Shown: positions 1 to 64,000 of the stretch, one piece after another | Layout of the letters: each line of letters opens with the position of its first letter | How positions within the stretch are numbered: position 1 is the stretch's first letter | Origin: Owenweeksia sp. | GTDB taxonomy: Bacteria > Bacteroidota > Bacteroidia > Flavobacteriales > Schleiferiaceae | DNA: 64,000 bases | Direction of reading: 5' to 3' | Assembly: GCA_002695025.1 (NCBI GenBank) | Contig: NZNV01000010.1 | Span: 248,001 to 312,000 of the forward strand | The notes under the pieces: model-generated | Seen by the model: only the letters and a program-made list of their open reading frames with translations | Database searches by the model: none | Told to the model about the DNA's origin: nothing | Position numbers and translations under genes: made by a program

Positions 1-3000
1 TTCTCTCTTGAGGAGTTTGCCATTAAGAGCGTATACCTCAACCAGCATAGATTGAGTTCCTATGCCGTGGTTTTCAATATATACCTTTCCGGAAGTAGGA
101 TTAGGATACACCATAACGTCCTTACCAGCCAAGTTCTCATCCAGGTTGATTCCCGCAATAGTAACGGAATCCTGGAAGGTATCGGTACCACAAGGACCTG
201 TAATGGTCAGCGTAACCTGATAACCTCCATTGTTGGTATAGTTATGCACAGGGTTTTGAGTGGCAGCGGTATTACCGTCACCAAAGTTCCAGCTCCATGA
301 TGTAGCACCTACTGAATTATCGGTAAAGGTAACCGCAAGGTTGGTCATGGTTGCAGAACCAAGCACATAGCTAAAGCCTGCATTCAGAGGACCGGATACC
401 GTAACAAAGGTAAATGGCCCCGCAGGTGCACTGGTATCACCAGAAGCGCATATATCCCTAACGTAGAAGTCATAACTGGTTCCTGGCTGCAGACCGGTCA
501 CGGTAGTAGTAACATTGGAAGTAGTTACTACGGTTCCTGATCCAATGCTGAAACCGGTGGTTCCGTATTCCACGATGCTGGATTGGGTTGTACCACTACC
601 AGCAGTCCAGCTCAAAGCAGCCTGGTTACAGGTAATGCTACCCGCTGCCAGGGCAGAAGGTGCAGGGCAAGCTACCGCTGCTCCGGTGATTGAGATATCA
701 TCCAGGGCGATATCGCCAGCACAGCAACCGTTGGACACTCCACGGAAACGAACCTGAATAGTCATACCGCTGTACGCTGAAAGGTCAACTATGGTATCAT
801 TATAAGGATCGGACTGTGAAGTGTTGAACTGACCGGTAAGCAGGTTCAAGTCTCTGTCCCATCCGCTTCCGGCATTAACATCCACGTGGAGGTCAGCCAT
901 CTGCGTTCCGAACATGTGGAAGTAGTACTTCAGTTCGGGATTGGAGATATTGCTCAGATTGATCATTGGAGAGATCAGCATAGTGGAATCTCCGGCAGTT
1001 GATCCTGATACATCCGCAGTTACGAACACCCCTCCCGTAGCCGGAGCCAGGGTATTATCACGATCCGGACCGGTAGAGGTGCCGGATGTGGTTTGAGGAG
1101 TGTTTCTGAATTCCCAGGAATAACCTCCGCTGGAAGAAGTTCCGGGGTTGTTGGAAATGATAGTCCAGCAACTGTCCACACCATCCCAATGGCCTACAGA
1201 GGCTCCTTCAAAGTCATAGCTGTAAGGCGCCATGTACGACACACATTCCGTACATAAGCTGATAGGTCCGATCCAGACACTTACGTCACCAAGACCGCAA
1301 CTATCCCGAACATATACATCGTAGCAGGTAGCAGGGGTTAATCCTGAGATCATAAACGGAGAAGCCGTTGTACTCAATATGGTTCCGCTTCCGGGAGTAT
1401 AGCCGGCAGGGCCGTACTCAACGTTATAGTTTGTGCCTACGCCACCACCAATCCAGCTAACCGTAGCTGAAGTGGAAGAAGTACTTACCAGGGTAGCGTT
1501 GGTAGGCGGAGGACAGCTTGGAGGTGTACAGTTAGTGGTAAAGCTGGTTAAGCTATCATCTACTGACAGGCCTCCCCGTGCGGTATGCGAACCTACCAGG
1601 ATCGTTCCAAACGGATCATACACATCAAAACCTATTTCTGCAGGGAAACCACCCAGTTGTGTTATCCTTACCACGGTAGGCATGCTATCGCACAATGCCA
1701 CTGAAACCGGCCCGAAAGAGGTTCCTGTAGTAAAGCCACTACCGATGGTAGTAACCGGAATACCATTCTGGTAGAAAGTGATCTCAGCACCGTTCCATCC
1801 GTCACCGAAGGTATCAAACAGATCTACCATATAGTTACACTTATCGGTGGTATCACAAACTTCAGTGTAGAAGGTGAAAGGGCCGGCCCAGATGGACACA
1901 TCGCCAGGGCCGCAACTATCACGTACATAGAAATCATATTGTGTGGCTGCTGCCAAACCGGTGATCACTGTAGTATCATTAGCTGAAGTGGCAGAAGTTC
2001 CACTACCTACAGCAAAGCCTTTAGGCCCGTACTGAATGTTCCAGTTCGTAGCACTTCCGGGGGTCCAGAAAATCTGTGCATCGGAAGTGGATAAGGGGTT
2101 AGCACCCAGGGCAGTTGGGGCAAAACAGGAGGGCGCATCACAGAGAACTGTAAAGGATGCCAACACTGTATTGGCCGGGATATTGGCACTTGCCTGGAAG
2201 GAGGCCTCCACAACACCATAAGGTGTGGTTATATCGAAACCGATCTCACTGGAGAATCCTCCCGGATTGGTAAGAACTACCTGCGTAGGCATACTGTCGC
2301 ATAGTGAGATAGTCTGACCTAAAAGCTGTGTACCTCCGGTAAAGCCCTGGCCAAGGGTTCCTACATCAACTCCATTCTGGCGGAAGGTAATGATCGCACC
2401 GTTCCATCCGTCACCAAAGCTGTCGAACAAGTCTACAGTATAGAGACAGGACTCTGAAGTATCACATACCGCAGTACAGAAGGAATAAGGCCCTACCCAG
2501 GTAGAGATGCCATTACCAGTTCCGGAACAATCGTTCTGCACGTATACATCGTAACAGGTAGCAGGAGTAAGACCCGTAATAGTGTATGGTTTACCACCAT
2601 TAGCTGTGGAACCTGTTCCTTGTGTAAATCCTGCGGGGCCCCACTCATAATTGAAGCTGGAACCACTGGAAGAAACATTTATTTCAGCCGAAGTATTGGT
2701 GATTATACCGCTGGAAATGGAGTTAGGCTCAGGGCAAATGGGTGCTTCTGTAATGGAGAAGTCATCCAACCCTATGTCTCCCTGGCAGCAACCATCACTA
2801 ACGGCACGGAAACGTACCTGTATGGTATCACCAAAGCCAAGCAGCTCAGTCTTAGCCAACAGATAAGGATCTGAAGGTGATGTTTGAGTAACCCCGGGGA
2901 TTACCATATAATCATTGGTCCAGCTTCCGTCAAATACGTCCACGTGCAGATCCGGCATATTCGTTCCCCACTTGTGGTAATAGAAACGTAGCTCGGGTGT

Positions 3001-6000
3001 GGTAAGGGACGTTACATCAATAAACGGTGATATCAGCATGGTAGAGTCTGTTCCTGCAGAAGAACCTGAAACGTCTGCTGTTACAAATACACCACCAGTT
3101 GCCGGAGCCAACGTATGGTCACGGTCAGGACCGGTTCCGGTTCCTGAAGTGGTTTGAGGGGTATTCCTCAACTCCCAGGAGTAACCTCCACTGGAAGAAG
3201 TTCCGGGATTGTTGGATATAAATTCCCAACAATTGTCTACACCATCCCAGTGGCCTACCGTTCCTATTTCAAAATCGTAGCTATACGGTGCTGCGAAAGG
3301 AACACAAGAGGTTGTAAAAGTAAGTGGTCCAACCCAGCCTGAAGTGCCATTAGCACTGCCGGAACAGTCGTTTTGAACATATACATCATAAGTAGTATTG
3401 GGAGAAAGCCCGTTAACAGTAAGTGGTTTACCTCCGGTTCCCGTAGCTCCGGTTCCCTGCATAAACCCTGTGGGGCCTACCTCGTAATTGAAGGAAGTTC
3501 CTGTGGAGTTGAAGGAAATAACCGCAGAGCTACTGTTAGCACCGACCAGGGCAAGAAGTTGTGGTTCAGGGCACAGAGGAGCATTATCAAATGCCACATC
3601 ATCTATAGCCATATCACCATTAAAGAAGGCAGATTTCACCGAGCGGAAACGCGCTGATACGGTGTCTCCATAGGCGTTAAGGTCTATACTAGCCTTTTCG
3701 TAAGGATCACTTTGAGCGGTTTGCACCTTGCCCAGAACCAGCACTTTATTGTGCCATGTACCGCTGCTATCCTGAATGTCTACAAAAATACTGTCACCCG
3801 TATTCACATTCATGTGATAGTAGAAGGACAGTTCCGGACGAACCAGGGCACTAACATCAATAATGGGTGTATACAACTCAGCTACATTACCGGCTGCGCC
3901 ATTACTTCCTTCCAGCATCATATACTTGCCGGTACCGCTGTTATCACCATCAGGACCGGTAGTAAAGCTAACTGTTCCCGGGCCACGCACCGTCCAGCTA
4001 TAGGCGTTGGGAGCGGGGTTACGATCCCAGCAGTTATCAATAGTATCACCAGCACCATTAAAGCTGGTTGAAGCGATCCATGTGCCTCCATCAAAGCTCT
4101 CAGAGTATGGGGCTACAAAAGGAACACAGGCAGTTGTAAACGTAATGGGGCCAACCCAGTTGGATGTACCGTCACCGGTACCCGTACAGTTATTCTGGAT
4201 ATAAAGATCATATACTGTATTGGGCATCAGGCCGCTTATAGAGCCAGGATTGCTTCCTGAGCTTACTGTACCTGTACCTTGCATAAAGCCAGCGGGGCCC
4301 ACCTCAAAGTTGAATGCGGTGCCTGATCCCACAGAGAACGCAAAATTCACTGAAGTAGATGTTACTCCGGTAATATTTACGTTGAATGGATCCGGACATG
4401 GAGGAGGAGTACATTGAGTAGTGAATGTAGCCAAAGTATCACCTGCACTAAACTGCACGCCTCCCGCAAAATTGGCTGCAGGCGACCCGTAAGGAGTAGT
4501 GATGGTGAAGCTACATTCGTCATTAAACGACCCATCTACGGTTACCACCACATAAGTGGGAAGGCTGTCGCACAGCATGGGGCTTGCCGGACCAAAGGTG
4601 GTACCGTTGGTAAAGCCTATTCCAAATTGCTCTACTATAACTCCGTTTTGAACAATACCGAAAACGTTGCCATTCCATCCGTCACCGAAACTATCGAACA
4701 TATCCACCGTATAGACGCACTGAGCAGAAAGGGCACAAGCCGCAGTGGTGAAGGTAAATGGACCTACCCAATTTGAAATGGCTCCGCCACAATCAGCCTG
4801 AACGTAAAAGTCATAAGTGGTAGCAGCGGTAAGGCCAGTAAGGGCAGTAGTATCATTGGCAGACGCCACACTGGTGCCGGTTCCTTGTGTAAAGCCGGTT
4901 GGTCCGTATTCTACATTCCAATTGGCTGCATTACCCACAAGGTCTTTCCAATACACATCTACACTTACATCACTTATGTTGAAAGCACCGAGGTTAGCTG
5001 GATCAGCACAAGCAGGTGGAGTACAGGATGCCATGAAGCTGATGAGGGTATCTCCCTGGCTAAACTGTAAACCTCCGGCAAATGTGGCTGCCTGAGCACC
5101 GAATGGATTGTTAACATCAAAACTACATTCGTCATTAAAGGTACCGTCTACAGTTACCACTACATAGGCCATAATACTATCACACAGGGATGCGTTGGCG
5201 GGACCAAAGTTGGTGCCGGTGGTAAAGCCCTGACCGAACTGGGCTACGATCACACCGCTCTGCATAATACCGAAAACGTTACCGTTCCACCCGTCACCGA
5301 AACTATCAAACATATCCACTGTATAGACACACTGATCAGCCGGGCTACAAGGTAAAGTTGTAAAAGTAAAGGGGCCTGTCCAGGTACTCACATCATCCAT
5401 ACCGCAGCTATCACGTACATAAAAATCGTAGGTGGTTACCGCAGTGAGGCCTGTGAGGGCCGTTGTATCATTGGCAGCTGAAACATAGGTTCCACTACCA
5501 ACGCTAAAGCCGGTAGGGCCATATTCGATATTCCAGTTGGAAGCGCCTCCTGAAGTCCAGTATACATCAGTTGAAACATCTGAAAGGTTGGTTACACCCA
5601 ATGCTGATGGAGCAGCACATGCGGGAGCCTCGGCAATGGAAAAGTCATCCAGACCGATATCTCCCTGGCAGCAGCCATCACTCACAATACGGAAACGAAC
5701 TTGCACACTATCAGAGGCAAAGCCGCTCAAAATGATCTTAGCTTCGATGTAAGGATCAGAGGGAGAGGTATTGGTAACACCTGGAATAACCAGATAATCG
5801 TTGGTCCAGGTAAGACCATCATAAATATCCACCTGAAGATCCGGCATATTGGTGCCCCACTTATGGTACCAGAATCTAAGTTGAGGATTGGTAAGTGAGC
5901 TTATATCTACCATGGGTGAGATCAACATAGTTGAATCTGTACCCGAAGTGGATCCGGACACATCAGCGGTGGCAAACACACCACCAACAGCAGGGGCCAG

Positions 6001-8523
6001 GCTATGGTCTCTGTCAGGACCGGTACCGGTTCCTGATGTGGTCTGTGCAGTGTTCCTGAATTCCCAGGAATAACCACCACTGGCAGTGGTTCCGGGGTTG
6101 TTGGAAATAACTTCCCAGCAATTATCCAAACCATCCCAATGACCCACAGTAGCTATTTCAAAATCATACGTATAAGGAGCAGGTACTGTTACACAAGTAG
6201 TTGTAAAGGTAGTAGGACCTACTTGTGCTGAAGATGATGACGCGCAATTAGCTTGTACATAAACGTCATAGGTTGTGGCCGCGTTAAGTCCAGAAAGATT
6301 AACGGTATCATTAAAAGCCACAACGGTAGTTCCGTTTCCGGGGGTGAACCCGGCAGGGCCGTATTCCACGGTCCAGCTGGTACCTGTGCCAAAGTCACTC
6401 CAGTATATATTGGCGCTACCAACCATTACATCATAGTTGCCCAAATTAGTAGGATCTGCACAGGCGGGAGGTGAACATAAGGCCATAAAGCTGGCCAGGG
6501 TATCTCCTAAATTGAAGTTATTACCGCTGGCAAAGCTGGCTGCTAATACTCCAAAAGGATCGGTAATATCAAAACTACATTCGTCATTAAAGGTGCCGTC
6601 TGCGGTTACTACCACATAGGCCATAATACTGTCACACAGGGACGCGTTGGCAGGACCAAAGCTGCTACCGGTAGTGAAACCCTGTCCGAATTGAGCAACC
6701 AATACCCCGCTTTGTATGATACCAAACTCATTACCGTTCCATCCATCTCCAAAGCTGTCAAACATATCCACGGTGAATACACACTGGTTAGCCGCACTAC
6801 AGGGCAGGGTGGTAAAGGTGAACGGTCCAATCCATATACTTACGTCACCCGGGCCGCAGCTATCGCGAACATAATAATCGTAGGTAGTAGCTGCTGTAAG
6901 ACCGGTAATAGCAGTTGTATCATCCGCAGCGGAAACGTAGGTTCCGTTACCAATGCTGAAGCCGGTTGGACCATATTCCACGTTCCAGTTTGAGGCTCCA
7001 CCTGGAGTCCAATACACATCCGTAAAAACATCAGAAGTATTGGTCACCCCTAAAGAGCTAGGTTCCTGGCATGAGGGTGTAAGGCGAATTTCAAAATTAT
7101 CCACCATAACATCCATGTCCTCAGGATCATCCACGGTTCCTTCGGAAGCCCAGAAGGCAAGCCTAATAGTATTACCACTATAGGCTGCGAGGTCAATAAT
7201 CTCATGATTACCACCTGCATTGGTGATGTACGAATTGTTATAAGTAGCCAAGTTGGTCCAAGTAACACCATTATCTGTGCTTACCAACACCTGAACCTCG
7301 TCATCGGACCCGAGTGTACCGCTGGACGTGTTTCCAAAAACAAATACTCCAAAATCAAATTCCAGTTGGTAAGGGCCTCCAGTAGTAAGATCAAATTCAG
7401 AGGTGATGACCCAGTCCTGATCACCTACATTGAAAAGATTTATCTTCATAGCACCTGATGTGCCTACGTTACCGAAACCATCGGTTGTCCACGCACCCGT
7501 TCCCAGAGTAGTGGGACCGGTTGCTGGGTTGCCACCATCACCTTCCACCCAACATGAAGGCGGAAAGGCACCTGTGAAATCGATAATCGTTGGGACTGAA
7601 CTGGGGCTGCAAGGTGTTGTAAATGATGTAGAAGCCCATGGGCTCACGTCTCCTGGTCCGCAGCTATCTCTTACATAAACGTCATAAGTTGTATTACCGG
7701 AAAGGCTGTTTAAACTCACGGAGTTACTGGAAGCATTCATCATGGTGCCTGTTCCTAGTGTAAAACCGGAAACACCATACTCTATATTCCAGTTTGAGGC
7801 ACCCCCGGTAACCCAATCTATCTGCGCAGACTGGTAATTGAGCACTGTAGCGCTCAATGAAGTAGGCGGCAAGCAAGCACCTGCAGGATAAGTAACATTA
7901 AAACGAGTTGCCGGTCTTCTTCCACTGTAGGTACTGGACGTAGTGGCCGAGGCGGTGGGCGCAGTACTGGCAGCCCTACCTACTCCTTTACCGGTAGCCG
8001 TTTCATAGTACCAATCAATGGCGCCATCACTGGTGGCTCCATCACGATTGAAGTCTACAGTAACCTCAAGGGTTCCTCCGTTGTACACAATAGGAGTGGA
8101 GAGGGTGAACTCTACCCAGGTGTTTGCTGCACCCGTGATATCCTGAGTTGTACTGGAGTACACCACGGTATACGATGAGGAGGTAAGAGTATCATACCTT
8201 TCGGTAGAACCCCAGGTGGAACGTGCGGACTCTTTCATCCTTATGGTAAGGTCGCATAGCCCTCCTGTAAGTGTACTGGCGGTCTGTTTCTTCCAGGCTA
8301 TCTTATTGATGGTGGTTCCCACCGGTAAGCCTATTTCTGAAGAAGCAAAAATGTAGCCGTAGGTACAATAATTAAAACTCGAAGAAGCACTTGACCGGTA
8401 GATAGGACCATACGAATAGGTATCCAATCCTGCCGTGTCTCCCACAACAACATTTGTTTGTCCGAAGAGCAAACTCATAGACGTTGCCAATAGCAACGTC
8501 ATTGAGAATAGTAATTTTCTCAT
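1..8523 (-). CDS. Giant T9SS-secreted modular adhesin 1 (FN3 / MAM-like / GDGWNG / PKD), C-terminus cut by window edge
   Basis: The frame is open from ATG at 8523 to base 1 (2841 codons); I checked it at both ends and at 1501, 3001, 4441 and 6961. A signal peptide of about 22 residues ends in LLFGQ. An N-terminal beta-rich domain (about 8455-7880) is followed by about 11 FN3 units, recognised by a YDVYVRDSCG-like strand (near 7660, 6870, 6250, 5410, 4800, 4190, 3370, 2530, 1920, 1300 and 460). Five MAM/cleaved-adhesin-like domains (about 7610-7080, 6180-5630, 4130-3570, 3300-2740, 1230-660) and five GDGWNG modules lie between them. A PKD domain (NFGDGNTAATQNPVHNYTN, about 340-150) precedes a type A sorting domain beginning VYPNPTSGKVYIE. 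Perhaps 30 residues are missing. It is probably exported by Sec and T9SS and displayed on the cell surface; the ligand is unknown. It is a paralogue of the next gene. Confidence 0.9.
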   Translation of the reverse strand, partial: MRKLLFSMTLLLATSMSLLFGQTNVVVGDTAGLDTYSYGPIYRSSASSSFNYCTYGYIFASSEIGLPVGTTINKIAWKKQTASTLTGGLCDLTIRMKESARSTWGSTERYDTLTSSSYTVVYSSTTQDITGAANTWVEFTLSTPIVYNGGTLEVTVDFNRDGATSDGAIDWYYETATGKGVGRAASTAPTASATTSSTYSGRRPATRFNVTYPAGACLPPTSLSATVLNYQSAQIDWVTGGASNWNIEYGVSGFTLGTGTMMNASSNSVSLNSLSGNTTYDVYVRDSCGPGDVSPWASTSFTTPCSPSSVPTIIDFTGAFPPSCWVEGDGGNPATGPTTLGTGAWTTDGFGNVGTSGAMKINLFNVGDQDWVITSEFDLTTGGPYQLEFDFGVFVFGNTSSGTLGSDDEVQVLVSTDNGVTWTNLATYNNSYITNAGGNHEIIDLAAYSGNTIRLAFWASEGTVDDPEDMDVMVDNFEIRLTPSCQEPSSLGVTNTSDVFTDVYWTPGGASNWNVEYGPTGFSIGNGTYVSAADDTTAITGLTAATTYDYYVRDSCGPGDVSIWIGPFTFTTLPCSAANQCVFTVDMFDSFGDGWNGNEFGIIQSGVLVAQFGQGFTTGSSFGPANASLCDSIMAYVVVTADGTFNDECSFDITDPFGVLAASFASGNNFNLGDTLASFMALCSPPACADPTNLGNYDVMVGSANIYWSDFGTGTSWTVEYGPAGFTPGNGTTVVAFNDTVNLSGLNAATTYDVYVQANCASSSSAQVGPTTFTTTCVTVPAPYTYDFEIATVGHWDGLDNCWEVISNNPGTTASGGYSWEFRNTAQTTSGTGTGPDRDHSLAPAVGGVFATADVSGSTSGTDSTMLISPMVDISSLTNPQLRFWYHKWGTNMPDLQVDIYDGLTWTNDYLVIPGVTNTSPSDPYIEAKIILSGFASDSVQVRFRIVSDGCCQGDIGLDDFSIAEAPACAAPSALGVTNLSDVSTDVYWTSGGASNWNIEYGPTGFSVGSGTYVSAANDTTALTGLTAVTTYDFYVRDSCGMDDVSTWTGPFTFTTLPCSPADQCVYTVDMFDSFGDGWNGNVFGIMQSGVIVAQFGQGFTTGTNFGPANASLCDSIMAYVVVTVDGTFNDECSFDVNNPFGAQAATFAGGLQFSQGDTLISFMASCTPPACADPANLGAFNISDVSVDVYWKDLVGNAANWNVEYGPTGFTQGTGTSVASANDTTALTGLTAATTYDFYVQADCGGAISNWVGPFTFTTAACALSAQCVYTVDMFDSFGDGWNGNVFGIVQNGVIVEQFGIGFTNGTTFGPASPMLCDSLPTYVVVTVDGSFNDECSFTITTPYGSPAANFAGGVQFSAGDTLATFTTQCTPPPCPDPFNVNITGVTSTSVNFAFSVGSGTAFNFEVGPAGFMQGTGTVSSGSNPGSISGLMPNTVYDLYIQNNCTGTGDGTSNWVGPITFTTACVPFVAPYSESFDGGTWIASTSFNGAGDTIDNCWDRNPAPNAYSWTVRGPGTVSFTTGPDGDNSGTGKYMMLEGSNGAAGNVAELYTPIIDVSALVRPELSFYYHMNVNTGDSIFVDIQDSSGTWHNKVLVLGKVQTAQSDPYEKASIDLNAYGDTVSARFRSVKSAFFNGDMAIDDVAFDNAPLCPEPQLLALVGANSSSAVISFNSTGTSFNYEVGPTGFMQGTGATGTGGKPLTVNGLSPNTTYDVYVQNDCSGSANGTSGWVGPLTFTTSCVPFAAPYSYDFEIGTVGHWDGVDNCWEFISNNPGTSSSGGYSWELRNTPQTTSGTGTGPDRDHTLAPATGGVFVTADVSGSSAGTDSTMLISPFIDVTSLTTPELRFYYHKWGTNMPDLHVDVFDGSWTNDYMVIPGVTQTSPSDPYLLAKTELLGFGDTIQVRFRAVSDGCCQGDIGLDDFSITEAPICPEPNSISSGIITNTSAEINVSSSGSSFNYEWGPAGFTQGTGSTANGGKPYTITGLTPATCYDVYVQNDCSGTGNGISTWVGPYSFCTAVCDTSESCLYTVDLFDSFGDGWNGAIITFRQNGVDVGTLGQGFTGGTQLLGQTISLCDSMPTQVVLTNPGGFSSEIGFDITTPYGVVEASFQASANIPANTVLASFTVLCDAPSCFAPTALGANPLSTSDAQIFWTPGSATNWNIQYGPKGFAVGSGTSATSANDTTVITGLAAATQYDFYVRDSCGPGDVSIWAGPFTFYTEVCDTTDKCNYMVDLFDTFGDGWNGAEITFYQNGIPVTTIGSGFTTGTSFGPVSVALCDSMPTVVRITQLGGFPAEIGFDVYDPFGTILVGSHTARGGLSVDDSLTSFTTNCTPPSCPPPTNATLVSTSSTSATVSWIGGGVGTNYNVEYGPAGYTPGSGTILSTTASPFMISGLTPATCYDVYVRDSCGLGDVSVWIGPISLCTECVSYMAPYSYDFEGASVGHWDGVDSCWTIISNNPGTSSSGGYSWEFRNTPQTTSGTSTGPDRDNTLAPATGGVFVTADVSGSTAGDSTMLISPMINLSNISNPELKYYFHMFGTQMADLHVDVNAGSGWDRDLNLLTGQFNTSQSDPYNDTIVDLSAYSGMTIQVRFRGVSNGCCAGDIALDDISITGAAVACPAPSALAAGSITCNQAALSWTAGSGTTQSSIVEYGTTGFSIGSGTVVTTSNVTTTVTGLQPGTSYDFYVRDICASGDTSAPAGPFTFVTVSGPLNAGFSYVLGSATMTNLAVTFTDNSVGATSWSWNFGDGNTAATQNPVHNYTNNGGYQVTLTITGPCGTDTFQDSVTIAGINLDENLAGKDVMVYPNPTSGKVYIENHGIGTQSMLVEVYALNGKLLKRE
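400..7880 (-). repeat. Array of FN3, MAM-like and GDGWNG-module repeats inside giant adhesin 1
   Basis: Modules of roughly 270 bases (FN3), 550 bases (MAM-like) and 350 bases (GDGWNG) recur. Copies stay alike at the DNA level: the stretches starting near 689, 2757 and 5638 (MAM starts) and those near 1795, 2402, 4675, 5288 and 6738 (GDGWNG motif) are nearly the same. Most modules are bounded by conserved cysteines. Confidence 0.8.
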
Positions 8524-9094
8524 ACTAACTGGATTTATGACATTAATTTATCGAAGGCCTCCAATTTATATGAATTATTGACGTGCAGCAAGTTGGACTG
8601 TTAACAAATAGTAACTTCACAATTCTAAATTATTGATTTTCAGATTAATATTTTTTATTTTTTGATGTTGAAATGGTTTTTGAAATAATCTGGTAAAAGG
8701 CCTGTTTCCTGAGTATCCGATAAGACCAGGAGAGTGTATGAAGCTTGCTTTTAACCGTACCGATGCCTCACCACAATTGGGTTTTAACAAATACTTAACA
8801 TAGATGCTGGCACTTTTTAAAGCTTACTTACGTATTCGATTTTTACAAAATTCGGTGGGTGGGTGAAAAGACGGTTTTGGGGATGAATAGCTCTCATTTT
8901 CACCAAAAGAGGGCCCGATTTTTCCTGAAAGGCACTAAAAGCAACTCAAAAAGACTCATTTTTCACCTGAATAAACCGGCTTATCGCCTCTATTTTTGAT
9001 CAGGCATACCCTCATTTTAATATCCCTATCATAGGAGCCAAAAAAAAAGCCCCTTCCTTTCGGAAGAGGCTTTTCAATTTATAGTGGATGGGAT
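8524..9094. other. Intergenic gap between the two giant adhesin genes
   Basis: The gap is 571 bases and AT-rich. It holds the terminator of the downstream-numbered giant gene (9041-9074) and must hold the promoter of adhesin 1. I see no exact TAnnTTTG element near 8523, and no credible open reading frame or RNA gene. Confidence 0.6.
9041..9074 (-). terminator. Rho-independent terminator of giant adhesin 2
   Basis: On the minus strand, AAGCCTCTTCC and GGAAGGGGCTT form a stem with one mismatch and a short loop, followed by a run of about nine U. It starts about 20 bases after the stop codon at 9095-9097. Confidence 0.85.
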
Positions 9095-12000
9095 CTATTC
9101 CCTCACCAGTTGTTGTATATACGTGCCGTTATCAGATGTAATCCTGAGATTGTACATGCCTTTGGCAAGTGCGCCAAGGTCTATTTCAGCACGATCGTTA
9201 CCAGAGAAGCTCTCCTTGCGTAACAATTGACCACTCATAGAGTATAACTCTACTTGCATTTCGCGGGTACCGGCACCTACATTCTCAATGTACACCATTC
9301 CCGTTGTGGGGTTAGGATACACCGTAATGTCCATCACCTTGTACTCCTCGATACCGATGCTGCAGGTATCTACAAAAACCTCAAAGGTAGCAGAGTCCAC
9401 AGGACAGCCCGGATCAGTAACCGTATAATAGAAGGTGTAAGTGGCATTAGACGCAACCTGGCTGGCATCAAAAATGCTTCCGGAAAGAGCCCCGGTAGCA
9501 TCGGCATCAAGCCATGTACCGCCTGCGCCTGCAGTGGTGCCCAGGTAAGCGCTAAGATCTACAGAGGTAAGTGAGTCACATACTATGATTCCTGTAGAGT
9601 CGCTTCCGGCTAAAGGACATCCGGCCAGCACATCTTCAATTAACACATCATCTATACTGATATCACTGTTAAAATCAGTGGTCTCAATAGCCCTGAAACG
9701 GATGCGGGTATTGGATGAAATATACGGAGTAAGATCCAACGAATCCTTTAGCCAGGCCGCCTGATCATACTCTACCGTATCAACGGCCATATTCCAGTTG
9801 GTACCATCATACACATCAATAAGCATACGTGACGTAAGCACATTGTCATTACCAATAAAATACCAGAAGCTTAACCTGGGCCCTACCAGTGAGGTAAGGT
9901 CAAACTCGGGAGTCAGCAGGTTATTAAGGGTATCATTGGCAAGATTTTGAGAGTCATCCACACCGGCATAATATCCAGAGCCGGTAGTATGGTCTCCGGT
10001 AGCACCGTGTCCGATAGTTCCGCTGCGGAAGATCCAGTCCTCATCATCACCTGTTTCATTCTCCCAACAATTTGGAATAACGGTTTGTGAGATTTCAAAG
10101 TCTTCCAACCAGGGGAATGATGAAATAGGAGCACAAGCTGTTGCGAACGCAAACGGACCAACCCAGGTGCTTACATCACCCATACCACAGCTATCACGAA
10201 CATAGAATTCATAATCAGTAGTGGGGCTCAAGCCATTCAGGGTAGTGGTATCGTTAGTACTGCTCACATACGTACCGGTACCTACAGAGAAACCGGGAGC
10301 TCCGAATTCTATGTTCCAGTTTGATGCTCCTCCGCCTGTCCAGTATATGTCAGCGGTAGTTGTGGTAACCGCATCAACTCCTCCAGCTGAAGGTGGGAAG
10401 CAGCTGGGCGGTGCACAGCTGGTCATGAACATACCAATAGTATCTCCCTGGTTAGCGCTTGCGCTATTATCATAATTGAACGCTGTGAGGCCATAAGGGT
10501 GAATTACTTCCACACCGATCTCTGTTGACCACAGGGGTGTACCGTTTGAACCGGTGGTAATCACAAAGTAAGTATCCAGGCTATCACACAGGTCCACATT
10601 CATTACCAGGGTATCACCAAGAGGAGAACCGGTAAGATCAGTGAAGTTAGGACCAAGCACCATTAATGGAGCATTATCCTGATAAACGGTTACCTCTGTT
10701 CCGTTCCATCCATCACCAAATGAGTCACTAAGGATGAATGTATACGTACATTGACTGGTAATGGAACATGCATCCGTAGTGAACTCCTCAGGACCTTCCC
10801 ACAATGAAACATTGCCTGCTCCGCAACTATCACGAACATAGAATTCATAGGTTGTTGCAGGCATTAATCCATTGAGGTGAAGGGTGTCGTTGTTGGAATT
10901 CACCATAGTTCCGGTACCGAGCGCAAAACCAACAGGACCATATTCAATGTTCCAGTCGGCAGCACCACCACCGGTCCAGTATAGCTCAGCACTAGTATCG
11001 GTAACGCTGAATGTACCCAACAGAGAAGGTTCGGGGCATGTTGGTATGGGCCTTACTTCAAAGTTGTCCATAAAGATCTCATTATCTTCATTATTGTCCG
11101 TAGTACCTTCTGTACCCCAGATACCAAACTGAACGGTATCACCGCTGTAAGCACTAATATCAATGATCTCGTGATTTCCAGCTACGCCAGGGGTTACATA
11201 TGTATCATCAAATGTCCGGATAGCCGTCCAAGTAGCTCCTCCGTCATTGGTTATGAGTATTTGTACTTCATCATCTGAACCCAGTGTTCCGGGAGTAGAA
11301 GAAAGGAACTCGTATATACCAAGATCAAACTCTACCTGGAAGGGTCCTCCGGTGGCAAGATCATATTGCGGAGAGAGGAGCCAGTCTTCTGTGCCCAGGT
11401 TAAACAGGTTGATCGCTACCGCCCCGGTGCTACCAACATTGGCAAAACCACTTTCGTACCATTCACTTACACCAAATCCGCTTGGTCCGGTAGCAGGAGT
11501 TCCTCCATCAGCCTGGTCCCAGCAAATTGTGGGAGGCAACCCGGTAGAGAAGTCTTCCAGTTGGGGAGGTAATAATGGTCCGCACAGGGTGGTAAACGTA
11601 AATGGTCCTACCCACACTGAGGTTCCGTTTGTACCACAGTCTGTTTGTACGTAAAAATCGTACGTGGTTTGTGCCGTAAGACCTGTTATATTGATAGTGT
11701 CATTTCCTACGGTGGAAGTAGTTCCTGTTCCCTGAAGGAAGCCAGCAGGACCATATTCAATATTCCAGGATGAAGCGGAGCCCATTTGAGTCCAGTACAC
11801 ATTGGCCGATATTGAAGTAATGCCCGTTGAACCTAGTGCAAATGGCTCTGGACAAGCAGGAGTGGCACGCACTTCAAAGTTGTCCATCATGACATCATTG
11901 TCAGGACCGTCATCAACGCTACCTTCACTGGCCCAGATACCAAATTGTACGGTATCGCCACTATAGGCAGTAATGTCAAGCACAACATGATTACCACCGG

Positions 12001-15000
12001 CAGATGTAATATAGGTATTATCATACACCGCAAGAGGAGTCCAGGTAGATCCTGCATCATCGGTTACCAGTATCTGCACTTCATCATCTGAACCCAGCGC
12101 GGCTGGGTTAGCGGTATTCCAGGCAAAAATTCCAAAATCAAACTCTACCTGGAAAGGACCTCCTGCGGCCAGATCATAGGATGGCGTAAGGATCCAGTCA
12201 CTCTTATCGTTAAAGAAGAGGTTGATCTTAACCGCTCCTGTACCTCCGTTATTGGCAAATCCATCTTCGGTCCAGCTACTTGCTCCTAATGAAAGAGGAC
12301 CTGTGGCAGGTGTTCCATCGTCAGCTTCATCCCAGCATGCAGTAGGCAGGAATCCGGCAGAGAAATCCTCTAATTGAGGCGGCAACAAGGGTGCACAAGC
12401 CGTGGTAAAGGTGAAAGGTCCTATCCACGCTGATGTTGTACCCATTCCGCAGTCAGCCTGTACATAGAAATCATAGGATGTATTGGGACTTAATCCAGAC
12501 ACTGGTACCGTATCATTGGATACGTTTACTATGGTACCGGTTCCCTGCATAAAGTTTATCGGGCCGTATTCAATATTCCAATTACTTACAGAACCTATCT
12601 GGCTCCAGAATACATTAGCTGAGGAAGAGGTGAAGTTAATGGCTCCCAATGCAAATGGATCAGGACACATTGGCGCTTCTTGGATCACCACATCATCAAT
12701 GCTAATATCACTGTTAAAGTCTGTTGTTTCAACACCTCTGAAACGAATCTGGGTATTGGTAGAGATGTATGGGGTAAGGTCTACAAAAGCAGACAACCAT
12801 GCCCTTTGTCCAAACCTGATGGTTGCAACTCCCCTATTCCAGCTTGTTCCATCAAATACATCAATAACCAGTTTTGAGGTAAGTGATGCATCCTTTCCAA
12901 TAAAGTACCAGAAGCTCAATTGAGGAGTGGTGAGACTAGTCAAGTCAAATAGTGGCGTAAGCAGGTTGTTCACCGTGTCATTAGCGCTGTTTTGCGAATC
13001 ATCCACGGTTGCGTAATGTCCTGAGCCGGTAGTATGATCTCCGGTTGATCCATGACCTATACTTCCGGTAATAAAGAGCCAATCGGAATTGTCATTCGTC
13101 TCATTGATCCAACATGTTGGGATCGTAGTCTGAGAGGTTTCAAAGTCTTCTACCCATGGGAAGGTATTGAGTGCCGCACAGCCGGTGGTAAATGTGAAGG
13201 GACCTACCCATATAGACACTCCATTTGTGCCGCAATCCGCCTGAACATAGAAGTCATAACTGGTTTGGGGAGTAAGGCCATTTACATTAGAAGTATCATT
13301 ACTTGCGGAAGTAATGGTTCCAGCTCCTTGTGTAAAGCCTGCAGGACCGTACTCTATATTCCAGGCGGAAGTTGAACCCAACTGAGTCCAGTACACATCT
13401 GCCGTAGCTGAAGTTACATTCATGGCTCCCAAACCAAATGGCTCAGGGCAGGCAGGAGTGGTACGCACCTGGAAGTTATCCAGCATAATGTCATTATCAG
13501 GACCATCGTCTACAGTACCGTCATTACCCCAGATACCAAATTGCACAGTATCTCCACTGTAAGCCGAGAGGTCAATTACAACGTGATTACCTCCACTAGC
13601 AGTAACATACGAATTATCATATACCGCAAGAGCAGTCCAGGTAGCACCTTCATCGGTAGTTACCAGTATCTGCACCTCATCATCCGAACCCAGAGCAGCA
13701 GGAGTAGAAGTATTCCAAGTGAAAATACCGAAGTCAAATTCCACCTGGTGTGGACCTCCTGTAGCCAGGTCATAGGATGGTGTCAAAATCCAGTCTCTCT
13801 TGTCATTAAGGAAGAGGTTGATCTTAACGGCTCCAGTGGTTCCGTTGTTAGCAAAACCGTCCTCAGTCCAGGTACTGGTTCCTAATGAAAGTGGCCCGGT
13901 GGCAGGAGTTCCGTCATCAGCCACATCCCAGCAAATAGTGGGAGGAAAACCGTTAGAGAAGTCTTCCAGTTGGGGAATTGCCAAAGGCGCACATGTAGTG
14001 GTGAACGCAAAGGGACCTACCCATGATGAAGTACCGCCAGCTCCACAGTTAGCCATCACATAAAACTCATAGGTGGTTTGAGGAGAAAGGCTTCCTATAG
14101 TAACGGTATCATTGGTAGCTATCATGGTGGTTCCGGTACCTTGAGCAAAACCTCCAGGACCATATTCTAAATTCCAGTCATTTGCATTACCTACCAGGTC
14201 TTTCCAGTATAAGGTTGCACTGTTAGTAGAAATGTTGGTAACACCAAGGCCCGCGGGATTTGCACAGGCTGGAGGTGTACAGTCGGTTACCATCATACCG
14301 ATAGTATCTCCCTGATCAGCAGCAGCATTATTATCGTGCTTGAACTGTAAAACTCCATAGAGATTGCTTACATCCAAACCTATTTCCTCGCTAAAGTTGG
14401 GCGTTCCGTTAGAGCCCTGGGTTATCACAAAATAGGTGGTCACATTATCACAAAGAGGCAGTGTGGTCAGCAAAGTATCTCCGAGCGGTGATCCCGTAAG
14501 GTCGGTAAATTCAGGACCTATTACCGCCACAGCCACATTATTTTGATAAACTGTCACCTCTGTGCCGTTCCATCCATCGCCCCATGAGTCATGCAGCTTT
14601 AAGTTGTAGGAACACTGGTTAGAGGGGGGGCAAAGTGTAGTGGCAAAGGTAAAGGGCCCTACCCAGGTGCTTTGAGACCCGCTACCGCAGTCACTCTGTA
14701 CGTAATAATCATACGTAGTTGCAGGAGTAAGGCTACCGATTGAGGTAGTATCATTGCTTGCAACAATGGAAGTACCTACTCCCAGGGTAAAGCCTGAAAC
14801 TCCATACTCAACATTCCAGCTGGTGGCTGTGCCACTCTCTGTCCAGTAAAGGTCTGCTGAAACATCGGTAATATTGGTTGCGCCAGGGTTGGTTGGGTCT
14901 GCACATGTAGGGATCAATCTCACCTGGAAATTGTCCACGAAAACGTCCATGTCTTCCGCATCATCCGTGGTCCCTTCACTTGCCCAGATACCGAATTTAA

Positions 15001-17041
15001 CCGTGTTTCCACTATAGACACTCAGGTCAATGGTTTCATGGTTACCACCGGTATTAGTGACATATGTATTGTCAAAAGTGGCCAATGAAGTCCAGGTAAC
15101 GCCATTATCGCTACTTACCAATAACTGAACCTGATCATCGGACCCCAGCGTACCGGTAGCTGAACCGGATGTGCCGAAGCTAAACTCAAACACCCCAAAA
15201 TCAAATTCCACCTGATATGGGCCGCCTGAAGTAAGGTCGTACTCAGGGCTTAGGAGCCAGTCTTCTATGGTATTATCAAAGAGGTTAATACGGGCAGCAC
15301 CTGAAGAGGCGGTGTTACCAAAGCCTTTATTTTCCCATTCTGCCGAACCTAAGCCGGTAGGGCCTGTAGCGGGGGTTCCGCCATCGGCTACATCCCAGCA
15401 GGCGGGAGGCACTCCTCCTGAGAAATCCTCATTTTGCGGAGGCAACAGGGCTCCACACGCTGTGGTAAACGTGTATGGCCCCGTCCAGGAACTCACATCT
15501 CCCAGACCGCAGCTATCCCGCACATAAAAATCATACGAAGTATTAGAGCTTAAGGATGGGATATTCAGAGTGTCGTTCTGAGTATTTACCATGGTTCCGG
15601 ATCCCTGTCCAAAACCAGTGATACCGTATTCAACATTCCAATCGGAAGCACCACCGCCCGTCCAGTAAAGGTCGGCTGAAGAACTGGTGATGTTAGCAGC
15701 TCCCAAGGCAGTTGGAGCCAAACAGGAAGGAATGGCCTCAAAAGTAATGTTGTCTATATAAAGGTAATACCCATCCAGCCCACCTGAAGGAATATGGAAA
15801 GCCAGGTATACCTGACCGGAATAGGATGAGAGATCTATGATCTCCTGCGCATAGGTGGTAGATGTTGCCGTGTCTCTAAGGAGCTGGGTGGTGAAATCAG
15901 CAGGATTATCTCCGGTAGTGGAAATAAGCACTTCGAAGTCATTAGGCTCGCTTGCACTTCTGGCACGATACCAATATGATAAACGCTCATTCCCGCTAAG
16001 GGTTATAGCAGGAGAAATAAGGTAATCATCATTATTACCACCGTTGAAGTCGGTGTATATAGTATAGGAACGATCTCCTTCTTGTACATAGGAAGACGAA
16101 GTGTTTACAGACCATTCATCGCCATCATCATTAACATCAACCACACTCCAGCATGCTGCGTTGGAAGATGTGCTGTTAAAAGTTTCGTTATAAGGAAGAG
16201 ATGTTATGCCTGCACATTCTGTAGTAAAGGTGAAAGGTCCTACCCAGCTACTTTCATCTCCCACTCCGCAAATATCACGCACATAAAAATCATAACTGGT
16301 ATTGGGTGAAAGACTTGGAAGCGCAGTAGTATCATTGCTGGCACTGATCACGGTGCCTGACCCAGGCACAAATCCGGAAAGCCCGTATTCCAGCTCCCAG
16401 GAAGATGCTCCTCCTGTAGTCCAGTAAGCGTCCGCTGTGGAAGCGGTAATAGCTGTTACACCTAATGCAGCAGGAGGAGGGCAGGATAACCCTTCTATTC
16501 TTACATTATCTATTATCCAATAATAATCCCAGGTGCCTGTCCAATGAAAACGCACTTTGGCATTAGCGGATCCCCCGGCTTCTGCTGTGATACTAACAAC
16601 CACATGTTCAGGATCGGGAGAGTCACTGGTGTACTGTAAAACAGTATCCCATACCGTTCCGTTAAAAACCTCTACAGTAGCCGTTCCGTTGGCATTATCC
16701 TGGTAGAAAAAATGGTCAAAGGAAAGGTATAGGTTTCCTGTGGACGCATTAAAGGTGGGAGTTTCTAAGGTAGCATCTTCTGATCCTCCTGAAAAACCCT
16801 GGTCGTCACTATCAAAAATAGCAGCGGGGCTGGTAATGGGAGCATTAAATGTTCTGCTACCCGGATTATTAAACGCCCACAAGATACCACTGCTATTAAG
16901 GTCATTGTTAGACCATCCCGTAGGAGGTGTGGTACCTGAAGCCGTTGAAAAATCCTCATTAATTAGCACTTGCGAAAAACCTGCCGTTGAAAAAAGAAAT
17001 AATAAGGCAGGGGCAAGCCAGCATAGTAGATATCTACGCAT
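9095..17041 (-). CDS. Giant T9SS-secreted modular adhesin 2 (FN3 / MAM-like / GDGWNG)
   Basis: This 2648-residue protein is a paralogue of adhesin 1. It has a signal peptide (to about residue 23, ending GFSQ), nine FN3 units with a YDFYVRDSCG-type strand, and eight MAM/cleaved-adhesin-like domains (about 17000, 16200, 15430, 13985, 13170, 12390, 11580 and 10130). Two GDGWNG modules lie near 14570 and 10700. An Ig-like domain (about 9620-9360) takes the place of the PKD domain of adhesin 1, and a type A sorting domain (VYPNPTTGMVYIE) ends the protein. It is probably surface-exposed and involved in adhesion or biofilm, by analogy to cleaved-adhesin proteins; the ligand is unknown. It has its own promoter (17047-17054) and terminator, so it need not be co-transcribed with adhesin 1. 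Confidence 0.92.
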   Translation of the reverse strand: MRRYLLCWLAPALLFLFSTAGFSQVLINEDFSTASGTTPPTGWSNNDLNSSGILWAFNNPGSRTFNAPITSPAAIFDSDDQGFSGGSEDATLETPTFNASTGNLYLSFDHFFYQDNANGTATVEVFNGTVWDTVLQYTSDSPDPEHVVVSITAEAGGSANAKVRFHWTGTWDYYWIIDNVRIEGLSCPPPAALGVTAITASTADAYWTTGGASSWELEYGLSGFVPGSGTVISASNDTTALPSLSPNTSYDFYVRDICGVGDESSWVGPFTFTTECAGITSLPYNETFNSTSSNAACWSVVDVNDDGDEWSVNTSSSYVQEGDRSYTIYTDFNGGNNDDYLISPAITLSGNERLSYWYRARSASEPNDFEVLISTTGDNPADFTTQLLRDTATSTTYAQEIIDLSSYSGQVYLAFHIPSGGLDGYYLYIDNITFEAIPSCLAPTALGAANITSSSADLYWTGGGASDWNVEYGITGFGQGSGTMVNTQNDTLNIPSLSSNTSYDFYVRDSCGLGDVSSWTGPYTFTTACGALLPPQNEDFSGGVPPACWDVADGGTPATGPTGLGSAEWENKGFGNTASSGAARINLFDNTIEDWLLSPEYDLTSGGPYQVEFDFGVFEFSFGTSGSATGTLGSDDQVQLLVSSDNGVTWTSLATFDNTYVTNTGGNHETIDLSVYSGNTVKFGIWASEGTTDDAEDMDVFVDNFQVRLIPTCADPTNPGATNITDVSADLYWTESGTATSWNVEYGVSGFTLGVGTSIVASNDTTSIGSLTPATTYDYYVQSDCGSGSQSTWVGPFTFATTLCPPSNQCSYNLKLHDSWGDGWNGTEVTVYQNNVAVAVIGPEFTDLTGSPLGDTLLTTLPLCDNVTTYFVITQGSNGTPNFSEEIGLDVSNLYGVLQFKHDNNAAADQGDTIGMMVTDCTPPACANPAGLGVTNISTNSATLYWKDLVGNANDWNLEYGPGGFAQGTGTTMIATNDTVTIGSLSPQTTYEFYVMANCGAGGTSSWVGPFAFTTTCAPLAIPQLEDFSNGFPPTICWDVADDGTPATGPLSLGTSTWTEDGFANNGTTGAVKINLFLNDKRDWILTPSYDLATGGPHQVEFDFGIFTWNTSTPAALGSDDEVQILVTTDEGATWTALAVYDNSYVTASGGNHVVIDLSAYSGDTVQFGIWGNDGTVDDGPDNDIMLDNFQVRTTPACPEPFGLGAMNVTSATADVYWTQLGSTSAWNIEYGPAGFTQGAGTITSASNDTSNVNGLTPQTSYDFYVQADCGTNGVSIWVGPFTFTTGCAALNTFPWVEDFETSQTTIPTCWINETNDNSDWLFITGSIGHGSTGDHTTGSGHYATVDDSQNSANDTVNNLLTPLFDLTSLTTPQLSFWYFIGKDASLTSKLVIDVFDGTSWNRGVATIRFGQRAWLSAFVDLTPYISTNTQIRFRGVETTDFNSDISIDDVVIQEAPMCPDPFALGAINFTSSSANVFWSQIGSVSNWNIEYGPINFMQGTGTIVNVSNDTVPVSGLSPNTSYDFYVQADCGMGTTSAWIGPFTFTTACAPLLPPQLEDFSAGFLPTACWDEADDGTPATGPLSLGASSWTEDGFANNGGTGAVKINLFFNDKSDWILTPSYDLAAGGPFQVEFDFGIFAWNTANPAALGSDDEVQILVTDDAGSTWTPLAVYDNTYITSAGGNHVVLDITAYSGDTVQFGIWASEGSVDDGPDNDVMMDNFEVRATPACPEPFALGSTGITSISANVYWTQMGSASSWNIEYGPAGFLQGTGTTSTVGNDTINITGLTAQTTYDFYVQTDCGTNGTSVWVGPFTFTTLCGPLLPPQLEDFSTGLPPTICWDQADGGTPATGPSGFGVSEWYESGFANVGSTGAVAINLFNLGTEDWLLSPQYDLATGGPFQVEFDLGIYEFLSSTPGTLGSDDEVQILITNDGGATWTAIRTFDDTYVTPGVAGNHEIIDISAYSGDTVQFGIWGTEGTTDNNEDNEIFMDNFEVRPIPTCPEPSLLGTFSVTDTSAELYWTGGGAADWNIEYGPVGFALGTGTMVNSNNDTLHLNGLMPATTYEFYVRDSCGAGNVSLWEGPEEFTTDACSITSQCTYTFILSDSFGDGWNGTEVTVYQDNAPLMVLGPNFTDLTGSPLGDTLVMNVDLCDSLDTYFVITTGSNGTPLWSTEIGVEVIHPYGLTAFNYDNSASANQGDTIGMFMTSCAPPSCFPPSAGGVDAVTTTTADIYWTGGGASNWNIEFGAPGFSVGTGTYVSSTNDTTTLNGLSPTTDYEFYVRDSCGMGDVSTWVGPFAFATACAPISSFPWLEDFEISQTVIPNCWENETGDDEDWIFRSGTIGHGATGDHTTGSGYYAGVDDSQNLANDTLNNLLTPEFDLTSLVGPRLSFWYFIGNDNVLTSRMLIDVYDGTNWNMAVDTVEYDQAAWLKDSLDLTPYISSNTRIRFRAIETTDFNSDISIDDVLIEDVLAGCPLAGSDSTGIIVCDSLTSVDLSAYLGTTAGAGGTWLDADATGALSGSIFDASQVASNATYTFYYTVTDPGCPVDSATFEVFVDTCSIGIEEYKVMDITVYPNPTTGMVYIENVGAGTREMQVELYSMSGQLLRKESFSGNDRAEIDLGALAKGMYNLRITSDNGTYIQQLVRE
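9640..16480 (-). repeat. Array of FN3, MAM-like and GDGWNG-module repeats inside giant adhesin 2
   Basis: FN3 units alternate almost strictly with MAM-like domains. Several MAM units (starting near 13985, 12390 and 11580) share long similar DNA and the protein pattern of an AxxPQLEDFS start, a GPxxxG loop and a final DNFEVR strand. Confidence 0.8.
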
Positions 17042-17046
17042 AACTT

Positions 17047-17054
17047 CAAATTTA
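17047..17054 (-). promoter_or_regulatory. Bacteroidota -7 promoter element of giant adhesin 2
   Basis: TAAATTTG on the minus strand fits TAnnTTTG. Only five bases (AAGTT) separate it from the ATG, so the mRNA would have almost no leader. I see no clear -33 TTTG. Confidence 0.5.
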
Positions 17055-17287
17055 GGGTTAAGTAAATATTAATAAATAGGGCTCGCCCAAGATAAGGATA
17101 TATAATTACCCTGCCTAAAAACCACTTTTTGATTTGCAAAAAAAAGGAAGAAAAAAACCTCTAAACTAAATAGTTACAGTCTTTGTTTCTAGAAATCAGA
17201 TATTTAGAAAATGATAGCCCTTTTTGCATTTCTTCGATTTCGGGTTGATTATGAGAGATATCCCGCAGAATCACAGGACTTTATTCG

Positions 17288-17896
17288 TTATTTTTTGTCA
17301 GATTTCGATTGCATTTTATTCCAGGTTTGGAATAAAACCTTCTGGGAGGGTCTGTTTTTTTCCGGTTTTCGAAGCGGATCACACTCTTTAAGAGTATCAT
17401 AGCAATCTGAAGGAAGTTTTTGATAGAGTTCGGTTCCCTGCGTTTTCCAGGCTATCATTTCATCACTCACCTGTTTCACCACCTTAGCGGGATTGCCTAC
17501 TACCAAACTGCGGGGCGGTATAACGGTATCTGCCTTAATAAAGCTGAGGGCTCCCACTATACTTTCTTCTCCCAGCTCCACATTATCCATAAGAACAGCA
17601 TTCATCCCTACCAAGCAGTTCCGGCCAATGTTGGCTCCGTGCACAATAGCTCCGTGCCCGATATGGGCAGATTGCGATAAGCGGATGGAAACGCCCGGGA
17701 ACATGTGGATCACACAATTTTCCTGTACGTTACAGCCGTCTTCAATTATGATCTCACCCCAATCACCACGAATGGCTGCACCAGGTCCTATATATACGTC
17801 CTTCCCGATATGCACATTACCTATTATACTGGCCGTTTTATGGATGTACGCACTTTCATGGATAACGGGTCTGAAACCCTGGAATTCGTAGATCAT
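17288..17896 (-). CDS. paaY: PaaY-like hexapeptide-repeat thioesterase (gamma carbonic anhydrase family)
   Basis: This 202-residue left-handed beta-helix protein carries isoleucine-patch hexapeptides from about residue 12 to 140. The three-histidine metal site typical of gamma carbonic anhydrases is visible (VIHMF, then AHIGHGAIVHG). The C-terminal tail is basic. PaaY hydrolyses dead-end CoA thioesters such as 2-hydroxycyclohepta-1,4,6-triene-1-formyl-CoA and frees CoA when the phenylacetate pathway stalls. Membership of this family is clear. The specific name rests on similarity and on the paa genes upstream on the same strand; a generic gamma carbonic anhydrase-like protein is the alternative. 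Confidence 0.8.
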   Translation of the reverse strand: MIYEFQGFRPVIHESAYIHKTASIIGNVHIGKDVYIGPGAAIRGDWGEIIIEDGCNVQENCVIHMFPGVSIRLSQSAHIGHGAIVHGANIGRNCLVGMNAVLMDNVELGEESIVGALSFIKADTVIPPRSLVVGNPAKVVKQVSDEMIAWKTQGTELYQKLPSDCYDTLKECDPLRKPEKNRPSQKVLFQTWNKMQSKSDKK

Positions 17897-17947
17897 ATTG
17901 ATTGAGCTTTTAACGTTAAAGGCTACAAGCGCCTTCCAGGCATAAGG

Positions 17948-18553
17948 TTATGTGCGATACTGATCATTAAGGCCCCGGCCCTGTTCCAGCAAATTGATGG
18001 ACTTTTCTAGCCTACGCTGACGGGTGGCTTCCTGTTTCGCGCTTTCTATAAATTCTACATACTCCCGCTTTTTATAACCGGTAAGAGCTTCATAGGTTTC
18101 CCGGGCACGGGAGTTATGAGATAAAGCCTGCTCCAACCTTGTGGAGCGGTCATACCTGCCGTCTGGCTTGTTAAAGTCTTTTACCTGCTCACCGCTTTCA
18201 TTTTTGGCTACAGCTTCTTTCACCAGGGCTACAAGCCCTTCCTCATCCAGTGCATCTATAGAAGAGATCCGGTACTTACGCATGGACTTGGTATCTTCTG
18301 AGGTCGCTTCAAGTAATGCTCGGGGGTCATCCAAAAGCGCACCTTTATGAAACCATACCGCAGCATTCTCCTTAAAGGCCACCATGCTCATCATTAGTCC
18401 CTTGTATTCAAAAGAAGGCGAACCCCATTTGATCTTTTCCTCAATACCAGGAACAGTATCGTGAACGATCTGGCGCACCTTGCTCAGTATGGGGTGAGCA
18501 AAGTGCCCTTCCAGTTTTTGCAGGTATTCATCTACATTTTTTGGTTTGGCCAT
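17948..18553 (-). CDS. YdeI/OmpD-associated family protein (DUF1801 plus C-terminal OmdA-like region)
   Basis: The N-terminal half (residues about 8-115) matches DUF1801: LEGHFAHPILSKVRQIVHDT, then GSPSFEYKG and WFHKGALL. The C-terminal half (LEQALSHNSRARETYEALTG, then YVEFIESAKQEATRQRR) matches the YdeI/OmdA helical region. Members have a poorly understood role, reported in bacteriocin resistance or iron handling; no enzyme activity is assigned. It begins three bases after the paaJ stop codon and is probably co-transcribed with paaJ and paaY, but no role in phenylacetate breakdown is known. Confidence 0.75.
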   Translation of the reverse strand: MAKPKNVDEYLQKLEGHFAHPILSKVRQIVHDTVPGIEEKIKWGSPSFEYKGLMMSMVAFKENAAVWFHKGALLDDPRALLEATSEDTKSMRKYRISSIDALDEEGLVALVKEAVAKNESGEQVKDFNKPDGRYDRSTRLEQALSHNSRARETYEALTGYKKREYVEFIESAKQEATRQRRLEKSINLLEQGRGLNDQYRT

Positions 18554-18556
18554 AAC

Positions 18557-19762
18557 TTAAACCTTTTCCAGCACTACAGCATAGCCCTGCCCCACACCTA
18601 TACACATGGTGCATAATGCGTAACGCTTGTTCTGTTCGTGTAATTCAATGGCCGCGGTTTGTAGAAGGCGTGCACCACTCATTCCTAAGGGATGGCCCAG
18701 AGCTATGGCCCCCCCATTGGGGTTTATCCTGGGATCATCATCTGCCAAACCCATTTTACGGGTACAGGCCAACACCTGTGAGGCAAAGGCTTCATTAAGC
18801 TCAATAATGTCCATTTGGTTTAATGAAAGTCCAGCTTTTTTTAAGGCCTGCTCGCTGGCATACACTGGTCCGATACCCATTATGCGGGGCTCCACACCAG
18901 CTACTCCCATAGATACTATCCTGGCCAAAGGCTTTAGGCTGTTGTTCTTTGCACCCTCTTCAGAAGCAATAAGTAATGCTCCGGCCCCGTCATTCAGCCC
19001 GGAAGCATTACCTGCGGTTACACTTCCATCCTTTTTAAACGCGGGACGTAGTTTGGCCAATATGTCCAGACTGGTTTGGGGTTTTACGAACTCATCCTTG
19101 GCAAAAACGATAGGGTCCTTCTTCCGTTGTGGAATGGTTACCGGGGCAATTTCCCTGGCAAGACGCCCGCTTTCCTGGGCCCGCGCAGCTTTCATCTGGC
19201 TATTATAAGCAAAGGTGTCCTGGTCTTCACGGCTTATCCCAAACTGCTCCACCAGGTTCTCAGCTGTTTCGCCCATTGCGTCCGTACCATATAGTTCAAA
19301 CATCTTAGGGTTAACGAAGCGCCAGCCAAAGCTTGAGTCGTACATTTTAGAATCGGTACCAAAGGCCTTTGAAGGTTTGCTCATCACGTAAGGCCCCCGG
19401 GTCATATTCTCTACTCCCCCGGCTATAAACACATCGCCATCACCGTTTCTCACTGCACGAAAGGCATGGGCGGCAGCATTCATTCCTGAGGCACAAAGGC
19501 GGTTCACCGTTTCTCCAGGAACAGTAAAAGGCAGGCCAGCCAGCAATAAGGCCATACGCGCCACATTCCGGTTATCCTCTCCGGCCTGGTTGGCACAGCC
19601 CATGATCACATCGGCAATGCGTTCCTGATCAAGATCCGGGTGACGGGCCACCAATTCCTGTATCACGTGCGCGGCCAGATCATCTGTACGGACCTCGGCC
19701 AGTGTTCCGCCAAAGTTCCCGATTGGTGTACGAACGCCATCTATTATATATGCTTCTTTCAT
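18557..19762 (-). CDS. paaJ: 3-oxoadipyl-CoA/3-oxo-5,6-dehydrosuberyl-CoA thiolase
   Basis: The 401-residue thiolase has the acylation cysteine in RLCASGMNA (about residue 90), the active-site motif NEAFA, the GGAIALGHPLGMSGAR motif and the second cysteine in CIGVGQG, all at the usual places and length. In the phenylacetate pathway it cleaves the beta-oxidation intermediates to acetyl-CoA and finally succinyl-CoA. The C-terminal NPNGGAIALGHP form is typical of PcaF/PaaJ. Sixty bases separate it from paaI upstream. A general acetyl-CoA acyltransferase is possible, but the neighbours favour PaaJ. Confidence 0.88.
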   Translation of the reverse strand: MKEAYIIDGVRTPIGNFGGTLAEVRTDDLAAHVIQELVARHPDLDQERIADVIMGCANQAGEDNRNVARMALLLAGLPFTVPGETVNRLCASGMNAAAHAFRAVRNGDGDVFIAGGVENMTRGPYVMSKPSKAFGTDSKMYDSSFGWRFVNPKMFELYGTDAMGETAENLVEQFGISREDQDTFAYNSQMKAARAQESGRLAREIAPVTIPQRKKDPIVFAKDEFVKPQTSLDILAKLRPAFKKDGSVTAGNASGLNDGAGALLIASEEGAKNNSLKPLARIVSMGVAGVEPRIMGIGPVYASEQALKKAGLSLNQMDIIELNEAFASQVLACTRKMGLADDDPRINPNGGAIALGHPLGMSGARLLQTAAIELHEQNKRYALCTMCIGVGQGYAVVLEKV

Positions 19763-19822
19763 GAAATATTTTAATTGTGTTAAGCCAGGCTTCTACTCCA
19801 CTCCGCCTGACCGGAAATTTTA

Positions 19823-20233
19823 TTACCAAGGTTTTTCCGTACGAAAAACCGTTCCTTTAAACAGTGCCACCACTTCATTATCCTGATTAGTGATACGAAC
19901 TTCATAAATAGCCAAACGCTTACTCTGGTTCAGCTCTTCAGTTTCAGCCGTTAAAATATCTCCGGCCTTTACAGGTCTTGTATGGGAAATAGCCGTTTCT
20001 ATACTCATGGATTGCAACCCATGACTGTTACTGGCAAAAGCCAGGGCACTATCAGCCAGAGAATAGGTAATGCCTCCATGGGCAATGCCAAAGCCGTTGG
20101 TCATTTCCTCACGTACCGTCATCTGTAAACGGGAATACCCGGCTCTTTCCTCCAGGCGCTCAATACCCAGCCAAATGCTGAAGGCATCATTGCTATACAT
20201 CTGGTCTACGATCTCGCGGGCTTGTTTCATCAA
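19823..20233 (-). CDS. paaI: Hotdog-fold phenylacetyl-CoA-pathway thioesterase PaaI
   Basis: The protein has 136 residues with the PaaI signature NGFGIAHGGITYSLADSALA (histidine-glycine-glycine turn followed by the active-site aspartate) and the downstream SMETAISHTRPVKAGD strand. PaaI hydrolyses hydroxylated phenylacetyl-CoA and other stalled thioesters. Its ATG overlaps the stop of the upstream gene by four bases (ATGA), so the two are probably translationally coupled. Length and motif are normal. Confidence 0.85.
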   Translation of the reverse strand: MMKQAREIVDQMYSNDAFSIWLGIERLEERAGYSRLQMTVREEMTNGFGIAHGGITYSLADSALAFASNSHGLQSMSIETAISHTRPVKAGDILTAETEELNQSKRLAIYEVRITNQDNEVVALFKGTVFRTEKPW

Positions 20234-20730
20234 TCGGTTTTCTTTTCCATAGTGGCGGCAGCAGATCTTTCAATAATGGAAATGATGGTATCGAGCACAA
20301 TATTAAAGTTCTGCCGACCGGCTTCATCTTCTTCCGAAAGGTTGGATTTGAATACAGCCCGGTTCTTCAGATCTTCAAATACCAGTGGGCTATCCGAAAC
20401 ATCCCGAACGGCTTCGCTGCTTAGCTCCTCGTGCTCGTCTTTCTTATTATATTGATCTACCTTTTCGTTGATCACCTCTTCCACCATCTGGTGGGGCACC
20501 ATCTGCACCGGGATACCGGCTGCTACAAAGGCATCGATAAGAATCACAGCTGAGTCTACAAGAGCCTCATGCTCACTATCACTGAAATCATCCGCCAGGT
20601 TTGTAATAAAGCCCATAAGCACCGGCTGATCTTCAAGGATCTGCACCACCATTTTTCCTTGCTCCGCGGCAGTCATAGCCTCATAATCAGCTATCGCTTC
20701 CGCCACAAAGTCCTTCTTAGTTTGTGTCAT
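20230..20730 (-). CDS. Uncharacterised helical protein translationally coupled to PaaI
   Basis: I do not recognise this 166-residue acidic protein. It has no signal peptide or membrane segment and appears mostly helical, with a hydrophobic core (VVQILEDQPVLMGFITNLAD, then ILIDAFVAAGIPVQMVPHQM) and a charged middle (about residues 90-140). It begins an apparent two-gene unit with paaI (ATGA overlap). A -33/-7 promoter sits directly before its start codon, so the mRNA may be leaderless. The context suggests a role tied to CoA-thioester rescue, but nothing in the sequence names one. Confidence 0.75.
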   Translation of the reverse strand: MTQTKKDFVAEAIADYEAMTAAEQGKMVVQILEDQPVLMGFITNLADDFSDSEHEALVDSAVILIDAFVAAGIPVQMVPHQMVEEVINEKVDQYNKKDEHEELSSEAVRDVSDSPLVFEDLKNRAVFKSNLSEEDEAGRQNFNIVLDTIISIIERSAAATMEKKTD

Positions 20731-20734
20731 TTTG

Positions 20735-20765
20735 CAAAGGTAGACATTCCCCTGCGGGTGCCCAA
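20735..20765 (-). promoter_or_regulatory. Bacteroidota-type promoter before the paaI-coupled gene
   Basis: On the minus strand TTG (20765-20763) is followed after 20 bases by TACCTTTG (20742-20735), fitting -33 TTTG and -7 TAnnTTTG. The ATG follows after only CAAA, so transcription would start at or next to the start codon. Confidence 0.6.
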
Positions 20766-21506
20766 TCAGGGGTTTATCTCCACATCCTGTCCGTTGCGGA
20801 CCTTGCGCACAAAGAAGTCTTCCAGTTCGCGCAGGGTTTCAGAAGTAGTATGAATATCCTTAACCACTTTACCGTGATCGAGAATAACAATACGTTGGCA
20901 GAATTCAGTAACATGCCCCAGATCATGACTGGAAATAAGCATGGTAATGTCCGTCTCCTCGTCCAGTTTCTTAAGCTGATCGCGCAGCTGATATTGCGTG
21001 GAAGGGTCCAGGTTAGCAAAGGGTTCGTCCAAAACCAGCACATGTGGGTTGCCGATAAGGGCCCCTACAATTCCTACTTTTTTTTGATTCCCCTTGGAAA
21101 GGTCTCGAATGTACTTTTTGCGGTTGCGGATCTCTCCATTGAAGAACTCCTCGTATCCATCCAGGAAAGAGGCTACCTCCCCTTTTTCCATACCATGAAG
21201 CTTACCAATAAAGTTGAAGTACTCATCCGGGGTAAGGTAATCGATCAGGAAACCTTCATCCAGGAAACTCCCGGTGCTGTTCTTCCACTCTTCACTTTTA
21301 TTAACGGCTACCCCGTTTATGATCACCTCACCGCTATCGGGTTCTATAAGATCCAGGATGCAACGGTATAGCGTGGTTTTTCCAGCCCCGTTGTTTCCTA
21401 CTAATCCGAAGGACTGCCCGGCTACAAGATCGAGATCCGGGATATCCAGAACCACTTCTCCGTTGTAACTCTTCCTGAGGTTGTGAATGCTTACAATCCC
21501 TTGCAT
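20766..21506 (-). CDS. ABC transporter ATP-binding protein
   Basis: The 246-residue nucleotide-binding domain has all its motifs: Walker A GNNGAGKTT, a signature LSKGNQKKVGI (glutamine of LSGGQ shifted to N-Q), Walker B HVLVLDEPFANLDP and the switch histidine in SSHDLGHV. It belongs with the permease 75 bases upstream (21582-23054), so the pair forms a simple ABC-2-like exporter of unknown substrate. The stop codon lies inside the promoter region of the next gene. Confidence 0.92.
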   Translation of the reverse strand: MQGIVSIHNLRKSYNGEVVLDIPDLDLVAGQSFGLVGNNGAGKTTLYRCILDLIEPDSGEVIINGVAVNKSEEWKNSTGSFLDEGFLIDYLTPDEYFNFIGKLHGMEKGEVASFLDGYEEFFNGEIRNRKKYIRDLSKGNQKKVGIVGALIGNPHVLVLDEPFANLDPSTQYQLRDQLKKLDEETDITMLISSHDLGHVTEFCQRIVILDHGKVVKDIHTTSETLRELEDFFVRKVRNGQDVEINP

Positions 21507-21581
21507 AATCTTTAACTATTTTGATGTATTTAGAACATTGTTATAATGGCCGCCATTGAACTGTTAGTCGTATAAACCTTA

Positions 21582-23054
21582 TTATCCTTCGCGAAAACCT
21601 TTGGCACTCCGGTATTTTTTCTCCTGGAAATTCTGAATGATGGCGTTGAACCATTGCTTGTAGAAGGCCAGGCTTATGATACCGGCCGCGCCTAAAGCAA
21701 TGAGCCCCCAGTAGGGTTTTCCGAAGGCGTTGAACGCGCCCCATATAAGAATGGGCAAAACCATGAGGGGTAGAATAATCAGGAACTGTACGGCACTGGT
21801 GCCCTGGTAATTGAAAGCCGAACCTTTACTGAGATCAATACGTTTCCGCTGGTAAGTAGAGGAATACAGCAACACAAAAGTGTTTACACCCACATTATAA
21901 AGGAAGCAGGCGGTATTGATGTATACGGCTTTCATCCCAAAATATATATAGCCCAATGATAAGGTATACGTAATCACAGCGCTGCTGGCCAGCAACCAGA
22001 ACTTAGCCCGGAAAAAGGCTTCCATGGGATAGGCCCGCGTGAGGATCCCATCAAAATAGGCGCTCTCCCAACCCAGCATGAACTGGCCATAATTGATCAT
22101 AAAGATGCCCGTCATGAAAATACCCACGAAGATGAATATCATGAAAGAGTCCTGGTATTGTGGTTCTCCGTAAAAGATAAGCCCGTAAGCACTGAACATA
22201 AGGGTAATGAAAAGTATGGTCCTGGTCCGCTTATTCCGGAGGATCAATTTAAGCTCATTACTCATCATGGCGCCTACTGCTCCCCTGGACTCCAGGAAGC
22301 TGAACTCCTGGGTGGATACTGCCTTGGAATGACTTGTCCACTTATCAATATAACTCTGGGCCAGCAGAAAACGATAATTAAGCACATAAACCAAAAGGTC
22401 CAGAATAACTACAACCCCTATAAACCATACGGTACCGAGACCTCCGAAAAGGCCGTAGGATACGGTGGACAGGCTGAACCAATCCAGCGCATCTCCCACA
22501 AACAGGACGGCAACCGCTACTGCAAAACCAATAAAAACACTTTGCTTTAAAGCAATAACACGCTTCAGGTAAATGGCCAGGTAATGATTGAACTTTACCA
22601 ACCCCAGCATACTGATGAACCAGCAGGTGGCTCCGGCCGCTCCCAAATCTGGCAGGGCTCCCCTGAAAACAAAAGGAAGGATAAAGAAAAGCGGGAAAAG
22701 GTTAAAGAAGTTGAACAAGCTACTACTCAGCAAAAAGTGAATAACGGTGCTCTTACGAATGGGTTGAAGGAGGTAATGGCGTACGCTTAAAACGTTGAGG
22801 TCCTGGATGAAAAACCGGATCACCAGATCGGCCAGCAGGTAATACAGCAGAAACTCGGAAAAAACTTTGGTAACCGAATGAGCCTCGGGCTTCAGGTCAC
22901 CGATGATCTCGGGTAGAGCAAAACCCAGGAAAAGGAAGGTGGCACTGAAATACAGAACAAGAAAACCGGCCAGTATTTTAACGCCCCACCCCTGGCTGAA
23001 ATATTTGGAGCGTAGCGCTTTTTGCCATTGCTGCTTAACTAGCAGTGCATACAT
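21582..23054 (-). CDS. DUF5687-type ABC transporter permease
   Basis: This 490-residue integral membrane protein has about 11-12 hydrophobic segments (for example ILAGFLVLYFSATFLFLGFA, and segments near residues 105, 135, 175, 210, 290, 320, 370, 430 and 460). It resembles the Bacteroidota permease family DUF5687, usually encoded beside an ATPase as here. The substrate is unknown. ABC-2 permeases of this layout commonly export lipids, drugs or peptides, but the sequence does not decide between them. Confidence 0.8.
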   Translation of the reverse strand: MYALLVKQQWQKALRSKYFSQGWGVKILAGFLVLYFSATFLFLGFALPEIIGDLKPEAHSVTKVFSEFLLYYLLADLVIRFFIQDLNVLSVRHYLLQPIRKSTVIHFLLSSSLFNFFNLFPLFFILPFVFRGALPDLGAAGATCWFISMLGLVKFNHYLAIYLKRVIALKQSVFIGFAVAVAVLFVGDALDWFSLSTVSYGLFGGLGTVWFIGVVVILDLLVYVLNYRFLLAQSYIDKWTSHSKAVSTQEFSFLESRGAVGAMMSNELKLILRNKRTRTILFITLMFSAYGLIFYGEPQYQDSFMIFIFVGIFMTGIFMINYGQFMLGWESAYFDGILTRAYPMEAFFRAKFWLLASSAVITYTLSLGYIYFGMKAVYINTACFLYNVGVNTFVLLYSSTYQRKRIDLSKGSAFNYQGTSAVQFLIILPLMVLPILIWGAFNAFGKPYWGLIALGAAGIISLAFYKQWFNAIIQNFQEKKYRSAKGFREG

Positions 23055-23132
23055 AGTTATTCGTGTTTTAGTTTGGCTCCCAAAGGAGATTTAAATGTAC
23101 AGTTATTCCCTCTAGAAATAAAAATTTTGGCC

Positions 23133-24170
23133 TTAGGGCCCGGCAAAGTGTTTCAACAACTCGATCAGGATATCATTGAACGATTCCCTGGAACCGTTCA
23201 GGCATACTGCAAAGGAGAGGTCCTTACCCTGGAAAAAGCCCGTCATACTTTCAAAGGCATCAATATTTCCTGCATGTCCGTAACAGGTAGCTGTTCCGAA
23301 AGGGTAGCTGAAGATTCCCAGCCCCATATTTTCCTGTAATGACAGCATGAGATCGAGGCTTTCCTTTGAAAAGAACCGCAGGTTAAAAAGGGCTTCCATA
23401 AATCTGCACAGCTCATTAGGGGTAGACACCAGACCCCCCGCTCCCAAGAGTCCTTGGCAGTCGGCCTGAGAATTCAGTTTCCACCCCTTCTTATAATAAT
23501 AGGAAAAGGCCTCTCCCTTTTCCGGGTTTATGGAATCACCGAGGTAAGTCCTCTTCAATTGAACCCGGTCTGTAATGCGTTTTTTAATAATCGCTGAAAA
23601 GTCTGTGCTGTCCAAGGCCTCCGCTACCAAACTCAGCACTATATAATTGGCATTATTATATGCGGTGCGGGTTCCCGGTTTAAAATCAGGCCTGGACTTG
23701 CTCAAAATGGCTCGTACCTCTTCCCGGGTTTGTGGATCCGCCTCCTGGTATGTTCCGGAACGGTCATTGGCAAAATTATGAATGCCGCTTTGGTGCCGCA
23801 TCACTTGCTCTATAGTAAGCTCCCGGGCAAGAGACCAGTCGGGGAAAAAGCGGGATAGCTTGTCCGACAGTCTCAACTTCTTTTCTTCTGCCATTTGCAG
23901 GATAACCACCGAGGTAAAGATTTTAGAAACGGAGCCTATCCGGTACCGGGTTAGAGAGTCCGCTTGTATGGCCGGCTTGATTGATCCGTAACCAAAGGCT
24001 TTTTGGTAGAGAGGCTCACCTTTTTGGTAAACGCACACACTTCCCATAGCCTTGCCGGTTGAGGAGAGGCGGTTGAAATATGCATCAAGATCCGCTCGTT
24101 GTGCGTTCACATGAACACATATAAGCACCTGAAAAATGATCAAAGCTGTTTTAGAGACGTGAAGTATCAT
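23133..24170 (-). CDS. Secreted serine hydrolase, beta-lactamase/class C family
   Basis: The 345-residue protein begins with an N-terminal signal segment (LIIFQVLICVHVNAQ). It has the SxxK catalytic pair in IGSVSKIFTS (about residue 80) and the YxN motif in AYNNANYIVLS (about residue 170). GHAGNID near residue 295 sits where the KTG-like triad (HxG) is expected. It is probably a periplasmic or surface esterase, D-aminopeptidase or D,D-peptidase-like enzyme rather than a true beta-lactamase. It has no evident link to the paa genes around it. Confidence 0.85.
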   Translation of the reverse strand: MILHVSKTALIIFQVLICVHVNAQRADLDAYFNRLSSTGKAMGSVCVYQKGEPLYQKAFGYGSIKPAIQADSLTRYRIGSVSKIFTSVVILQMAEEKKLRLSDKLSRFFPDWSLARELTIEQVMRHQSGIHNFANDRSGTYQEADPQTREEVRAILSKSRPDFKPGTRTAYNNANYIVLSLVAEALDSTDFSAIIKKRITDRVQLKRTYLGDSINPEKGEAFSYYYKKGWKLNSQADCQGLLGAGGLVSTPNELCRFMEALFNLRFFSKESLDLMLSLQENMGLGIFSYPFGTATCYGHAGNIDAFESMTGFFQGKDLSFAVCLNGSRESFNDILIELLKHFAGP

Positions 24171-24362
24171 GTATGTAACAGGTATAACGATGCCATTAGC
24201 GATTTCTTTTCATCCCAAAAAACAACTCCAAACCCGGCCTTACTCCCGTTGCCTTCTTTATGGAGCTGCCTTCCCAAATAAAAATCCTAACTTACTCAAA
24301 ACCTGAGCATTTCACGAAATTAATCGCTATATTAGCTTAGAACACCAACCCGTAAACATACT

Positions 24363-25754
24363 ATGAAGAAACCTACTACACCCTTAAGCGCCTGTCTGTT
24401 CCTGCTTTTCTGTATTTTTCAATGGTCTGCTACCCAGGCGCAAGGTGAAAACAGCCTTTCATTTGATGGGGTGGATGATTATGTAACTTGTCCAAATGCT
24501 TCTGCACAGATTGCCTCGTCAACAGGCATGAGTCTCAGTTGCTGGGTATATGCTACCAACCCTTCTCCCAGTTACCCTAATTTTGATGGTTTTGCGGGGT
24601 TTCGCAATGAAATTAATTGTGATTTTTACATCCTGCACCTCTCTACCAATACCCTGGAGGGACGTATCCGGAACAGTGCCGGCAACAACTTTGACGTTTC
24701 GGCAACGGGCTTCCAGATCAACACCTGGCAGCATGTTGTGCTTACCTACAATGGCAGCGCTCTCAAGATATACCTTAATGGTAGCTTGTCCGACAACGTT
24801 GCAGCCAGCGGCAGCATTACCAACACTACTGAAACACTGAACCTGGGACGTATACCCTTCTCCAGTGCCGACTTTATGCTGGGTGGCCAGCTGGATGAGG
24901 TGGGTTTGTGGGATAAGGCTCTTTCTGCTGCCGAGGTCAATTGTCTTTATAATTATGGCCTGGAGTCCTCAGACCCCAACCTGAAGCTTTTTTACCAGTG
25001 TAATCAGGGCACTTCCGGGGGCACCAATTCAGGAATTACGACATTAATGGACACTAAGGGCAACATCAATGGCGCCCTCAACGGCTTTGCCCTGAGCGGA
25101 ACTTCTTCCAATTTTGTTTCCGGGGTAAGCCTGCATGGCTCCACAACCGCTTCCATTTGTGCGGGCGATAGCCTGTTTTTTGAAGGACAGTATTACAAAC
25201 AGGCTGGCGTTTACCAACAAGTCATTCCCCTGGGAGGTGGGTGCGATTCCCTGGTTCAGCTAACCTTAGAGGTAGATTCCATTGACGTTGGTATCAGTAA
25301 GTTTAACGCCATCACTTTGCAGTCCGCTTCTGCAACCGGCACCTATACCTGGATTGACTGTATTACGGGAACTGCGGTTCCCGGAGCCACACAGCAAAAG
25401 TTTATTCCCAAGAATACCGGGAGCTATGCCGTAGTGGTAACCAAAGGTAATTGCAGTGATACCTCCGCCTGCCTCTACATCGGATTTGCAGATGTAGAAG
25501 AAAGTGCCTTAGAGTCAGCCCGTATCTACCCTAACCCCAGTAAAGGCTCTTTTACTTTCAGCCAGGGATCAGATATAGGTAAGGGTGTCTTGCACATTTC
25601 AAGCCTTACCGGGGCTTTGCTCGCCAGTAAACCCATTGACGGAGTGCCTGAAACCAATATTGAAGTAAACCTGCCTGCGGGTATTTACCAGCTTACATTC
25701 CAGCGATCGGACGCGGAAAGCCAAAAAACGTGGTTGCTTACTATTGAACCTTAA
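24363..25754 (+). CDS. T9SS-secreted LamG (concanavalin-like) domain protein
   Basis: The 463-residue protein has a signal peptide (to about residue 26, ATQAQ) and a LamG jelly-roll domain at residues about 30-220, with the pattern SLSFDGVDDYV, SCWVYA, WQHVVLTYNG, IYLNG and GQLDEVGLWDKALS. Two short Ig-like segments with cysteines follow (about 255-375), and a T9SS type A sorting domain (IYPNPSKGSFTF to the end). LamG domains bind carbohydrates or other surface ligands. It is the only plus-strand gene inside the paa region and ends convergently, overlapping paaH by four bases. Confidence 0.88.
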   Translation: MKKPTTPLSACLFLLFCIFQWSATQAQGENSLSFDGVDDYVTCPNASAQIASSTGMSLSCWVYATNPSPSYPNFDGFAGFRNEINCDFYILHLSTNTLEGRIRNSAGNNFDVSATGFQINTWQHVVLTYNGSALKIYLNGSLSDNVAASGSITNTTETLNLGRIPFSSADFMLGGQLDEVGLWDKALSAAEVNCLYNYGLESSDPNLKLFYQCNQGTSGGTNSGITTLMDTKGNINGALNGFALSGTSSNFVSGVSLHGSTTASICAGDSLFFEGQYYKQAGVYQQVIPLGGGCDSLVQLTLEVDSIDVGISKFNAITLQSASATGTYTWIDCITGTAVPGATQQKFIPKNTGSYAVVVTKGNCSDTSACLYIGFADVEESALESARIYPNPSKGSFTFSQGSDIGKGVLHISSLTGALLASKPIDGVPETNIEVNLPAGIYQLTFQRSDAESQKTWLLTIEP

Positions 25755-26905
25755 TAAAAGGTCTTCCGGTCCCTGGCCATTTTGCGTAATAAGGGGCTGC
25801 AGCGGTAACGGTCTTCCAGGTACTCCTGATGGAGGCGGTCCATCGTGTCCACACAGTTTTGTATTCCTTTCTCATCGGCCCATTTCAACAAGCCTTTGGG
25901 GTAATTTACCCCTTTGGTCATGGCCAGGTCAATATCCTCGCGGGAAGCAATGTTGAGGTATAAAGCATCCGCAGCTTCGTTGATCAGCATTACCAGGATA
26001 CGCCAGAGAATGTTTTCTCCTAGTTCCCGGTCTTGTACCGCTTCTGGCTGAGAAGCCCCTTCCCGGTAATCATAAAAGCCCCGGCCGCTTTTGCGCCCCA
26101 GCCAGCCTGCTTCCACCAGGCGCTTCTGGGTAAAATTAGGCTTATAGCGGGGGTCATAATAAAAGGCTTCAAATACACTGGACGAAACAGCATAATTCAC
26201 ATCATGTCCGATAAAATCCATCAGGGTAAACGGGCCCATGCGAAAACCACCCAGTTCCGTCATGGCCCAGTCAATCGTAGCTGGGTCTGCAAAGCCTTCT
26301 TCGTACATCCGAACGGCTTCCCCGTAGAACGGGCGAGCCACGCGATTTACAATAAACCCGGGTGTATCTTTGGCCAGTACACTTACTTTGCCCCATGCAT
26401 CAATGATCTCCCGGGCTTTCACCGCTATTTTAGCATCGGTTTGTACGGCCGGGATGATCTCCACTAAAGGCATTAAAGGAGCCGGGTTAAAAAAATGGAT
26501 ACCTATTACGCGCTCGGGCTTTTTCAAGGCTGCACCTATAGAAGCTATAGATAGTGAGGAGGTGTTGGAGGCCAGGATAGCCCCGTCACTGCAAAGCTTT
26601 TCCAGCTGGGCAAATACTTTCTTTTTGATGTCCAGGTTTTCAATGATGGCTTCTATCACCATATCGCTGCCGCTTACCTTTTCCATATCCGTGGTATATG
26701 TAATACGGGCTATTATTTCCTGATCCTCACCCTCGGCCAGTTTTCCCTTTTCTACCAACCGAGCCAGTATTTTCCGGTGACCTTCCTTTGCCTTTGCTAC
26801 GGCTTCTTCAGAAGTGTCTACCAATACGGTTTCGTTATTGTGCTGTGCGGCTATTTGTGCAATGCCGGAACCCATGGAACCGGAGCCTATGATGGATATC
26901 TTCAT
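25751..26905 (-). CDS. paaH: 3-hydroxyadipyl-CoA dehydrogenase PaaH
   Basis: The 384-residue 3-hydroxyacyl-CoA dehydrogenase has an N-terminal Rossmann motif (IGSGSMGSGIAQIAA), the catalytic region SNTSSLSIASI, then IGIHFFNPAPLMPLVEIIP, and a helical C-terminal dimerisation domain with GRKSGRGFYDY. In the paa pathway it oxidises 3-hydroxyadipyl-CoA with NAD+. It is longer than a bare single-domain enzyme (about 285 residues) because a second C-terminal domain begins near residue 285, as in PaaH/PaaC-type enzymes. paaG lies 148 bases upstream. Confidence 0.87.
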   Translation of the reverse strand: MKISIIGSGSMGSGIAQIAAQHNNETVLVDTSEEAVAKAKEGHRKILARLVEKGKLAEGEDQEIIARITYTTDMEKVSGSDMVIEAIIENLDIKKKVFAQLEKLCSDGAILASNTSSLSIASIGAALKKPERVIGIHFFNPAPLMPLVEIIPAVQTDAKIAVKAREIIDAWGKVSVLAKDTPGFIVNRVARPFYGEAVRMYEEGFADPATIDWAMTELGGFRMGPFTLMDFIGHDVNYAVSSSVFEAFYYDPRYKPNFTQKRLVEAGWLGRKSGRGFYDYREGASQPEAVQDRELGENILWRILVMLINEAADALYLNIASREDIDLAMTKGVNYPKGLLKWADEKGIQNCVDTMDRLHQEYLEDRYRCSPLLRKMARDRKTFY

Positions 26906-27053
26906 TTTCTTGCTGTTCTTTGTTTGGGTATATAGGTTAATAGTAACCTCCCTGTTCTATTTACTGAAAGTCTTGTACTGAATTTTCCGCCCATTAATAG
27001 ACCCTGATTTCACTACTCATACCTGTTAAATCAAAAGCTGTTAAGTAGGTTAA

Positions 27054-27833
27054 TTACTCCCCTTTGAACTCCGGTTTACGTTTTTCCAAAAAGGCCTTTA
27101 CACCTTCTTCATAATCGTAGGAGGTTCCGGCCAGGGTTTGAAAGTGATCTTCTTCAGCCAATTGTTTATCCAAAGTGTTTAGTGGGCTACGGTTCAACAG
27201 CTCCTTGGTATAGGCCAGCGCCCTGGTGGGCATCTTACTGAGGGTATGAGCTATTTTCATGCTCTCCTCACCAAAGTTTTCCTCCGTAAACACCTTGTAG
27301 ATCATTCCCATTTTTTCGGCTTCCTCGGCCGATACTTTATCTCCCAGCATCATAAGTGCTGAGGCCTTTTGAAAGCCAATAAGCCTGGGCAAGGTGTAGG
27401 TACCTCCGCTATCGGGGATCAACCCGATCTTGGAAAAGGCCTGAATGAAGGAGGCGGATTGTACCGCTACCACCACATCTGCGGCCAAGGCAATATTGGC
27501 ACCTGCACCTGCGGCTACTCCGTTAACCGCAGCAACCACCGGCTTTGGTAAAGCCCGCAACTGCTTAATGATGGGGTTGTAGTGTTCACTTACTATTTTA
27601 GTGAGTTCCGGCCCTTCCGGATCAATAGCTTCCTGCAGGTCCTGCCCGGCACAAAAGGCTTTCCCGTTGCCGGTAAGGTATACACAGCGAATTTCAGGGT
27701 CATCCTGGGCTCTCTTTAATTCTTCTTGTAACAACAGGGCCATCTCGCGCACAAAGCTGTTATATTTATCGGGGCGGTTAAGGGTAATTTTGAGTACGGA
27801 GCCAATAGGCTCGGAAACTATAAAATGTGACAT
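27054..27833 (-). CDS. paaG: Ring-1,2-epoxyphenylacetyl-CoA isomerase PaaG
   Basis: This 259-residue crotonase-fold protein resembles E. coli PaaG along its length: LNRPDKYNSF, GKAFCAGQDL, YNPIIKQLRALPKPVVAAVN, GVAAGAGANIALAADVV, FSKIGLIPDSGGTYTLPRL and the end YEEGVKAFLEKRKPEFKGE. It isomerises the ring-1,2-epoxide to the oxepin-CoA, and also acts on later unsaturated intermediates. No separate paaF is seen in the window, so the hydratase step must be encoded elsewhere or shared. Confidence 0.9.
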   Translation of the reverse strand: MSHFIVSEPIGSVLKITLNRPDKYNSFVREMALLLQEELKRAQDDPEIRCVYLTGNGKAFCAGQDLQEAIDPEGPELTKIVSEHYNPIIKQLRALPKPVVAAVNGVAAGAGANIALAADVVVAVQSASFIQAFSKIGLIPDSGGTYTLPRLIGFQKASALMMLGDKVSAEEAEKMGMIYKVFTEENFGEESMKIAHTLSKMPTRALAYTKELLNRSPLNTLDKQLAEEDHFQTLAGTSYDYEEGVKAFLEKRKPEFKGE

Positions 27834-27849
27834 GGGAGTGCTTTTGCCT

Positions 27850-27857
27850 CAAAAGTA
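27850..27857 (-). promoter_or_regulatory. Bacteroidota -7 promoter element of paaG
   Basis: TACTTTTG on the minus strand fits TAnnTTTG and lies 16 bases before the paaG ATG at 27833. I see no clear -33 element. Confidence 0.45.
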
Positions 27858-27967
27858 CACAGGATTCAGCGGACAGGGAAAGGGTTGCAGGTTTTCCGGG
27901 TTCAAATTTTAGTGTGGCACGTGTTCGGAGTTATACTGAGCGTCCCTGACTTCTTCCCTACGGGGCA

Positions 27968-29579
27968 TTACACCTTGCCTAATGGAAAACTAAGCTCTAC
28001 CGTAGTACCTACGGTGGGTATACTGTGGATGGACATATACCCATTGAGCTGCTCCATTACTTTTTGGCCAACGTACAGGCCTAAACCACTTCCCGTGGAA
28101 TTTATCGTTCCCTTATAAAACATCTGAGTAATCCTGGGCAAATGCTCTTTTTCAATGCCGTCTCCGTTGTCTTCTATCCATATATGGAAATGGGTGGTGC
28201 TTTTCCCGCTGTATATCTTCACTTCTTTTGACTTATGGGAGGTGTTGTGGTATGTACAGGCATTATTCATCACCTTCTGTATAACCAGCAGGAATAACTC
28301 CTCGTCCACTTCCAGCCTGGTGGCTTTCGAAAAATCAATATCAAAAGTCACCTTCTTTTCCCCGTAGTTTTCCTTTATCCATTTAACCAGGGTTTTTTCC
28401 AGATCCACCGTTTTGGGTTCCAGTTTTTTACTCGTCACCTTCCTAACCTCCAGCAATTTGTGAAGAGTATGATCCAGTTTCCTGGCCAACTCACCCACCA
28501 TCTCACCGTATAGGCCCAGGTTTTGGAAATCCTTCTCCTTCTCCATAAGGTCAGCTATTCCCAGCAAGGAGGATACGGGACCCCTAAGATCATGTGAAGT
28601 GTTATAAAGAAACTCTTCCAACTCACTATTCCGGATTTTAAGTGTTTGCTCCAGATCCTTTAGCTCCGTTACGTCCGTAGACACACCGAGTACGTGGGTC
28701 TCACCATCTATACGCAAAGGTACTTTTACCGTGCTGAACCAATAATCGCTATTGTTTTTCTCAATTTTCTCCTCATAAGGCACCGTAGGGGTTTCCCTTT
28801 TCAATAACCTCCATATCCTTTTGGATGAAAAACTCCACCTCATCTGCATGAGGGTTAAAGTCCTTGTCGGTTTTTCCTTCAACCTCTTCAGTAGAAGCAT
28901 TATAGAGCTCGGCAACTGCATGATTTGCCATTTTAAAAACCCCGTTCTTGTCTTTTACATAAATCAGGTTAGGGCTCGTATCAATAACCTTACGGAGAAA
29001 ATGCTTTTGATGATCCAGTTCCTTTTGGGCTTCCTCCAGTTCCTGCAAATGCAGCCTCAGTTTTTGGGTCTTTAGCTCTATTTCTTCTTTGAGATTCCGC
29101 TGATGTTTTCTCAGCTCTATCTGGGCCATCACCTGTTCGGCAAGCACCTGAAGGGACTTTCGTTGTGTATCGGATAATTTTTTGGGAACTGTATCCAATA
29201 CGCAAAGAGTTCCCAGGTTGTTGCCTTCTCCATCCTGCAAGGGTGCCCCTGCATAAAAGCGAATTTTGGGCTCCTGAACAACAAATGGATTATCCTTGAA
29301 AAGCTCATTTTTCAGCATATTTTCTACTTCATACACTTCAGCCTGCTGAATGGCATAATGGCAAAATGAAACGCTACGTGCAGATTCGCTTAAATCTGTT
29401 CCCACTTTTGATTTAAACCATTGACGGTCACTATCTAAAAGAGTAATTAAGGAAACCGGGGTTTCACATATATAGCTAGCCAGTTGAGTAAGAGCATCAA
29501 ACTGAGCTTCGGCTTCGCTGCCCATGATATCATATTTTCTCAGGGCCTCAAGCCTTTTTTCCTCATTATAGTTTTTCAC
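27968..29579 (-). pseudogene. GAF-PAS sensor histidine kinase split by a one-base frameshift
   Basis: Two overlapping minus-strand frames make one kinase. The first (29579-28773) has a GAF domain (residues about 20-165), a coiled coil and the start of a PAS domain, ending prematurely after EKGNPYGAL. The second frame resumes with TPTVPYEEKIEKN and gives the PAS end, the H-box SHDLRGP, N-box VMNNACTYHN, G1 WIEDNGDGI and G2 GSGLGLYVG. Reading the four-base G run at 28788-28791 (C on the coding strand) as three restores one frame of 536 codons plus stop. There is no transmembrane segment, so it would be a cytosolic sensor. No response regulator is adjacent. It could be a true pseudogene, a phase-variable gene or a sequencing error. 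Confidence 0.85.
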
Positions 29580-29656
29580 AAATGCTAACGTTCGATCTCA
29601 ATCTATAAATTTAAAAAATTCCGCTTATTGATTCTCTTTAATTAGCTGATCAGTAA

Positions 29657-30145
29657 TTAAATACACTTAAAGTAATCAAAAGGCTCCAGGCATTCATTGC
29701 ATTTATAAAGAGCCTTGCATGCGGTTGAACCAAACTGGCTTACCATAGTGGTATGCTTAGAGCCGCAATGCGGACACTGCACTTCCCTGGCTTTGCCAAA
29801 AAGCACCGATTTATCGGCTGAAGATCCTTCAGGAGGGGCTATCCCGTATTCCCGTAGTTTCTCCCGCCCCTTTTCAGTCATCCAATCTGTGGTCCAGGGA
29901 GGAGACAATACGGTTTGTACCTCCACATTGTTTACTCCCTCGTCCTTCAACTTCGCCTTAATATTCGCCTCTATTTCATTCATGGCCGGGCAGCCGCTAT
30001 AGGTTGGCGTGATCTTTATGATCGGGTGATCATGTTCCATATCCACATGGCGGACCACTCCGAGGTCTACTACAGTGAGCACCGGTATCTCGGGGTCCGT
30101 AACCTCTTCCAACCATTGCCATATTTGATTTTCAGTAACCGTCAT
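29657..30145 (-). CDS. paaD: Phenylacetyl-CoA epoxidase subunit PaaD (Fe-S assembly factor)
   Basis: The 162-residue protein has an N-terminal MIP18/DUF59 domain (VTDPEIPVLTVVDLGVVR, then PTYSGCPAMNEIEANI with its conserved cysteine). A C-terminal zinc-ribbon-like segment follows with CPHCG, a cysteine near residue 142 and CNEC. This is the usual PaaD architecture. PaaD is needed for a working PaaABCE epoxidase, probably in metallocentre maturation. It is separated from paaC by the LRR gene and has its own -7 element at 30154-30161. Confidence 0.9.
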   Translation of the reverse strand: MTVTENQIWQWLEEVTDPEIPVLTVVDLGVVRHVDMEHDHPIIKITPTYSGCPAMNEIEANIKAKLKDEGVNNVEVQTVLSPPWTTDWMTEKGREKLREYGIAPPEGSSADKSVLFGKAREVQCPHCGSKHTTMVSQFGSTACKALYKCNECLEPFDYFKCI

Positions 30146-30153
30146 AGATAGTA

Positions 30154-30161
30154 CAAAGGTA
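30154..30161 (-). promoter_or_regulatory. Bacteroidota -7 promoter element of paaD
   Basis: TACCTTTG on the minus strand fits TAnnTTTG, eight bases before the paaD ATG. This implies a very short leader. It lies between the LRR gene stop (30175) and paaD. Confidence 0.5.
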
Positions 30162-30174
30162 CGGGTGTCTTTTC

Positions 30175-30933
30175 TTATTTCACGAGGATCTGTAACTGCC
30201 GGTTGGCCGGAACAGCAAAGCAGGTGGGTACAATGGCAAACCGGTCTACGGTAAGGTACTCCAGCACTTTATTTCCACATAAATATTCCGGAATGTTAAT
30301 CCCTCCTCCCGCGTACGCTACATTAAGATCCTGCAGGTTGGGCAGGTCGGCCAGGTAATCGGGGAGATCCTTAAAATCATTGCGTTCCAGGTCCAGGAGT
30401 ACCAGGTTCTCCAGTTGCTTTATGCTCTCGGGCAGTTGCGTGAGGTTATTCTGTGCAAGGTACAGGTACTTCAGGTTTTTCAATTGCCCTATCTCCCTTG
30501 GAATGGAGTCCAGGTTATTGTGGTTGATCACCAGGCGCTCCAGGTTCTCCAACTGACCTATTTCACGGGGCAGATACTTCAGGTTATTATGGTGGATGGA
30601 AAGTTCCCTGAGGTTTTTTAACTGACCTATTTCCGGGGGAATTTCGGTAAGCTTATTATTGCTGATCACCAGTATTTCCAGCTTTTCAAGGTAGGCTATC
30701 TCCCCAGGGATTTTGTGCAGGTTGCACTTGAAAAGGCGCAACTCCTCCAGGTTGCTCAGGCGTGCTATATAGGGCGGTAACACCCCGATACGCTGACGGC
30801 TGAGATTCAGTTTCTTTACGTCCTCCGCTTCGCGCAGCGCTGTAGAAAGGTTGGTATAACCTTTACATGCGCCCAGTATTAGCAAGGTAAGGATTAGTAA
30901 ACCGGTATGGATGCGAAAACCTTTTGGAAGCAT
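30175..30933 (-). CDS. Leucine-rich-repeat lipoprotein
   Basis: The 252-residue protein begins with a lipoprotein signal (LLILTLLILGAC, lipidation cysteine at about residue 23). About eight leucine-rich repeats of 23 residues follow (LxNLxxLxIxxNxLxxIPxEIGQ), the spacing of the Ras-suppressor/bacterial LRR type. The last repeats degenerate into a C-terminal cap with two cysteines. It is probably periplasmic or on the outer membrane and binds a protein. It sits inside the paaABC-paaD run, 91 bases after paaC and 29 before paaD, though nothing in the family points to aromatic metabolism. Confidence 0.87.
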   Translation of the reverse strand: MLPKGFRIHTGLLILTLLILGACKGYTNLSTALREAEDVKKLNLSRQRIGVLPPYIARLSNLEELRLFKCNLHKIPGEIAYLEKLEILVISNNKLTEIPPEIGQLKNLRELSIHHNNLKYLPREIGQLENLERLVINHNNLDSIPREIGQLKNLKYLYLAQNNLTQLPESIKQLENLVLLDLERNDFKDLPDYLADLPNLQDLNVAYAGGGINIPEYLCGNKVLEYLTVDRFAIVPTCFAVPANRQLQILVK

Positions 30934-31024
30934 GCAAGCATTTTGTATTGGACAACCACACCCTGAAAGGGTTGGTCAACCACCAAAAGGTACGAAAAAA
31001 AGAAAAGCCTGGTCTCTTAGCCGG

Positions 31025-31777
31025 CTACCATTGAACATCCGGATGCATGCGCGGCAGGTGTTGCATCTCGGCCAGAACATAGCCCAAGTATTCCGTATGC
31101 TCACCTTGCTTACCTCCTTCCTGCATCCACTCGTCATCCGGTTTTTTCAAAGTAGCCACTTCCAGGATCTCAGCCACTTTTTGATGCCATTGATCCTTTA
31201 CCAGGTTCAAATCCGCACCAATGCCTTTTTCCAGCATGGCCGTTTCCACCTCATCCATGGTGAACATCTCCCCGGTCCATTGCCAAAGATCATCCAGGGC
31301 ATCCTGTACTTTTTGGTGGCTTTCTTCCGTTCCATCCCCGAGGCGTATCACCCACTCAGCGCTCCATTGAGCGTGGTAGGTTATTTCCTTAATGGCTTTT
31401 TGGGCTACCGAGCGAATGTGATCATCCTTGCTCTCCAGGAGTTGAGTATACAGGAAGTAGTTGAAGGTGTCAAAAAGGAACTGGCGAACCAGGGTATTTC
31501 CCCAGTGCCCGTTAGGCAGTTCTACCATAAGCAGGTTGTGGTAATCGTACACATCCCTGAAAAAAGCCATTTTATCTTCGGTAAAGCCTTCTCCTTTTAA
31601 TTTGGCTGCGTATTGCAATAACATGCGGGCCTGACCCAGTTGATCAAGTGCAATATTGGAAAGTGCAATATCCTGTTCCAGGATTGGTCCGTACCCGCAC
31701 CATTCTCCCAGGCGCTGACCCAGTATCAAGGCATTATCTCCCAGTCTAAGTGTGTATTCCAGTAGTTCTTTCTGCAA
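31025..31777 (-). CDS. paaC: Phenylacetyl-CoA epoxidase structural subunit PaaC
   Basis: This 250-residue helical ferritin-like protein carries typical PaaC segments: LRLGDNALILGQRLGEWCGYGPILEQDIALSN (in part), FNYFLYTQLL and KEITYHAQWSAEWVIRLGDGTEES (in part). PaaC pairs with the catalytic PaaA as a structural partner in the multicomponent monooxygenase that epoxidises phenylacetyl-CoA. The gene follows paaB after 37 bases in the paaABC operon. Length is normal. Confidence 0.93.
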   Translation of the reverse strand: MQKELLEYTLRLGDNALILGQRLGEWCGYGPILEQDIALSNIALDQLGQARMLLQYAAKLKGEGFTEDKMAFFRDVYDYHNLLMVELPNGHWGNTLVRQFLFDTFNYFLYTQLLESKDDHIRSVAQKAIKEITYHAQWSAEWVIRLGDGTEESHQKVQDALDDLWQWTGEMFTMDEVETAMLEKGIGADLNLVKDQWHQKVAEILEVATLKKPDDEWMQEGGKQGEHTEYLGYVLAEMQHLPRMHPDVQW

Positions 31778-31814
31778 AATCTTTCGTTTAATCCATTATC
31801 GATTTAAACCCGGT

Positions 31815-32108
31815 TTACATGTGCCCTACCTCGTCAGGGATATCATAGAACGTAGGATGACGGTATACTTTATCGTCAGCAGGTGTAAAAAGGGGATCGT
31901 TCTCATCCGGACTGGAAGCGGTGATAGCTTCAGAGGGAACCACCCAGATGCTGATACCTTCACTCCTGCGGGTATACACATCACGGGCGTTTTTAATGGC
32001 CATTTCTGCATCCGGTGCATGAAGGCTACCCACATGTTTATGGCTCAATCCGTTGCGGGAACGGATAAATATTTCCCAGATCTTCCAGTTATCCTTGCTT
32101 TGTGACAT
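31815..32108 (-). CDS. paaB: Phenylacetyl-CoA epoxidase subunit PaaB
   Basis: The 97-residue protein matches PaaB: WKIWEIFIRSRNGLSHKHVG, LHAPDAEMAIKNARDVYTRR, then EGISIWVVPSEAI. It is a small non-catalytic subunit that bridges the PaaAC units and is required for activity. It lies 12 bases after paaA in the same operon. Confidence 0.94.
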   Translation of the reverse strand: MSQSKDNWKIWEIFIRSRNGLSHKHVGSLHAPDAEMAIKNARDVYTRRSEGISIWVVPSEAITASSPDENDPLFTPADDKVYRHPTFYDIPDEVGHM

Positions 32109-32120
32109 AATTATTTGGGT

Positions 32121-33071
32121 TTAGGCAGCAGCTTGTTTTTTGCGTTCTTCCTGTTTTTTGGCATAAGCATTGGCAGCCTCGCGTATCCACTGCCCTTCAT
32201 CATGAGCTTTATTACGGGCATCCATGCGTTGTTTGTTGCACTTGCCATTGCCTTTGATGACGCTATAGAATTCTTCCCAGTTTATTTCGCCAAAGTCATA
32301 ATGGCTGTGTTCCTCGTTCCATTTCAAATCGGGATCCGGCACGGTAAGACCCAGGAACTCGGCCTGAGGGACTGTTTTATCGATAAACTCCTGGCGCAAC
32401 TGGTCATTAGACTTCCGCTTGATCTTCCACTTCATGCTTTGGGCTGAGTTGGGAGAGTCATCATCGGTAGGTCCAAACATCATAAGAGATGGCCACCACC
32501 AACGGTTGAGTGCAGCCTGCGCCATTTCCTTTTGCTCGGCAGAACCCTGGGCAAGGGTCATCATAATCTCATAACCCTGGCGCTGGTGAAAGCTTTCCTC
32601 TTTACAAATGCGCACCATAGCCCGTGAGTACGGCCCGTAGGAAGTGCGGCATAACATCACCTGGTTGGCAATGGCAGCACCATCTACCAACCAGCCAATG
32701 GCTCCTATATCCGCCCAGGTTGGCGTAGGGTAATTGAAAATAGAGGAATATTTTGCCTTTCCGCTCAGGAGGTCCTCCACCATATCCATACGGTCGGCTC
32801 CCAGCGTTTCTGCAGCAGAATACAGGTATAAGCCGTGGCCGGCCTCATCCTGAACCTTGGCCAGCAATGCCACTTTTCTTCTAAGGGACGGAGCCCTGGT
32901 GATCCAGTTGGCCTCGGGTAACATCCCTACTACCTCACTGTGAGCATGCTGGCTTACCTGGCGGATCAGCGTCTGGCGATACTTTTCCGGCATCCAGTCT
33001 TTGGGCTCTACTTTATTTTCGGCATCTACATAATCCTGGAACTTTTGCTCCAGGTTCATTTCTGTCGTCAT
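32121..33071 (-). CDS. paaA: Phenylacetyl-CoA epoxidase catalytic subunit PaaA
   Basis: The 316-residue ferritin-like diiron protein has two visible ExxH-type iron-ligand motifs: [16 protein letters not shown] near residue 75 and [13 protein letters not shown] near residue 165. It inserts one oxygen atom into the ring of phenylacetyl-CoA, using electrons from PaaE. It is the first gene of paaABC, with a -7 element TATCTTTG 24 bases upstream and the paaE gene divergent. Confidence 0.95.
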
Positions 33072-33095
33072 AATCTTAAGAGGTTTGAAGTTCTA

Positions 33096-33103
33096 CAAAG
33101 ATA
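33096..33103 (-). promoter_or_regulatory. Bacteroidota -7 promoter element of paaABC
   Basis: TATCTTTG on the minus strand, 24 bases before the paaA ATG at 33071, fits TAnnTTTG. The same octamer serves the divergent paaE gene. Confidence 0.6.
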
Positions 33104-33190
33104 CTATTCAAAAATCATACTATCCCGGTCCGGCATATCGCATATCTTACCTTATTTACATCATCAGGACGTTTTCTGCTCCCTGCCTCT

Positions 33191-33198
33191 TATCTTTG
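33191..33198 (+). promoter_or_regulatory. Bacteroidota -7 promoter element of paaE
   Basis: TATCTTTG on the plus strand, 24 bases before the chosen paaE ATG at 33223. Its presence downstream of the in-frame codon at 33085 argues that translation starts at 33223, not earlier. Confidence 0.6.
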
Positions 33199-33222
33199 CA
33201 GCCTTCTGAAAAAACGGAAACT

Positions 33223-34368
33223 ATGTTGAAATTCTTTAAGAAGGCCCTGGGCAACAGTAAATCGCTGATGAGGGATGGCAAGCCCACCTCAAGGCCCCGC
33301 TTTCATAACCTCCGTGTGCAGGACATCACCCGTGAAACCGAAGATTGTGTTTCTATAGCTTTTGAAATTCCTGAAGATCTGAGTGAACACTATCGTTTTA
33401 TCCCGGGCCAGTATCTAACCCTGGAGGCGGAAATAAACGGTGAGGCGGTAAGGCGATCCTATTCGCTTTGCTCCAGCCCGGCTGACGGAGAACTGAGAGT
33501 AGCGGTTAAAAAGGTGGAAGACGGACGTTTTTCATCCTGGGCCAATACGGAGCTTACCGTAGGTACTGAGATGAGGGTAATGACCCCCGAAGGTAAGTTC
33601 AATGCCATTATAGATAAAGCGCATCGTCATAATTATGTGGCCTTTGCCGCTGGTTCTGGAATAACCCCGGTTTTCAGCATTATGAAATCCGTTCTGGAAA
33701 TGGAGCCTGAGAGTACTTTTACGCTCTTCTATGGAAATAAAACCAGCAACACCATCATTTTCAGGGATAAGATAGATGGCCTGAAAAACCGCTACATGAA
33801 CCGTTTGGAGGTTCATCATATCCTGAGCCGTGAAGATCAGGGGACAGACTACCTGAAAGGACGTATTGATGAAGGTAAATGTATCTCCTTCTCTGAGAAA
33901 TTCTTTGACCCGGCTGATACGGATGCTTTCTTCATTTGTGGCCCCGAGGCCATGATCAATTGTGTGAATGACAGCCTCACCAAAATGGGTGTAAGCACGA
34001 ATAAGATCCACTACGAACTCTTTACCTCTCCTTCACAGAATATTGCGCATAAGACCAAGGTCAGTGCCGGTAAAAAGCAAGAAACGATTAAAAGTGAAGT
34101 GACGGTGATCCTGGATGGTGAGGAAACCCACTTTGGAATTGCCTCAGACGGAAAGGCTATACTGGACGCAGCGCTGGATGCAGGGGCCGATGTGCCATAC
34201 GCCTGCAAGGGTGCTGTATGCTGTACCTGCCGTGCGCGGGTGCTGGAAGGTTCTGTTGAAATGGAAATGAACTATGCCCTGGAAGATGATGAGGTGGAGG
34301 ATGGCTATGTCCTAACCTGTCAGAGCCACCCCACTTCCGATAAGGTGGTCGTTAGTTATGATGAGTAA
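33223..34368 (+). CDS. paaE: Phenylacetyl-CoA epoxidase reductase PaaE
   Basis: This 381-residue flavin reductase-ferredoxin fusion has an FAD-binding barrel with RRSYSLCSSP, an NAD(P) domain with GSGITPVFSIMKS, and a plant-type [2Fe-2S] domain at the C-terminus with cysteines at 328, 333, 336 and 366 (CKGAVCCTC and LTCQ). It passes electrons from NADPH to the PaaA diiron site. The frame is open upstream to 33085, but MLKFFKKALG is the natural start, because the promoter octamer lies between the two. It is divergent from paaABC rather than downstream of it as in E. coli. Confidence 0.92.
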   Translation: MLKFFKKALGNSKSLMRDGKPTSRPRFHNLRVQDITRETEDCVSIAFEIPEDLSEHYRFIPGQYLTLEAEINGEAVRRSYSLCSSPADGELRVAVKKVEDGRFSSWANTELTVGTEMRVMTPEGKFNAIIDKAHRHNYVAFAAGSGITPVFSIMKSVLEMEPESTFTLFYGNKTSNTIIFRDKIDGLKNRYMNRLEVHHILSREDQGTDYLKGRIDEGKCISFSEKFFDPADTDAFFICGPEAMINCVNDSLTKMGVSTNKIHYELFTSPSQNIAHKTKVSAGKKQETIKSEVTVILDGEETHFGIASDGKAILDAALDAGADVPYACKGAVCCTCRARVLEGSVEMEMNYALEDDEVEDGYVLTCQSHPTSDKVVVSYDE

Positions 34369-34405
34369 TTTTCTGTCGTTCAGGTATTCTTAAACCAAGT
34401 GGATA

Positions 34406-34843
34406 TTATTTCACCATGTCCACATGCCATATCCCAAAGTCAAGGTATGGCTGGGTAATGGTCTGGAAGCCCTGGGTAGCATAAAAATCTTCGAGGTACA
34501 CCTGGGCCTGTATCTTCAGAGCCTGGCCTGGATACATGCTTTCAGCCTCGCTCACCGCAATTTCAAATATCCTTCTTCCCAACTGCATGCCCCGGTAATC
34601 AGGGTGTACACACACACGACCGATGGAAGGCTCATCATAGAGTTCGTGCGGGGCCACAACACGCGCATAAGCCACCAGCTGTTGATAGTTATAGCCGGTA
34701 ATATGTATGGAATGCTGATCGTGATAATCCACCTCCTGGTAAGCACATTTTTGTTCCACCACAAATATACGGGTGCGCAAGGCAAGAATATCGTAGAGCT
34801 CAATGGTACTTAGCTGCTTAAATTCACGGATGCTGATTCTCAT
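34406..34843 (-). CDS. elaA: ElaA-family GNAT N-acetyltransferase
   Basis: The 145-residue protein follows E. coli ElaA: LYDILALRTRIFVVEQKCAY, LVAYARVV, the acetyl-CoA loop IGRVCVHPDYRGMQLGRRI (in place of Q/RxxGxG/A), and QAQVYLEDFYATQGFQ. The substrate is unknown. A TAATTTTG element lies five bases before the ATG, squeezed against the U-tract of the upstream operon's terminator. Confidence 0.85.
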   Translation of the reverse strand: MRISIREFKQLSTIELYDILALRTRIFVVEQKCAYQEVDYHDQHSIHITGYNYQQLVAYARVVAPHELYDEPSIGRVCVHPDYRGMQLGRRIFEIAVSEAESMYPGQALKIQAQVYLEDFYATQGFQTITQPYLDFGIWHVDMVK

Positions 34844-34848
34844 ACCAT

Positions 34849-34856
34849 CAAAATTA
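34849..34856 (-). promoter_or_regulatory. Possible -7 promoter element of elaA
   Basis: TAATTTTG on the minus strand fits TAnnTTTG, five bases before the elaA ATG (34843). It overlaps the U-tract of the preceding terminator, so it may be chance in AT-rich sequence. Confidence 0.35.
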
Positions 34857-34883
34857 AAAAACCCGGGTTAAGTACCCGGGTTT
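34856..34883 (-). terminator. Rho-independent terminator of the sigma / coiled-coil / barrel operon
   Basis: A perfect 10-base-pair stem, AAACCCGGGT with ACCCGGGTTT, and a five-base loop, followed on the minus strand by six U. It begins 26 bases after the stop codon of 34909-36222. Confidence 0.9.
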
Positions 34884-34908
34884 CGGAAACTAAATTATGC
34901 GGCTGGTC

Positions 34909-36222
34909 TTAGAGCGTTAGCCCAATGCTAACCGCTGCCATTTGGTAGTTGGCGGGTAAATTCTCGAAGTTAAGGGGTCCTTTTCCGCTTTGGAAAAAGC
35001 TGTTCAGGTCATATTTTGCGGTAAGCTTAAGGTTTTGCCAGCCTACCTGGGCCATCACGCCATACCGGAAAGGAACTGTATAAAAATCATTCTCACGTTC
35101 TTCTTCAACCTTCGCTCCTTCAAAATCATTGAACTCGGTCTCCCGTTCACTGTGAATGCGAAAACCTACGTACCCCCCCAATCCAAGGGTAAAAGCCTCA
35201 TCCATTTCACCCACATCGCTCAGGTCCAGCTGAAGCATGAGGGGAATGTTGATGTAGGTAATCTCAAACTTAGATTTGGCATAGCTGTTAGTATCCGCCA
35301 CAAAATCCGTGCGGTTGGCTCCTTTATAGATAATGTTATCTCCGTAAAGGCGGAAGTTATGCCAGCTGATCTCGCCTCCCCACTTAAAGTAATATTTACT
35401 GTAAGGGTTACCGATACGCGTCTTACCACCCAGGCCCAGTTCAAATACGGTGGATTTCCAGAAATTCTGTTCGGCAGGCTCATCGTAAACAAAGTACTGT
35501 CCGTCTTCCAGCAGCTGGTTAAAACCGAAGTTTATGTCAAAGTAGGTTTCGGTGCGGTCAATCTCTTTATGCTCATCACCATCCCGTTCGTTTTCCTCAT
35601 CCTTAAAGCGGAGGGCAAAGGGTTTGTCATCATCTTCTCCTCCCTGGATAATTATACCGTTATCTGAAATAATGATCTTTTGCTTCCGCTTTTCCCCGGG
35701 CTCACTTTCCGTCTTGTTTTCCTCGGCATATGGAATACTCGGAAGGGGGGGCAAGGGAGGTATACTGCCTATGGCACCTTCTCTTTCTGCCTCGGCTTCC
35801 ATCTGGGCTTCCCAAGCCTCCATCTGGCTTTCATACTGCTCTGCCCAGGCTTCCCAGCGCTCTCCATAGGCTTCGCCCCAGTCTTCCATAAGGTCACCAA
35901 TAACTTCCATGCTGTCTTCTGTGCGCTCCACTATAGCCTCTTTCATCTCTTCAGCCTGCTCATCGGTAATCTCGCCTTTCCTGCGCTGCGCTTCCACGCG
36001 ATCAATAAGCTCCATTTGCTTTTGTTGGAGTTTAGTGGTCTTTTCCACCAGTTCACGGATCACCCTGTTCAGGTCCATTTCGGACAGAGAGCGGAGGTCT
36101 TCGGCCCGAAGGGTAATCTGGTTTCCTTCAATGGCCACTTCCAGGGAGTCCTTTTCAGGCTGTGCAAAAGCAAGGGTGCTTGTGAACATCAGCGCACCTG
36201 CCAGTTTCAATGCTCTTTTCAT
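34909..36222 (-). CDS. Secreted coiled-coil protein with C-terminal outer-membrane beta-barrel-like domain
   Basis: The 437-residue protein has a signal peptide (to about residue 20, TLAFAQ). A long helical region (30-150) contains tryptophan-bearing repeats (GEAYGERWEAWAEQYESQ, then MEAWEAQMEAEAERE). A proline-rich hinge (about 155-165, PPLPPLPSIP) leads into an acidic stretch and a C-terminal domain (about 225-437) of alternating beta strands ending in YQMAAVSIGLTL, typical of small outer-membrane barrels. It is the last gene of the sigma-factor operon. The inference is that the barrel sits in the outer membrane and the coiled coil reaches into the periplasm, possibly to contact the small coiled-coil protein or the anti-sigma factor. 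The function is not known. Confidence 0.8.
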   Translation of the reverse strand: MKRALKLAGALMFTSTLAFAQPEKDSLEVAIEGNQITLRAEDLRSLSEMDLNRVIRELVEKTTKLQQKQMELIDRVEAQRRKGEITDEQAEEMKEAIVERTEDSMEVIGDLMEDWGEAYGERWEAWAEQYESQMEAWEAQMEAEAEREGAIGSIPPLPPLPSIPYAEENKTESEPGEKRKQKIIISDNGIIIQGGEDDDKPFALRFKDEENERDGDEHKEIDRTETYFDINFGFNQLLEDGQYFVYDEPAEQNFWKSTVFELGLGGKTRIGNPYSKYYFKWGGEISWHNFRLYGDNIIYKGANRTDFVADTNSYAKSKFEITYINIPLMLQLDLSDVGEMDEAFTLGLGGYVGFRIHSERETEFNDFEGAKVEEERENDFYTVPFRYGVMAQVGWQNLKLTAKYDLNSFFQSGKGPLNFENLPANYQMAAVSIGLTL

Positions 36223-36244
36223 TTTTGTGTGTTTTTAGTTTGTT

Positions 36245-36730
36245 TTAATCTTCGTTGGGCTCATTGTCTTCCGGAGTGGGTGGTACCGGAGGGGTGGGCA
36301 TGTTCTTCATTCCAGCTTCAAGGTCTTTCTGCATTTCTTCGGCCCAAGCCTGCATTTTTTGTGAGAATGCCTGTGCCCACTCTTCCATCTTTTCCCCATT
36401 CTCTTCTGTCCAGGCTTCCATCTTAGGGCCGTTCTCTTCTGCCCACACTTCCATGCGTTCCGCAAAAGCCTCCATGCGTTCTTCAAACTCTTCAGCTCGT
36501 TTCTCCATGGCTTCTTCGCGGGCTTCCCGCTCCTCTTTGCTCAGGGAGTTGCTGTGGTCATACTCTGAAATCCTTCGCTCCAGGTCTTCCGTAAAATCCT
36601 GTACATCCTTCTCCATTTTTTCCAACTCTGCGTTGAGCTTTTGCATTGCTTCGGAATTATGGCTTTTTTCAGTTTGGGCAAACACAGTCCCTGTCAGCGC
36701 TATGGCGCAGATTAGTAAAATCCTTTTCAT
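36245..36730 (-). CDS. Small exported tryptophan-hendecad coiled-coil protein
   Basis: The 161-residue protein has a signal peptide (ending GTVFAQ). The body is almost all helix-forming, rich in glutamate, methionine and tryptophan. From about residue 85 an 11-residue unit repeats: MEVWAEENGPK, MEAWTEENGEK, MEEWAQAFSQK, MQAWAEEMQK. This is a hendecad coiled coil with one aromatic residue per unit. The tail is proline-rich and acidic (PTPPVPPTPEDNEPNED). The next gene in the operon (34909-36222) carries the same kind of W repeat, so the two may form a mixed coiled coil. I know no named family. Confidence 0.78.
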   Translation of the reverse strand: MKRILLICAIALTGTVFAQTEKSHNSEAMQKLNAELEKMEKDVQDFTEDLERRISEYDHSNSLSKEEREAREEAMEKRAEEFEERMEAFAERMEVWAEENGPKMEAWTEENGEKMEEWAQAFSQKMQAWAEEMQKDLEAGMKNMPTPPVPPTPEDNEPNED

Positions 36731-36743
36731 AATGTAGATGGGT

Positions 36744-37469
36744 TTAGTTGTTAAATAGTTTTCCCAGGTTTATTTCCAACTGGGGCTTGCCTTTGGTTTC
36801 TGTTTTAGGAAGTTCCACTGGCTCGCCATTCAGAAGGTTGGTGAACTGATCATTAGCATACGCTACAACTCTATCCTTAATCCCGGGTTTTTCTTTTTTC
36901 TCTTCCTCCTTGGCAGCATAAAAGCTTTTTTGGGTTACCGGCACCGTGTATTTGAATTTTACTACCGGCTTTACAGGGGTCTTTTCTTGCAGGGAAACAC
37001 TTTCCGGTTCAAATTCATCTTCAACGGCCAATTGAGCCTCATCCACCAAGGCCGGTTCTGTTTCTACAAAGTGGTAGTTACGGGTGGCAGAGTTCCGGAT
37101 AATAGGCTCGATCTTTCTTTTGGTTGGCTCAGCCTGGTTTTCCTTCTTCTCGCCTTCTGCAGCCTTTTCCTTTGGCTCATCAACCGCTCCTGCTTTATCC
37201 TTCGTGGTATTCTGCTCCTGGGAAGACACCTTTCCACGGCTGGGCTCAATATGCATCAAGTCTCTTTCATTCTGTGAAAAGTATACCCAGGACGACACAC
37301 CCAGCAAGAGGGTAACCACGGCTGCCCGCATCCAGTAATACCCTTTGCGACCGGAACTCGTATGGTTTATGCCGGCATCTATTTTTGCCCATACTGCCTC
37401 CGAAGGCTTTATCTCTTTGTGTTGAAGTTCTCTTTTAAAGAGCTCGTCAATCGGGTTTTCTTCTTTCAT
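36744..37469 (-). CDS. Single-pass anti-sigma-factor-like membrane protein
   Basis: The 241-residue protein has a short cytoplasmic head (residues 1-42) with the motif DELFKRELQHKEIKPSEAVW, common in Bacteroidota anti-sigma factors. A single transmembrane helix (about 45-64, RAAVVTLLLGVSSWVYF) and a charged periplasmic region follow, ending in LEINLGKLFNN. Its start overlaps the sigma-factor stop by four bases (ATGA), the usual sigma/anti-sigma arrangement. It would hold the ECF sigma at the inner membrane until released. There is no zinc-binding HxxxCxxC motif. Confidence 0.78.
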   Translation of the reverse strand: MKEENPIDELFKRELQHKEIKPSEAVWAKIDAGINHTSSGRKGYYWMRAAVVTLLLGVSSWVYFSQNERDLMHIEPSRGKVSSQEQNTTKDKAGAVDEPKEKAAEGEKKENQAEPTKRKIEPIIRNSATRNYHFVETEPALVDEAQLAVEDEFEPESVSLQEKTPVKPVVKFKYTVPVTQKSFYAAKEEEKKEKPGIKDRVVAYANDQFTNLLNGEPVELPKTETKGKPQLEINLGKLFNN

Positions 37470-38047
37470 TGCTCCTTGTATAAAAGTTCGTTCTTATCCA
37501 ATTTATCGCGAAGTGCTTTCCTGGCTTTACTCAATTGTGATTTGGAGGTATTTTCAGAAATGTCCAGCATATCACCTATCTCCTTATGGGAATACCCTTC
37601 TACTGCGTACAGGTTAAAAACCGTGCGGTACCCCAGCGGCAGTTCATTGATCATCATCATCAGGTGTTCAGCTTCCCACTGATCATTTAGGTTTTCGTGT
37701 GAGAGGGAAGAATGGTTTTCTTCTTCCACCTCTACAAAAAGGTTTTTCTGGTAGCGGATGTAGTTCAATGACTCATTGATCATGATCCTGCGTATCCACC
37801 CTCCCAGGTTGCCCTCAGCCTTAAACTGGTCCAGTCTTGAAAAGACCTTTATAAAAGCATTGGAAAGAACTTCTTCGGCATCTTCAATGGTTTTTACATA
37901 TCTCCTGCATACGCCCAGCATCTGTCCGCAAAACCGGTCGTACAACTCCCTTTGGGCGCGACTGTCGCCCTTCAGGCATTGCCTGACCAATTTTTGTTCG
38001 TTAGTTGGTAGTCGTAGCAGTTTTCCCATTGTTTTGATTGCCGTCAT
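37466..38047 (-). CDS. ECF-type RNA polymerase sigma factor
   Basis: The 193-residue protein has sigma region 2 (RAQRELYDRFCGQMLGVCRR, AEEVLSNAFIKVFSRLDQF, GGWIRRIMINESLNYIR) and region 4 (LPLGYRTVFNLYAVEGYSHK, then EIGDMLDISENTSKSQLSKA), separated by an acidic linker. The start may be ATG at 38047 or the in-frame ATG at 38029 (MGKLL). A -7 element inside a perfect dyad precedes the gene, suggesting autoregulation. It heads a four-gene operon with its anti-sigma factor, a coiled-coil protein and a barrel protein. Confidence 0.93.
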   Translation of the reverse strand: MTAIKTMGKLLRLPTNEQKLVRQCLKGDSRAQRELYDRFCGQMLGVCRRYVKTIEDAEEVLSNAFIKVFSRLDQFKAEGNLGGWIRRIMINESLNYIRYQKNLFVEVEEENHSSLSHENLNDQWEAEHLMMMINELPLGYRTVFNLYAVEGYSHKEIGDMLDISENTSKSQLSKARKALRDKLDKNELLYKEQ

Positions 38048-38059
38048 TGTAATGACACT

Positions 38060-38086
38060 CCTTAGGCAAAGGTAAGTTGCCTAAGG
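38060..38086 (-). promoter_or_regulatory. Dyad operator overlapping the sigma-operon promoter
   Basis: CCTTAGGCAA (38060-38069) and TTGCCTAAGG (38077-38086) form a perfect 10-base inverted repeat with a seven-base spacer. The -7 element TACCTTTG (38074-38067 on the minus strand) lies inside it. The dyad begins 13 bases before the ATG at 38047. It could be a repressor site or an RNA hairpin in the leader. Confidence 0.6.
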
Positions 38087-38133
38087 GTAAAATATTTCAT
38101 TATTTTTTATTTAAGCACCTGATATACAGCAAT

Positions 38134-38160
38134 AAAAAAAGCCCCCTGTACAGGGGGCCT
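38134..38160 (-). terminator. Rho-independent terminator of the sigma / Dma-like / T9SS operon
   Basis: GCCCCCTGTACAGGGGGC (38141-38158) is a perfect palindrome followed on the minus strand by seven U. It lies 55 bases after the stop codon of 38214-40595. Confidence 0.9.
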
Positions 38161-38213
38161 TAAGGAAATGGGTCATTTCCTCAACTTAAAAAATGGATCT
38201 TCAAATGTTTTAA

Positions 38214-40595
38214 TTACTGATTGGCCCTTATGATCCGGTAGGTTTCGTTTTGTGACGACAGGAAATAAACCCCAACCGGCAAGCTGCTCATATCACAACT
38301 AACTTCTGTCATGCCTGCAATATTTATCGTTTTCAGCTTTTGTCCGGACACATCCCTTAATACCAATTCCTGACTGCGGTCGGCCATGTTTCTAATGTGC
38401 ATTATGTCCCGGGCCGGGTTGGGATAAACCTGGAGTTTATGCTCCTCCCTTGCTTCCACCAACGAGATGTTGCTTACAATGACAGTTTTAGCGTGATTGG
38501 TATGTACGGGATGCTGGTAATCAAAGTAAATCTCCGCATCATTGTCAATGGTATCCCCCACAGAGAGTGATGGGTTTATACCGGCCGAAAACCGCACATA
38601 CCCCTGACTGCCAATATAATCGGTAGTGCTATCCGGTAGCATAATGTTGTCAAATTCCCATATCAGGGTACTACCTACCACCCTCAACTGATACGGGTGA
38701 CTTGCCGACTTAATAACTACTTTGGTAAGAGGAAGTGTAATGTCAAGGGTATCCACCACAGTTACTTTCCTGGCCGTATCGTTTCCGGTATTCTGGAAGC
38801 GTATATGGTAATCAACATACTTGCTATGAGGTAAGATCCTCTCATGGCTTACACTTTTATCATTCGGATCAAATGCTCCTGAAATAACCTGTTTTATTAC
38901 ATCTGAATTATCACTAATATCAGCATCTCCCGGCACTCCGCTTATGATGTCAGCCCTAAATGTGAGACTGTCTCCCATAACGTTGCCAGCAGTATCGATC
39001 CTTACCTGGATCAAAGCCTTAACAACGCTATCTGGCGGTAGGTTGGTAAAATGATACGTTAATGTGTCCCCATTTATGGTGGCTGGGGAAGGAACGGCTA
39101 CATCCAGGCTTACCGAAGAAGGAATAGTAACCCTTACCGTTGCCTGATTGATCGCTGTATTTCCTGCATTGCCAAAATCAAGCTGGTAAACCTCCCTGAA
39201 CCCATAACGTGCGGAAAAGCCACGCCAGGGAGTAATAAATACTTGTGCATCTACGGGAACATTATTAGCAACCGCAACATTTTGGGTGATCGTCTGATTT
39301 CCTGAAACAGTTACCGGGCCAGGAAAGGAGCAGTTAAACTCATAATTTTTTGTGAGGCTACTGAGTGCACTTAAGGAGTCCAGTTGGTACGTACCGGGAG
39401 GCAATACCACTGAATAATATCCTTTGGAATCCGAATTGAAATTATTGCCATTTACAGAGCAGGCCATAAAAGACAGTCCTTTTTCAGCAGCGTCCGGTTG
39501 ACAGTTGTTGTTGGCATCTTTATAAAATTGACCCTTCAAAAGAGCTACATTGTTCAGGGCACTCTGAAAGGCGTAGTTATAGTCAAGGCCATTGAGGATA
39601 TCCGCTTTTGCGGAAAAAGTATACAGTTTGTTATTTATAGACTCTACCGCGCCCAAATTGGCAGGGGACCCTAATACCGGGCTTACCCCAACGCCATTGT
39701 ATCTGCTCATGGAAATGGTTCCGGACATCACAGGATCACCAACCATATAGAGAATACTGTTAAAAATTGTGAAATCTGAAACCGTATGGTCAATCTGCCC
39801 GGCTAACAAAAGGGAATCTCCTTTTACTTCAAAGAGTTCGGTATTAACCGTGGGTGATGCTTCAGCGGCATACAGTTTCCCATTATATGTGATTAGCTTA
39901 AAATCATTAGATGTGGAAGAAGTTCCCTGAAGAAACTGAACCGGACTGCTCCAGGAATCGGAAACAGTATCATATTTTCGTATAGCATCCGTGAAGCTCG
40001 AGGATGTGCCAGATCCCGTCCCGGCATAAAGCTCATTGTTGAAAACCACCGTGTTGTATACCTGATTGATACTGGTTGTGCCTTCTATATTACCAAAGGG
40101 CAGAAAATTGGTCCCGTCAAATTTCACAAGATATTTTTCAATAGAGCCTACAGTTATAGCACCCCCCACTATGATATCCCCATTATATTGGCCTACATAT
40201 GTAGCCCACCCCTGTAAGTTTGTGGTGGTATGCCCGGTCCAACCCATGCCATCAAAGGTGTAAAGGATTACACCATTATTGCTTACGTCATCTCCTGCCA
40301 GGTATACCGTATCGTTTACTACCAGGATATCACGTGCGCTGAAAGATGATGAGGGTAATGCGGGTAAGCTATTCCAACTCACTCCATTCCAAACCTCAAC
40401 TATCGTATTATAGGACGGACCGAGCTTATTGGAATAGGCCACGTAGACCTCTCCGTTATATATATCTGAAGAAACGTGTGTTTTAAAGCCGGGTATCAAA
40501 CCCAAACCGTTACCAACCGGATGCCATACCTGTGCATAGGTTGCGGTTGCGGTTAAAATAAAAACTGAGATTTTTAGTAGATACTTGGTCATCAC
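38214..40595 (-). CDS. T9SS surface protein with propeller-like repeats and DUF7619 domain (paralogue 1)
   Basis: The 793-residue protein has a signal peptide (ATATYAQ). An N-terminal region (about 22-345) of repeats such as VWNGVSWNSLPAL, FDGTNFLPFG and YNGKLYAAE suggests a beta-propeller. An SdrD-B/prealbumin-like insert follows (about 350-435, GQFYKDANNNCQPDAAEKGL), then a DUF11-like domain, a DUF7619 domain (AFDPNDKSVSHERILPHSKY to DNDAEIYFDYQHPVHTNHA) and a type A sorting domain (VYPNPARDIMHIRN). It lies six bases after the Dma-like gene, so it is probably co-expressed with that regulator. It is paralogous to 42628-44991. Confidence 0.88.
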   Translation of the reverse strand: MMTKYLLKISVFILTATATYAQVWHPVGNGLGLIPGFKTHVSSDIYNGEVYVAYSNKLGPSYNTIVEVWNGVSWNSLPALPSSSFSARDILVVNDTVYLAGDDVSNNGVILYTFDGMGWTGHTTTNLQGWATYVGQYNGDIIVGGAITVGSIEKYLVKFDGTNFLPFGNIEGTTSINQVYNTVVFNNELYAGTGSGTSSSFTDAIRKYDTVSDSWSSPVQFLQGTSSTSNDFKLITYNGKLYAAEASPTVNTELFEVKGDSLLLAGQIDHTVSDFTIFNSILYMVGDPVMSGTISMSRYNGVGVSPVLGSPANLGAVESINNKLYTFSAKADILNGLDYNYAFQSALNNVALLKGQFYKDANNNCQPDAAEKGLSFMACSVNGNNFNSDSKGYYSVVLPPGTYQLDSLSALSSLTKNYEFNCSFPGPVTVSGNQTITQNVAVANNVPVDAQVFITPWRGFSARYGFREVYQLDFGNAGNTAINQATVRVTIPSSVSLDVAVPSPATINGDTLTYHFTNLPPDSVVKALIQVRIDTAGNVMGDSLTFRADIISGVPGDADISDNSDVIKQVISGAFDPNDKSVSHERILPHSKYVDYHIRFQNTGNDTARKVTVVDTLDITLPLTKVVIKSASHPYQLRVVGSTLIWEFDNIMLPDSTTDYIGSQGYVRFSAGINPSLSVGDTIDNDAEIYFDYQHPVHTNHAKTVIVSNISLVEAREEHKLQVYPNPARDIMHIRNMADRSQELVLRDVSGQKLKTINIAGMTEVSCDMSSLPVGVYFLSSQNETYRIIRANQ

Positions 40596-40601
40596 ATTTT
40601 A

Positions 40602-41867
40602 TTAATAAAGTTTAACAATTCCCGAAAGACTTATTGAAAAATCCCTGGGTTTCCAGCTTACGTGGGAATCTTTAAAGACATCCTGGTAATAGGCCCTATA
40701 AGATGGTTCAACAGCCAGGTAAAAGTTTGACCCTACCCTATATCTTAATCCCAAGCGTAGCTGAAAAGCATTAATCATATTGTTCAGTTCCTCCCTTTCT
40801 TCCCGGTTAACTTCTAAGGTGGTGGAGTTTAGCTTATAGCTGGACTGACTGAGAAGAATGCTGGTATGGTGTATTGCTTCAGCGGTAAATGTCCACCTTC
40901 CCATCAAAGGCTTTTCATAATAAAGGCTTACTGGTATATTGATAAAATTGTAGATGTTATTGGACCCCTGTGTCACCCTTTGTGCGCTATTGACAGGGAT
41001 ATAGGCCAGTATATTTCCTGTAGCAGAATCAATTACCGGTATTTCATTAACGGTATAATCATATTGATTCCGAGTTACCACCTTGTTTATGCCTAGGCCG
41101 CTACTGAGGCGAAAACTCTTCCATACTCGGTAGCGCAACTCCGCCCCGGCATCCCAACCAAGACCAGGTATAACAGCATTATCATTGGCTTGGTCAAACT
41201 GCTTATGGGTCTTCCCTTCTTCTGGATCATACTTCCTGGTATTAAGGCTAATCGTAGGGCCGACAAACACTCTTATTTCCCATCGTCCGGGTTTAGCCGT
41301 ATTTGTCCGGTGAAAAATACTATCCGGATTGGTTTCTCCTGAGCCGGACAGGTCTTTAAGGCTTAGTTGCGGATTTTCAGGAAGATTTAAGGTTGCTATA
41401 CCTTTGGCTGTCCACTGCAGATTTCCTTCTCCCTGAAAATGCCCTGTACTTTCAGAGAAGTCTCGCTCTTTAATGTTTTCCTGTTTTGTATTGCCCGGCC
41501 CTGGTAGTGAGGCATCAGGCGATTGATGATCGGTACCCCCTGTGCGGGCGATCATTTCTGTATCTTCGTTTACAACGTTCTTCGGTCTTTTCACGCCTGT
41601 TTGTGTAGCAGGCAACTCCCGGTTTTCAGTTGCTCCCGCTTTAACCGGTGAGGTTTTTTCAATTTGAGGCTCGGTAACCGAAGGCTTCCTGTTCAGATAA
41701 CCCCAGGTTCCCAATCCCAAAAACAAGGGGATTAGAAGCAAGCCCCATAGCCACTTACGGCCCAATGTGTTTCCACGGAGCATCGAAGACATTTCGTCCC
41801 ATGATCCCTCTTTCAGGGGCTCTCTGGAGGTCCGTATTTCTTCTTGTATGTCTTTCCAGTTTTTCAT
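40602..41867 (-). CDS. Dual-membrane (Dma-like) anti-sigma factor: inner-membrane helix plus barrel-like C-terminus
   Basis: The 421-residue protein has a cytoplasmic head (1-37, SREPLKEGSWDEMSSML), one transmembrane helix (about 39-58, WLWGLLLIPLFLGLGTWGYL) and a long polar linker (60-190). The C-terminal region (about 195-421) has alternating beta strands, such as GWDAGAELRYRVWKSFRLSS and IYNFINIPVSLYYEKPL, ending in a FSISLSGIVKLY-like strand, as in small outer-membrane barrels. This fits the described Bacteroidota family of dual membrane-spanning anti-sigma factors, in which one chain reaches from cytoplasm to outer membrane. It overlaps the sigma gene by four bases. Membrane insertion of the barrel is inferred. 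Confidence 0.75.
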   Translation of the reverse strand: MKNWKDIQEEIRTSREPLKEGSWDEMSSMLRGNTLGRKWLWGLLLIPLFLGLGTWGYLNRKPSVTEPQIEKTSPVKAGATENRELPATQTGVKRPKNVVNEDTEMIARTGGTDHQSPDASLPGPGNTKQENIKERDFSESTGHFQGEGNLQWTAKGIATLNLPENPQLSLKDLSGSGETNPDSIFHRTNTAKPGRWEIRVFVGPTISLNTRKYDPEEGKTHKQFDQANDNAVIPGLGWDAGAELRYRVWKSFRLSSGLGINKVVTRNQYDYTVNEIPVIDSATGNILAYIPVNSAQRVTQGSNNIYNFINIPVSLYYEKPLMGRWTFTAEAIHHTSILLSQSSYKLNSTTLEVNREEREELNNMINAFQLRLGLRYRVGSNFYLAVEPSYRAYYQDVFKDSHVSWKPRDFSISLSGIVKLY

Positions 41868-42418
41868 TCCAGTCCCTCGATATCTTTGAGTTTCTTTCGT
41901 AATAATTGTTTGGCTCTCGCCAGTTGGCTTCGGCTGGCACTCTCCGTAATCTCCATTTGTTTAGCTATTTCACCGTGGTCATAGCCCTCAATTTCGTACA
42001 GGTTAAAAACCTCCCGGTAACCGTGCGGCAGAGCTTCTATAACCAGCATTATCTGCCTTACGTTATGAGCTTTCTCCACTTCCGGGACCTGTTGCAGGAA
42101 AAGTGACTCTTGTTCTTCAATAGGCAGTTCTGCAACCCGTTTTGCCTTGTTTTCATCCAGGCATTCCCGCACCATTATCTTGCGCACCCAGCCTTCAAAA
42201 CTGCCCTGGTTACGAAACGTATGGAGTTTCCGAAACACTTTCAGGAAGCCTTTATTCAGGGTGGCATCCGCCTGTTGTTTGTTAAACAGGTAGCGTCTGC
42301 AAACCATCAGCATTACCGGTCCCAGTTTGTTATACAATGTTTGCTGCGCTCTTCGATCGCCCTCCTGGCACTTTCGGAGAAGTTCCTTTTCACTTATACT
42401 TGTTAGTTTGTTCTTCAA
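41864..42418 (-). CDS. ECF-type RNA polymerase sigma factor (TTG start)
   Basis: The 184-residue protein has region 2 (RRAQQTLYNKLGPVMLMVCR, ADATLNKGFLKVFRKLHTF, FEGWVRKIMVRECLDE) and region 4 (LPHGYREVFNLYEIEGYDHG, then EIAKQMEITESASRSQLARA). It is paralogous to the sigma factor at 37466-38047. There is no ATG at the expected N-terminus; the frame starts at TTG (42418), giving KNKLTSISEKELLRKCQEGD, which aligns well with the paralogue. It is translationally coupled (ATGA) to the Dma-like gene. Confidence 0.9.
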   Translation of the reverse strand: MKNKLTSISEKELLRKCQEGDRRAQQTLYNKLGPVMLMVCRRYLFNKQQADATLNKGFLKVFRKLHTFRNQGSFEGWVRKIMVRECLDENKAKRVAELPIEEQESLFLQQVPEVEKAHNVRQIMLVIEALPHGYREVFNLYEIEGYDHGEIAKQMEITESASRSQLARAKQLLRKKLKDIEGLE

Positions 42419-42544
42419 ATGCCTAAGGGCTTCATTTAGTAAGACCGGTGATAATTGGGAAATGCTGCACGGCCTCCCGATTTTTTTTAAATCTGCGGTA
42501 ATAAGCTTTACTGGATTCGCAAAGGCTCACAGCAAGATAAAAAC

Positions 42545-42570
42545 AAAAACCCCCGATAAACGGGGGTTTC
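42545..42570 (-). terminator. Rho-independent terminator of the second T9SS paralogue
   Basis: AAACCCCCG (42547-42555) and CGGGGGTTT (42561-42569) form a nine-base stem with a five-base loop, followed on the minus strand by a U-rich tract. It lies about 58 bases after the stop of 42628-44991. Confidence 0.9.
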
Positions 42571-42627
42571 AGGGAGCATTAACATCTCCTCAACTTAAAG
42601 TGGATCGTTTATGCGATGCACGAGTCA

Positions 42628-44991
42628 TCAATCTCTTCTTATAATACGATAGGTTTCCCTTCCTGCAGACAAGAAATATACAGCGGCCGGCAGATCTCCA
42701 AGGTCCAGGGTGATCTCATCACCGGCACCGATCTCCATAAGCTTTAGGCGCTGACCTGTAGTATTGGTAAGCAACATTTGCTGGTCATTGCCAGAAGTGT
42801 TCTTTATATGGATAATGTCACGCGCAGGGTTAGGGTATATCATGAAGCTTTCCGGAATAACCTCACCATCAGCCACCGAAATATTGTTTACGATGGTGGT
42901 TAACGCGTGATTGGTATGCACGGGCTGTTGGAAATCAAAGTATATCTCAGCATCATTATCTATCACCGACCCTTCGGCAAGAGTTGCATCTACTCCTATT
43001 GAAAAGCGAATATAGCCCTGGCTGCCTTGCAGATCGCTGGTACTGTCTGGCAACAAAATATTATTAAATACCCAGGTGAGTACATTCTCATCGATTTGTA
43101 ACTCATAATCGTGGCTGGCAGATAACATCTCTAATTGAGCGGGGTATAGGTATGCCTCAAGAGTGTCTCTTATGATCACTTTATAAGCCAGATCATTTCC
43201 GGTATTCTGAAAGCGGATCTGGTACTCCAGGCGAGAAGTGCCCGGGGCTACTTCGCTAAACTCTGCTTGTTTATCATTAGGATCATAGGCCCCTACAACC
43301 TCCTGCCATAGGTCAGCATTATTGTTTGCGGTATTTACCTCTCCACTGACTGCAGCTACCGCTGAACTAAACAAAAGAGAATCACCCATATTTACCACAC
43401 TGGTGTCTATGGTTAAGCGAAAGTCTGCAGACCATTCTTCAAAACTGTTCAGTGAGCTAATGTTCCAGGTATATACGCTACCACTCTGTGAGCTATAGTT
43501 GGGTGAAGCGCTTACAATTTGCAGGCCGGCAGGCAGGGTTACCGTGGCTGATACGTTACTCTCATTGGTAGCTCCAATGTTAATTACGTCCAGTTGATAG
43601 AACTCATCAAAACCAAAACGGGCCCTCCAGGAGGCGGTTAAGTTCACCAGCAGGTCCGGATCGGTTGTGGTGAGTTCTGATGCAATATTATTTTGGGTGG
43701 TTTGGCCATTCGTTAGGGTAACGGAAGTAGTATTGCAAGACGAGCTTACCACATTCTGGTGCCCGGCAAGGGTATAATTTACTCCGGCAATGTTGTAGCT
43801 ACCTGCGGTTAAACCGATAGAATAATTTCCCCATTGGTCAGACGCAACAAGTATATTTCCTGGGTTTACAGTAATAATAGCAGATCGTAAGTCTTGCTCA
43901 CCGGGTGATGGTTGGCAATCGCTGTTTTGATCAAGAAAAACCTGACCGGAAAGTATCGCAACATCTCCCAGGGTTGAAACTACCCCATTATACGTGCTTC
44001 CGTTGATCTGGGTAAAGTTACCTGCAGCGTATATTTTATTACCATCACTGGTTACACTGCGCAAATAACCCCTTGGCGCATTTTGTAGCGGGGTTATGTT
44101 TTGTCCGTCAAACAGTGCCATTGATTTTCGGTTAGTACCTGAGCCCGCACCAAACTCACCAGCCAAGTAAACTTTTCCATTAAAAAGCTCATAATCCGAA
44201 ATACTTACCACTCCTCCTAAGGTATTTACCAATTTTATAGAGTCATTTTCAATGGCATAAAAACCGCTGCCCCAGGTTCCGTCAAAACCATAAAGGTGCT
44301 GACCATCACTCACTATAGCGTAAAACTCAATACTTTGAATGCTGCTATTGTCAAAGTTGTGAGCTGCATAATCCCAACTCGTTCCGTTAAATGTGAAGAG
44401 GTTGGTGGTTATGGTAGTGGATGAATCCGTTTGAGTAAGCACGTGGATATTTCCACCAAATTCCACAATTTCAGTACCTCCGTATAACGTTCCTGTATAG
44501 CCTACATCGGGCAACACATTCCAACTGCTTCCATCGTATTCGGCAGCAATATAATCTCCGGCAATATGGGTGTTAAAATCACCGGTTACCATTAGCTTAT
44601 TGTTTATTACGGCCATTCTATTGATCCAACCGGTATTAGCCGGTAAGCCAATAGGGCTCCAAGAAGTGCCATCAAAGCGGAAAATGAGCCCATCTGCAAT
44701 GACATATATACTGCCCTGGTAGCCAATTATATCATAAATATAGCCCCAGCCCGAAAGGGTTTGAGAAGGCAGGGTACTCCAGCTGTTTCCGTCCCAGGCA
44801 TACATCTGCAGGACGCTATTGGAACTGCTTCCATCAATTTCGGCTACATAAAGACTACCGTTGTAATAGGTGGTTTGCGTATTGGTTATCTGGTTTTGCT
44901 GTGCATGAACCCCGTTGCCCACAGGCATCCAGGTTTGTGCATAGGCGCAGGTACTTAATCCTGCCAGTAGTAAAAATAGAATTCGTTTCAT
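42628..44991 (-). CDS. T9SS surface protein with propeller-like repeats and DUF7619 domain (paralogue 2)
   Basis: This 787-residue protein has the same layout as 38214-40595: signal peptide (STCAYAQ), propeller-like repeats (YAWDGNSWSTLPSQ, FRFDGTSWSPIGLP, YDGSSWNVLP, FNGTSWDYA), an SdrD-B-like insert (GQVFLDQNSDCQPSPGEQDL), a DUF11-like region and a DUF7619 domain (YDPNDKQAEFSEVAPGTSRL to HTNHALTTI). It ends in a type A sorting domain (IYPNPARDIIHIKN). It has its own terminator and lies upstream of the second sigma factor, outside that operon. It may be a target of that sigma factor, but the sequence does not show it. Confidence 0.88.
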   Translation of the reverse strand: MKRILFLLLAGLSTCAYAQTWMPVGNGVHAQQNQITNTQTTYYNGSLYVAEIDGSSSNSVLQMYAWDGNSWSTLPSQTLSGWGYIYDIIGYQGSIYVIADGLIFRFDGTSWSPIGLPANTGWINRMAVINNKLMVTGDFNTHIAGDYIAAEYDGSSWNVLPDVGYTGTLYGGTEIVEFGGNIHVLTQTDSSTTITTNLFTFNGTSWDYAAHNFDNSSIQSIEFYAIVSDGQHLYGFDGTWGSGFYAIENDSIKLVNTLGGVVSISDYELFNGKVYLAGEFGAGSGTNRKSMALFDGQNITPLQNAPRGYLRSVTSDGNKIYAAGNFTQINGSTYNGVVSTLGDVAILSGQVFLDQNSDCQPSPGEQDLRSAIITVNPGNILVASDQWGNYSIGLTAGSYNIAGVNYTLAGHQNVVSSSCNTTSVTLTNGQTTQNNIASELTTTDPDLLVNLTASWRARFGFDEFYQLDVINIGATNESNVSATVTLPAGLQIVSASPNYSSQSGSVYTWNISSLNSFEEWSADFRLTIDTSVVNMGDSLLFSSAVAAVSGEVNTANNNADLWQEVVGAYDPNDKQAEFSEVAPGTSRLEYQIRFQNTGNDLAYKVIIRDTLEAYLYPAQLEMLSASHDYELQIDENVLTWVFNNILLPDSTSDLQGSQGYIRFSIGVDATLAEGSVIDNDAEIYFDFQQPVHTNHALTTIVNNISVADGEVIPESFMIYPNPARDIIHIKNTSGNDQQMLLTNTTGQRLKLMEIGAGDEITLDLGDLPAAVYFLSAGRETYRIIRRD

Positions 44992-45226
44992 GATGTTTGT
45001 TTTTATCGGTTAAACCTTCATAATGAGTACTATTAGAAGCAAACCTAACCGCCAGGTAAACCCGTTTTTTTGAGCCGGCAATTAGTTTACGGTAAGCTTG
45101 GTGAGTTTTCGGGGCCATTAATGCTGCCTGCTCCAAACTTTTGAACAGGAATTGCATTGTTAATTTTAAAAATAACCCGGGCATAACCTGTATGCCTGTT
45201 GCATTCCTTTACCTTTAACACCCAAT

Positions 45227-47362
45227 ATGAGTAAGAAGAAAGAAAAGAAAAAGAACCGGAGGCTTATTAAAATAGAATCGGCCATCCGTAATGTTCTGAA
45301 GGAAGATCCTTTAAAGAGTTTCAACTACAAACAGATATCCGCCAAGATCAATATCCGTGATAATTACGAGCGTCAATCGGTGTTGGAGCTCCTGGAAAAA
45401 CTGGCGGCCGAAGGTACCATTGAAGAGCCTTCAAAGGGGAAATATCGCTTTAAGCATACCGAGAACTTCATAACCGGCCGGGTGGATATGACCGCCAAAG
45501 GTTCGGCTTACGTAATCCGGGAAGATGATGATCAGGATGTGTATATTACACCTAAAAACCTCAACCAGGCCTTACATGGTGACCAGGTAAAAGTGCTGCT
45601 TTTTGCACAGCGTAAGAATAAAAAACCTGAAGGCGAGATCGTAGAAATCCTGGAGCGCTCACGGGATGAGTTCGTGGGCGTGATACAGCTGTCCAAGAAC
45701 TATGGTTTCCTGATCCCGGACAGCCGTAAGATGCTGGTGGACATCTACATTCCCAAAGAGCATCTCAATGGTGCCAAAGACGGTCAAAAGGCCATTGCCC
45801 GTATCACGGACTGGCCGGAAAAGGCCAGCAGCCCCTTTGGGGAAATTACCGAAGTGCTTGGTAATCCCGGAGACCATGAGGTAGAGATCCACTCCATCCT
45901 GGCTGAATATGACCTGCCTCGCTATTTCCCCCCGGAGGTAGAAGCCGAAGCAGAGCAGATACCCGACCAACTGAATCCCGCAGAAATTGCCAGGCGCAGG
46001 GATTTTCGTGATATACTCACCTTTACCATTGACCCGGTAGATGCCAAGGATTTTGACGATGCGCTCTCTCTGCGCAGGTTGGAGAACGGCCACTGGGAGG
46101 TAGGAGTGCATATTGCCGATGTAACCCATTACATCGATGAAAAAAGCAAGCTGGAAGAGGAGGCTGTAAAACGTGGAACTTCGGTATACCTGGTAGACCG
46201 AGTGGTGCCCATGCTTCCGGAAAAGCTCTCCAATAAGGTTTGCTCCCTGCGCCCCAATGAGGAAAAATATACTTTCTCAGCCGTTTTTGAAATGGATGAG
46301 GACGCCAAAGTGTACAAGCGCTGGTTCGGGCGTACCGTGATCAATTCTGATCGCAGGTTTACCTATGAAGAGGCGCAGCAAGTCATTGAAACCGGGAAAG
46401 GTGATCTGCACCAGGAAATCCTCTTGATGGACAGCATGGCCAAAAAGCTACGGAAAGCCCGCATGCGGAGTGGCGCTATTGCCTTTGACAGCATTGAGGT
46501 GAAATTCCATCTCAATGAAAAAGCGGAGCCTATCGGCATCTATTTTAAAGAAAGTAAAGACGCCAACCACCTTATTGAGGAATTTATGTTGCTGGCTAAC
46601 CGCAGTGTGGCAGAGTTTATAGGAAAAGGAAAGGATGGCAAGCCCTCCGGGCAAACCTTTGTGTACCGTATCCATGATTCCCCAGACCCTGATAAACTTT
46701 TTGACCTCAACAACTTTGTGCGCCAGTTCGGTTATTCGGTAAACACCAAGAACCGTGACAGTATATCCCAAAGTCTTAATAAAATGCTGGATGAGGTAAA
46801 GGGTAAAGGCGAGGCTAACATGATTGAAAAGCTCACCATACGCACCATGGCCAAGGCGGTATATAGTACGGACAACATCGGCCACTACGGCCTGGCCTTT
46901 GGCTATTATTCCCACTTCACCTCTCCTATCCGCAGGTACCCGGATATGATGGTTCACCGCCTGTTACAGCATTACCTGGATGGTGGTAAGTCCCCATCAG
47001 CAGGACCTTATGAAGACCTTTGCGAGCACGCTTCAGACCGTGAGCGCCTGGCTACGGAAGCAGAGCGCGACTCTACCAAGTACATGCAGGTTAAATTCAT
47101 GGAAGACCATGTAGGTGAAGAATTCATGGGTGTGATATCCGGGGTAACGGAATGGGGTGTTTTTGTAGAACTTATTGATAGCCGGTGTGAGGGCATGATC
47201 CGCATCCGGGATTTTAAGGATGACTACTATGTTTTTGACGAACGTAACTTCTGCATTGAAGGGGAACGCAATGGCAAAATATTCCAATTGGGAGACCAGA
47301 TCATGATACGGGTTAAAAATGCAGACCTGGATAAAAAACAACTGGATTTTGTTCCTGTTTGA
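45227..47362 (+). CDS. rnr: Ribonuclease R
   Basis: The 711-residue RNase II/R family exonuclease has N-terminal helix-turn-helix and cold-shock domains (to about residue 240) and the RNB catalytic domain with the metal-binding DPVDAKDFDDALSL (about 263). YSHFTSPIRRYPDMMVHRLL follows (about 560). The C-terminal S1 domain (EEFMGVISGVTEWGVFVELI) runs to the end. It degrades structured RNA 3' to 5' and takes part in mRNA and rRNA quality control. A near-consensus TACCTTTA lies at 45210-45217, nine bases before the ATG. Length is close to the family's usual size. Confidence 0.96.
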   Translation: MSKKKEKKKNRRLIKIESAIRNVLKEDPLKSFNYKQISAKINIRDNYERQSVLELLEKLAAEGTIEEPSKGKYRFKHTENFITGRVDMTAKGSAYVIREDDDQDVYITPKNLNQALHGDQVKVLLFAQRKNKKPEGEIVEILERSRDEFVGVIQLSKNYGFLIPDSRKMLVDIYIPKEHLNGAKDGQKAIARITDWPEKASSPFGEITEVLGNPGDHEVEIHSILAEYDLPRYFPPEVEAEAEQIPDQLNPAEIARRRDFRDILTFTIDPVDAKDFDDALSLRRLENGHWEVGVHIADVTHYIDEKSKLEEEAVKRGTSVYLVDRVVPMLPEKLSNKVCSLRPNEEKYTFSAVFEMDEDAKVYKRWFGRTVINSDRRFTYEEAQQVIETGKGDLHQEILLMDSMAKKLRKARMRSGAIAFDSIEVKFHLNEKAEPIGIYFKESKDANHLIEEFMLLANRSVAEFIGKGKDGKPSGQTFVYRIHDSPDPDKLFDLNNFVRQFGYSVNTKNRDSISQSLNKMLDEVKGKGEANMIEKLTIRTMAKAVYSTDNIGHYGLAFGYYSHFTSPIRRYPDMMVHRLLQHYLDGGKSPSAGPYEDLCEHASDRERLATEAERDSTKYMQVKFMEDHVGEEFMGVISGVTEWGVFVELIDSRCEGMIRIRDFKDDYYVFDERNFCIEGERNGKIFQLGDQIMIRVKNADLDKKQLDFVPV

Positions 47363-47406
47363 AAAACCTTAATTTTAACATACCACAACTATCAACCCGG
47401 AACAAC

Positions 47407-47805
47407 ATGAAAAGAAGTAGTCTCGAAACCATTGTACTCGTGCTGGGCATTGTGATCATTGGCATTGCCCTTTTCATGATGTTCATGCGCAATACCACGC
47501 CTCAGTCTATTTTTATTACCAACCTCATCTTCTCAGTAGGCTTCCTCATTTACATCCTGTACTCCATGATGACCACCAACAGCCTGAACCGGGAGATACG
47601 CAAACTGAATAACCATATTACCTCACTGAAGGATGAAATTGCCAAAAAGGAAATGATGATCAATGAAAAAGACAGTCGTATTCATAGCCTGCAAAATGAC
47701 CTAAGCCAACTGCAGGGCGAATTGGACGGAGCCCGCAAACAGGTGGCCGATCTTCAAAACCAGGTCAGGGAAATTCAATCTGCGAAACCCGATACGGAAG
47801 CCTAG
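47407..47805 (+). CDS. Two-helix membrane protein with a C-terminal coiled coil
   Basis: From ATG at 47407 the protein has 132 residues: two hydrophobic helices (about 9-27, VLVLGIVIIGIALFMMFM, and 34-54) and a long coiled coil (65-125) with heptad leucines and glutamines. The frame extends upstream to a TTG at 47359, but that overlaps the rnr end and lacks family sense. It lies between rnr and the LysE-type gene on the same strand, 45 bases after rnr. I recognise no family. A role in membrane-anchored assembly is only a guess. Confidence 0.7.
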   Translation: MKRSSLETIVLVLGIVIIGIALFMMFMRNTTPQSIFITNLIFSVGFLIYILYSMMTTNSLNREIRKLNNHITSLKDEIAKKEMMINEKDSRIHSLQNDLSQLQGELDGARKQVADLQNQVREIQSAKPDTEA

Positions 47806-47821
47806 CCGGTAAAAGAGGACT

Positions 47822-48439
47822 ATGCTTGAAATACTGCTCTACGCCATACCCCTTGGAATTACCCTAAGCTTTGCTGCAGGACCGATTTTTTTTGTGGTCA
47901 TTCAAACCAGCATTACCCGCAGTAAGACCGGAGCTTTTATTCTGGACCTGGGCGCCATTGCGGCCGATATCCTGTTCATTTTGGTGGCCTTTTTTGGCAG
48001 TCAATCCCTTATCCGCTCACTACGCCATAATATTTGGGTAGGTGTTGCCAGCGGACTGGCCATTATTATTTTCGGGCTTTATTATATCCGCAAATCCCGA
48101 AAGGGAATGCAGTTCCGGGAGGCTATGGTACTTCCCAAGAAGAGGTTACTCTTCCTGAAGGGTTTCCTGCTCAACTTCCTCAACGTGGGAGTTTTATTCT
48201 ACTGGATTGCCACCACGGTAGCCATCGGATCCATGCTGGACCATGAAAGGGATAAAATGATCCTTTTTTACTCGCTCACCCTGGGCACTTACCTCCTGGT
48301 AGACCTTTTTAAGATCTATTTTGCCAACCGCTTTAAAACGCGCTTGCAGGGACGCAAGATCCAGGTAGTGGAAAAGATCATGGGTTTCCTGCTGATCGGT
48401 TTTGGGCTGTTTATAGCCTTGCGGAATATATTCCTCTAA
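47822..48439 (+). CDS. LysE/RhtB-family amino acid exporter
   Basis: The 205-residue protein has six hydrophobic helices and the LysE start ILLYAIPLGITLSFAAGPIF (a conserved GxxxxxxPGP-like region) followed by KTGAFILDLGAIAADILFIL. LysE/RhtB proteins export amino acids such as lysine, threonine or homoserine; the substrate here is not readable. Unusually for this genome, an AGAGGA sequence sits a few bases before the ATG and could act as a Shine-Dalgarno site. It ends five bases from the convergent M1 peptidase. Confidence 0.82.
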   Translation: MLEILLYAIPLGITLSFAAGPIFFVVIQTSITRSKTGAFILDLGAIAADILFILVAFFGSQSLIRSLRHNIWVGVASGLAIIIFGLYYIRKSRKGMQFREAMVLPKKRLLFLKGFLLNFLNVGVLFYWIATTVAIGSMLDHERDKMILFYSLTLGTYLLVDLFKIYFANRFKTRLQGRKIQVVEKIMGFLLIGFGLFIALRNIFL

Positions 48440-48443
48440 CCCC

Positions 48444-50258
48444 CTATTCTTTCCAATCGTTATTTTCCCGCTTCACATCCGCCATAAACTCCAGCGGGTC
48501 AATGGTGATTTCTTCAATATCACGGAAAGGGATCTCCAGGCGTACTTTATGAACGGGATTGGTCCAGGGCCATTCCTGCAGGGCCGGCATATCGTTACGG
48601 CTGCCGTACATGGAAAGCAACGGTACCTGGTAATAGCGTGTTCCTCCTGATTTAAGCTTTACTTCCAACACCAGGGGCATTGGCATGCTTCCCTCCCTTT
48701 TAAGACTAACCATAGTGTGTAGCCGGCCATCGTTTTCTACTCCTTCAATAGCGTAGTCAATGGTTTTGGATGTATTCATCCAAAAATTAAGGTACCAGTC
48801 CAGCTGAATCCCTGAAACCTCTTCCATTACCCGTAAAAAATCTTGAGGATCGGGGTGTTTAAATCGCCATACCTCATAGTATTTCAGCATTCCCTTATTA
48901 AAGGTTTCATCTCCTATGATATACCGGAGTTGTGCCAGGAACATCTGGCCTCTTGAGTAGGAGGAGATCCCGTAGGTACGGTTATGATCAAAGTAATCTG
49001 CGGGAGTAGACATGGGCTCTACCTCGTTCTGTTGTACCAGAAAGAAATAGTTGCGGTAGGCTCCTTTATGCGGGTTTTCCTCGTTCTTCTCCATTAAAAC
49101 GTTCAACACTTCTTCCTCCGCAAAAGAGGTAAAGCCTTCGTCCATCCAGGGGTACTGATTTTCATTGGTTCCTAACATCCCGTAAAACCAGTTGTGGGCC
49201 GACTCATGGACCATTACTCCCACCAGGCCATCCAGCTTACCGGTTCCTTTCAGCATGGTACACATCGGGTATTCCATACCTCCGTCACCCCCTTGAATAA
49301 CTGAAAACTGCGGATAGGCATAGGTTCCGAATTTTTCGTTCATCAGGCGAAAAAAGGAAACCGTATAAGGCGGTAATTTTACCCAGTTATCCTTCCAGCT
49401 CCCCGGCAGGTAAAAAAAGTTGATTTCCATTCCCCCCGGACCGGCCGTTGAGGTACGTATATATTCCGGATCGGCCGCCCAGGCAAAATCATGCACATTC
49501 TCTGCATGAAATTTCCAGGTACGTTTGCTTTTTTTGTTGGGTACCAGTTCATAGCTGCTAACCCCGTCTGTTTCCCCGGTTTTTTGCCACACCTCCGGGC
49601 TCATCAGCACTCCGGTGCCACCCAGCTTGTAGTTGTAATCTATGTTAATGGTGACGTCAAAAACACCGTATTCCCCGTAAAATTCACGGGCTACGTAGGG
49701 GTCAGGGTGCCAGCCATCCTCATCGTAAACGGCCATTTTAGGATACCACTGGGTCATGGTATAATCTACGCCTTCGGCATTGTTGCGTCCGCTCCTGCGG
49801 ATCTGCACCGGTACCTGGCTGTTGAACTCCATTTTGAAGGTGGTACTCGCTCCCGGAGCCAGTGGTTGGGCTAACTGCACCTGCAGGGCTGTTGCATGAA
49901 CCGTGTATTGGGTGGTAGCACCATCCTGCGTAAGAGAAGTTATCTGGTGGTACCCGATCTCATCTTCCTTTAGTTTGGATATACGATCACCGATCCTGTG
50001 ATCCGGGTCCGGCAAATCGCGTGAACGCTCATCCATCATACTGCCCGGCTGAAAGGCGTTGAAATACAGGTGATAAAACACCTGCTCCAGGGTATCTGGT
50101 GAGTTGTTGGTATACACCAGTTCCTGAGTACCCACGAAGCGATGTGTTTCCACATCAAAATCAATATTCATGGTATACTTCACTTGTTGCTGCCAATAAG
50201 TGGCCGGGTGGTGAGCAAAAAGAGCAAGGGGCATTACTGCCAGTATCAGTTTTTTCAT
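48444..50258 (-). CDS. Secreted M1-family zinc metallopeptidase
   Basis: The 604-residue protein has a signal peptide and an N-terminal beta-domain (to about 220). The catalytic domain shows the substrate motif GGMEYPMC (in place of GAMEN), the zinc motif HESAHNWFYG (about residue 350) and the third ligand in WMDEGFTSFAEEEV, 18 residues later. It lacks the large C-terminal domain of aminopeptidase N, as do many Bacteroidota M1 enzymes of this size. It probably cleaves peptides in the periplasm or outside the cell. Confidence 0.9.
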   Translation of the reverse strand: MKKLILAVMPLALFAHHPATYWQQQVKYTMNIDFDVETHRFVGTQELVYTNNSPDTLEQVFYHLYFNAFQPGSMMDERSRDLPDPDHRIGDRISKLKEDEIGYHQITSLTQDGATTQYTVHATALQVQLAQPLAPGASTTFKMEFNSQVPVQIRRSGRNNAEGVDYTMTQWYPKMAVYDEDGWHPDPYVAREFYGEYGVFDVTINIDYNYKLGGTGVLMSPEVWQKTGETDGVSSYELVPNKKSKRTWKFHAENVHDFAWAADPEYIRTSTAGPGGMEINFFYLPGSWKDNWVKLPPYTVSFFRLMNEKFGTYAYPQFSVIQGGDGGMEYPMCTMLKGTGKLDGLVGVMVHESAHNWFYGMLGTNENQYPWMDEGFTSFAEEEVLNVLMEKNEENPHKGAYRNYFFLVQQNEVEPMSTPADYFDHNRTYGISSYSRGQMFLAQLRYIIGDETFNKGMLKYYEVWRFKHPDPQDFLRVMEEVSGIQLDWYLNFWMNTSKTIDYAIEGVENDGRLHTMVSLKREGSMPMPLVLEVKLKSGGTRYYQVPLLSMYGSRNDMPALQEWPWTNPVHKVRLEIPFRDIEEITIDPLEFMADVKRENNDWKE

Positions 50259-50286
50259 GTTCAGGTTTTCTTTTAATGATTGCCGC

Positions 50287-51144
50287 TTAAAAAATATCGC
50301 TGAAGCGGTGAGTGTTTTTAAGGCGAACGCCTTTTTCGGTATGCTCTACGGTACAAAGCTCATTAACGGGATCATGCTCCAGGAAAAGGTAATAGCCTTT
50401 TTCTGCCGCTTCGTTCAAAAAGCGATCCTTCTCATCCAGCGTAATCAACGGGCGGGTATCATAGCCCATTACGTATGGCAGCGGGATATGCCCTGTGGAA
50501 GGAAGCAAATCAGCCATAAAAACCAGGGTTTTATCCTGGTAGCGTAGCACCGGGCACATCTGTGCATCGGTGTGGCCGCTTACCAGCAAAACCTCAAACG
50601 GAAGACCCGTTGGGTATACCCCATCTTTATTCCCTACCTCTACAAAATTGAGCTGGCCGCTCTCCTCTATCGGTAAAATATTTTCCGAGAGAAAGGAGGC
50701 CTTTTCACGGGCATTGGGCTTAATAGCCCAGTTCCAATGGCGCTCATTACTCCAGAACCGTGCGTTGGGAAAAGCAGGGCGGTAAGCATCTTTTTGGTCA
50801 TTCCATTCAATAGCTCCACCCACATGGTCAAAATGAAGGTGGGTAAGAAAAACATCGGTAATATCATTGCGATGGTAGCCGAGCTTTTTCAGGTTGCCAT
50901 CCAGGGAGTCGTCTCCGTGCAAATAATAAAAGCTGAAGAACTTCTCGCTTTGTTTATTGCCCATTCCGGTATCAATTAGGATAAGCCGGTTGCCATCTTC
51001 TATGAGCATACTACGCATACTCCACGAACACATATTGTTCTCATCAGCAGGGTTGGTGCGTTGCCATAAGGATTTGGGAACCACACCGAACATAGCTCCG
51101 CCATCCAACTTAAAATTCCCGGTATTGAGAGGGTAAATCTTCAT
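50287..51144 (-). CDS. Metallo-beta-lactamase-fold hydrolase (lactonase-like)
   Basis: The 285-residue protein has the two-metal motif THLHFDHVGG (about residue 103), then VSGHTDAQM (about 195), MADLLPSTGH and a final EHDP. Layout and length resemble the AHL-lactonase/parathion-hydrolase branch, including the N-terminal MFGVVPKSLW strand. Substrates in that branch include lactones, organophosphates and other esters; none can be assigned here. It lies 28 bases before the M1 peptidase on the same strand. Confidence 0.86.
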   Translation of the reverse strand: MKIYPLNTGNFKLDGGAMFGVVPKSLWQRTNPADENNMCSWSMRSMLIEDGNRLILIDTGMGNKQSEKFFSFYYLHGDDSLDGNLKKLGYHRNDITDVFLTHLHFDHVGGAIEWNDQKDAYRPAFPNARFWSNERHWNWAIKPNAREKASFLSENILPIEESGQLNFVEVGNKDGVYPTGLPFEVLLVSGHTDAQMCPVLRYQDKTLVFMADLLPSTGHIPLPYVMGYDTRPLITLDEKDRFLNEAAEKGYYLFLEHDPVNELCTVEHTEKGVRLKNTHRFSDIF

Positions 51145-51203
51145 AAAATCAAAACTTTTCCGTTCAAAAATAACTTAATTTGAAGAGCCTAAAAATCCCT
51201 GTC

Positions 51204-52046
51204 ATGCGTTCCCTTTATTCTTTACTCCTTGTTCTGATCATCTTATTCTCGCTGGGTGCCTGCCAGCCCAATGGTTCTGCCGGTATTGCAGATGATGGAG
51301 CCGTAACGGATAGCCTCACCTACCGCCTGGATACTCTGAGGCGTGAAATGGACTGTATGAGCAACCGGATCGAATCGCCCTGCCTGCAAATAGAAATTGT
51401 TACCGTAACCGTTACGGCTAATGCCGCTGATCACGTTCTGAAAGAGATCAATGATAACCTGAACAAGGCTATTGCACAAAGCGACAACAGCGAGCAAAAA
51501 GCCGGTGATGCTGAGGATGTAGCGGATAACCTGGAAAAAGAATACAAGCGTATACTGAGCGAAATAACCGATTATGAGTTGCCCTGGGAACTGGACCAGA
51601 ACATGAGCGTACATCTTAACCAGGATGGATTATTCGGCACCACTCTTGAATCGTACAGCTTTACCGGAGGAGCCCATGGCAACAATTTTTTATTCCACCA
51701 CCTGTACAGTACTGAAACCGGTGCCCGCTTATCCATTAAGGATTTGGTAAAGGAAGAGGCTTTGGCAGAACTTAACAGGCGTGCCGAGCTGCAGTTTCGT
51801 GAAAGCCGTGATATTCCTACGGGTATGAACTACAACGATGCTGGTTACTGGTTTGAGGATAATGCTTTTGTGCTTCCTGAAAACTTTAAATACGACCCCT
51901 TTGGGCTGGAATTCGTCTACAATACCTATGAGATCGCTCCTTATTCTGAAGGCATGATCACCATCCGTTTTGATATGGCAGATATTGAAAACCTCATCCG
52001 CCCCGAATACCGCCTTATAAGTGGTAAAGAGGCTGCAGGGGTTTAA
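51204..52046 (+). CDS. Lipoprotein with DUF4163/DUF3298-type (RsiV-like) domain
   Basis: From ATG at 51204 the 280-residue protein starts MRSLYSLLLVLIILFSLGAC, a lipobox with the cysteine at residue 20. A helical stretch (about 75-110) precedes the DUF4163/DUF3298 domain: FTGGAHGNNFLFHHLYSTET, SIKDLV, then FGLEFVYNTYEIAPYSEGMI. Related domains occur in the anti-sigma factor RsiV, where they bind lysozyme, but most bacterial members have unknown roles. A TTG at 51180 would extend the frame, but ATG gives the better signal. It overlaps the convergent racemase gene by four bases. Confidence 0.82.
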   Translation: MRSLYSLLLVLIILFSLGACQPNGSAGIADDGAVTDSLTYRLDTLRREMDCMSNRIESPCLQIEIVTVTVTANAADHVLKEINDNLNKAIAQSDNSEQKAGDAEDVADNLEKEYKRILSEITDYELPWELDQNMSVHLNQDGLFGTTLESYSFTGGAHGNNFLFHHLYSTETGARLSIKDLVKEEALAELNRRAELQFRESRDIPTGMNYNDAGYWFEDNAFVLPENFKYDPFGLEFVYNTYEIAPYSEGMITIRFDMADIENLIRPEYRLISGKEAAGV

Positions 52047-53113
52047 ATAACCTTTTTACCAATATAGGATGAGTTCAGGAGACTCAGGGCGCCCATGTAT
52101 TTCAGGTCAAAAGGAACAAGGTCGCCCACCTTATAACCATGGTCATTGTCGTCAATATCTATTACCAGCATATCGCTGCTGGCACCTACAAATTCAAAAT
52201 CCTTATCCTCAGGAATGAGGTAGTCCGTTGAAATATCCAGTAACCCCAGATCAAGGATAGCACGATGCGAGGTTTTGCCGTAATCCTCTTCCTTGACCTC
52301 ATAGATTTCCCCGGAAGGATTAGCTTCCAGGCTACCAATGGGAATCTTGGGCTTTTCCGTGATCTCGATGATCTCCGCGTAGAGCTTGATCACATCGTGG
52401 TGCATCCCTTCAATGGTAGCTCCGTTTACCAGGTCTGCACCAAAATAGAGCGTTTCTCCCACCCGAAAATGGTTGATACCAGCAGGCAGTTGGTGGTTGT
52501 AAATAAGCGGTATCACTACGGATGTCCCCCCGGTTACCCAGGGAATATCCCGGTCAAATTTGGCTTCAATCAGCTGTTTGTACAGCGACAATTGGATCAA
52601 TTTGTCCTGGCTGGGCATAACGCCATGCAAACAATTGAGGTTACTTCCTATGCCGGTCACCTTGATGTTGGGCAGTTCGAATATCTGTCCGTAGAAGTCT
52701 ACCAACTCGCTGCCCATCACACCTTCACGCAAGTCGCCCAGCTCTATCATAATAATGATCTTGTGCTGCTTATTTTGCTTAACCGCTTCTTTGGACAGTA
52801 GTTTGATGGTTTCCAGCTCCGTATTAAAACTGGCATCGGCATAGGTAACCACATCCTTAATGGCTCTTCGGGCCGGTGGTTTTATGTATACCGTCTGAAT
52901 ATCAGGATTGAGTTCTTTTACTATACGGAGGTTGCTGATCCGGGCATCACATATTTCCTGGATACCGAGGTCTATGATCTCCCTAATGTAGATCTCGTTA
53001 CCACACAGCATCTTGGTTACAATGGCCCATTCTATATGACGTGCTTTGAACAACTCACTCAGGTGTGTGTAATTCTCTTTTAATTTTTGTCGGTTGAGGG
53101 TTATAAATGCCAT
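52043..53113 (-). CDS. Ornithine-racemase-like PLP-dependent amino acid racemase
   Basis: This 356-residue alanine racemase-fold III enzyme has the presumed PLP lysine in AIVTKMLCGN (about residue 34). The barrel runs through GGTSVVIPLIY and a long C-terminal beta domain (from about 230). It is closest to the Orr/YhfX branch, which racemises ornithine, lysine or other amino acids, rather than to Alr. It is the last gene of the five-gene operon and starts nine bases after the alanine racemase stop. Having both racemase types side by side is unusual. Confidence 0.8.
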   Translation of the reverse strand: MAFITLNRQKLKENYTHLSELFKARHIEWAIVTKMLCGNEIYIREIIDLGIQEICDARISNLRIVKELNPDIQTVYIKPPARRAIKDVVTYADASFNTELETIKLLSKEAVKQNKQHKIIIMIELGDLREGVMGSELVDFYGQIFELPNIKVTGIGSNLNCLHGVMPSQDKLIQLSLYKQLIEAKFDRDIPWVTGGTSVVIPLIYNHQLPAGINHFRVGETLYFGADLVNGATIEGMHHDVIKLYAEIIEITEKPKIPIGSLEANPSGEIYEVKEEDYGKTSHRAILDLGLLDISTDYLIPEDKDFEFVGASSDMLVIDIDDNDHGYKVGDLVPFDLKYMGALSLLNSSYIGKKVI

Positions 53114-53122
53114 GGTTTTATC

Positions 53123-54277
53123 TTAATGTACAATAAATCTGGGAATATCGTGGGGCAGGCGGGTAAGTAGCTCGTAATTCAGCTGGTCGCTGTAATCACT
53201 GAAGGAAGAAACGGAAATAGACATATCTCCCTGTTTGCCGATCAGCACCACCTCATCCCCCTTCTCTACATGGTCCAGCTGGGAAACATCCAGCATCATC
53301 ACGTTCATATTTACAATGCCTATTACTGATACGCGCTGACCGCGCACCAGTGCCCGCCCCTGGTTGCTCAGGGAACGGCTGAAGCCGTGGCTATATCCCA
53401 CCGGAACGGAAGCCACCTTAAGATCTGAAGTGGCCAGGAAGCTGGTGCCGTAACCTACGTATTCGCCCTGCTTCACGTTTTTCACGCTCATAATCCGGCT
53501 CTTCCAACTGATCACTCTTTTCAGAGGGTCTTCATGTTCAACGTCCTGTGGTTGTACCGTAGTAATAAATGTTTCCATGGATGGCCAGAAGCCATATTGT
53601 AAGATGCCAATTCGGACCATATCCATGCGACTTTTAGGAAAACGAATAGAGGCTGCACTACAGGCCGTATGAAGCCGGTCCGCCTGTACGTTTCCATTAC
53701 CCATGAACTTCACACCTTCCCGGAAACGCTTGATCTGGTTTTTTACCCGAATGAAGTTGGAGATGCTCTCCGCACCAGCATAGTGGGTACACAAACCCGA
53801 TAGGTTGAGGTGTTCATTATGATCGCGGAGGAAACTGCGTAAACCTTCCCACGATTTTTTAGAAAAGCCGGTACGGTTCATTCCGGTTTCCAGTTCAATG
53901 TGTATGTGAGCTTTCTTTTTAAGCTTTCTGGCCGCCTTAACAGCTGCCTTGAGGCGATCCATCTCAAATACAAAAAAGTGTATTTCGTTCTCAATGGCCC
54001 ACTCCAGCTGCTCGTTCTGGATCATCCCCATAATGAGAATAGTAGTTTCACCATTGGTAACCCGGTGAACCTCCAGGGCCTCGCGGGCATCAAAGGTTGA
54101 AAAATGGCGGGCACCCAACTCGTGGGCCAGGGGAACAAAGGTATCTATGCCATGCCCGTAGGCATTACCTTTTACCACGTGTGAAATGGTACAGGAATCA
54201 CCAACGGTTTCCCTTAAGTAATCCAAATTATTCTGGAGAGCCTTCCGGCTCAATTCAATGTAACTGGTATGCTCCAT
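53123..54277 (-). CDS. alr: Alanine racemase
   Basis: The 384-residue protein has the PLP lysine at residue 36 in HVVKGNAYGHG, a TIM barrel (FRTGMNRTGF-type segment ELETGMNRTGF), and the C-terminal domain with the catalytic tyrosine in YVGYGTSFLA and VNMNVMMLDVS. It interconverts L- and D-alanine for peptidoglycan. The start codon shares one base with the upstream stop (TAATG), so it is translationally coupled to the amidohydrolase. Whether this is the cell's only Alr cannot be told from here. Confidence 0.93.
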   Translation of the reverse strand: MEHTSYIELSRKALQNNLDYLRETVGDSCTISHVVKGNAYGHGIDTFVPLAHELGARHFSTFDAREALEVHRVTNGETTILIMGMIQNEQLEWAIENEIHFFVFEMDRLKAAVKAARKLKKKAHIHIELETGMNRTGFSKKSWEGLRSFLRDHNEHLNLSGLCTHYAGAESISNFIRVKNQIKRFREGVKFMGNGNVQADRLHTACSAASIRFPKSRMDMVRIGILQYGFWPSMETFITTVQPQDVEHEDPLKRVISWKSRIMSVKNVKQGEYVGYGTSFLATSDLKVASVPVGYSHGFSRSLSNQGRALVRGQRVSVIGIVNMNVMMLDVSQLDHVEKGDEVVLIGKQGDMSISVSSFSDYSDQLNYELLTRLPHDIPRFIVH

Positions 54278-55398
54278 TACAGCGTTTTACGAAGAATGGT
54301 GGTAAACATTTTTATTCCGGTGGTAATGATCTCATCCGGGAAATCGTAATCCGGATTATGCAGGGCCGGGGTATCTTTACCCGATCCAATTCCAAACATA
54401 GCCCCGGGAAATTTTTCGGTGAAAAGGCCAAAATCCTCACCCCATTTGAAAGGTGTGGCCCGCTCCTCAAAGTCCAATTGATTTTCATCAGCGCTGCTGC
54501 GGATCACTTCAAAGCTCTCCGAATTATTCATATTGGCATAAAAAACTTCCAGCCATTCCGATTGCAGTTGCAGCTGATATTTCTTTATGATCTCCTCCAC
54601 CCGCTTCATAAGCCTGGTTTCAAAGCCCTCCATTACTTGATTGCTGAAGGTGCGCAGGGTAAGATGTACCTCTCCGTAACCGGCCGAAATACCGTAGGCT
54701 TTTTCACCCATATTGACATGTACCAGTGTGATTAGCCGGAAATCCTCGCGATTGATGTCTTTTTCAGAAAGCTCTTCACTCAATTGCAGGATTTCAGCAA
54801 TCGCCAGTCCCGGATTTATTCCGCGCTCCGGCTCAGCCGCATGCGAGGTTTTGCCGTGTAATTTCAGAATTACACTCTTGGCCGCAGCCGTAAAGGCTCC
54901 CTTACGGCAAACTACCTGGTGCATGGGATAACCGGGCAGGTTATGAAGGGCAAAAGCCATGTCGGCTTTAAAGTCGAATTCCGGGTCCTCAATAATAGCG
55001 CGGGCCCCTTTACCGTTTTCTTCGGCCGGTTGAAAAACCAGGCACACTTCTCCCCTCTCTGGTTTATTGGTGGCCAGCTCAGCTGCCACACCCAGCATGA
55101 TGGCAGCATGCCCGTCATGCCCACATTTATGCGAAACTCCTTTATGGATGGAGCGGTATTCAAAATCGTTGGTTTCCTCAATGGGAAGGGCATCGATATC
55201 GGCACGTAACAGTACTTTATTCCCTTCCTTTTCGCTTTTAAAATGTACCAGCAAACCGGTACCGCCAGTCTTTTTGGGGCTAAGGCCTGTTTTTTCCAGG
55301 GCTTTATATATCCTCTCCTGCGTTTCCTTCTCCTGTGTAGAGACTTCAGGGTTGGCATGCAGTTCCCTGCGAAAATCCCGCAGCTCTTCAAAGGTCAT
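54277..55398 (-). CDS. M20-family N-acyl-amino-acid amidohydrolase
   Basis: The 373-residue metal-dependent amidohydrolase has RRELHANPEVS at the start, the metal motifs RADIDALPIEE and HKCGHDGHAAIML, PAEENGKGA, and the dimerisation-domain motif SHAAEPERGINP. Homologues cleave N-acetyl or N-acyl groups from amino acids (hippurate, N-acetyl-diaminopimelate, aminoacylase types). In this operon it may release free amino acids from acylated ones for the racemases that follow. Its start overlaps the GNAT stop by four bases. Confidence 0.9.
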   Translation of the reverse strand: MTFEELRDFRRELHANPEVSTQEKETQERIYKALEKTGLSPKKTGGTGLLVHFKSEKEGNKVLLRADIDALPIEETNDFEYRSIHKGVSHKCGHDGHAAIMLGVAAELATNKPERGEVCLVFQPAEENGKGARAIIEDPEFDFKADMAFALHNLPGYPMHQVVCRKGAFTAAAKSVILKLHGKTSHAAEPERGINPGLAIAEILQLSEELSEKDINREDFRLITLVHVNMGEKAYGISAGYGEVHLTLRTFSNQVMEGFETRLMKRVEEIIKKYQLQLQSEWLEVFYANMNNSESFEVIRSSADENQLDFEERATPFKWGEDFGLFTEKFPGAMFGIGSGKDTPALHNPDYDFPDEIITTGIKMFTTILRKTL

Positions 55399-55832
55399 GA
55401 TGGGTTCTTTTTATAGCGCATCTCCAGGTACTTATTGGTAAAGCCAATGTTTTCGTACAGGTGCCGGGCCGGATTATCCGGTTCTACGTGAAGAGCAATA
55501 TCTCCACGGGCTTTTTCAATAACCCGGGTCATCAATTTGCGTCCGTAACCCTTACCCCGGGTTGAACGGTCAACGGCTATATACACCAGGATATTTTCAG
55601 GTATATACCCGCTCATTCCCGTTTCATTGATCACTACCGCACCCTTAATATCGCCACCTTCATGACCAACCGTTATGAAGCCGCCCTTCCGGTACACGTA
55701 GTTGATACACTTAAGGATGTCTTCCTTTGCATCACCATATTGTTCCAGGTGATTAAATAAGAAGTCCGCTATGCGTTCATCCGTGAATTTTGGGTTTTCA
55801 CCACTTTGGGCATCAATGTGTTCGAAGTCCAT
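55395..55832 (-). CDS. GNAT-family N-acetyltransferase
   Basis: The 145-residue protein carries the acetyl-CoA motif VDRSTRGKGYGRKLMTRVIE (RxxGxG) and the C-terminal LHVEPDNPARHLYENIGF strand-helix typical of GNAT enzymes. Its first 20 bases overlap the symporter's end. The pairing with an M20 deacylase suggests that acetylation and deacetylation of the same amino acid are handled in one operon; the substrate is not known. Confidence 0.86.
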   Translation of the reverse strand: MDFEHIDAQSGENPKFTDERIADFLFNHLEQYGDAKEDILKCINYVYRKGGFITVGHEGGDIKGAVVINETGMSGYIPENILVYIAVDRSTRGKGYGRKLMTRVIEKARGDIALHVEPDNPARHLYENIGFTNKYLEMRYKKNPS

Positions 55833-57273
55833 TTTTGGGGTCTTTAACTAATTCTGAGAATAAAATATACACTATTAATGACAACGAAATCCCGAAAATG
55901 TTGGGATCCAGGCCCAGCGGCATTTGTAGCCACTCCTGCTTTTTACATATTTCTAATAATAGGGTGGTGGTCCCCCCGGTAATCATGGCCACTAAAGCAG
56001 CTGTGGGATTCTTTTTCCGGAAGAAGAGGGCGGCCAGTAAAGGCACCAGTAAACCAGACACCATAAAAGAATACGACATCAACATCAGGTCCAGTACATT
56101 GGTCATCAGTGTAGCCAGTATAAGTGCTACGGCCCCCAGTGCCATGGTGGCCCACTGGGAGTATTTCAATAACTTTTCTTCCTTGATGGGAAGTATTTTA
56201 GAGAGGATGTCCGTTACCAGATTACCACTGGCAGCCATAAGGCAACTGTCAGCCGTACTCATAATGGCTGAAAAATAAGCAGACATCATCAGGCCCATTA
56301 AACCGGCTGGTAAAATGGTCCGCAGCATTACCGGCAAGCCCATTTCACTATCCATATCGGCAATAGCTTCATAACCCAGTCCATCAAACAACCCCTGTTG
56401 CACGGCCACACGCGCAAAAAGTCCTAGCAGCACTCCCATAAAGGCCATTACAGGCCATTCAAAAATGCCGGCAATAAACCAGGCTCTGCGGGCCGTTTTT
56501 TCATTACGGCTGGCATAAATTCGCTGGTACAGCGTCATCCCGATAAACCAGATGGGGATAATGGTAATAGCCCAGTTAAGAAGTTGTTGCCAACCGATAT
56601 TGGTGATATCCAAAAAGGACGGATCCAAGGTGGAGGTTATCCCTTCCCAGCCTCCTATAGCCTGGTAACCCAGGGGAATACCTATAAAGATCAGCCCTCC
56701 CATCAACAATAACCACTGAACGGTATCGGTATAGATCACGGCCTTTAAACCGCCAAAAACGGTGTAAACCACTGCTGTTATACCCATGATCAAAACCGCC
56801 TGGTTGAGATCCAGGGTAGGGAAAGTAGCAGAAGCCAGTTTGGCTCCGGCCAGTATTTGTGCACTGGTAAAACCGATGTACCCGATGCCGGAAACGATAC
56901 CTGCCACCAAGGCTACACGTTTGTTGAAAAGATGAAGGAAAATTTCAGGAAAAGTGTAAAGGCGATGCTTACCAATAAGTTTAAAAACCCGGGGAATGAG
57001 GAATATAGCGCTAAGCCAGGCACCTATCAACCCGGTAAAAAGCATCCAGCTACCCGCCAGGCCAATGGCAAAACCCAAACCTCCCAGACCTATGGAAAAT
57101 CCGCCACCTACGTCAGTGGCCACTACACTAAGTCCTATGTGCAGGCTGCTCATGGACCTTCCCCCAACATAGTAATCATCTATATCTTTGTTCCTGCGCA
57201 TGAAGTAGAAACCTACTCCCAGCATGCCCACGAGGTAAACAATAAATATGATGAGATCTACCGCACTGATCAA
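55813..57273 (-). CDS. Sodium/solute symporter (SSS family)
   Basis: The 486-residue protein has about 13 membrane helices. SSS features include an N-terminal helix followed by YYVGGRSMSSLHIGLSVVAT, then GGGFSIGLGGLGFAIGLAG, GISYIGFTSAQ-like GYIGFTSAQI, and YTVFGGLKAVIYTDTVQWLL. SSS proteins take up amino acids, sugars, organic acids or vitamins with Na+. It heads the operon with GNAT, M20 and two racemases, which points to an amino acid or acyl-amino acid as substrate, by inference only. Confidence 0.9.
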   Translation of the reverse strand: MISAVDLIIFIVYLVGMLGVGFYFMRRNKDIDDYYVGGRSMSSLHIGLSVVATDVGGGFSIGLGGLGFAIGLAGSWMLFTGLIGAWLSAIFLIPRVFKLIGKHRLYTFPEIFLHLFNKRVALVAGIVSGIGYIGFTSAQILAGAKLASATFPTLDLNQAVLIMGITAVVYTVFGGLKAVIYTDTVQWLLLMGGLIFIGIPLGYQAIGGWEGITSTLDPSFLDITNIGWQQLLNWAITIIPIWFIGMTLYQRIYASRNEKTARRAWFIAGIFEWPVMAFMGVLLGLFARVAVQQGLFDGLGYEAIADMDSEMGLPVMLRTILPAGLMGLMMSAYFSAIMSTADSCLMAASGNLVTDILSKILPIKEEKLLKYSQWATMALGAVALILATLMTNVLDLMLMSYSFMVSGLLVPLLAALFFRKKNPTAALVAMITGGTTTLLLEICKKQEWLQMPLGLDPNIFGISLSLIVYILFSELVKDPKNGLRTH

Positions 57274-57345
57274 AACGTTTGCAAATATGGCAACATTTAA
57301 ACGTTTATCCCATTTTAGGGTGTCCTTATTAATCTTCGGTCAATT

Positions 57346-58239
57346 ATGAGAAGCCTCCTGCTCATTTTGTGGTTGAGCTTTCTACTACTTTTTTCCGGAA
57401 GCTGTAGAACGCGGAAAAACGTTCATCATACCCGCCATTACCGGGTATTGGAAAACCGGATGACGATGGAATTGGAAATAATACCAGCCCGCAGCCCCAG
57501 AGGCATCGTGATGCTCATACCCTCCCCCTTTGATTTTTTTGACCGTAAAAAGGATAATGCACTCACCGAAGTGCTACACCGGCAAGGATATGCTGTGATT
57601 ATTGCGCCTACCCATTCCGAAAACAACCTGATCAACAAAGAGAACTGGTCCGATGGGTTGATGGACGCCTTTCACCAGTCTCTCAATGATTCCTTATTGC
57701 CCTCGCCCTACCAAAAATTGTTCATCATAGGTTTTGAAGAAGGCGGAAATATCCTGCCCAGGCTCTGCCGTTTCCTGAAGCCTGATCTTTTTATTGCTGT
57801 AAACAGTGGTCCAAAAAGCCCTTTATTTGAAGTGTTAACGGCCTTGCAGGATACCGCTGTTGATCTGAAACCTTATGTGGAGGCCTATGATGCTATTGAC
57901 GAAGCCGAAATCGTAGAAAAAACCGAAGCCTTTTTTTCCGAAACCTACCCGTCCGGTAAGCTCGGTAACCGTTCTGGTAAATACTGGCTTTCCTTTTATG
58001 AGGATCCTACTTATGAAGCCTTGATACGCGCCAATCAAAAGGGATATTATATTCTTTCTGAGAATTACCCGCTTATTAACAAATCCAGCCGGGAACTCTT
58101 GGAAAGTGCCTTACCCAAAGAGCCTTCGCGCAAAGTGGAATTGATCGCCATTCCCGGTACCGGGAATTTTGAAAAGAATGAGGAAGAAATGGAGCTGCTG
58201 GTAAAACAGGTGCAAATGATACTTAGCAGCCCTCGCTGA
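57346..58239 (+). CDS. Lipoprotein with degenerate alpha/beta-hydrolase fold
   Basis: The 297-residue protein has lipobox LLLLFSGSC with cysteine 20. The body follows an alpha/beta-hydrolase pattern: RGIVMLIPSPFDFF, GYAVIIAPTHSEN, then a nucleophile elbow at 129-133 that reads GFEEG. The serine is replaced by Glu131. Near the C-terminus AIPGTGNFEKN stands where a catalytic histidine (usually ADHxF) is expected. It is therefore probably a non-catalytic binding protein, or a hydrolase using other residues. It overlaps the convergent rpiB by 17 bases. Confidence 0.75.
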   Translation: MRSLLLILWLSFLLLFSGSCRTRKNVHHTRHYRVLENRMTMELEIIPARSPRGIVMLIPSPFDFFDRKKDNALTEVLHRQGYAVIIAPTHSENNLINKENWSDGLMDAFHQSLNDSLLPSPYQKLFIIGFEEGGNILPRLCRFLKPDLFIAVNSGPKSPLFEVLTALQDTAVDLKPYVEAYDAIDEAEIVEKTEAFFSETYPSGKLGNRSGKYWLSFYEDPTYEALIRANQKGYYILSENYPLINKSSRELLESALPKEPSRKVELIAIPGTGNFEKNEEEMELLVKQVQMILSSPR

Positions 58240-58657
58240 TCTTGTTCACGCGCCTTTCATGACGCCCTCCTTCAAACTCGGCACCCAGGAAAGCCTTCAC
58301 AATGTCCAGCCCTTCCTTTTCAGAAATAAAACGAGCTGGAAGGCTTAATATATTGGCATTGTTATGTTGACGGGCCAGTTCTGCCAATTCTGTGTTCCAG
58401 CACAGGGCCGCGCGGATGTTACGGTGTTTGTTCACCGTCATATTAATACCATTACCGCTTCCACAGATTACGATGCCCAGATCAGCCATACCGCTGGTCA
58501 CATCATCCGCCACCGGATGACCAAAATCCGGATAATCCACACTATCCGAAGAATGCGTACCAAAATCCTTTACTTCTACTCCATCCGCGCCCAGTTTCTT
58601 CTTAACGGCTTCTTTTAATTCGTAACCTGCGTGGTCCGATCCTATGGCAATTTTCAT
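58223..58657 (-). CDS. rpiB: Ribose-5-phosphate isomerase B
   Basis: The 144-residue RpiB/LacAB-family sugar isomerase has KIAIGSDHAGYELKE at the start, DFGTHSSDSVDYPDFGHPV, and the catalytic cysteine in GIVICGSGNGINM (about residue 66), followed by NKHRNIRAALCW. It interconverts ribose 5-phosphate and ribulose 5-phosphate in the pentose phosphate pathway. Its length and motifs are complete. Confidence 0.95.
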   Translation of the reverse strand: MKIAIGSDHAGYELKEAVKKKLGADGVEVKDFGTHSSDSVDYPDFGHPVADDVTSGMADLGIVICGSGNGINMTVNKHRNIRAALCWNTELAELARQHNNANILSLPARFISEKEGLDIVKAFLGAEFEGGRHERRVNKISEGC

Positions 58658-59115
58658 GCTTGTTGATATATGTTAATAAATTGTGAACCTTGCTTTAAAT
58701 CAGTGTTTTGCTGTTAACAGACTTTATTAACACAAGATTAAGTCTATGTTCATTACTTCTCAAAAACACGGCTTGACTTTTTACCGGCAATTATTCATAT
58801 ACCTGAATTTTCCGGGCAATCCCTCTCTTCTGTTAATAGTTGTCGCGGTCTTTTCCACCAGGTGTCTTCCGGATATTAACTACCGAAGGCAAAATTCTTT
58901 TCAAAAATACATTCTTTACAAGGGTTCCTAACAATTGTTAACTAAATTCGTTTGTATTTGTAATTGAAAGCCTTAAGACAGCGTTTATGGCTTACAAGCT
59001 GTTGAAAAGCATTAAAAGCTGATAAAAGCAACCTTCGGTCAAAAATTTTATCCAAGTAATTAACCGGACATTATTACCATCATATTTTAAGATTCAAAAA
59101 AGAAAGAAGATATAT
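58658..59115. other. AT-rich intergenic region with repeated TGTTAATAA-like motifs and palindromes
   Basis: The 458 bases between rpiB and the YwqK gene hold TGTTAATAA (58671-58679) and its inverted copy TTATTAACA (58724-58732). There is also a near copy (58831-58839), the palindrome CTGTTAACAG (58711-58720) and the palindrome TAACAATTGTTA (58929-58940). No convincing gene is present. These may be binding sites for one regulator. Confidence 0.45.
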
Positions 59116-60690
59116 ATGTTATTAAGAATCCTTCTCCTCTCCTCTTTTGTTTTGAGCTCCTTACTTTCGATAGCCCAAACGGAAAAGGACAGCCTGGAAT
59201 TTACAGTGTATTATTACGAAGGTGGTGCAAAATCCAGTGAAGGTTATTTGAAGGACGGGCAGCCGGAAGGGTATTGGAAAAGCTATTACCGTTCCGGTAA
59301 TATGAAGGCTGAAGGTAACCGGGTGGATCATCTTCTGGATGGTCCCTGGGTGTTTTACAATGAAGATGGTGAAAAAAAGCTGGAGATCAATTACAGGAAA
59401 GATAAGAAGGATGGCTTGCGAAAAACCTTTATGGATGGGCAGCTTATTAAAGAAGAACCTTTTGTGGATGACCAGATCAGGGGTTTTGTTAAGGAGTATT
59501 ATGAAAACGGGGGAGAATTGCAGCGTGAAATACCTTTTAAAGATAGTCAGGCACACGGTACTGGCTATGAATATGCCCAGGATGGAAGGATCATAACCCT
59601 TCTCACTTATAAATCAGGGGTCCTTACCAAACAGCAGCCTATAAACAGGATGGATCAGCAACTGCAAAAACAGGGTATGTGGATGACCTTTTATGAAAAC
59701 CGTCAGGTAAAAACCGAAGGGCCTTACGTCAATGATCTCAAAAATGGCTACTGGAAATATTATCTCAGCAATGGAGATCTGCAAAGGGTGGAGAAATGGA
59801 TCATGGGAGTGCTACAGGAAAATGCCCAGGAAGTGGCTAAAGTGGAGATCAGGAGAGAGATTGATCCCCAAACCGGTAAACTGGCCTTTAAAGGAGCCTA
59901 TCGTAATGGTAAGCCCGAAGGCGTACACCGTCAATACGATGAAGATGGCAATGTGATATCCTCCAGGATATACGAAAACGGTATTGTGCTGTATGAAGGT
60001 ATTGTGGATGAACAAGGCCGTAAACAGGGACCCTGGAAGGAGTATTATCCAGATGGTACCCTTAAGGCAGAAGGAAGTTATAAGGACGATCTTAAGATAG
60101 AGGAATGGGTATACTATTACCCGGATGAAACAGTAGAACAAACCGGAAGTTATCAGCAGGGATTACCCAACGGGCCCTGGGTTTGGTATCATCCCAACGG
60201 ACAGACCTGGCGTGAGGAAGAATTCTTCCGCGGTGAGGAAGATGGCCTTTCCGTAGAGTATAGCGACAGTGGAACCGTAATAGCCAGGGGCAACTACATT
60301 GAAGGTCGCAAGGATGGAGAATGGGTATTGCAAGTAAATGATCATAAGGAAGTGGGTAAGTATTTTGATGGCTTACGCAATGGTAAATGGATCTATTACT
60401 ATTATGATAAAGGTGAGACGATACGTTTTGAGGGAACCTTTGAAAATGGGCTGGCGTCAGGGTTTCATACTTTTTATTATCCCAATGGTAATGTAGAGCG
60501 CAGGGGAAAATTTGCCGGTGGACAAAAGGAAGGTATATGGGAGTATTTTGATGAGAATGGGGATAAAACCCTCACCATTGAATACGAAAACGGAGAGGAG
60601 ATAAAATACAACGGTGAAAAGATCAAGTACGGTCGCAGGCTGGAACGCATTATGGAGGATGAGGACCAGAAGGAAAACGAGGAAAGTTAA
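59116..60690 (+). CDS. Secreted YwqK/MORN-repeat protein
   Basis: The 524-residue protein has a signal peptide (SSLLSIAQ). About 17-19 MORN-like repeats of around 23 residues follow, with a GxxxGxWxxYYxxGxxxxEGxY pattern (for example GPWKEYYPDGTLKAEGSY, GKWIYYYYDKGETIRFEG). The C-terminal tail is highly charged (ERIMEDEDQKENEES). Databases often label this repeat YwqK antitoxin-like, but there is no toxin partner next to it. A surface or periplasmic scaffold role fits better. The gene has its own strong terminator. Confidence 0.82.
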   Translation: MLLRILLLSSFVLSSLLSIAQTEKDSLEFTVYYYEGGAKSSEGYLKDGQPEGYWKSYYRSGNMKAEGNRVDHLLDGPWVFYNEDGEKKLEINYRKDKKDGLRKTFMDGQLIKEEPFVDDQIRGFVKEYYENGGELQREIPFKDSQAHGTGYEYAQDGRIITLLTYKSGVLTKQQPINRMDQQLQKQGMWMTFYENRQVKTEGPYVNDLKNGYWKYYLSNGDLQRVEKWIMGVLQENAQEVAKVEIRREIDPQTGKLAFKGAYRNGKPEGVHRQYDEDGNVISSRIYENGIVLYEGIVDEQGRKQGPWKEYYPDGTLKAEGSYKDDLKIEEWVYYYPDETVEQTGSYQQGLPNGPWVWYHPNGQTWREEEFFRGEEDGLSVEYSDSGTVIARGNYIEGRKDGEWVLQVNDHKEVGKYFDGLRNGKWIYYYYDKGETIRFEGTFENGLASGFHTFYYPNGNVERRGKFAGGQKEGIWEYFDENGDKTLTIEYENGEEIKYNGEKIKYGRRLERIMEDEDQKENEES

Positions 60691-60716
60691 TTAGTGTTAA
60701 TTTGTAGAACATTAAG

Positions 60717-60752
60717 ATCGCTTTGTGTTTATTTGCGCAAAGCGATTTTTTT
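60717..60752 (+). terminator. Rho-independent terminator of the YwqK gene, abutting the NUDIX start codon
   Basis: ATCGCTTTG (60717-60725) and CAAAGCGAT (60738-60746) form a perfect nine-base stem, extended by A-U pairs and followed by seven T (60746-60752). The next base begins the ATG of the NUDIX gene. Confidence 0.8.
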
Positions 60753-61313
60753 ATGTCCGGCAAAGTCAGAGATGTGGGTTCGTGGAAGGAATTGAACCGC
60801 GAATTGAAATACAGCAATCCCTGGATTGAAGTAAGCGAAAGTCAGGTGGTAAACCCAAATGGAGGCAAAGGCATTTACGGTGTAGTACATTTTAAGAACC
60901 TGGCGATTGGTGTGATTCCTCTGGATGAAGATAATTATACCTGGATTGTAGGACAGGAGCGCTTTCCTTTCGATGGTAAGTATACCTGGGAGATTATTGA
61001 AGGTGGAGGTGCTTTGAAAGATGATCCGAAGGATTCTGCCAGGCGTGAACTGCTGGAAGAAGCCGGTTTAAAGGCTGAAAGCCTGGAACTGATCCAGGAA
61101 ATGGACCTCAGCAACTCTGCTACTGATGAACGTGCTTTGATTTACGTGGCCCGGGGGCTCAGTTTTCATGATGCCGATCCGGATGAAACTGAAAAATTAC
61201 AAGTAAAAAGGATACCCTTCGAGGAATTGTATCAAATGGTTTTAAAAGGAGAGGTAACGGATAGCCTCAGTGTAGCAGGGGTGTTGAAGTTGAAGATACT
61301 TATGGAGCAATAA
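60753..61313 (+). CDS. NUDIX hydrolase (ADP-sugar pyrophosphatase-like)
   Basis: From ATG at 60753 the protein has 187 residues. The Nudix box reads GGGALKDDPKDSARRELLEE followed by AGL: the RExxEExG core is intact, but the first glutamate is aspartate (D instead of E). Upstream strands (GIYGVVHFKNLAIGVIPLDE) resemble ADP-ribose or ADP-sugar pyrophosphatases. A TTG at 60723 would add ten residues, but they lie within the upstream terminator hairpin, so ATG is chosen. Confidence 0.87.
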   Translation: MSGKVRDVGSWKELNRELKYSNPWIEVSESQVVNPNGGKGIYGVVHFKNLAIGVIPLDEDNYTWIVGQERFPFDGKYTWEIIEGGGALKDDPKDSARRELLEEAGLKAESLELIQEMDLSNSATDERALIYVARGLSFHDADPDETEKLQVKRIPFEELYQMVLKGEVTDSLSVAGVLKLKILMEQ

Positions 61314-61325
61314 ATGATTAGAATT

Positions 61326-61363
61326 AAAAAAGCCCCTACCGGTTAAAGTAGGAGCCTCTTTTT
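61326..61363. terminator. Bidirectional terminator between NUDIX and tyrosinase genes
   Basis: An imperfect hairpin (GCCCCTAC with GTAGGAGCC) has a run of A on the left and T on the right, so it can end transcription of the plus-strand NUDIX gene (stop at 61313) and the minus-strand tyrosinase gene (stop at 61383). Confidence 0.75.
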
Positions 61364-61382
61364 AAACAGAATTCAATATTGC

Positions 61383-62897
61383 TTAAGGATTTACGGCAAT
61401 CTTTTGAAGGCTGATCTCCTCAACTACTATTTCTTCATTAGCAACCTTCTGACCTTTGCGCAGGATTTCAATATCCAACTTTCCGTTGAATTTGGACTGA
61501 TCCAATTCATCCGTTACATCAAAGGTGAAAGTGCTGGATAGCTTATCACTCTCGGTATGACCATGAGCATGATGGTTGCCATGTTCTGTGGCGTGGTGTT
61601 CAGCTCCAAAAAAGGTCATAATACCAGCCAGGTTTTCATCACTAACTAATTCATCATCGGCACCTTGCTCTCGGATGTAAACTTCGTAGGGTGAATCAGG
61701 TTCATTGGTGAAGGATACTTTTAAGGTAAGTAATAAAGCGTATTCCTTATTGTCGGATTTAAGGACCATTTTTCCTTTTTTCCCGGAAAGATCAACGGCA
61801 AATTGGGTTCGTTCGCTATTAACCTTGCGTGCAGGTTTACTGGAGGCTACTGTTTCAGGTTCCTGCTCATCCTGCAAAACAACCTCATTACTGGCTAAGA
61901 GTTGTTTTTGATCAAAAACATCATAGGTATAGTTCATACCGTTGAAAGCCATTTCATACGCTTCAGCCACGGTAAATTCTACTTTTGATCCATCAGCATC
62001 AAAGAATGTATAACCCCAGGGATGGGCTTCCAGAGCTTCCAGGCTGGGCCTGGATCCGTTGGGGGAGTCTTCCCATTTTTGCCACAGGTAGTCAATATTG
62101 GAGTGGTGCAGCCAGAATATAGGATCAAAAGCAGCCGATGAAACTTCGGCCATTAAACCATCTCGTTTTTCCTGGTAAATCTCATTCCAGATATCATTAC
62201 GTTTACTGGCACCAATGTAATTGTGCATGGCGCCATGAGGAGCACGGTCAATGGTGGAATTAAATACGCTGAATATGCGATTCTCAAAGAGGTCGGTAAC
62301 ATCTAAGCTCTTGTCCATGTACGGTTGGATAGGGAAACCTTCATTCAGGCTATCCAGTCGTGCGGATGCATAAAGACTACTGCCTTCCTGGCGGAAGCCA
62401 TCAGGCATAACACGATAGCTGGTATTGGTATAATCCCAGTAAGGCAGAGCAAAATCCGATTTACCGGAATACTGACGGATGATCTTCTCCAGGTAGTAAA
62501 TGTAAAGACGGTGCCAGATGAGGAAATGCAGCTCAGAACCGTCTGCATGGGTACAATTCATCCAGGCAGCCATAATCTGCGAAGAATCCTGGTACTCAGG
62601 ACAAAGAGGATTACCATTAGGTACATTATTGGGTACCCAGTGAATGGCACCTTGGTAATACCAACTTACTGGGTTGGAGCAGGGTAGTTGTCTGAGTTTT
62701 TCAAAGGCTGTGGCCATGGCCTGTACATCCGGTGCAGCAGCGGGATCAGCAGCATTTTTACGGATATATTGAGGAGTAGCCTCCACAACCTCTTCCTCTT
62801 GGGTTTCCGTTTCAGCGGGTTGAGGATTTTGACACGAATTAAGTAGCATGCCCAGGCCTAAAGCCCAGACCATGGAAATTTTAAGGTTTGATTTCAT
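61383..62897 (-). CDS. Tyrosinase-family copper oxidase lipoprotein
   Basis: The 504-residue protein has lipoprotein cysteine 22 (MLLNSCQNP). The type-3 copper site is complete: CuA ligands likely His86 (AIHWVP), His117 (in CTH) and His129 (FLIWHRLYIYYLE); CuB ligands His221 and His225 (PHGAMHNYIG) and His264 or 265 (DPIFWLHHSNIDYLW). Cys115 two residues before His117 matches the thioether Cys-x-His of fungal tyrosinases. The C-terminal part (from about 290) resembles plant polyphenol-oxidase tail domains and has a histidine-rich segment (EHHATEHGNHHAHGH). It would oxidise phenols to quinones at the cell surface or in the periplasm. Confidence 0.88.
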   Translation of the reverse strand: MKSNLKISMVWALGLGMLLNSCQNPQPAETETQEEEVVEATPQYIRKNAADPAAAPDVQAMATAFEKLRQLPCSNPVSWYYQGAIHWVPNNVPNGNPLCPEYQDSSQIMAAWMNCTHADGSELHFLIWHRLYIYYLEKIIRQYSGKSDFALPYWDYTNTSYRVMPDGFRQEGSSLYASARLDSLNEGFPIQPYMDKSLDVTDLFENRIFSVFNSTIDRAPHGAMHNYIGASKRNDIWNEIYQEKRDGLMAEVSSAAFDPIFWLHHSNIDYLWQKWEDSPNGSRPSLEALEAHPWGYTFFDADGSKVEFTVAEAYEMAFNGMNYTYDVFDQKQLLASNEVVLQDEQEPETVASSKPARKVNSERTQFAVDLSGKKGKMVLKSDNKEYALLLTLKVSFTNEPDSPYEVYIREQGADDELVSDENLAGIMTFFGAEHHATEHGNHHAHGHTESDKLSSTFTFDVTDELDQSKFNGKLDIEILRKGQKVANEEIVVEEISLQKIAVNP

Positions 62898-62939
62898 GGT
62901 TATTTGTTTATTAAGCGACTAAAATTAAATCAAATAACC
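62898..62939 (-). promoter_or_regulatory. Inverted repeat in the tyrosinase gene leader
   Basis: GGTTATTTG (62898-62906) and CAAATAACC (62931-62939) are perfect nine-base inverted copies 24 bases apart, immediately upstream of the tyrosinase ATG. It could be an operator or a leader hairpin that covers the start codon. Confidence 0.45.
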
Positions 62940-63007
62940 GTAGCATTTTAGCCTTACTATCTATTTATCAGAACCTTAAACATTCAAATAAGTATTAAAA
63001 TGAGATT

Positions 63008-64000
63008 TTAGTAATAGTTTATTTGCTTGTCTTTTGGATACTTAAGTTCGTAGGATATTATTTTTTCAATACGCTGGCCAGGAGTTAGAATCATTCTCCA
63101 TTTTACAATTCCACTTTTTTCTTCCAGCTTACCACCGCTTATATCTTTTATTTCTACTTTGATCTCTTCGTTTTGTGACACAGGTACCTGATCCCTGAGG
63201 ATAAGATCAATGGCTGTTTTCTTGGTATTCCTGATCTCAATTTTCCAGGTAAACTGATCGATGCGGTTGTTACCAAAAAATGATTTTTCCTGCTTGTTGT
63301 AGATACGTGTTCGGCTCACCACTACATTCTGATCGCGTCCCAGGGAAAGCTGTAGTGTATCACCAGGATTTTCCGTATTCAAAAAGGATTTGCCTACAAA
63401 AGTGTTGTTGTTGAAAAGCGACAGTTCACCATTTAAAAGATCGTACTGCTCCCAGTCGTAAACCTTGGCAATTAGGAAGGCATCCTTATCCAGGCGTGGT
63501 TTGGCGTGGTATTCATATTTGGCAGGCAGGCTGATTTCCCTTAAAACTACAGTGGCCGGAGCATTGCTGGAAGCAATGGTTTGCTTACGGTCAACGGTAT
63601 ATTCCTGTTGGGTAAGGTTTTGATTTATCGCAAAATTTTGAAAACCAGCTTGATCTTCCATTTCAAGACTTTCGGATTGATATCTAATATCTGCATTGCT
63701 AACCACACCAGCTGCTTGTGCTGCTATACTTCTGAGGCTTTTATTTGCCATACCCTGAATGGTATTAAAACTAACATACCACGGATTCATATACGGTATT
63801 TGTGCTCCCGCTGAAGGGTTTCCCGTAGCCAGTATCAGGTCCACATCATTCCAGTCTTCACCGCTTTGTTGCTGTACAACGGCTTTATGGGTAAGTTCAA
63901 CGGGTTGGCTTAGATCATTAACGCGGGCATCATACGTACTGTACCAGGATACGGAGTTTACCAGGTAAAGAAGATCAAAGCGGAAGGTGGCACCTTTGGC
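63008..64000 (-). CDS. DUF4139 (MuiA-like) domain protein, N-terminus beyond window
   Basis: The frame is open from 64000 down to the stop at 63008 (331 codons in window). It matches the DUF4139 domain of mucoidy-inhibitor-A-like proteins: LLYLVNSVSWYSTYDARVN, QSGEDWNDVDLILATGNPS, PYMNPWY, then DKDAFLIAKVYDWEQYDLLN, NTFVGKSF and the final KIISYELKYPKDKQINYY. The apparent GTG start at 63844 lies inside the domain, so the real start is to the right of the window. The function of the family is poorly known. Confidence 0.88.
   Translation of the reverse strand, partial: AKGATFRFDLLYLVNSVSWYSTYDARVNDLSQPVELTHKAVVQQQSGEDWNDVDLILATGNPSAGAQIPYMNPWYVSFNTIQGMANKSLRSIAAQAAGVVSNADIRYQSESLEMEDQAGFQNFAINQNLTQQEYTVDRKQTIASSNAPATVVLREISLPAKYEYHAKPRLDKDAFLIAKVYDWEQYDLLNGELSLFNNNTFVGKSFLNTENPGDTLQLSLGRDQNVVVSRTRIYNKQEKSFFGNNRIDQFTWKIEIRNTKKTAIDLILRDQVPVSQNEEIKVEIKDISGGKLEEKSGIVKWRMILTPGQRIEKIISYELKYPKDKQINYY

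Follow-up and report, generated by a model that had tools for sequence, protein, structure and literature searches.

How is a sigma factor in the cytoplasm informed of the state of the outer membrane, and can the path between the two be divided among several proteins? These questions are raised by a compact set of genes in a 64,000-nucleotide window, the whole stretch of DNA analysed here, from Owenweeksia sp. To our knowledge, envelope-stress sensing in the Bacteroidota is poorly understood, and the sole trans-envelope class so far described is Dma, known from Bacteroides. Dma controls its cognate sigma factor and outer-membrane vesiculation. The initial annotation of the window, made from the DNA alone, read the set as a path of this kind split among separate proteins, in which coiled coils with tryptophan at every eleventh residue would bridge the periplasm between an outer-membrane barrel and the anti-sigma factor. 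On the analysis described below, the gene set looks like a two-protein version of a one-protein envelope sensor, and the tryptophan-rich helices are a local decoration of the operon. The genome carrying the window is 4.46 Mb in size, and among named organisms it is closest to uncultured Cryomorphaceae and Owenweeksia, in the Flavobacteriales.

The operon and its promoter

Four tightly packed genes occupy positions 38047-34909 of the minus strand in the order SIG-ANT-HEN-BAR:

37466..38047, minus strand: SIG, ECF sigma factor, 193 aa as called (PF04542, PF08281, TIGR02937), placed in a tree of 111 relatives
36744..37469, minus strand: ANT, single-pass anti-sigma factor, 241 aa, overlapping SIG by 4 nt, with an N-terminus homologous in all relatives
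36245..36730, minus strand: HEN, small secreted helical protein, 161 aa, with W every 11 residues
34909..36222, minus strand: BAR, outer-membrane barrel protein with an N-terminal periplasmic helical hairpin, 437 aa (PF13568)
34858..34884, minus strand: intrinsic terminator after BAR, an 11-pair stem followed by a T-rich tail

The four-gene operon initially described is borne out: all of its members lie on the minus strand, SIG and ANT share an ATGA (4-nt) overlap, gaps of 13 nt (ANT-HEN) and 22 nt (HEN-BAR) follow, and a single terminator (34884-34858) ends the set. SIG contains sigma-70 regions 2 and 4, both scoring above their family cut-offs (PF04542, 42.9 bits; PF08281, 60.7 bits), and matches TIGR02937 with 92.9 bits against a cut-off of 42.9. 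Just upstream lies a recurrent element:

38053..38081, minus strand: conserved ECF-type promoter GGCAAC-N18-TGTCA, a motif common upstream of SIG

Since the -10 element of this promoter ends at 38053, too near the ATG at 38047, and since close relatives begin at the residue encoded by the second ATG, SIG probably starts at 38029 (187 aa, MGKLLRLP...) rather than at 38047. The motif, written as GCAAC-N17/18-[CTA][GA]TC[TA], was found ahead of SIG at 50 of 76 loci, where Markov shuffles would lead one to expect 0.3. Among the loci without a match are some with a close variant, ACAACC for example, and in Flavobacterium loci the motif ends in CGTCT. This recurrence makes autoregulation of the operon by SIG likely. 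The strict form of the promoter occurs at two sites in the window's own genome and at one in genome G003. Across 10 genomes the strict pattern outside the operon about equals a reversed control, with no excess, which leaves a wide regulon, also considered, unproven. Because the motif shows no excess elsewhere, the circuit to which these genes may belong probably regulates mainly its own barrel.

A tethered anti-sigma factor and a small barrel

ANT matches no family in Pfam or NCBIfam, FecR included, and neither Pfam nor its predicted model gives it a barrel. The model (pLDDT 67.9) contains helices at residues 6-17, 24-34, 44-66 and 197-214, that at 44-66 being the one transmembrane helix, and the periplasmic part divides into two very unequal pieces:

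36882..37256, minus strand: disordered periplasmic linker of ANT, residues 72-196 (~125 residues), pLDDT mostly 50-60, low conservation
36747..36881, minus strand: conserved periplasmic C-terminal motif of ANT, the proposed docking element, residues 197-241, with helix 197-214 (pLDDT ~91)

Pairwise identity averages 0.51 and 0.43 in the N-terminal parts, falls to ~0.2 in the middle and returns to 0.43 at the end. The residues that are invariant in 15 relatives lie mostly at both ends, that is, D8, F11 and W27 in the cytoplasm, R48 and A50 in the membrane, and Y204, A205, Q208, G215 and P221 in the C-terminal region. A set of ANT proteins from the Flavobacteriaceae has the same shape of conservation with a different C-terminal sequence; across families the C-terminus aligns poorly and its motif varies. 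Judged by the predicted model, ANT is built as a tether plus a docking peptide, the latter with a presumed partner.

BAR, like HEN, has a signal-peptide-like start ending in AQ. It matches PF13568 at residues 307-406 (30.1 bits vs a cut-off of 27), has no Plug or STN match in Pfam, and is modelled (pLDDT 79.7) as two helices (51-81 and 87-147) followed by a proline-rich linker of low confidence and then by an eight-stranded barrel at residues 224-436, where pLDDT is mostly >90. The closest structural match of the barrel is NspA (Z 14.1; 3.0 A over 148 residues), with OmpA at Z 13.4-13.9. The barrel-like domain of the initial annotation can therefore be sharpened to a confidently predicted eight-stranded barrel of the OmpA/NspA type, and both the profile match and the small closed barrel of the model place BAR among the PF13568 small outer-membrane barrels. 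PDB sequences were also searched with ANT and with BAR, and yielded nothing useful.

Conservation of the gene set

When gene order was searched across the Flavobacteriales, SIG-ANT-BAR was found to recur both within the window's own family (f1) and in further families of the order, HEN not always accompanying it. Eighty loci in titled genome records were then assembled starting from BAR homology alone, and in nearly all of those having upstream sequence, ANT and SIG lie directly upstream of BAR. The taxa with this arrangement include Flavobacterium, Algoriphagus, Psychroserpens, Gilvibacter, Phaeocystidibacter and Cytophagales. As judged from gene order and homology, the conserved core is SIG-ANT-BAR, which is class-wide, and HEN is optional.

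The relation of this core to one-chain sensors emerges from a search of 392 genomes of the phylum with an ANT N-terminal profile (A1), which matched in 132; of 100 loci fetched from these matches, 99 gave an ANT. Their lengths are bimodal (49 proteins of 203-317 aa and 50 of 381-895 aa), and the N-terminal anti-sigma and transmembrane segment is homologous in the short and the long form, one profile matching both. Most long ANT are Dma-like in build, 33 of the 50 having a PF13568 barrel within the chain, as against none of the 49 short ones. Conversely, the next gene matches the BAR-barrel profile after 46 of 49 short ANT and after 0 of 27 long ANT; two of the three exceptions are followed by unrelated genes and the third is an odd case (L258). 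Pfam alone, which is less sensitive here than the BAR-barrel profile, gives PF13568 in 23 of the 49 genes after short ANT and in 0 of the 27 after long ANT. Plug or VWA domains are found in a few of the long proteins, and both kinds of ANT, short and long, are present in the genome of the window itself. A route from the cytoplasm to the outer membrane thus occurs in this phylum either as one chain or as two adjacent genes, and in this respect the split path that was first proposed stands, without the tryptophan-hendecad bridge that formed part of it.

The two kinds of barrel are, by profile, different subfamilies, since the BAR-type profile finds no match among the 50 long proteins. In the tree of 111 sigma factors, 52 split members fall in one supported clade of 54 (97/89), and 5 changes of architecture are enough, compared with 36.8 for shuffled labels. 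With so nearly uniform a clade and so few changes, the split form is, on this phylogeny, an old, stable and mostly separate lineage, the split counterpart of Dma. Recent fission of a Dma gene was considered as its origin and is unlikely, in view of the absence of BAR-type barrels from the long proteins and the largely separate clade of the split sigma factors.

BAR is also found by itself. Nine genomes of three genera (G006, G039, G043, G058, G059, G063, G065, G068 and G083) contain BAR and no match, genome-wide, to ANT (searched to E 0.01) or SIG (to E 1e-20); several of them are incomplete assemblies (79-99%), and the pattern repeats. In these nine genomes BAR adjoins a large divergent gene (725-782 aa), as does the full operon in the relative L095, and this shared neighbour suggests that SIG and ANT were lost from that same place. 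Retention of BAR where neither regulator was detected points to a function of its own, and BAR may either combine the roles of sensor and product or be a product alone.

The second of these options leads to the main rival of a sensing circuit, according to which BAR and HEN are only products of the regulon and ANT, in the manner of RseA, senses envelope damage through periplasmic proteases or some other partner; SIG would then do no more than boost an outer-membrane protein together with a helper. Such a scheme would account for the nine genomes that keep BAR alone, and it sits well with a promoter motif that precedes the operon and whose strict form is in no excess elsewhere. It leaves unexplained, however, why a barrel gene comes directly after the anti-sigma factors that lack a barrel and after none of those that bear one, and why a conserved C-terminal helix lies beyond a disordered tether. 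We regard it as possible, though doubtful.

The tryptophan-rich helices

The repeats on which the initial annotation was centred lie in HEN and in one part of BAR:

35782..36072, minus strand: helical region of BAR with W-hendecad stretch, residues 51-147, W at 115/126/137 at lag 11

The repeats themselves are real, in that W-W pairs at lag 11 exceed chance in both proteins. HEN, mostly helical from its sequence, has W at 96/107/118/129, which is matched by 0 of 20000 shuffles, and in BAR, whose W residues are 115/123/126/137, the lag-11 pairs have p 0.001 in shuffles. An HMM of BAR residues 23-165 matches HEN with E 7e-17 (shuffled maximum -2.3 bits), and the best reading of HEN is accordingly a copy of the BAR helical region, although such repeats can also converge. 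Pfam matches of HEN to apolipoprotein and other families lie far under the cut-offs, reflect helical composition and were set aside.

Of the 20 loci from the window's family, 11 have a small gene between ANT and BAR; none of the 58 other loci does. These category counts are approximate for L062-L121, script gene calling having overlooked in L069 a middle gene that is present in L265 on the same contig. Even one genome of the window's own genus (G004, locus L064) lacks the small gene, and in genus g6 the middle gene has no W and no significant similarity to BAR. The W-hendecads are similarly restricted, being found in 1 of 58 loci outside the family and in 4 of 49 of the phylum sample. HEN as an obligatory part of the system is ruled out by this distribution.

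The same observations bear on the proposal of a physical bridge across the periplasm, formed by the W-hendecad coiled coils of HEN and BAR and reaching the anti-sigma factor. The two proteins do have W-hendecads and sequence in common, and BAR helix 87-147 is modelled as a single continuous helix of 61 residues, but HEN is missing in 9 of 20 family loci and in 58 of 58 others, the hendecads are nearly absent outside the family, and ANT extends outward by its own ~125-residue disordered linker, with its own conserved end helix. Moreover, BAR retains W at a spacing of 11 in G065 and G068, so that the W helix persists in genomes with no detected anti-sigma factor. Frequent occurrence of hendecad genes away from sigma and anti-sigma genes had been named at the outset as evidence that would count against a bridge, and it was found in part: BAR is without SIG or ANT in nine genomes, and has the W helix in two of them. 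A physical bridge is accordingly very improbable.

HEN might instead be a periplasmic feedback protein or chaperone similar to CpxP or Spy, which the pathway induces and which in turn damps the pathway, without forming part of any structural bridge. Its small size, secretion, mostly helical character, place in the same operon and restriction to one lineage would all suit such a role, and its likeness to the BAR helical region could let it compete for the partner of BAR. The listed Pfam and NCBIfam matches include no CpxP or Spy family, however, and the tryptophan-free middle gene of g6, with no significant similarity to BAR, leaves the homology of all middle genes unproven; we consider this role improbable.

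A proposed envelope-sensing circuit

Collectively, we favour, at a probability of about 0.5, a reading in which SIG, ANT and BAR form a three-part envelope-sensing circuit with HEN as an optional fourth part. SIG would be held by the cytoplasmic end of ANT, as its family, the gene overlap and homology suggest. ANT, from conservation and its model, crosses the inner membrane once and carries at the end of its long disordered tether a conserved helix, which may dock, on the side of the outer membrane, either to BAR itself or to something organised by BAR. ANT would be kept intact by BAR being correctly placed or abundant enough, or by the condition of the outer membrane; undocking would lead, by analogy with FoxA/FoxR, to proteolysis of ANT and release of SIG. 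Free SIG could then transcribe its own operon from the GCAAC...TGTC/CGTCT promoter, resulting in more BAR. HEN, as a lineage-specific secreted copy of the BAR helical region, would probably bundle with BAR or compete for its ligand.

This circuit is favoured by gene linkage, the complementarity of split and fused forms, the conservation of the split lineage on the sigma tree, the conserved ends of ANT with a confidently modelled, isolated C-terminal helix, the promoter motif and the similarity of HEN to BAR. Against it stand the retention of BAR without detected SIG or ANT, the absence of any long-ANT barrel of the BAR type, and hence of a fusion linking the pair, and the variation of the ANT C-terminal motif. 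A broader view is offered tentatively, namely that the system is a class-wide and largely vertically inherited two-chain counterpart of Dma, in which a tethered anti-sigma factor would check a dedicated small barrel via a docking helix, in an autoregulatory loop with the barrel as main output and with HEN as a competitor or partner in one lineage.

The split form is present in one or two copies per genome, including in cultivable Flavobacterium and Algoriphagus, and it would allow the barrel and the anti-sigma factor to be deleted separately, which is impossible in Dma. It also offers a candidate for a short contact between peptide and barrel, together with a promoter motif that is directly testable.

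Comparison with known systems

Dma proteins comprise an N-terminal sigma-binding segment, one transmembrane helix, a long disordered tether and a C-terminal outer-membrane barrel, with an ECF sigma gene adjacent, and deletion of the anti-sigma factor strongly affects its own operon (PMC13088901). The anti-sigma segment, transmembrane helix and disordered tether are met again in ANT, and the barrel at the far end and the adjacent ECF sigma factor have their equivalents; the likeness is one of build. The barrel of Dma, however, is part of the same chain, whereas here ANT ends in a conserved helix (0 of 49 short ANT have the one-chain form) and the barrel is the separate, exported BAR, which has a helical hairpin and represents another PF13568-type subfamily. 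The cognate sigma factor that adjoins Dma is by definition of the ECF21 group; that adjoining ANT is an ECF sigma factor by PF04542, PF08281 and TIGR02937.

OprF of Pseudomonas aeruginosa is a small-barrel outer-membrane protein with a proposed part in ECF sigma control, in SigX-CfrX-OprF (PMC8999054). This system, likened here by description, differs in that CfrX is soluble and that the proposed complex includes an ion channel. In Flavobacterium psychrophilum, which has seven ECF sigma factors, an ECF-type promoter with a CGT -10 box (SM6) lies upstream of an ECF/anti-sigma operon, and SM6 also covers T9SS genes (PMC9723704). The CGT box resembles the CGTCT end of the promoters of the Flavobacterium loci analysed here.

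In logic, the proposed circuit resembles FecA/FecR/FecI. This system and FoxA/FoxR/FoxI likewise consist of three separate proteins, namely an ECF sigma factor, a single-pass anti-sigma factor and an outer-membrane barrel with an N-terminal periplasmic part, and FoxA protects FoxR (PMC11637429). Their barrel, however, is a 22-stranded TonB-dependent transporter with an STN domain, whereas BAR has eight strands and a helical hairpin, with no Plug or STN match, and their anti-sigma factor has a folded periplasmic domain where ANT has a disordered tether and a short helix. The initial annotation knew of no description of a split form. None was found for the small-barrel form in the literature searched, to which the original 2024 Dma paper and the ECF reclassification did not belong; a split trans-envelope anti-sigma path is nevertheless not new in principle, FecA/FecR/FecI already being one.

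Anti-sigma proteins and loci of the source genome

The source genome of the window encodes four more long anti-sigma proteins of 424-484 aa (L219, L239, L257 and L259), which share the N-terminal segment of ANT, the single-pass anti-sigma factor of the window operon, and three of which carry the aromatic C-terminal residues typical of outer-membrane barrels. A further locus of this genome is organised differently:

G000:C12:6062-11162 (L258): ANT-like frame of 254 aa, then barrel-like frame of 198 aa

Here the two frames are separated by 28 nt and the barrel-like frame is without a signal peptide; the locus looks like an interrupted one-chain form rather than a true split operon.

Neighbouring genes and related loci

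Beyond BAR, the outer-membrane barrel gene that ends the window operon, lie the following frames:

34406-34843, minus strand (as BAR): acetyltransferase-like frame, 145 aa, downstream of BAR
32121-34368: paaA-like (minus) and paaE-like (plus) frames, adjoining the operon and resembling phenylacetate degradation genes

Many relatives have a similar-sized gene at the position of the acetyltransferase-like frame. In most of the Flavobacterium loci (L286-L316), a gene of 325-327 aa is found directly upstream of the sigma factor gene on the same strand. Plug and VWA domains are present among the long anti-sigma proteins, and the anti-sigma proteins of L242 and L247 are very long (748 and 895 aa) and belong within the mostly split sigma clade. 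Five Algoriphagus loci (L317, L319, L332, L337 and L340) have a tandem gene pair (343 and 266 aa) 3' of the anti-sigma gene, the second of which encodes a BAR-type barrel, as judged by profile match.
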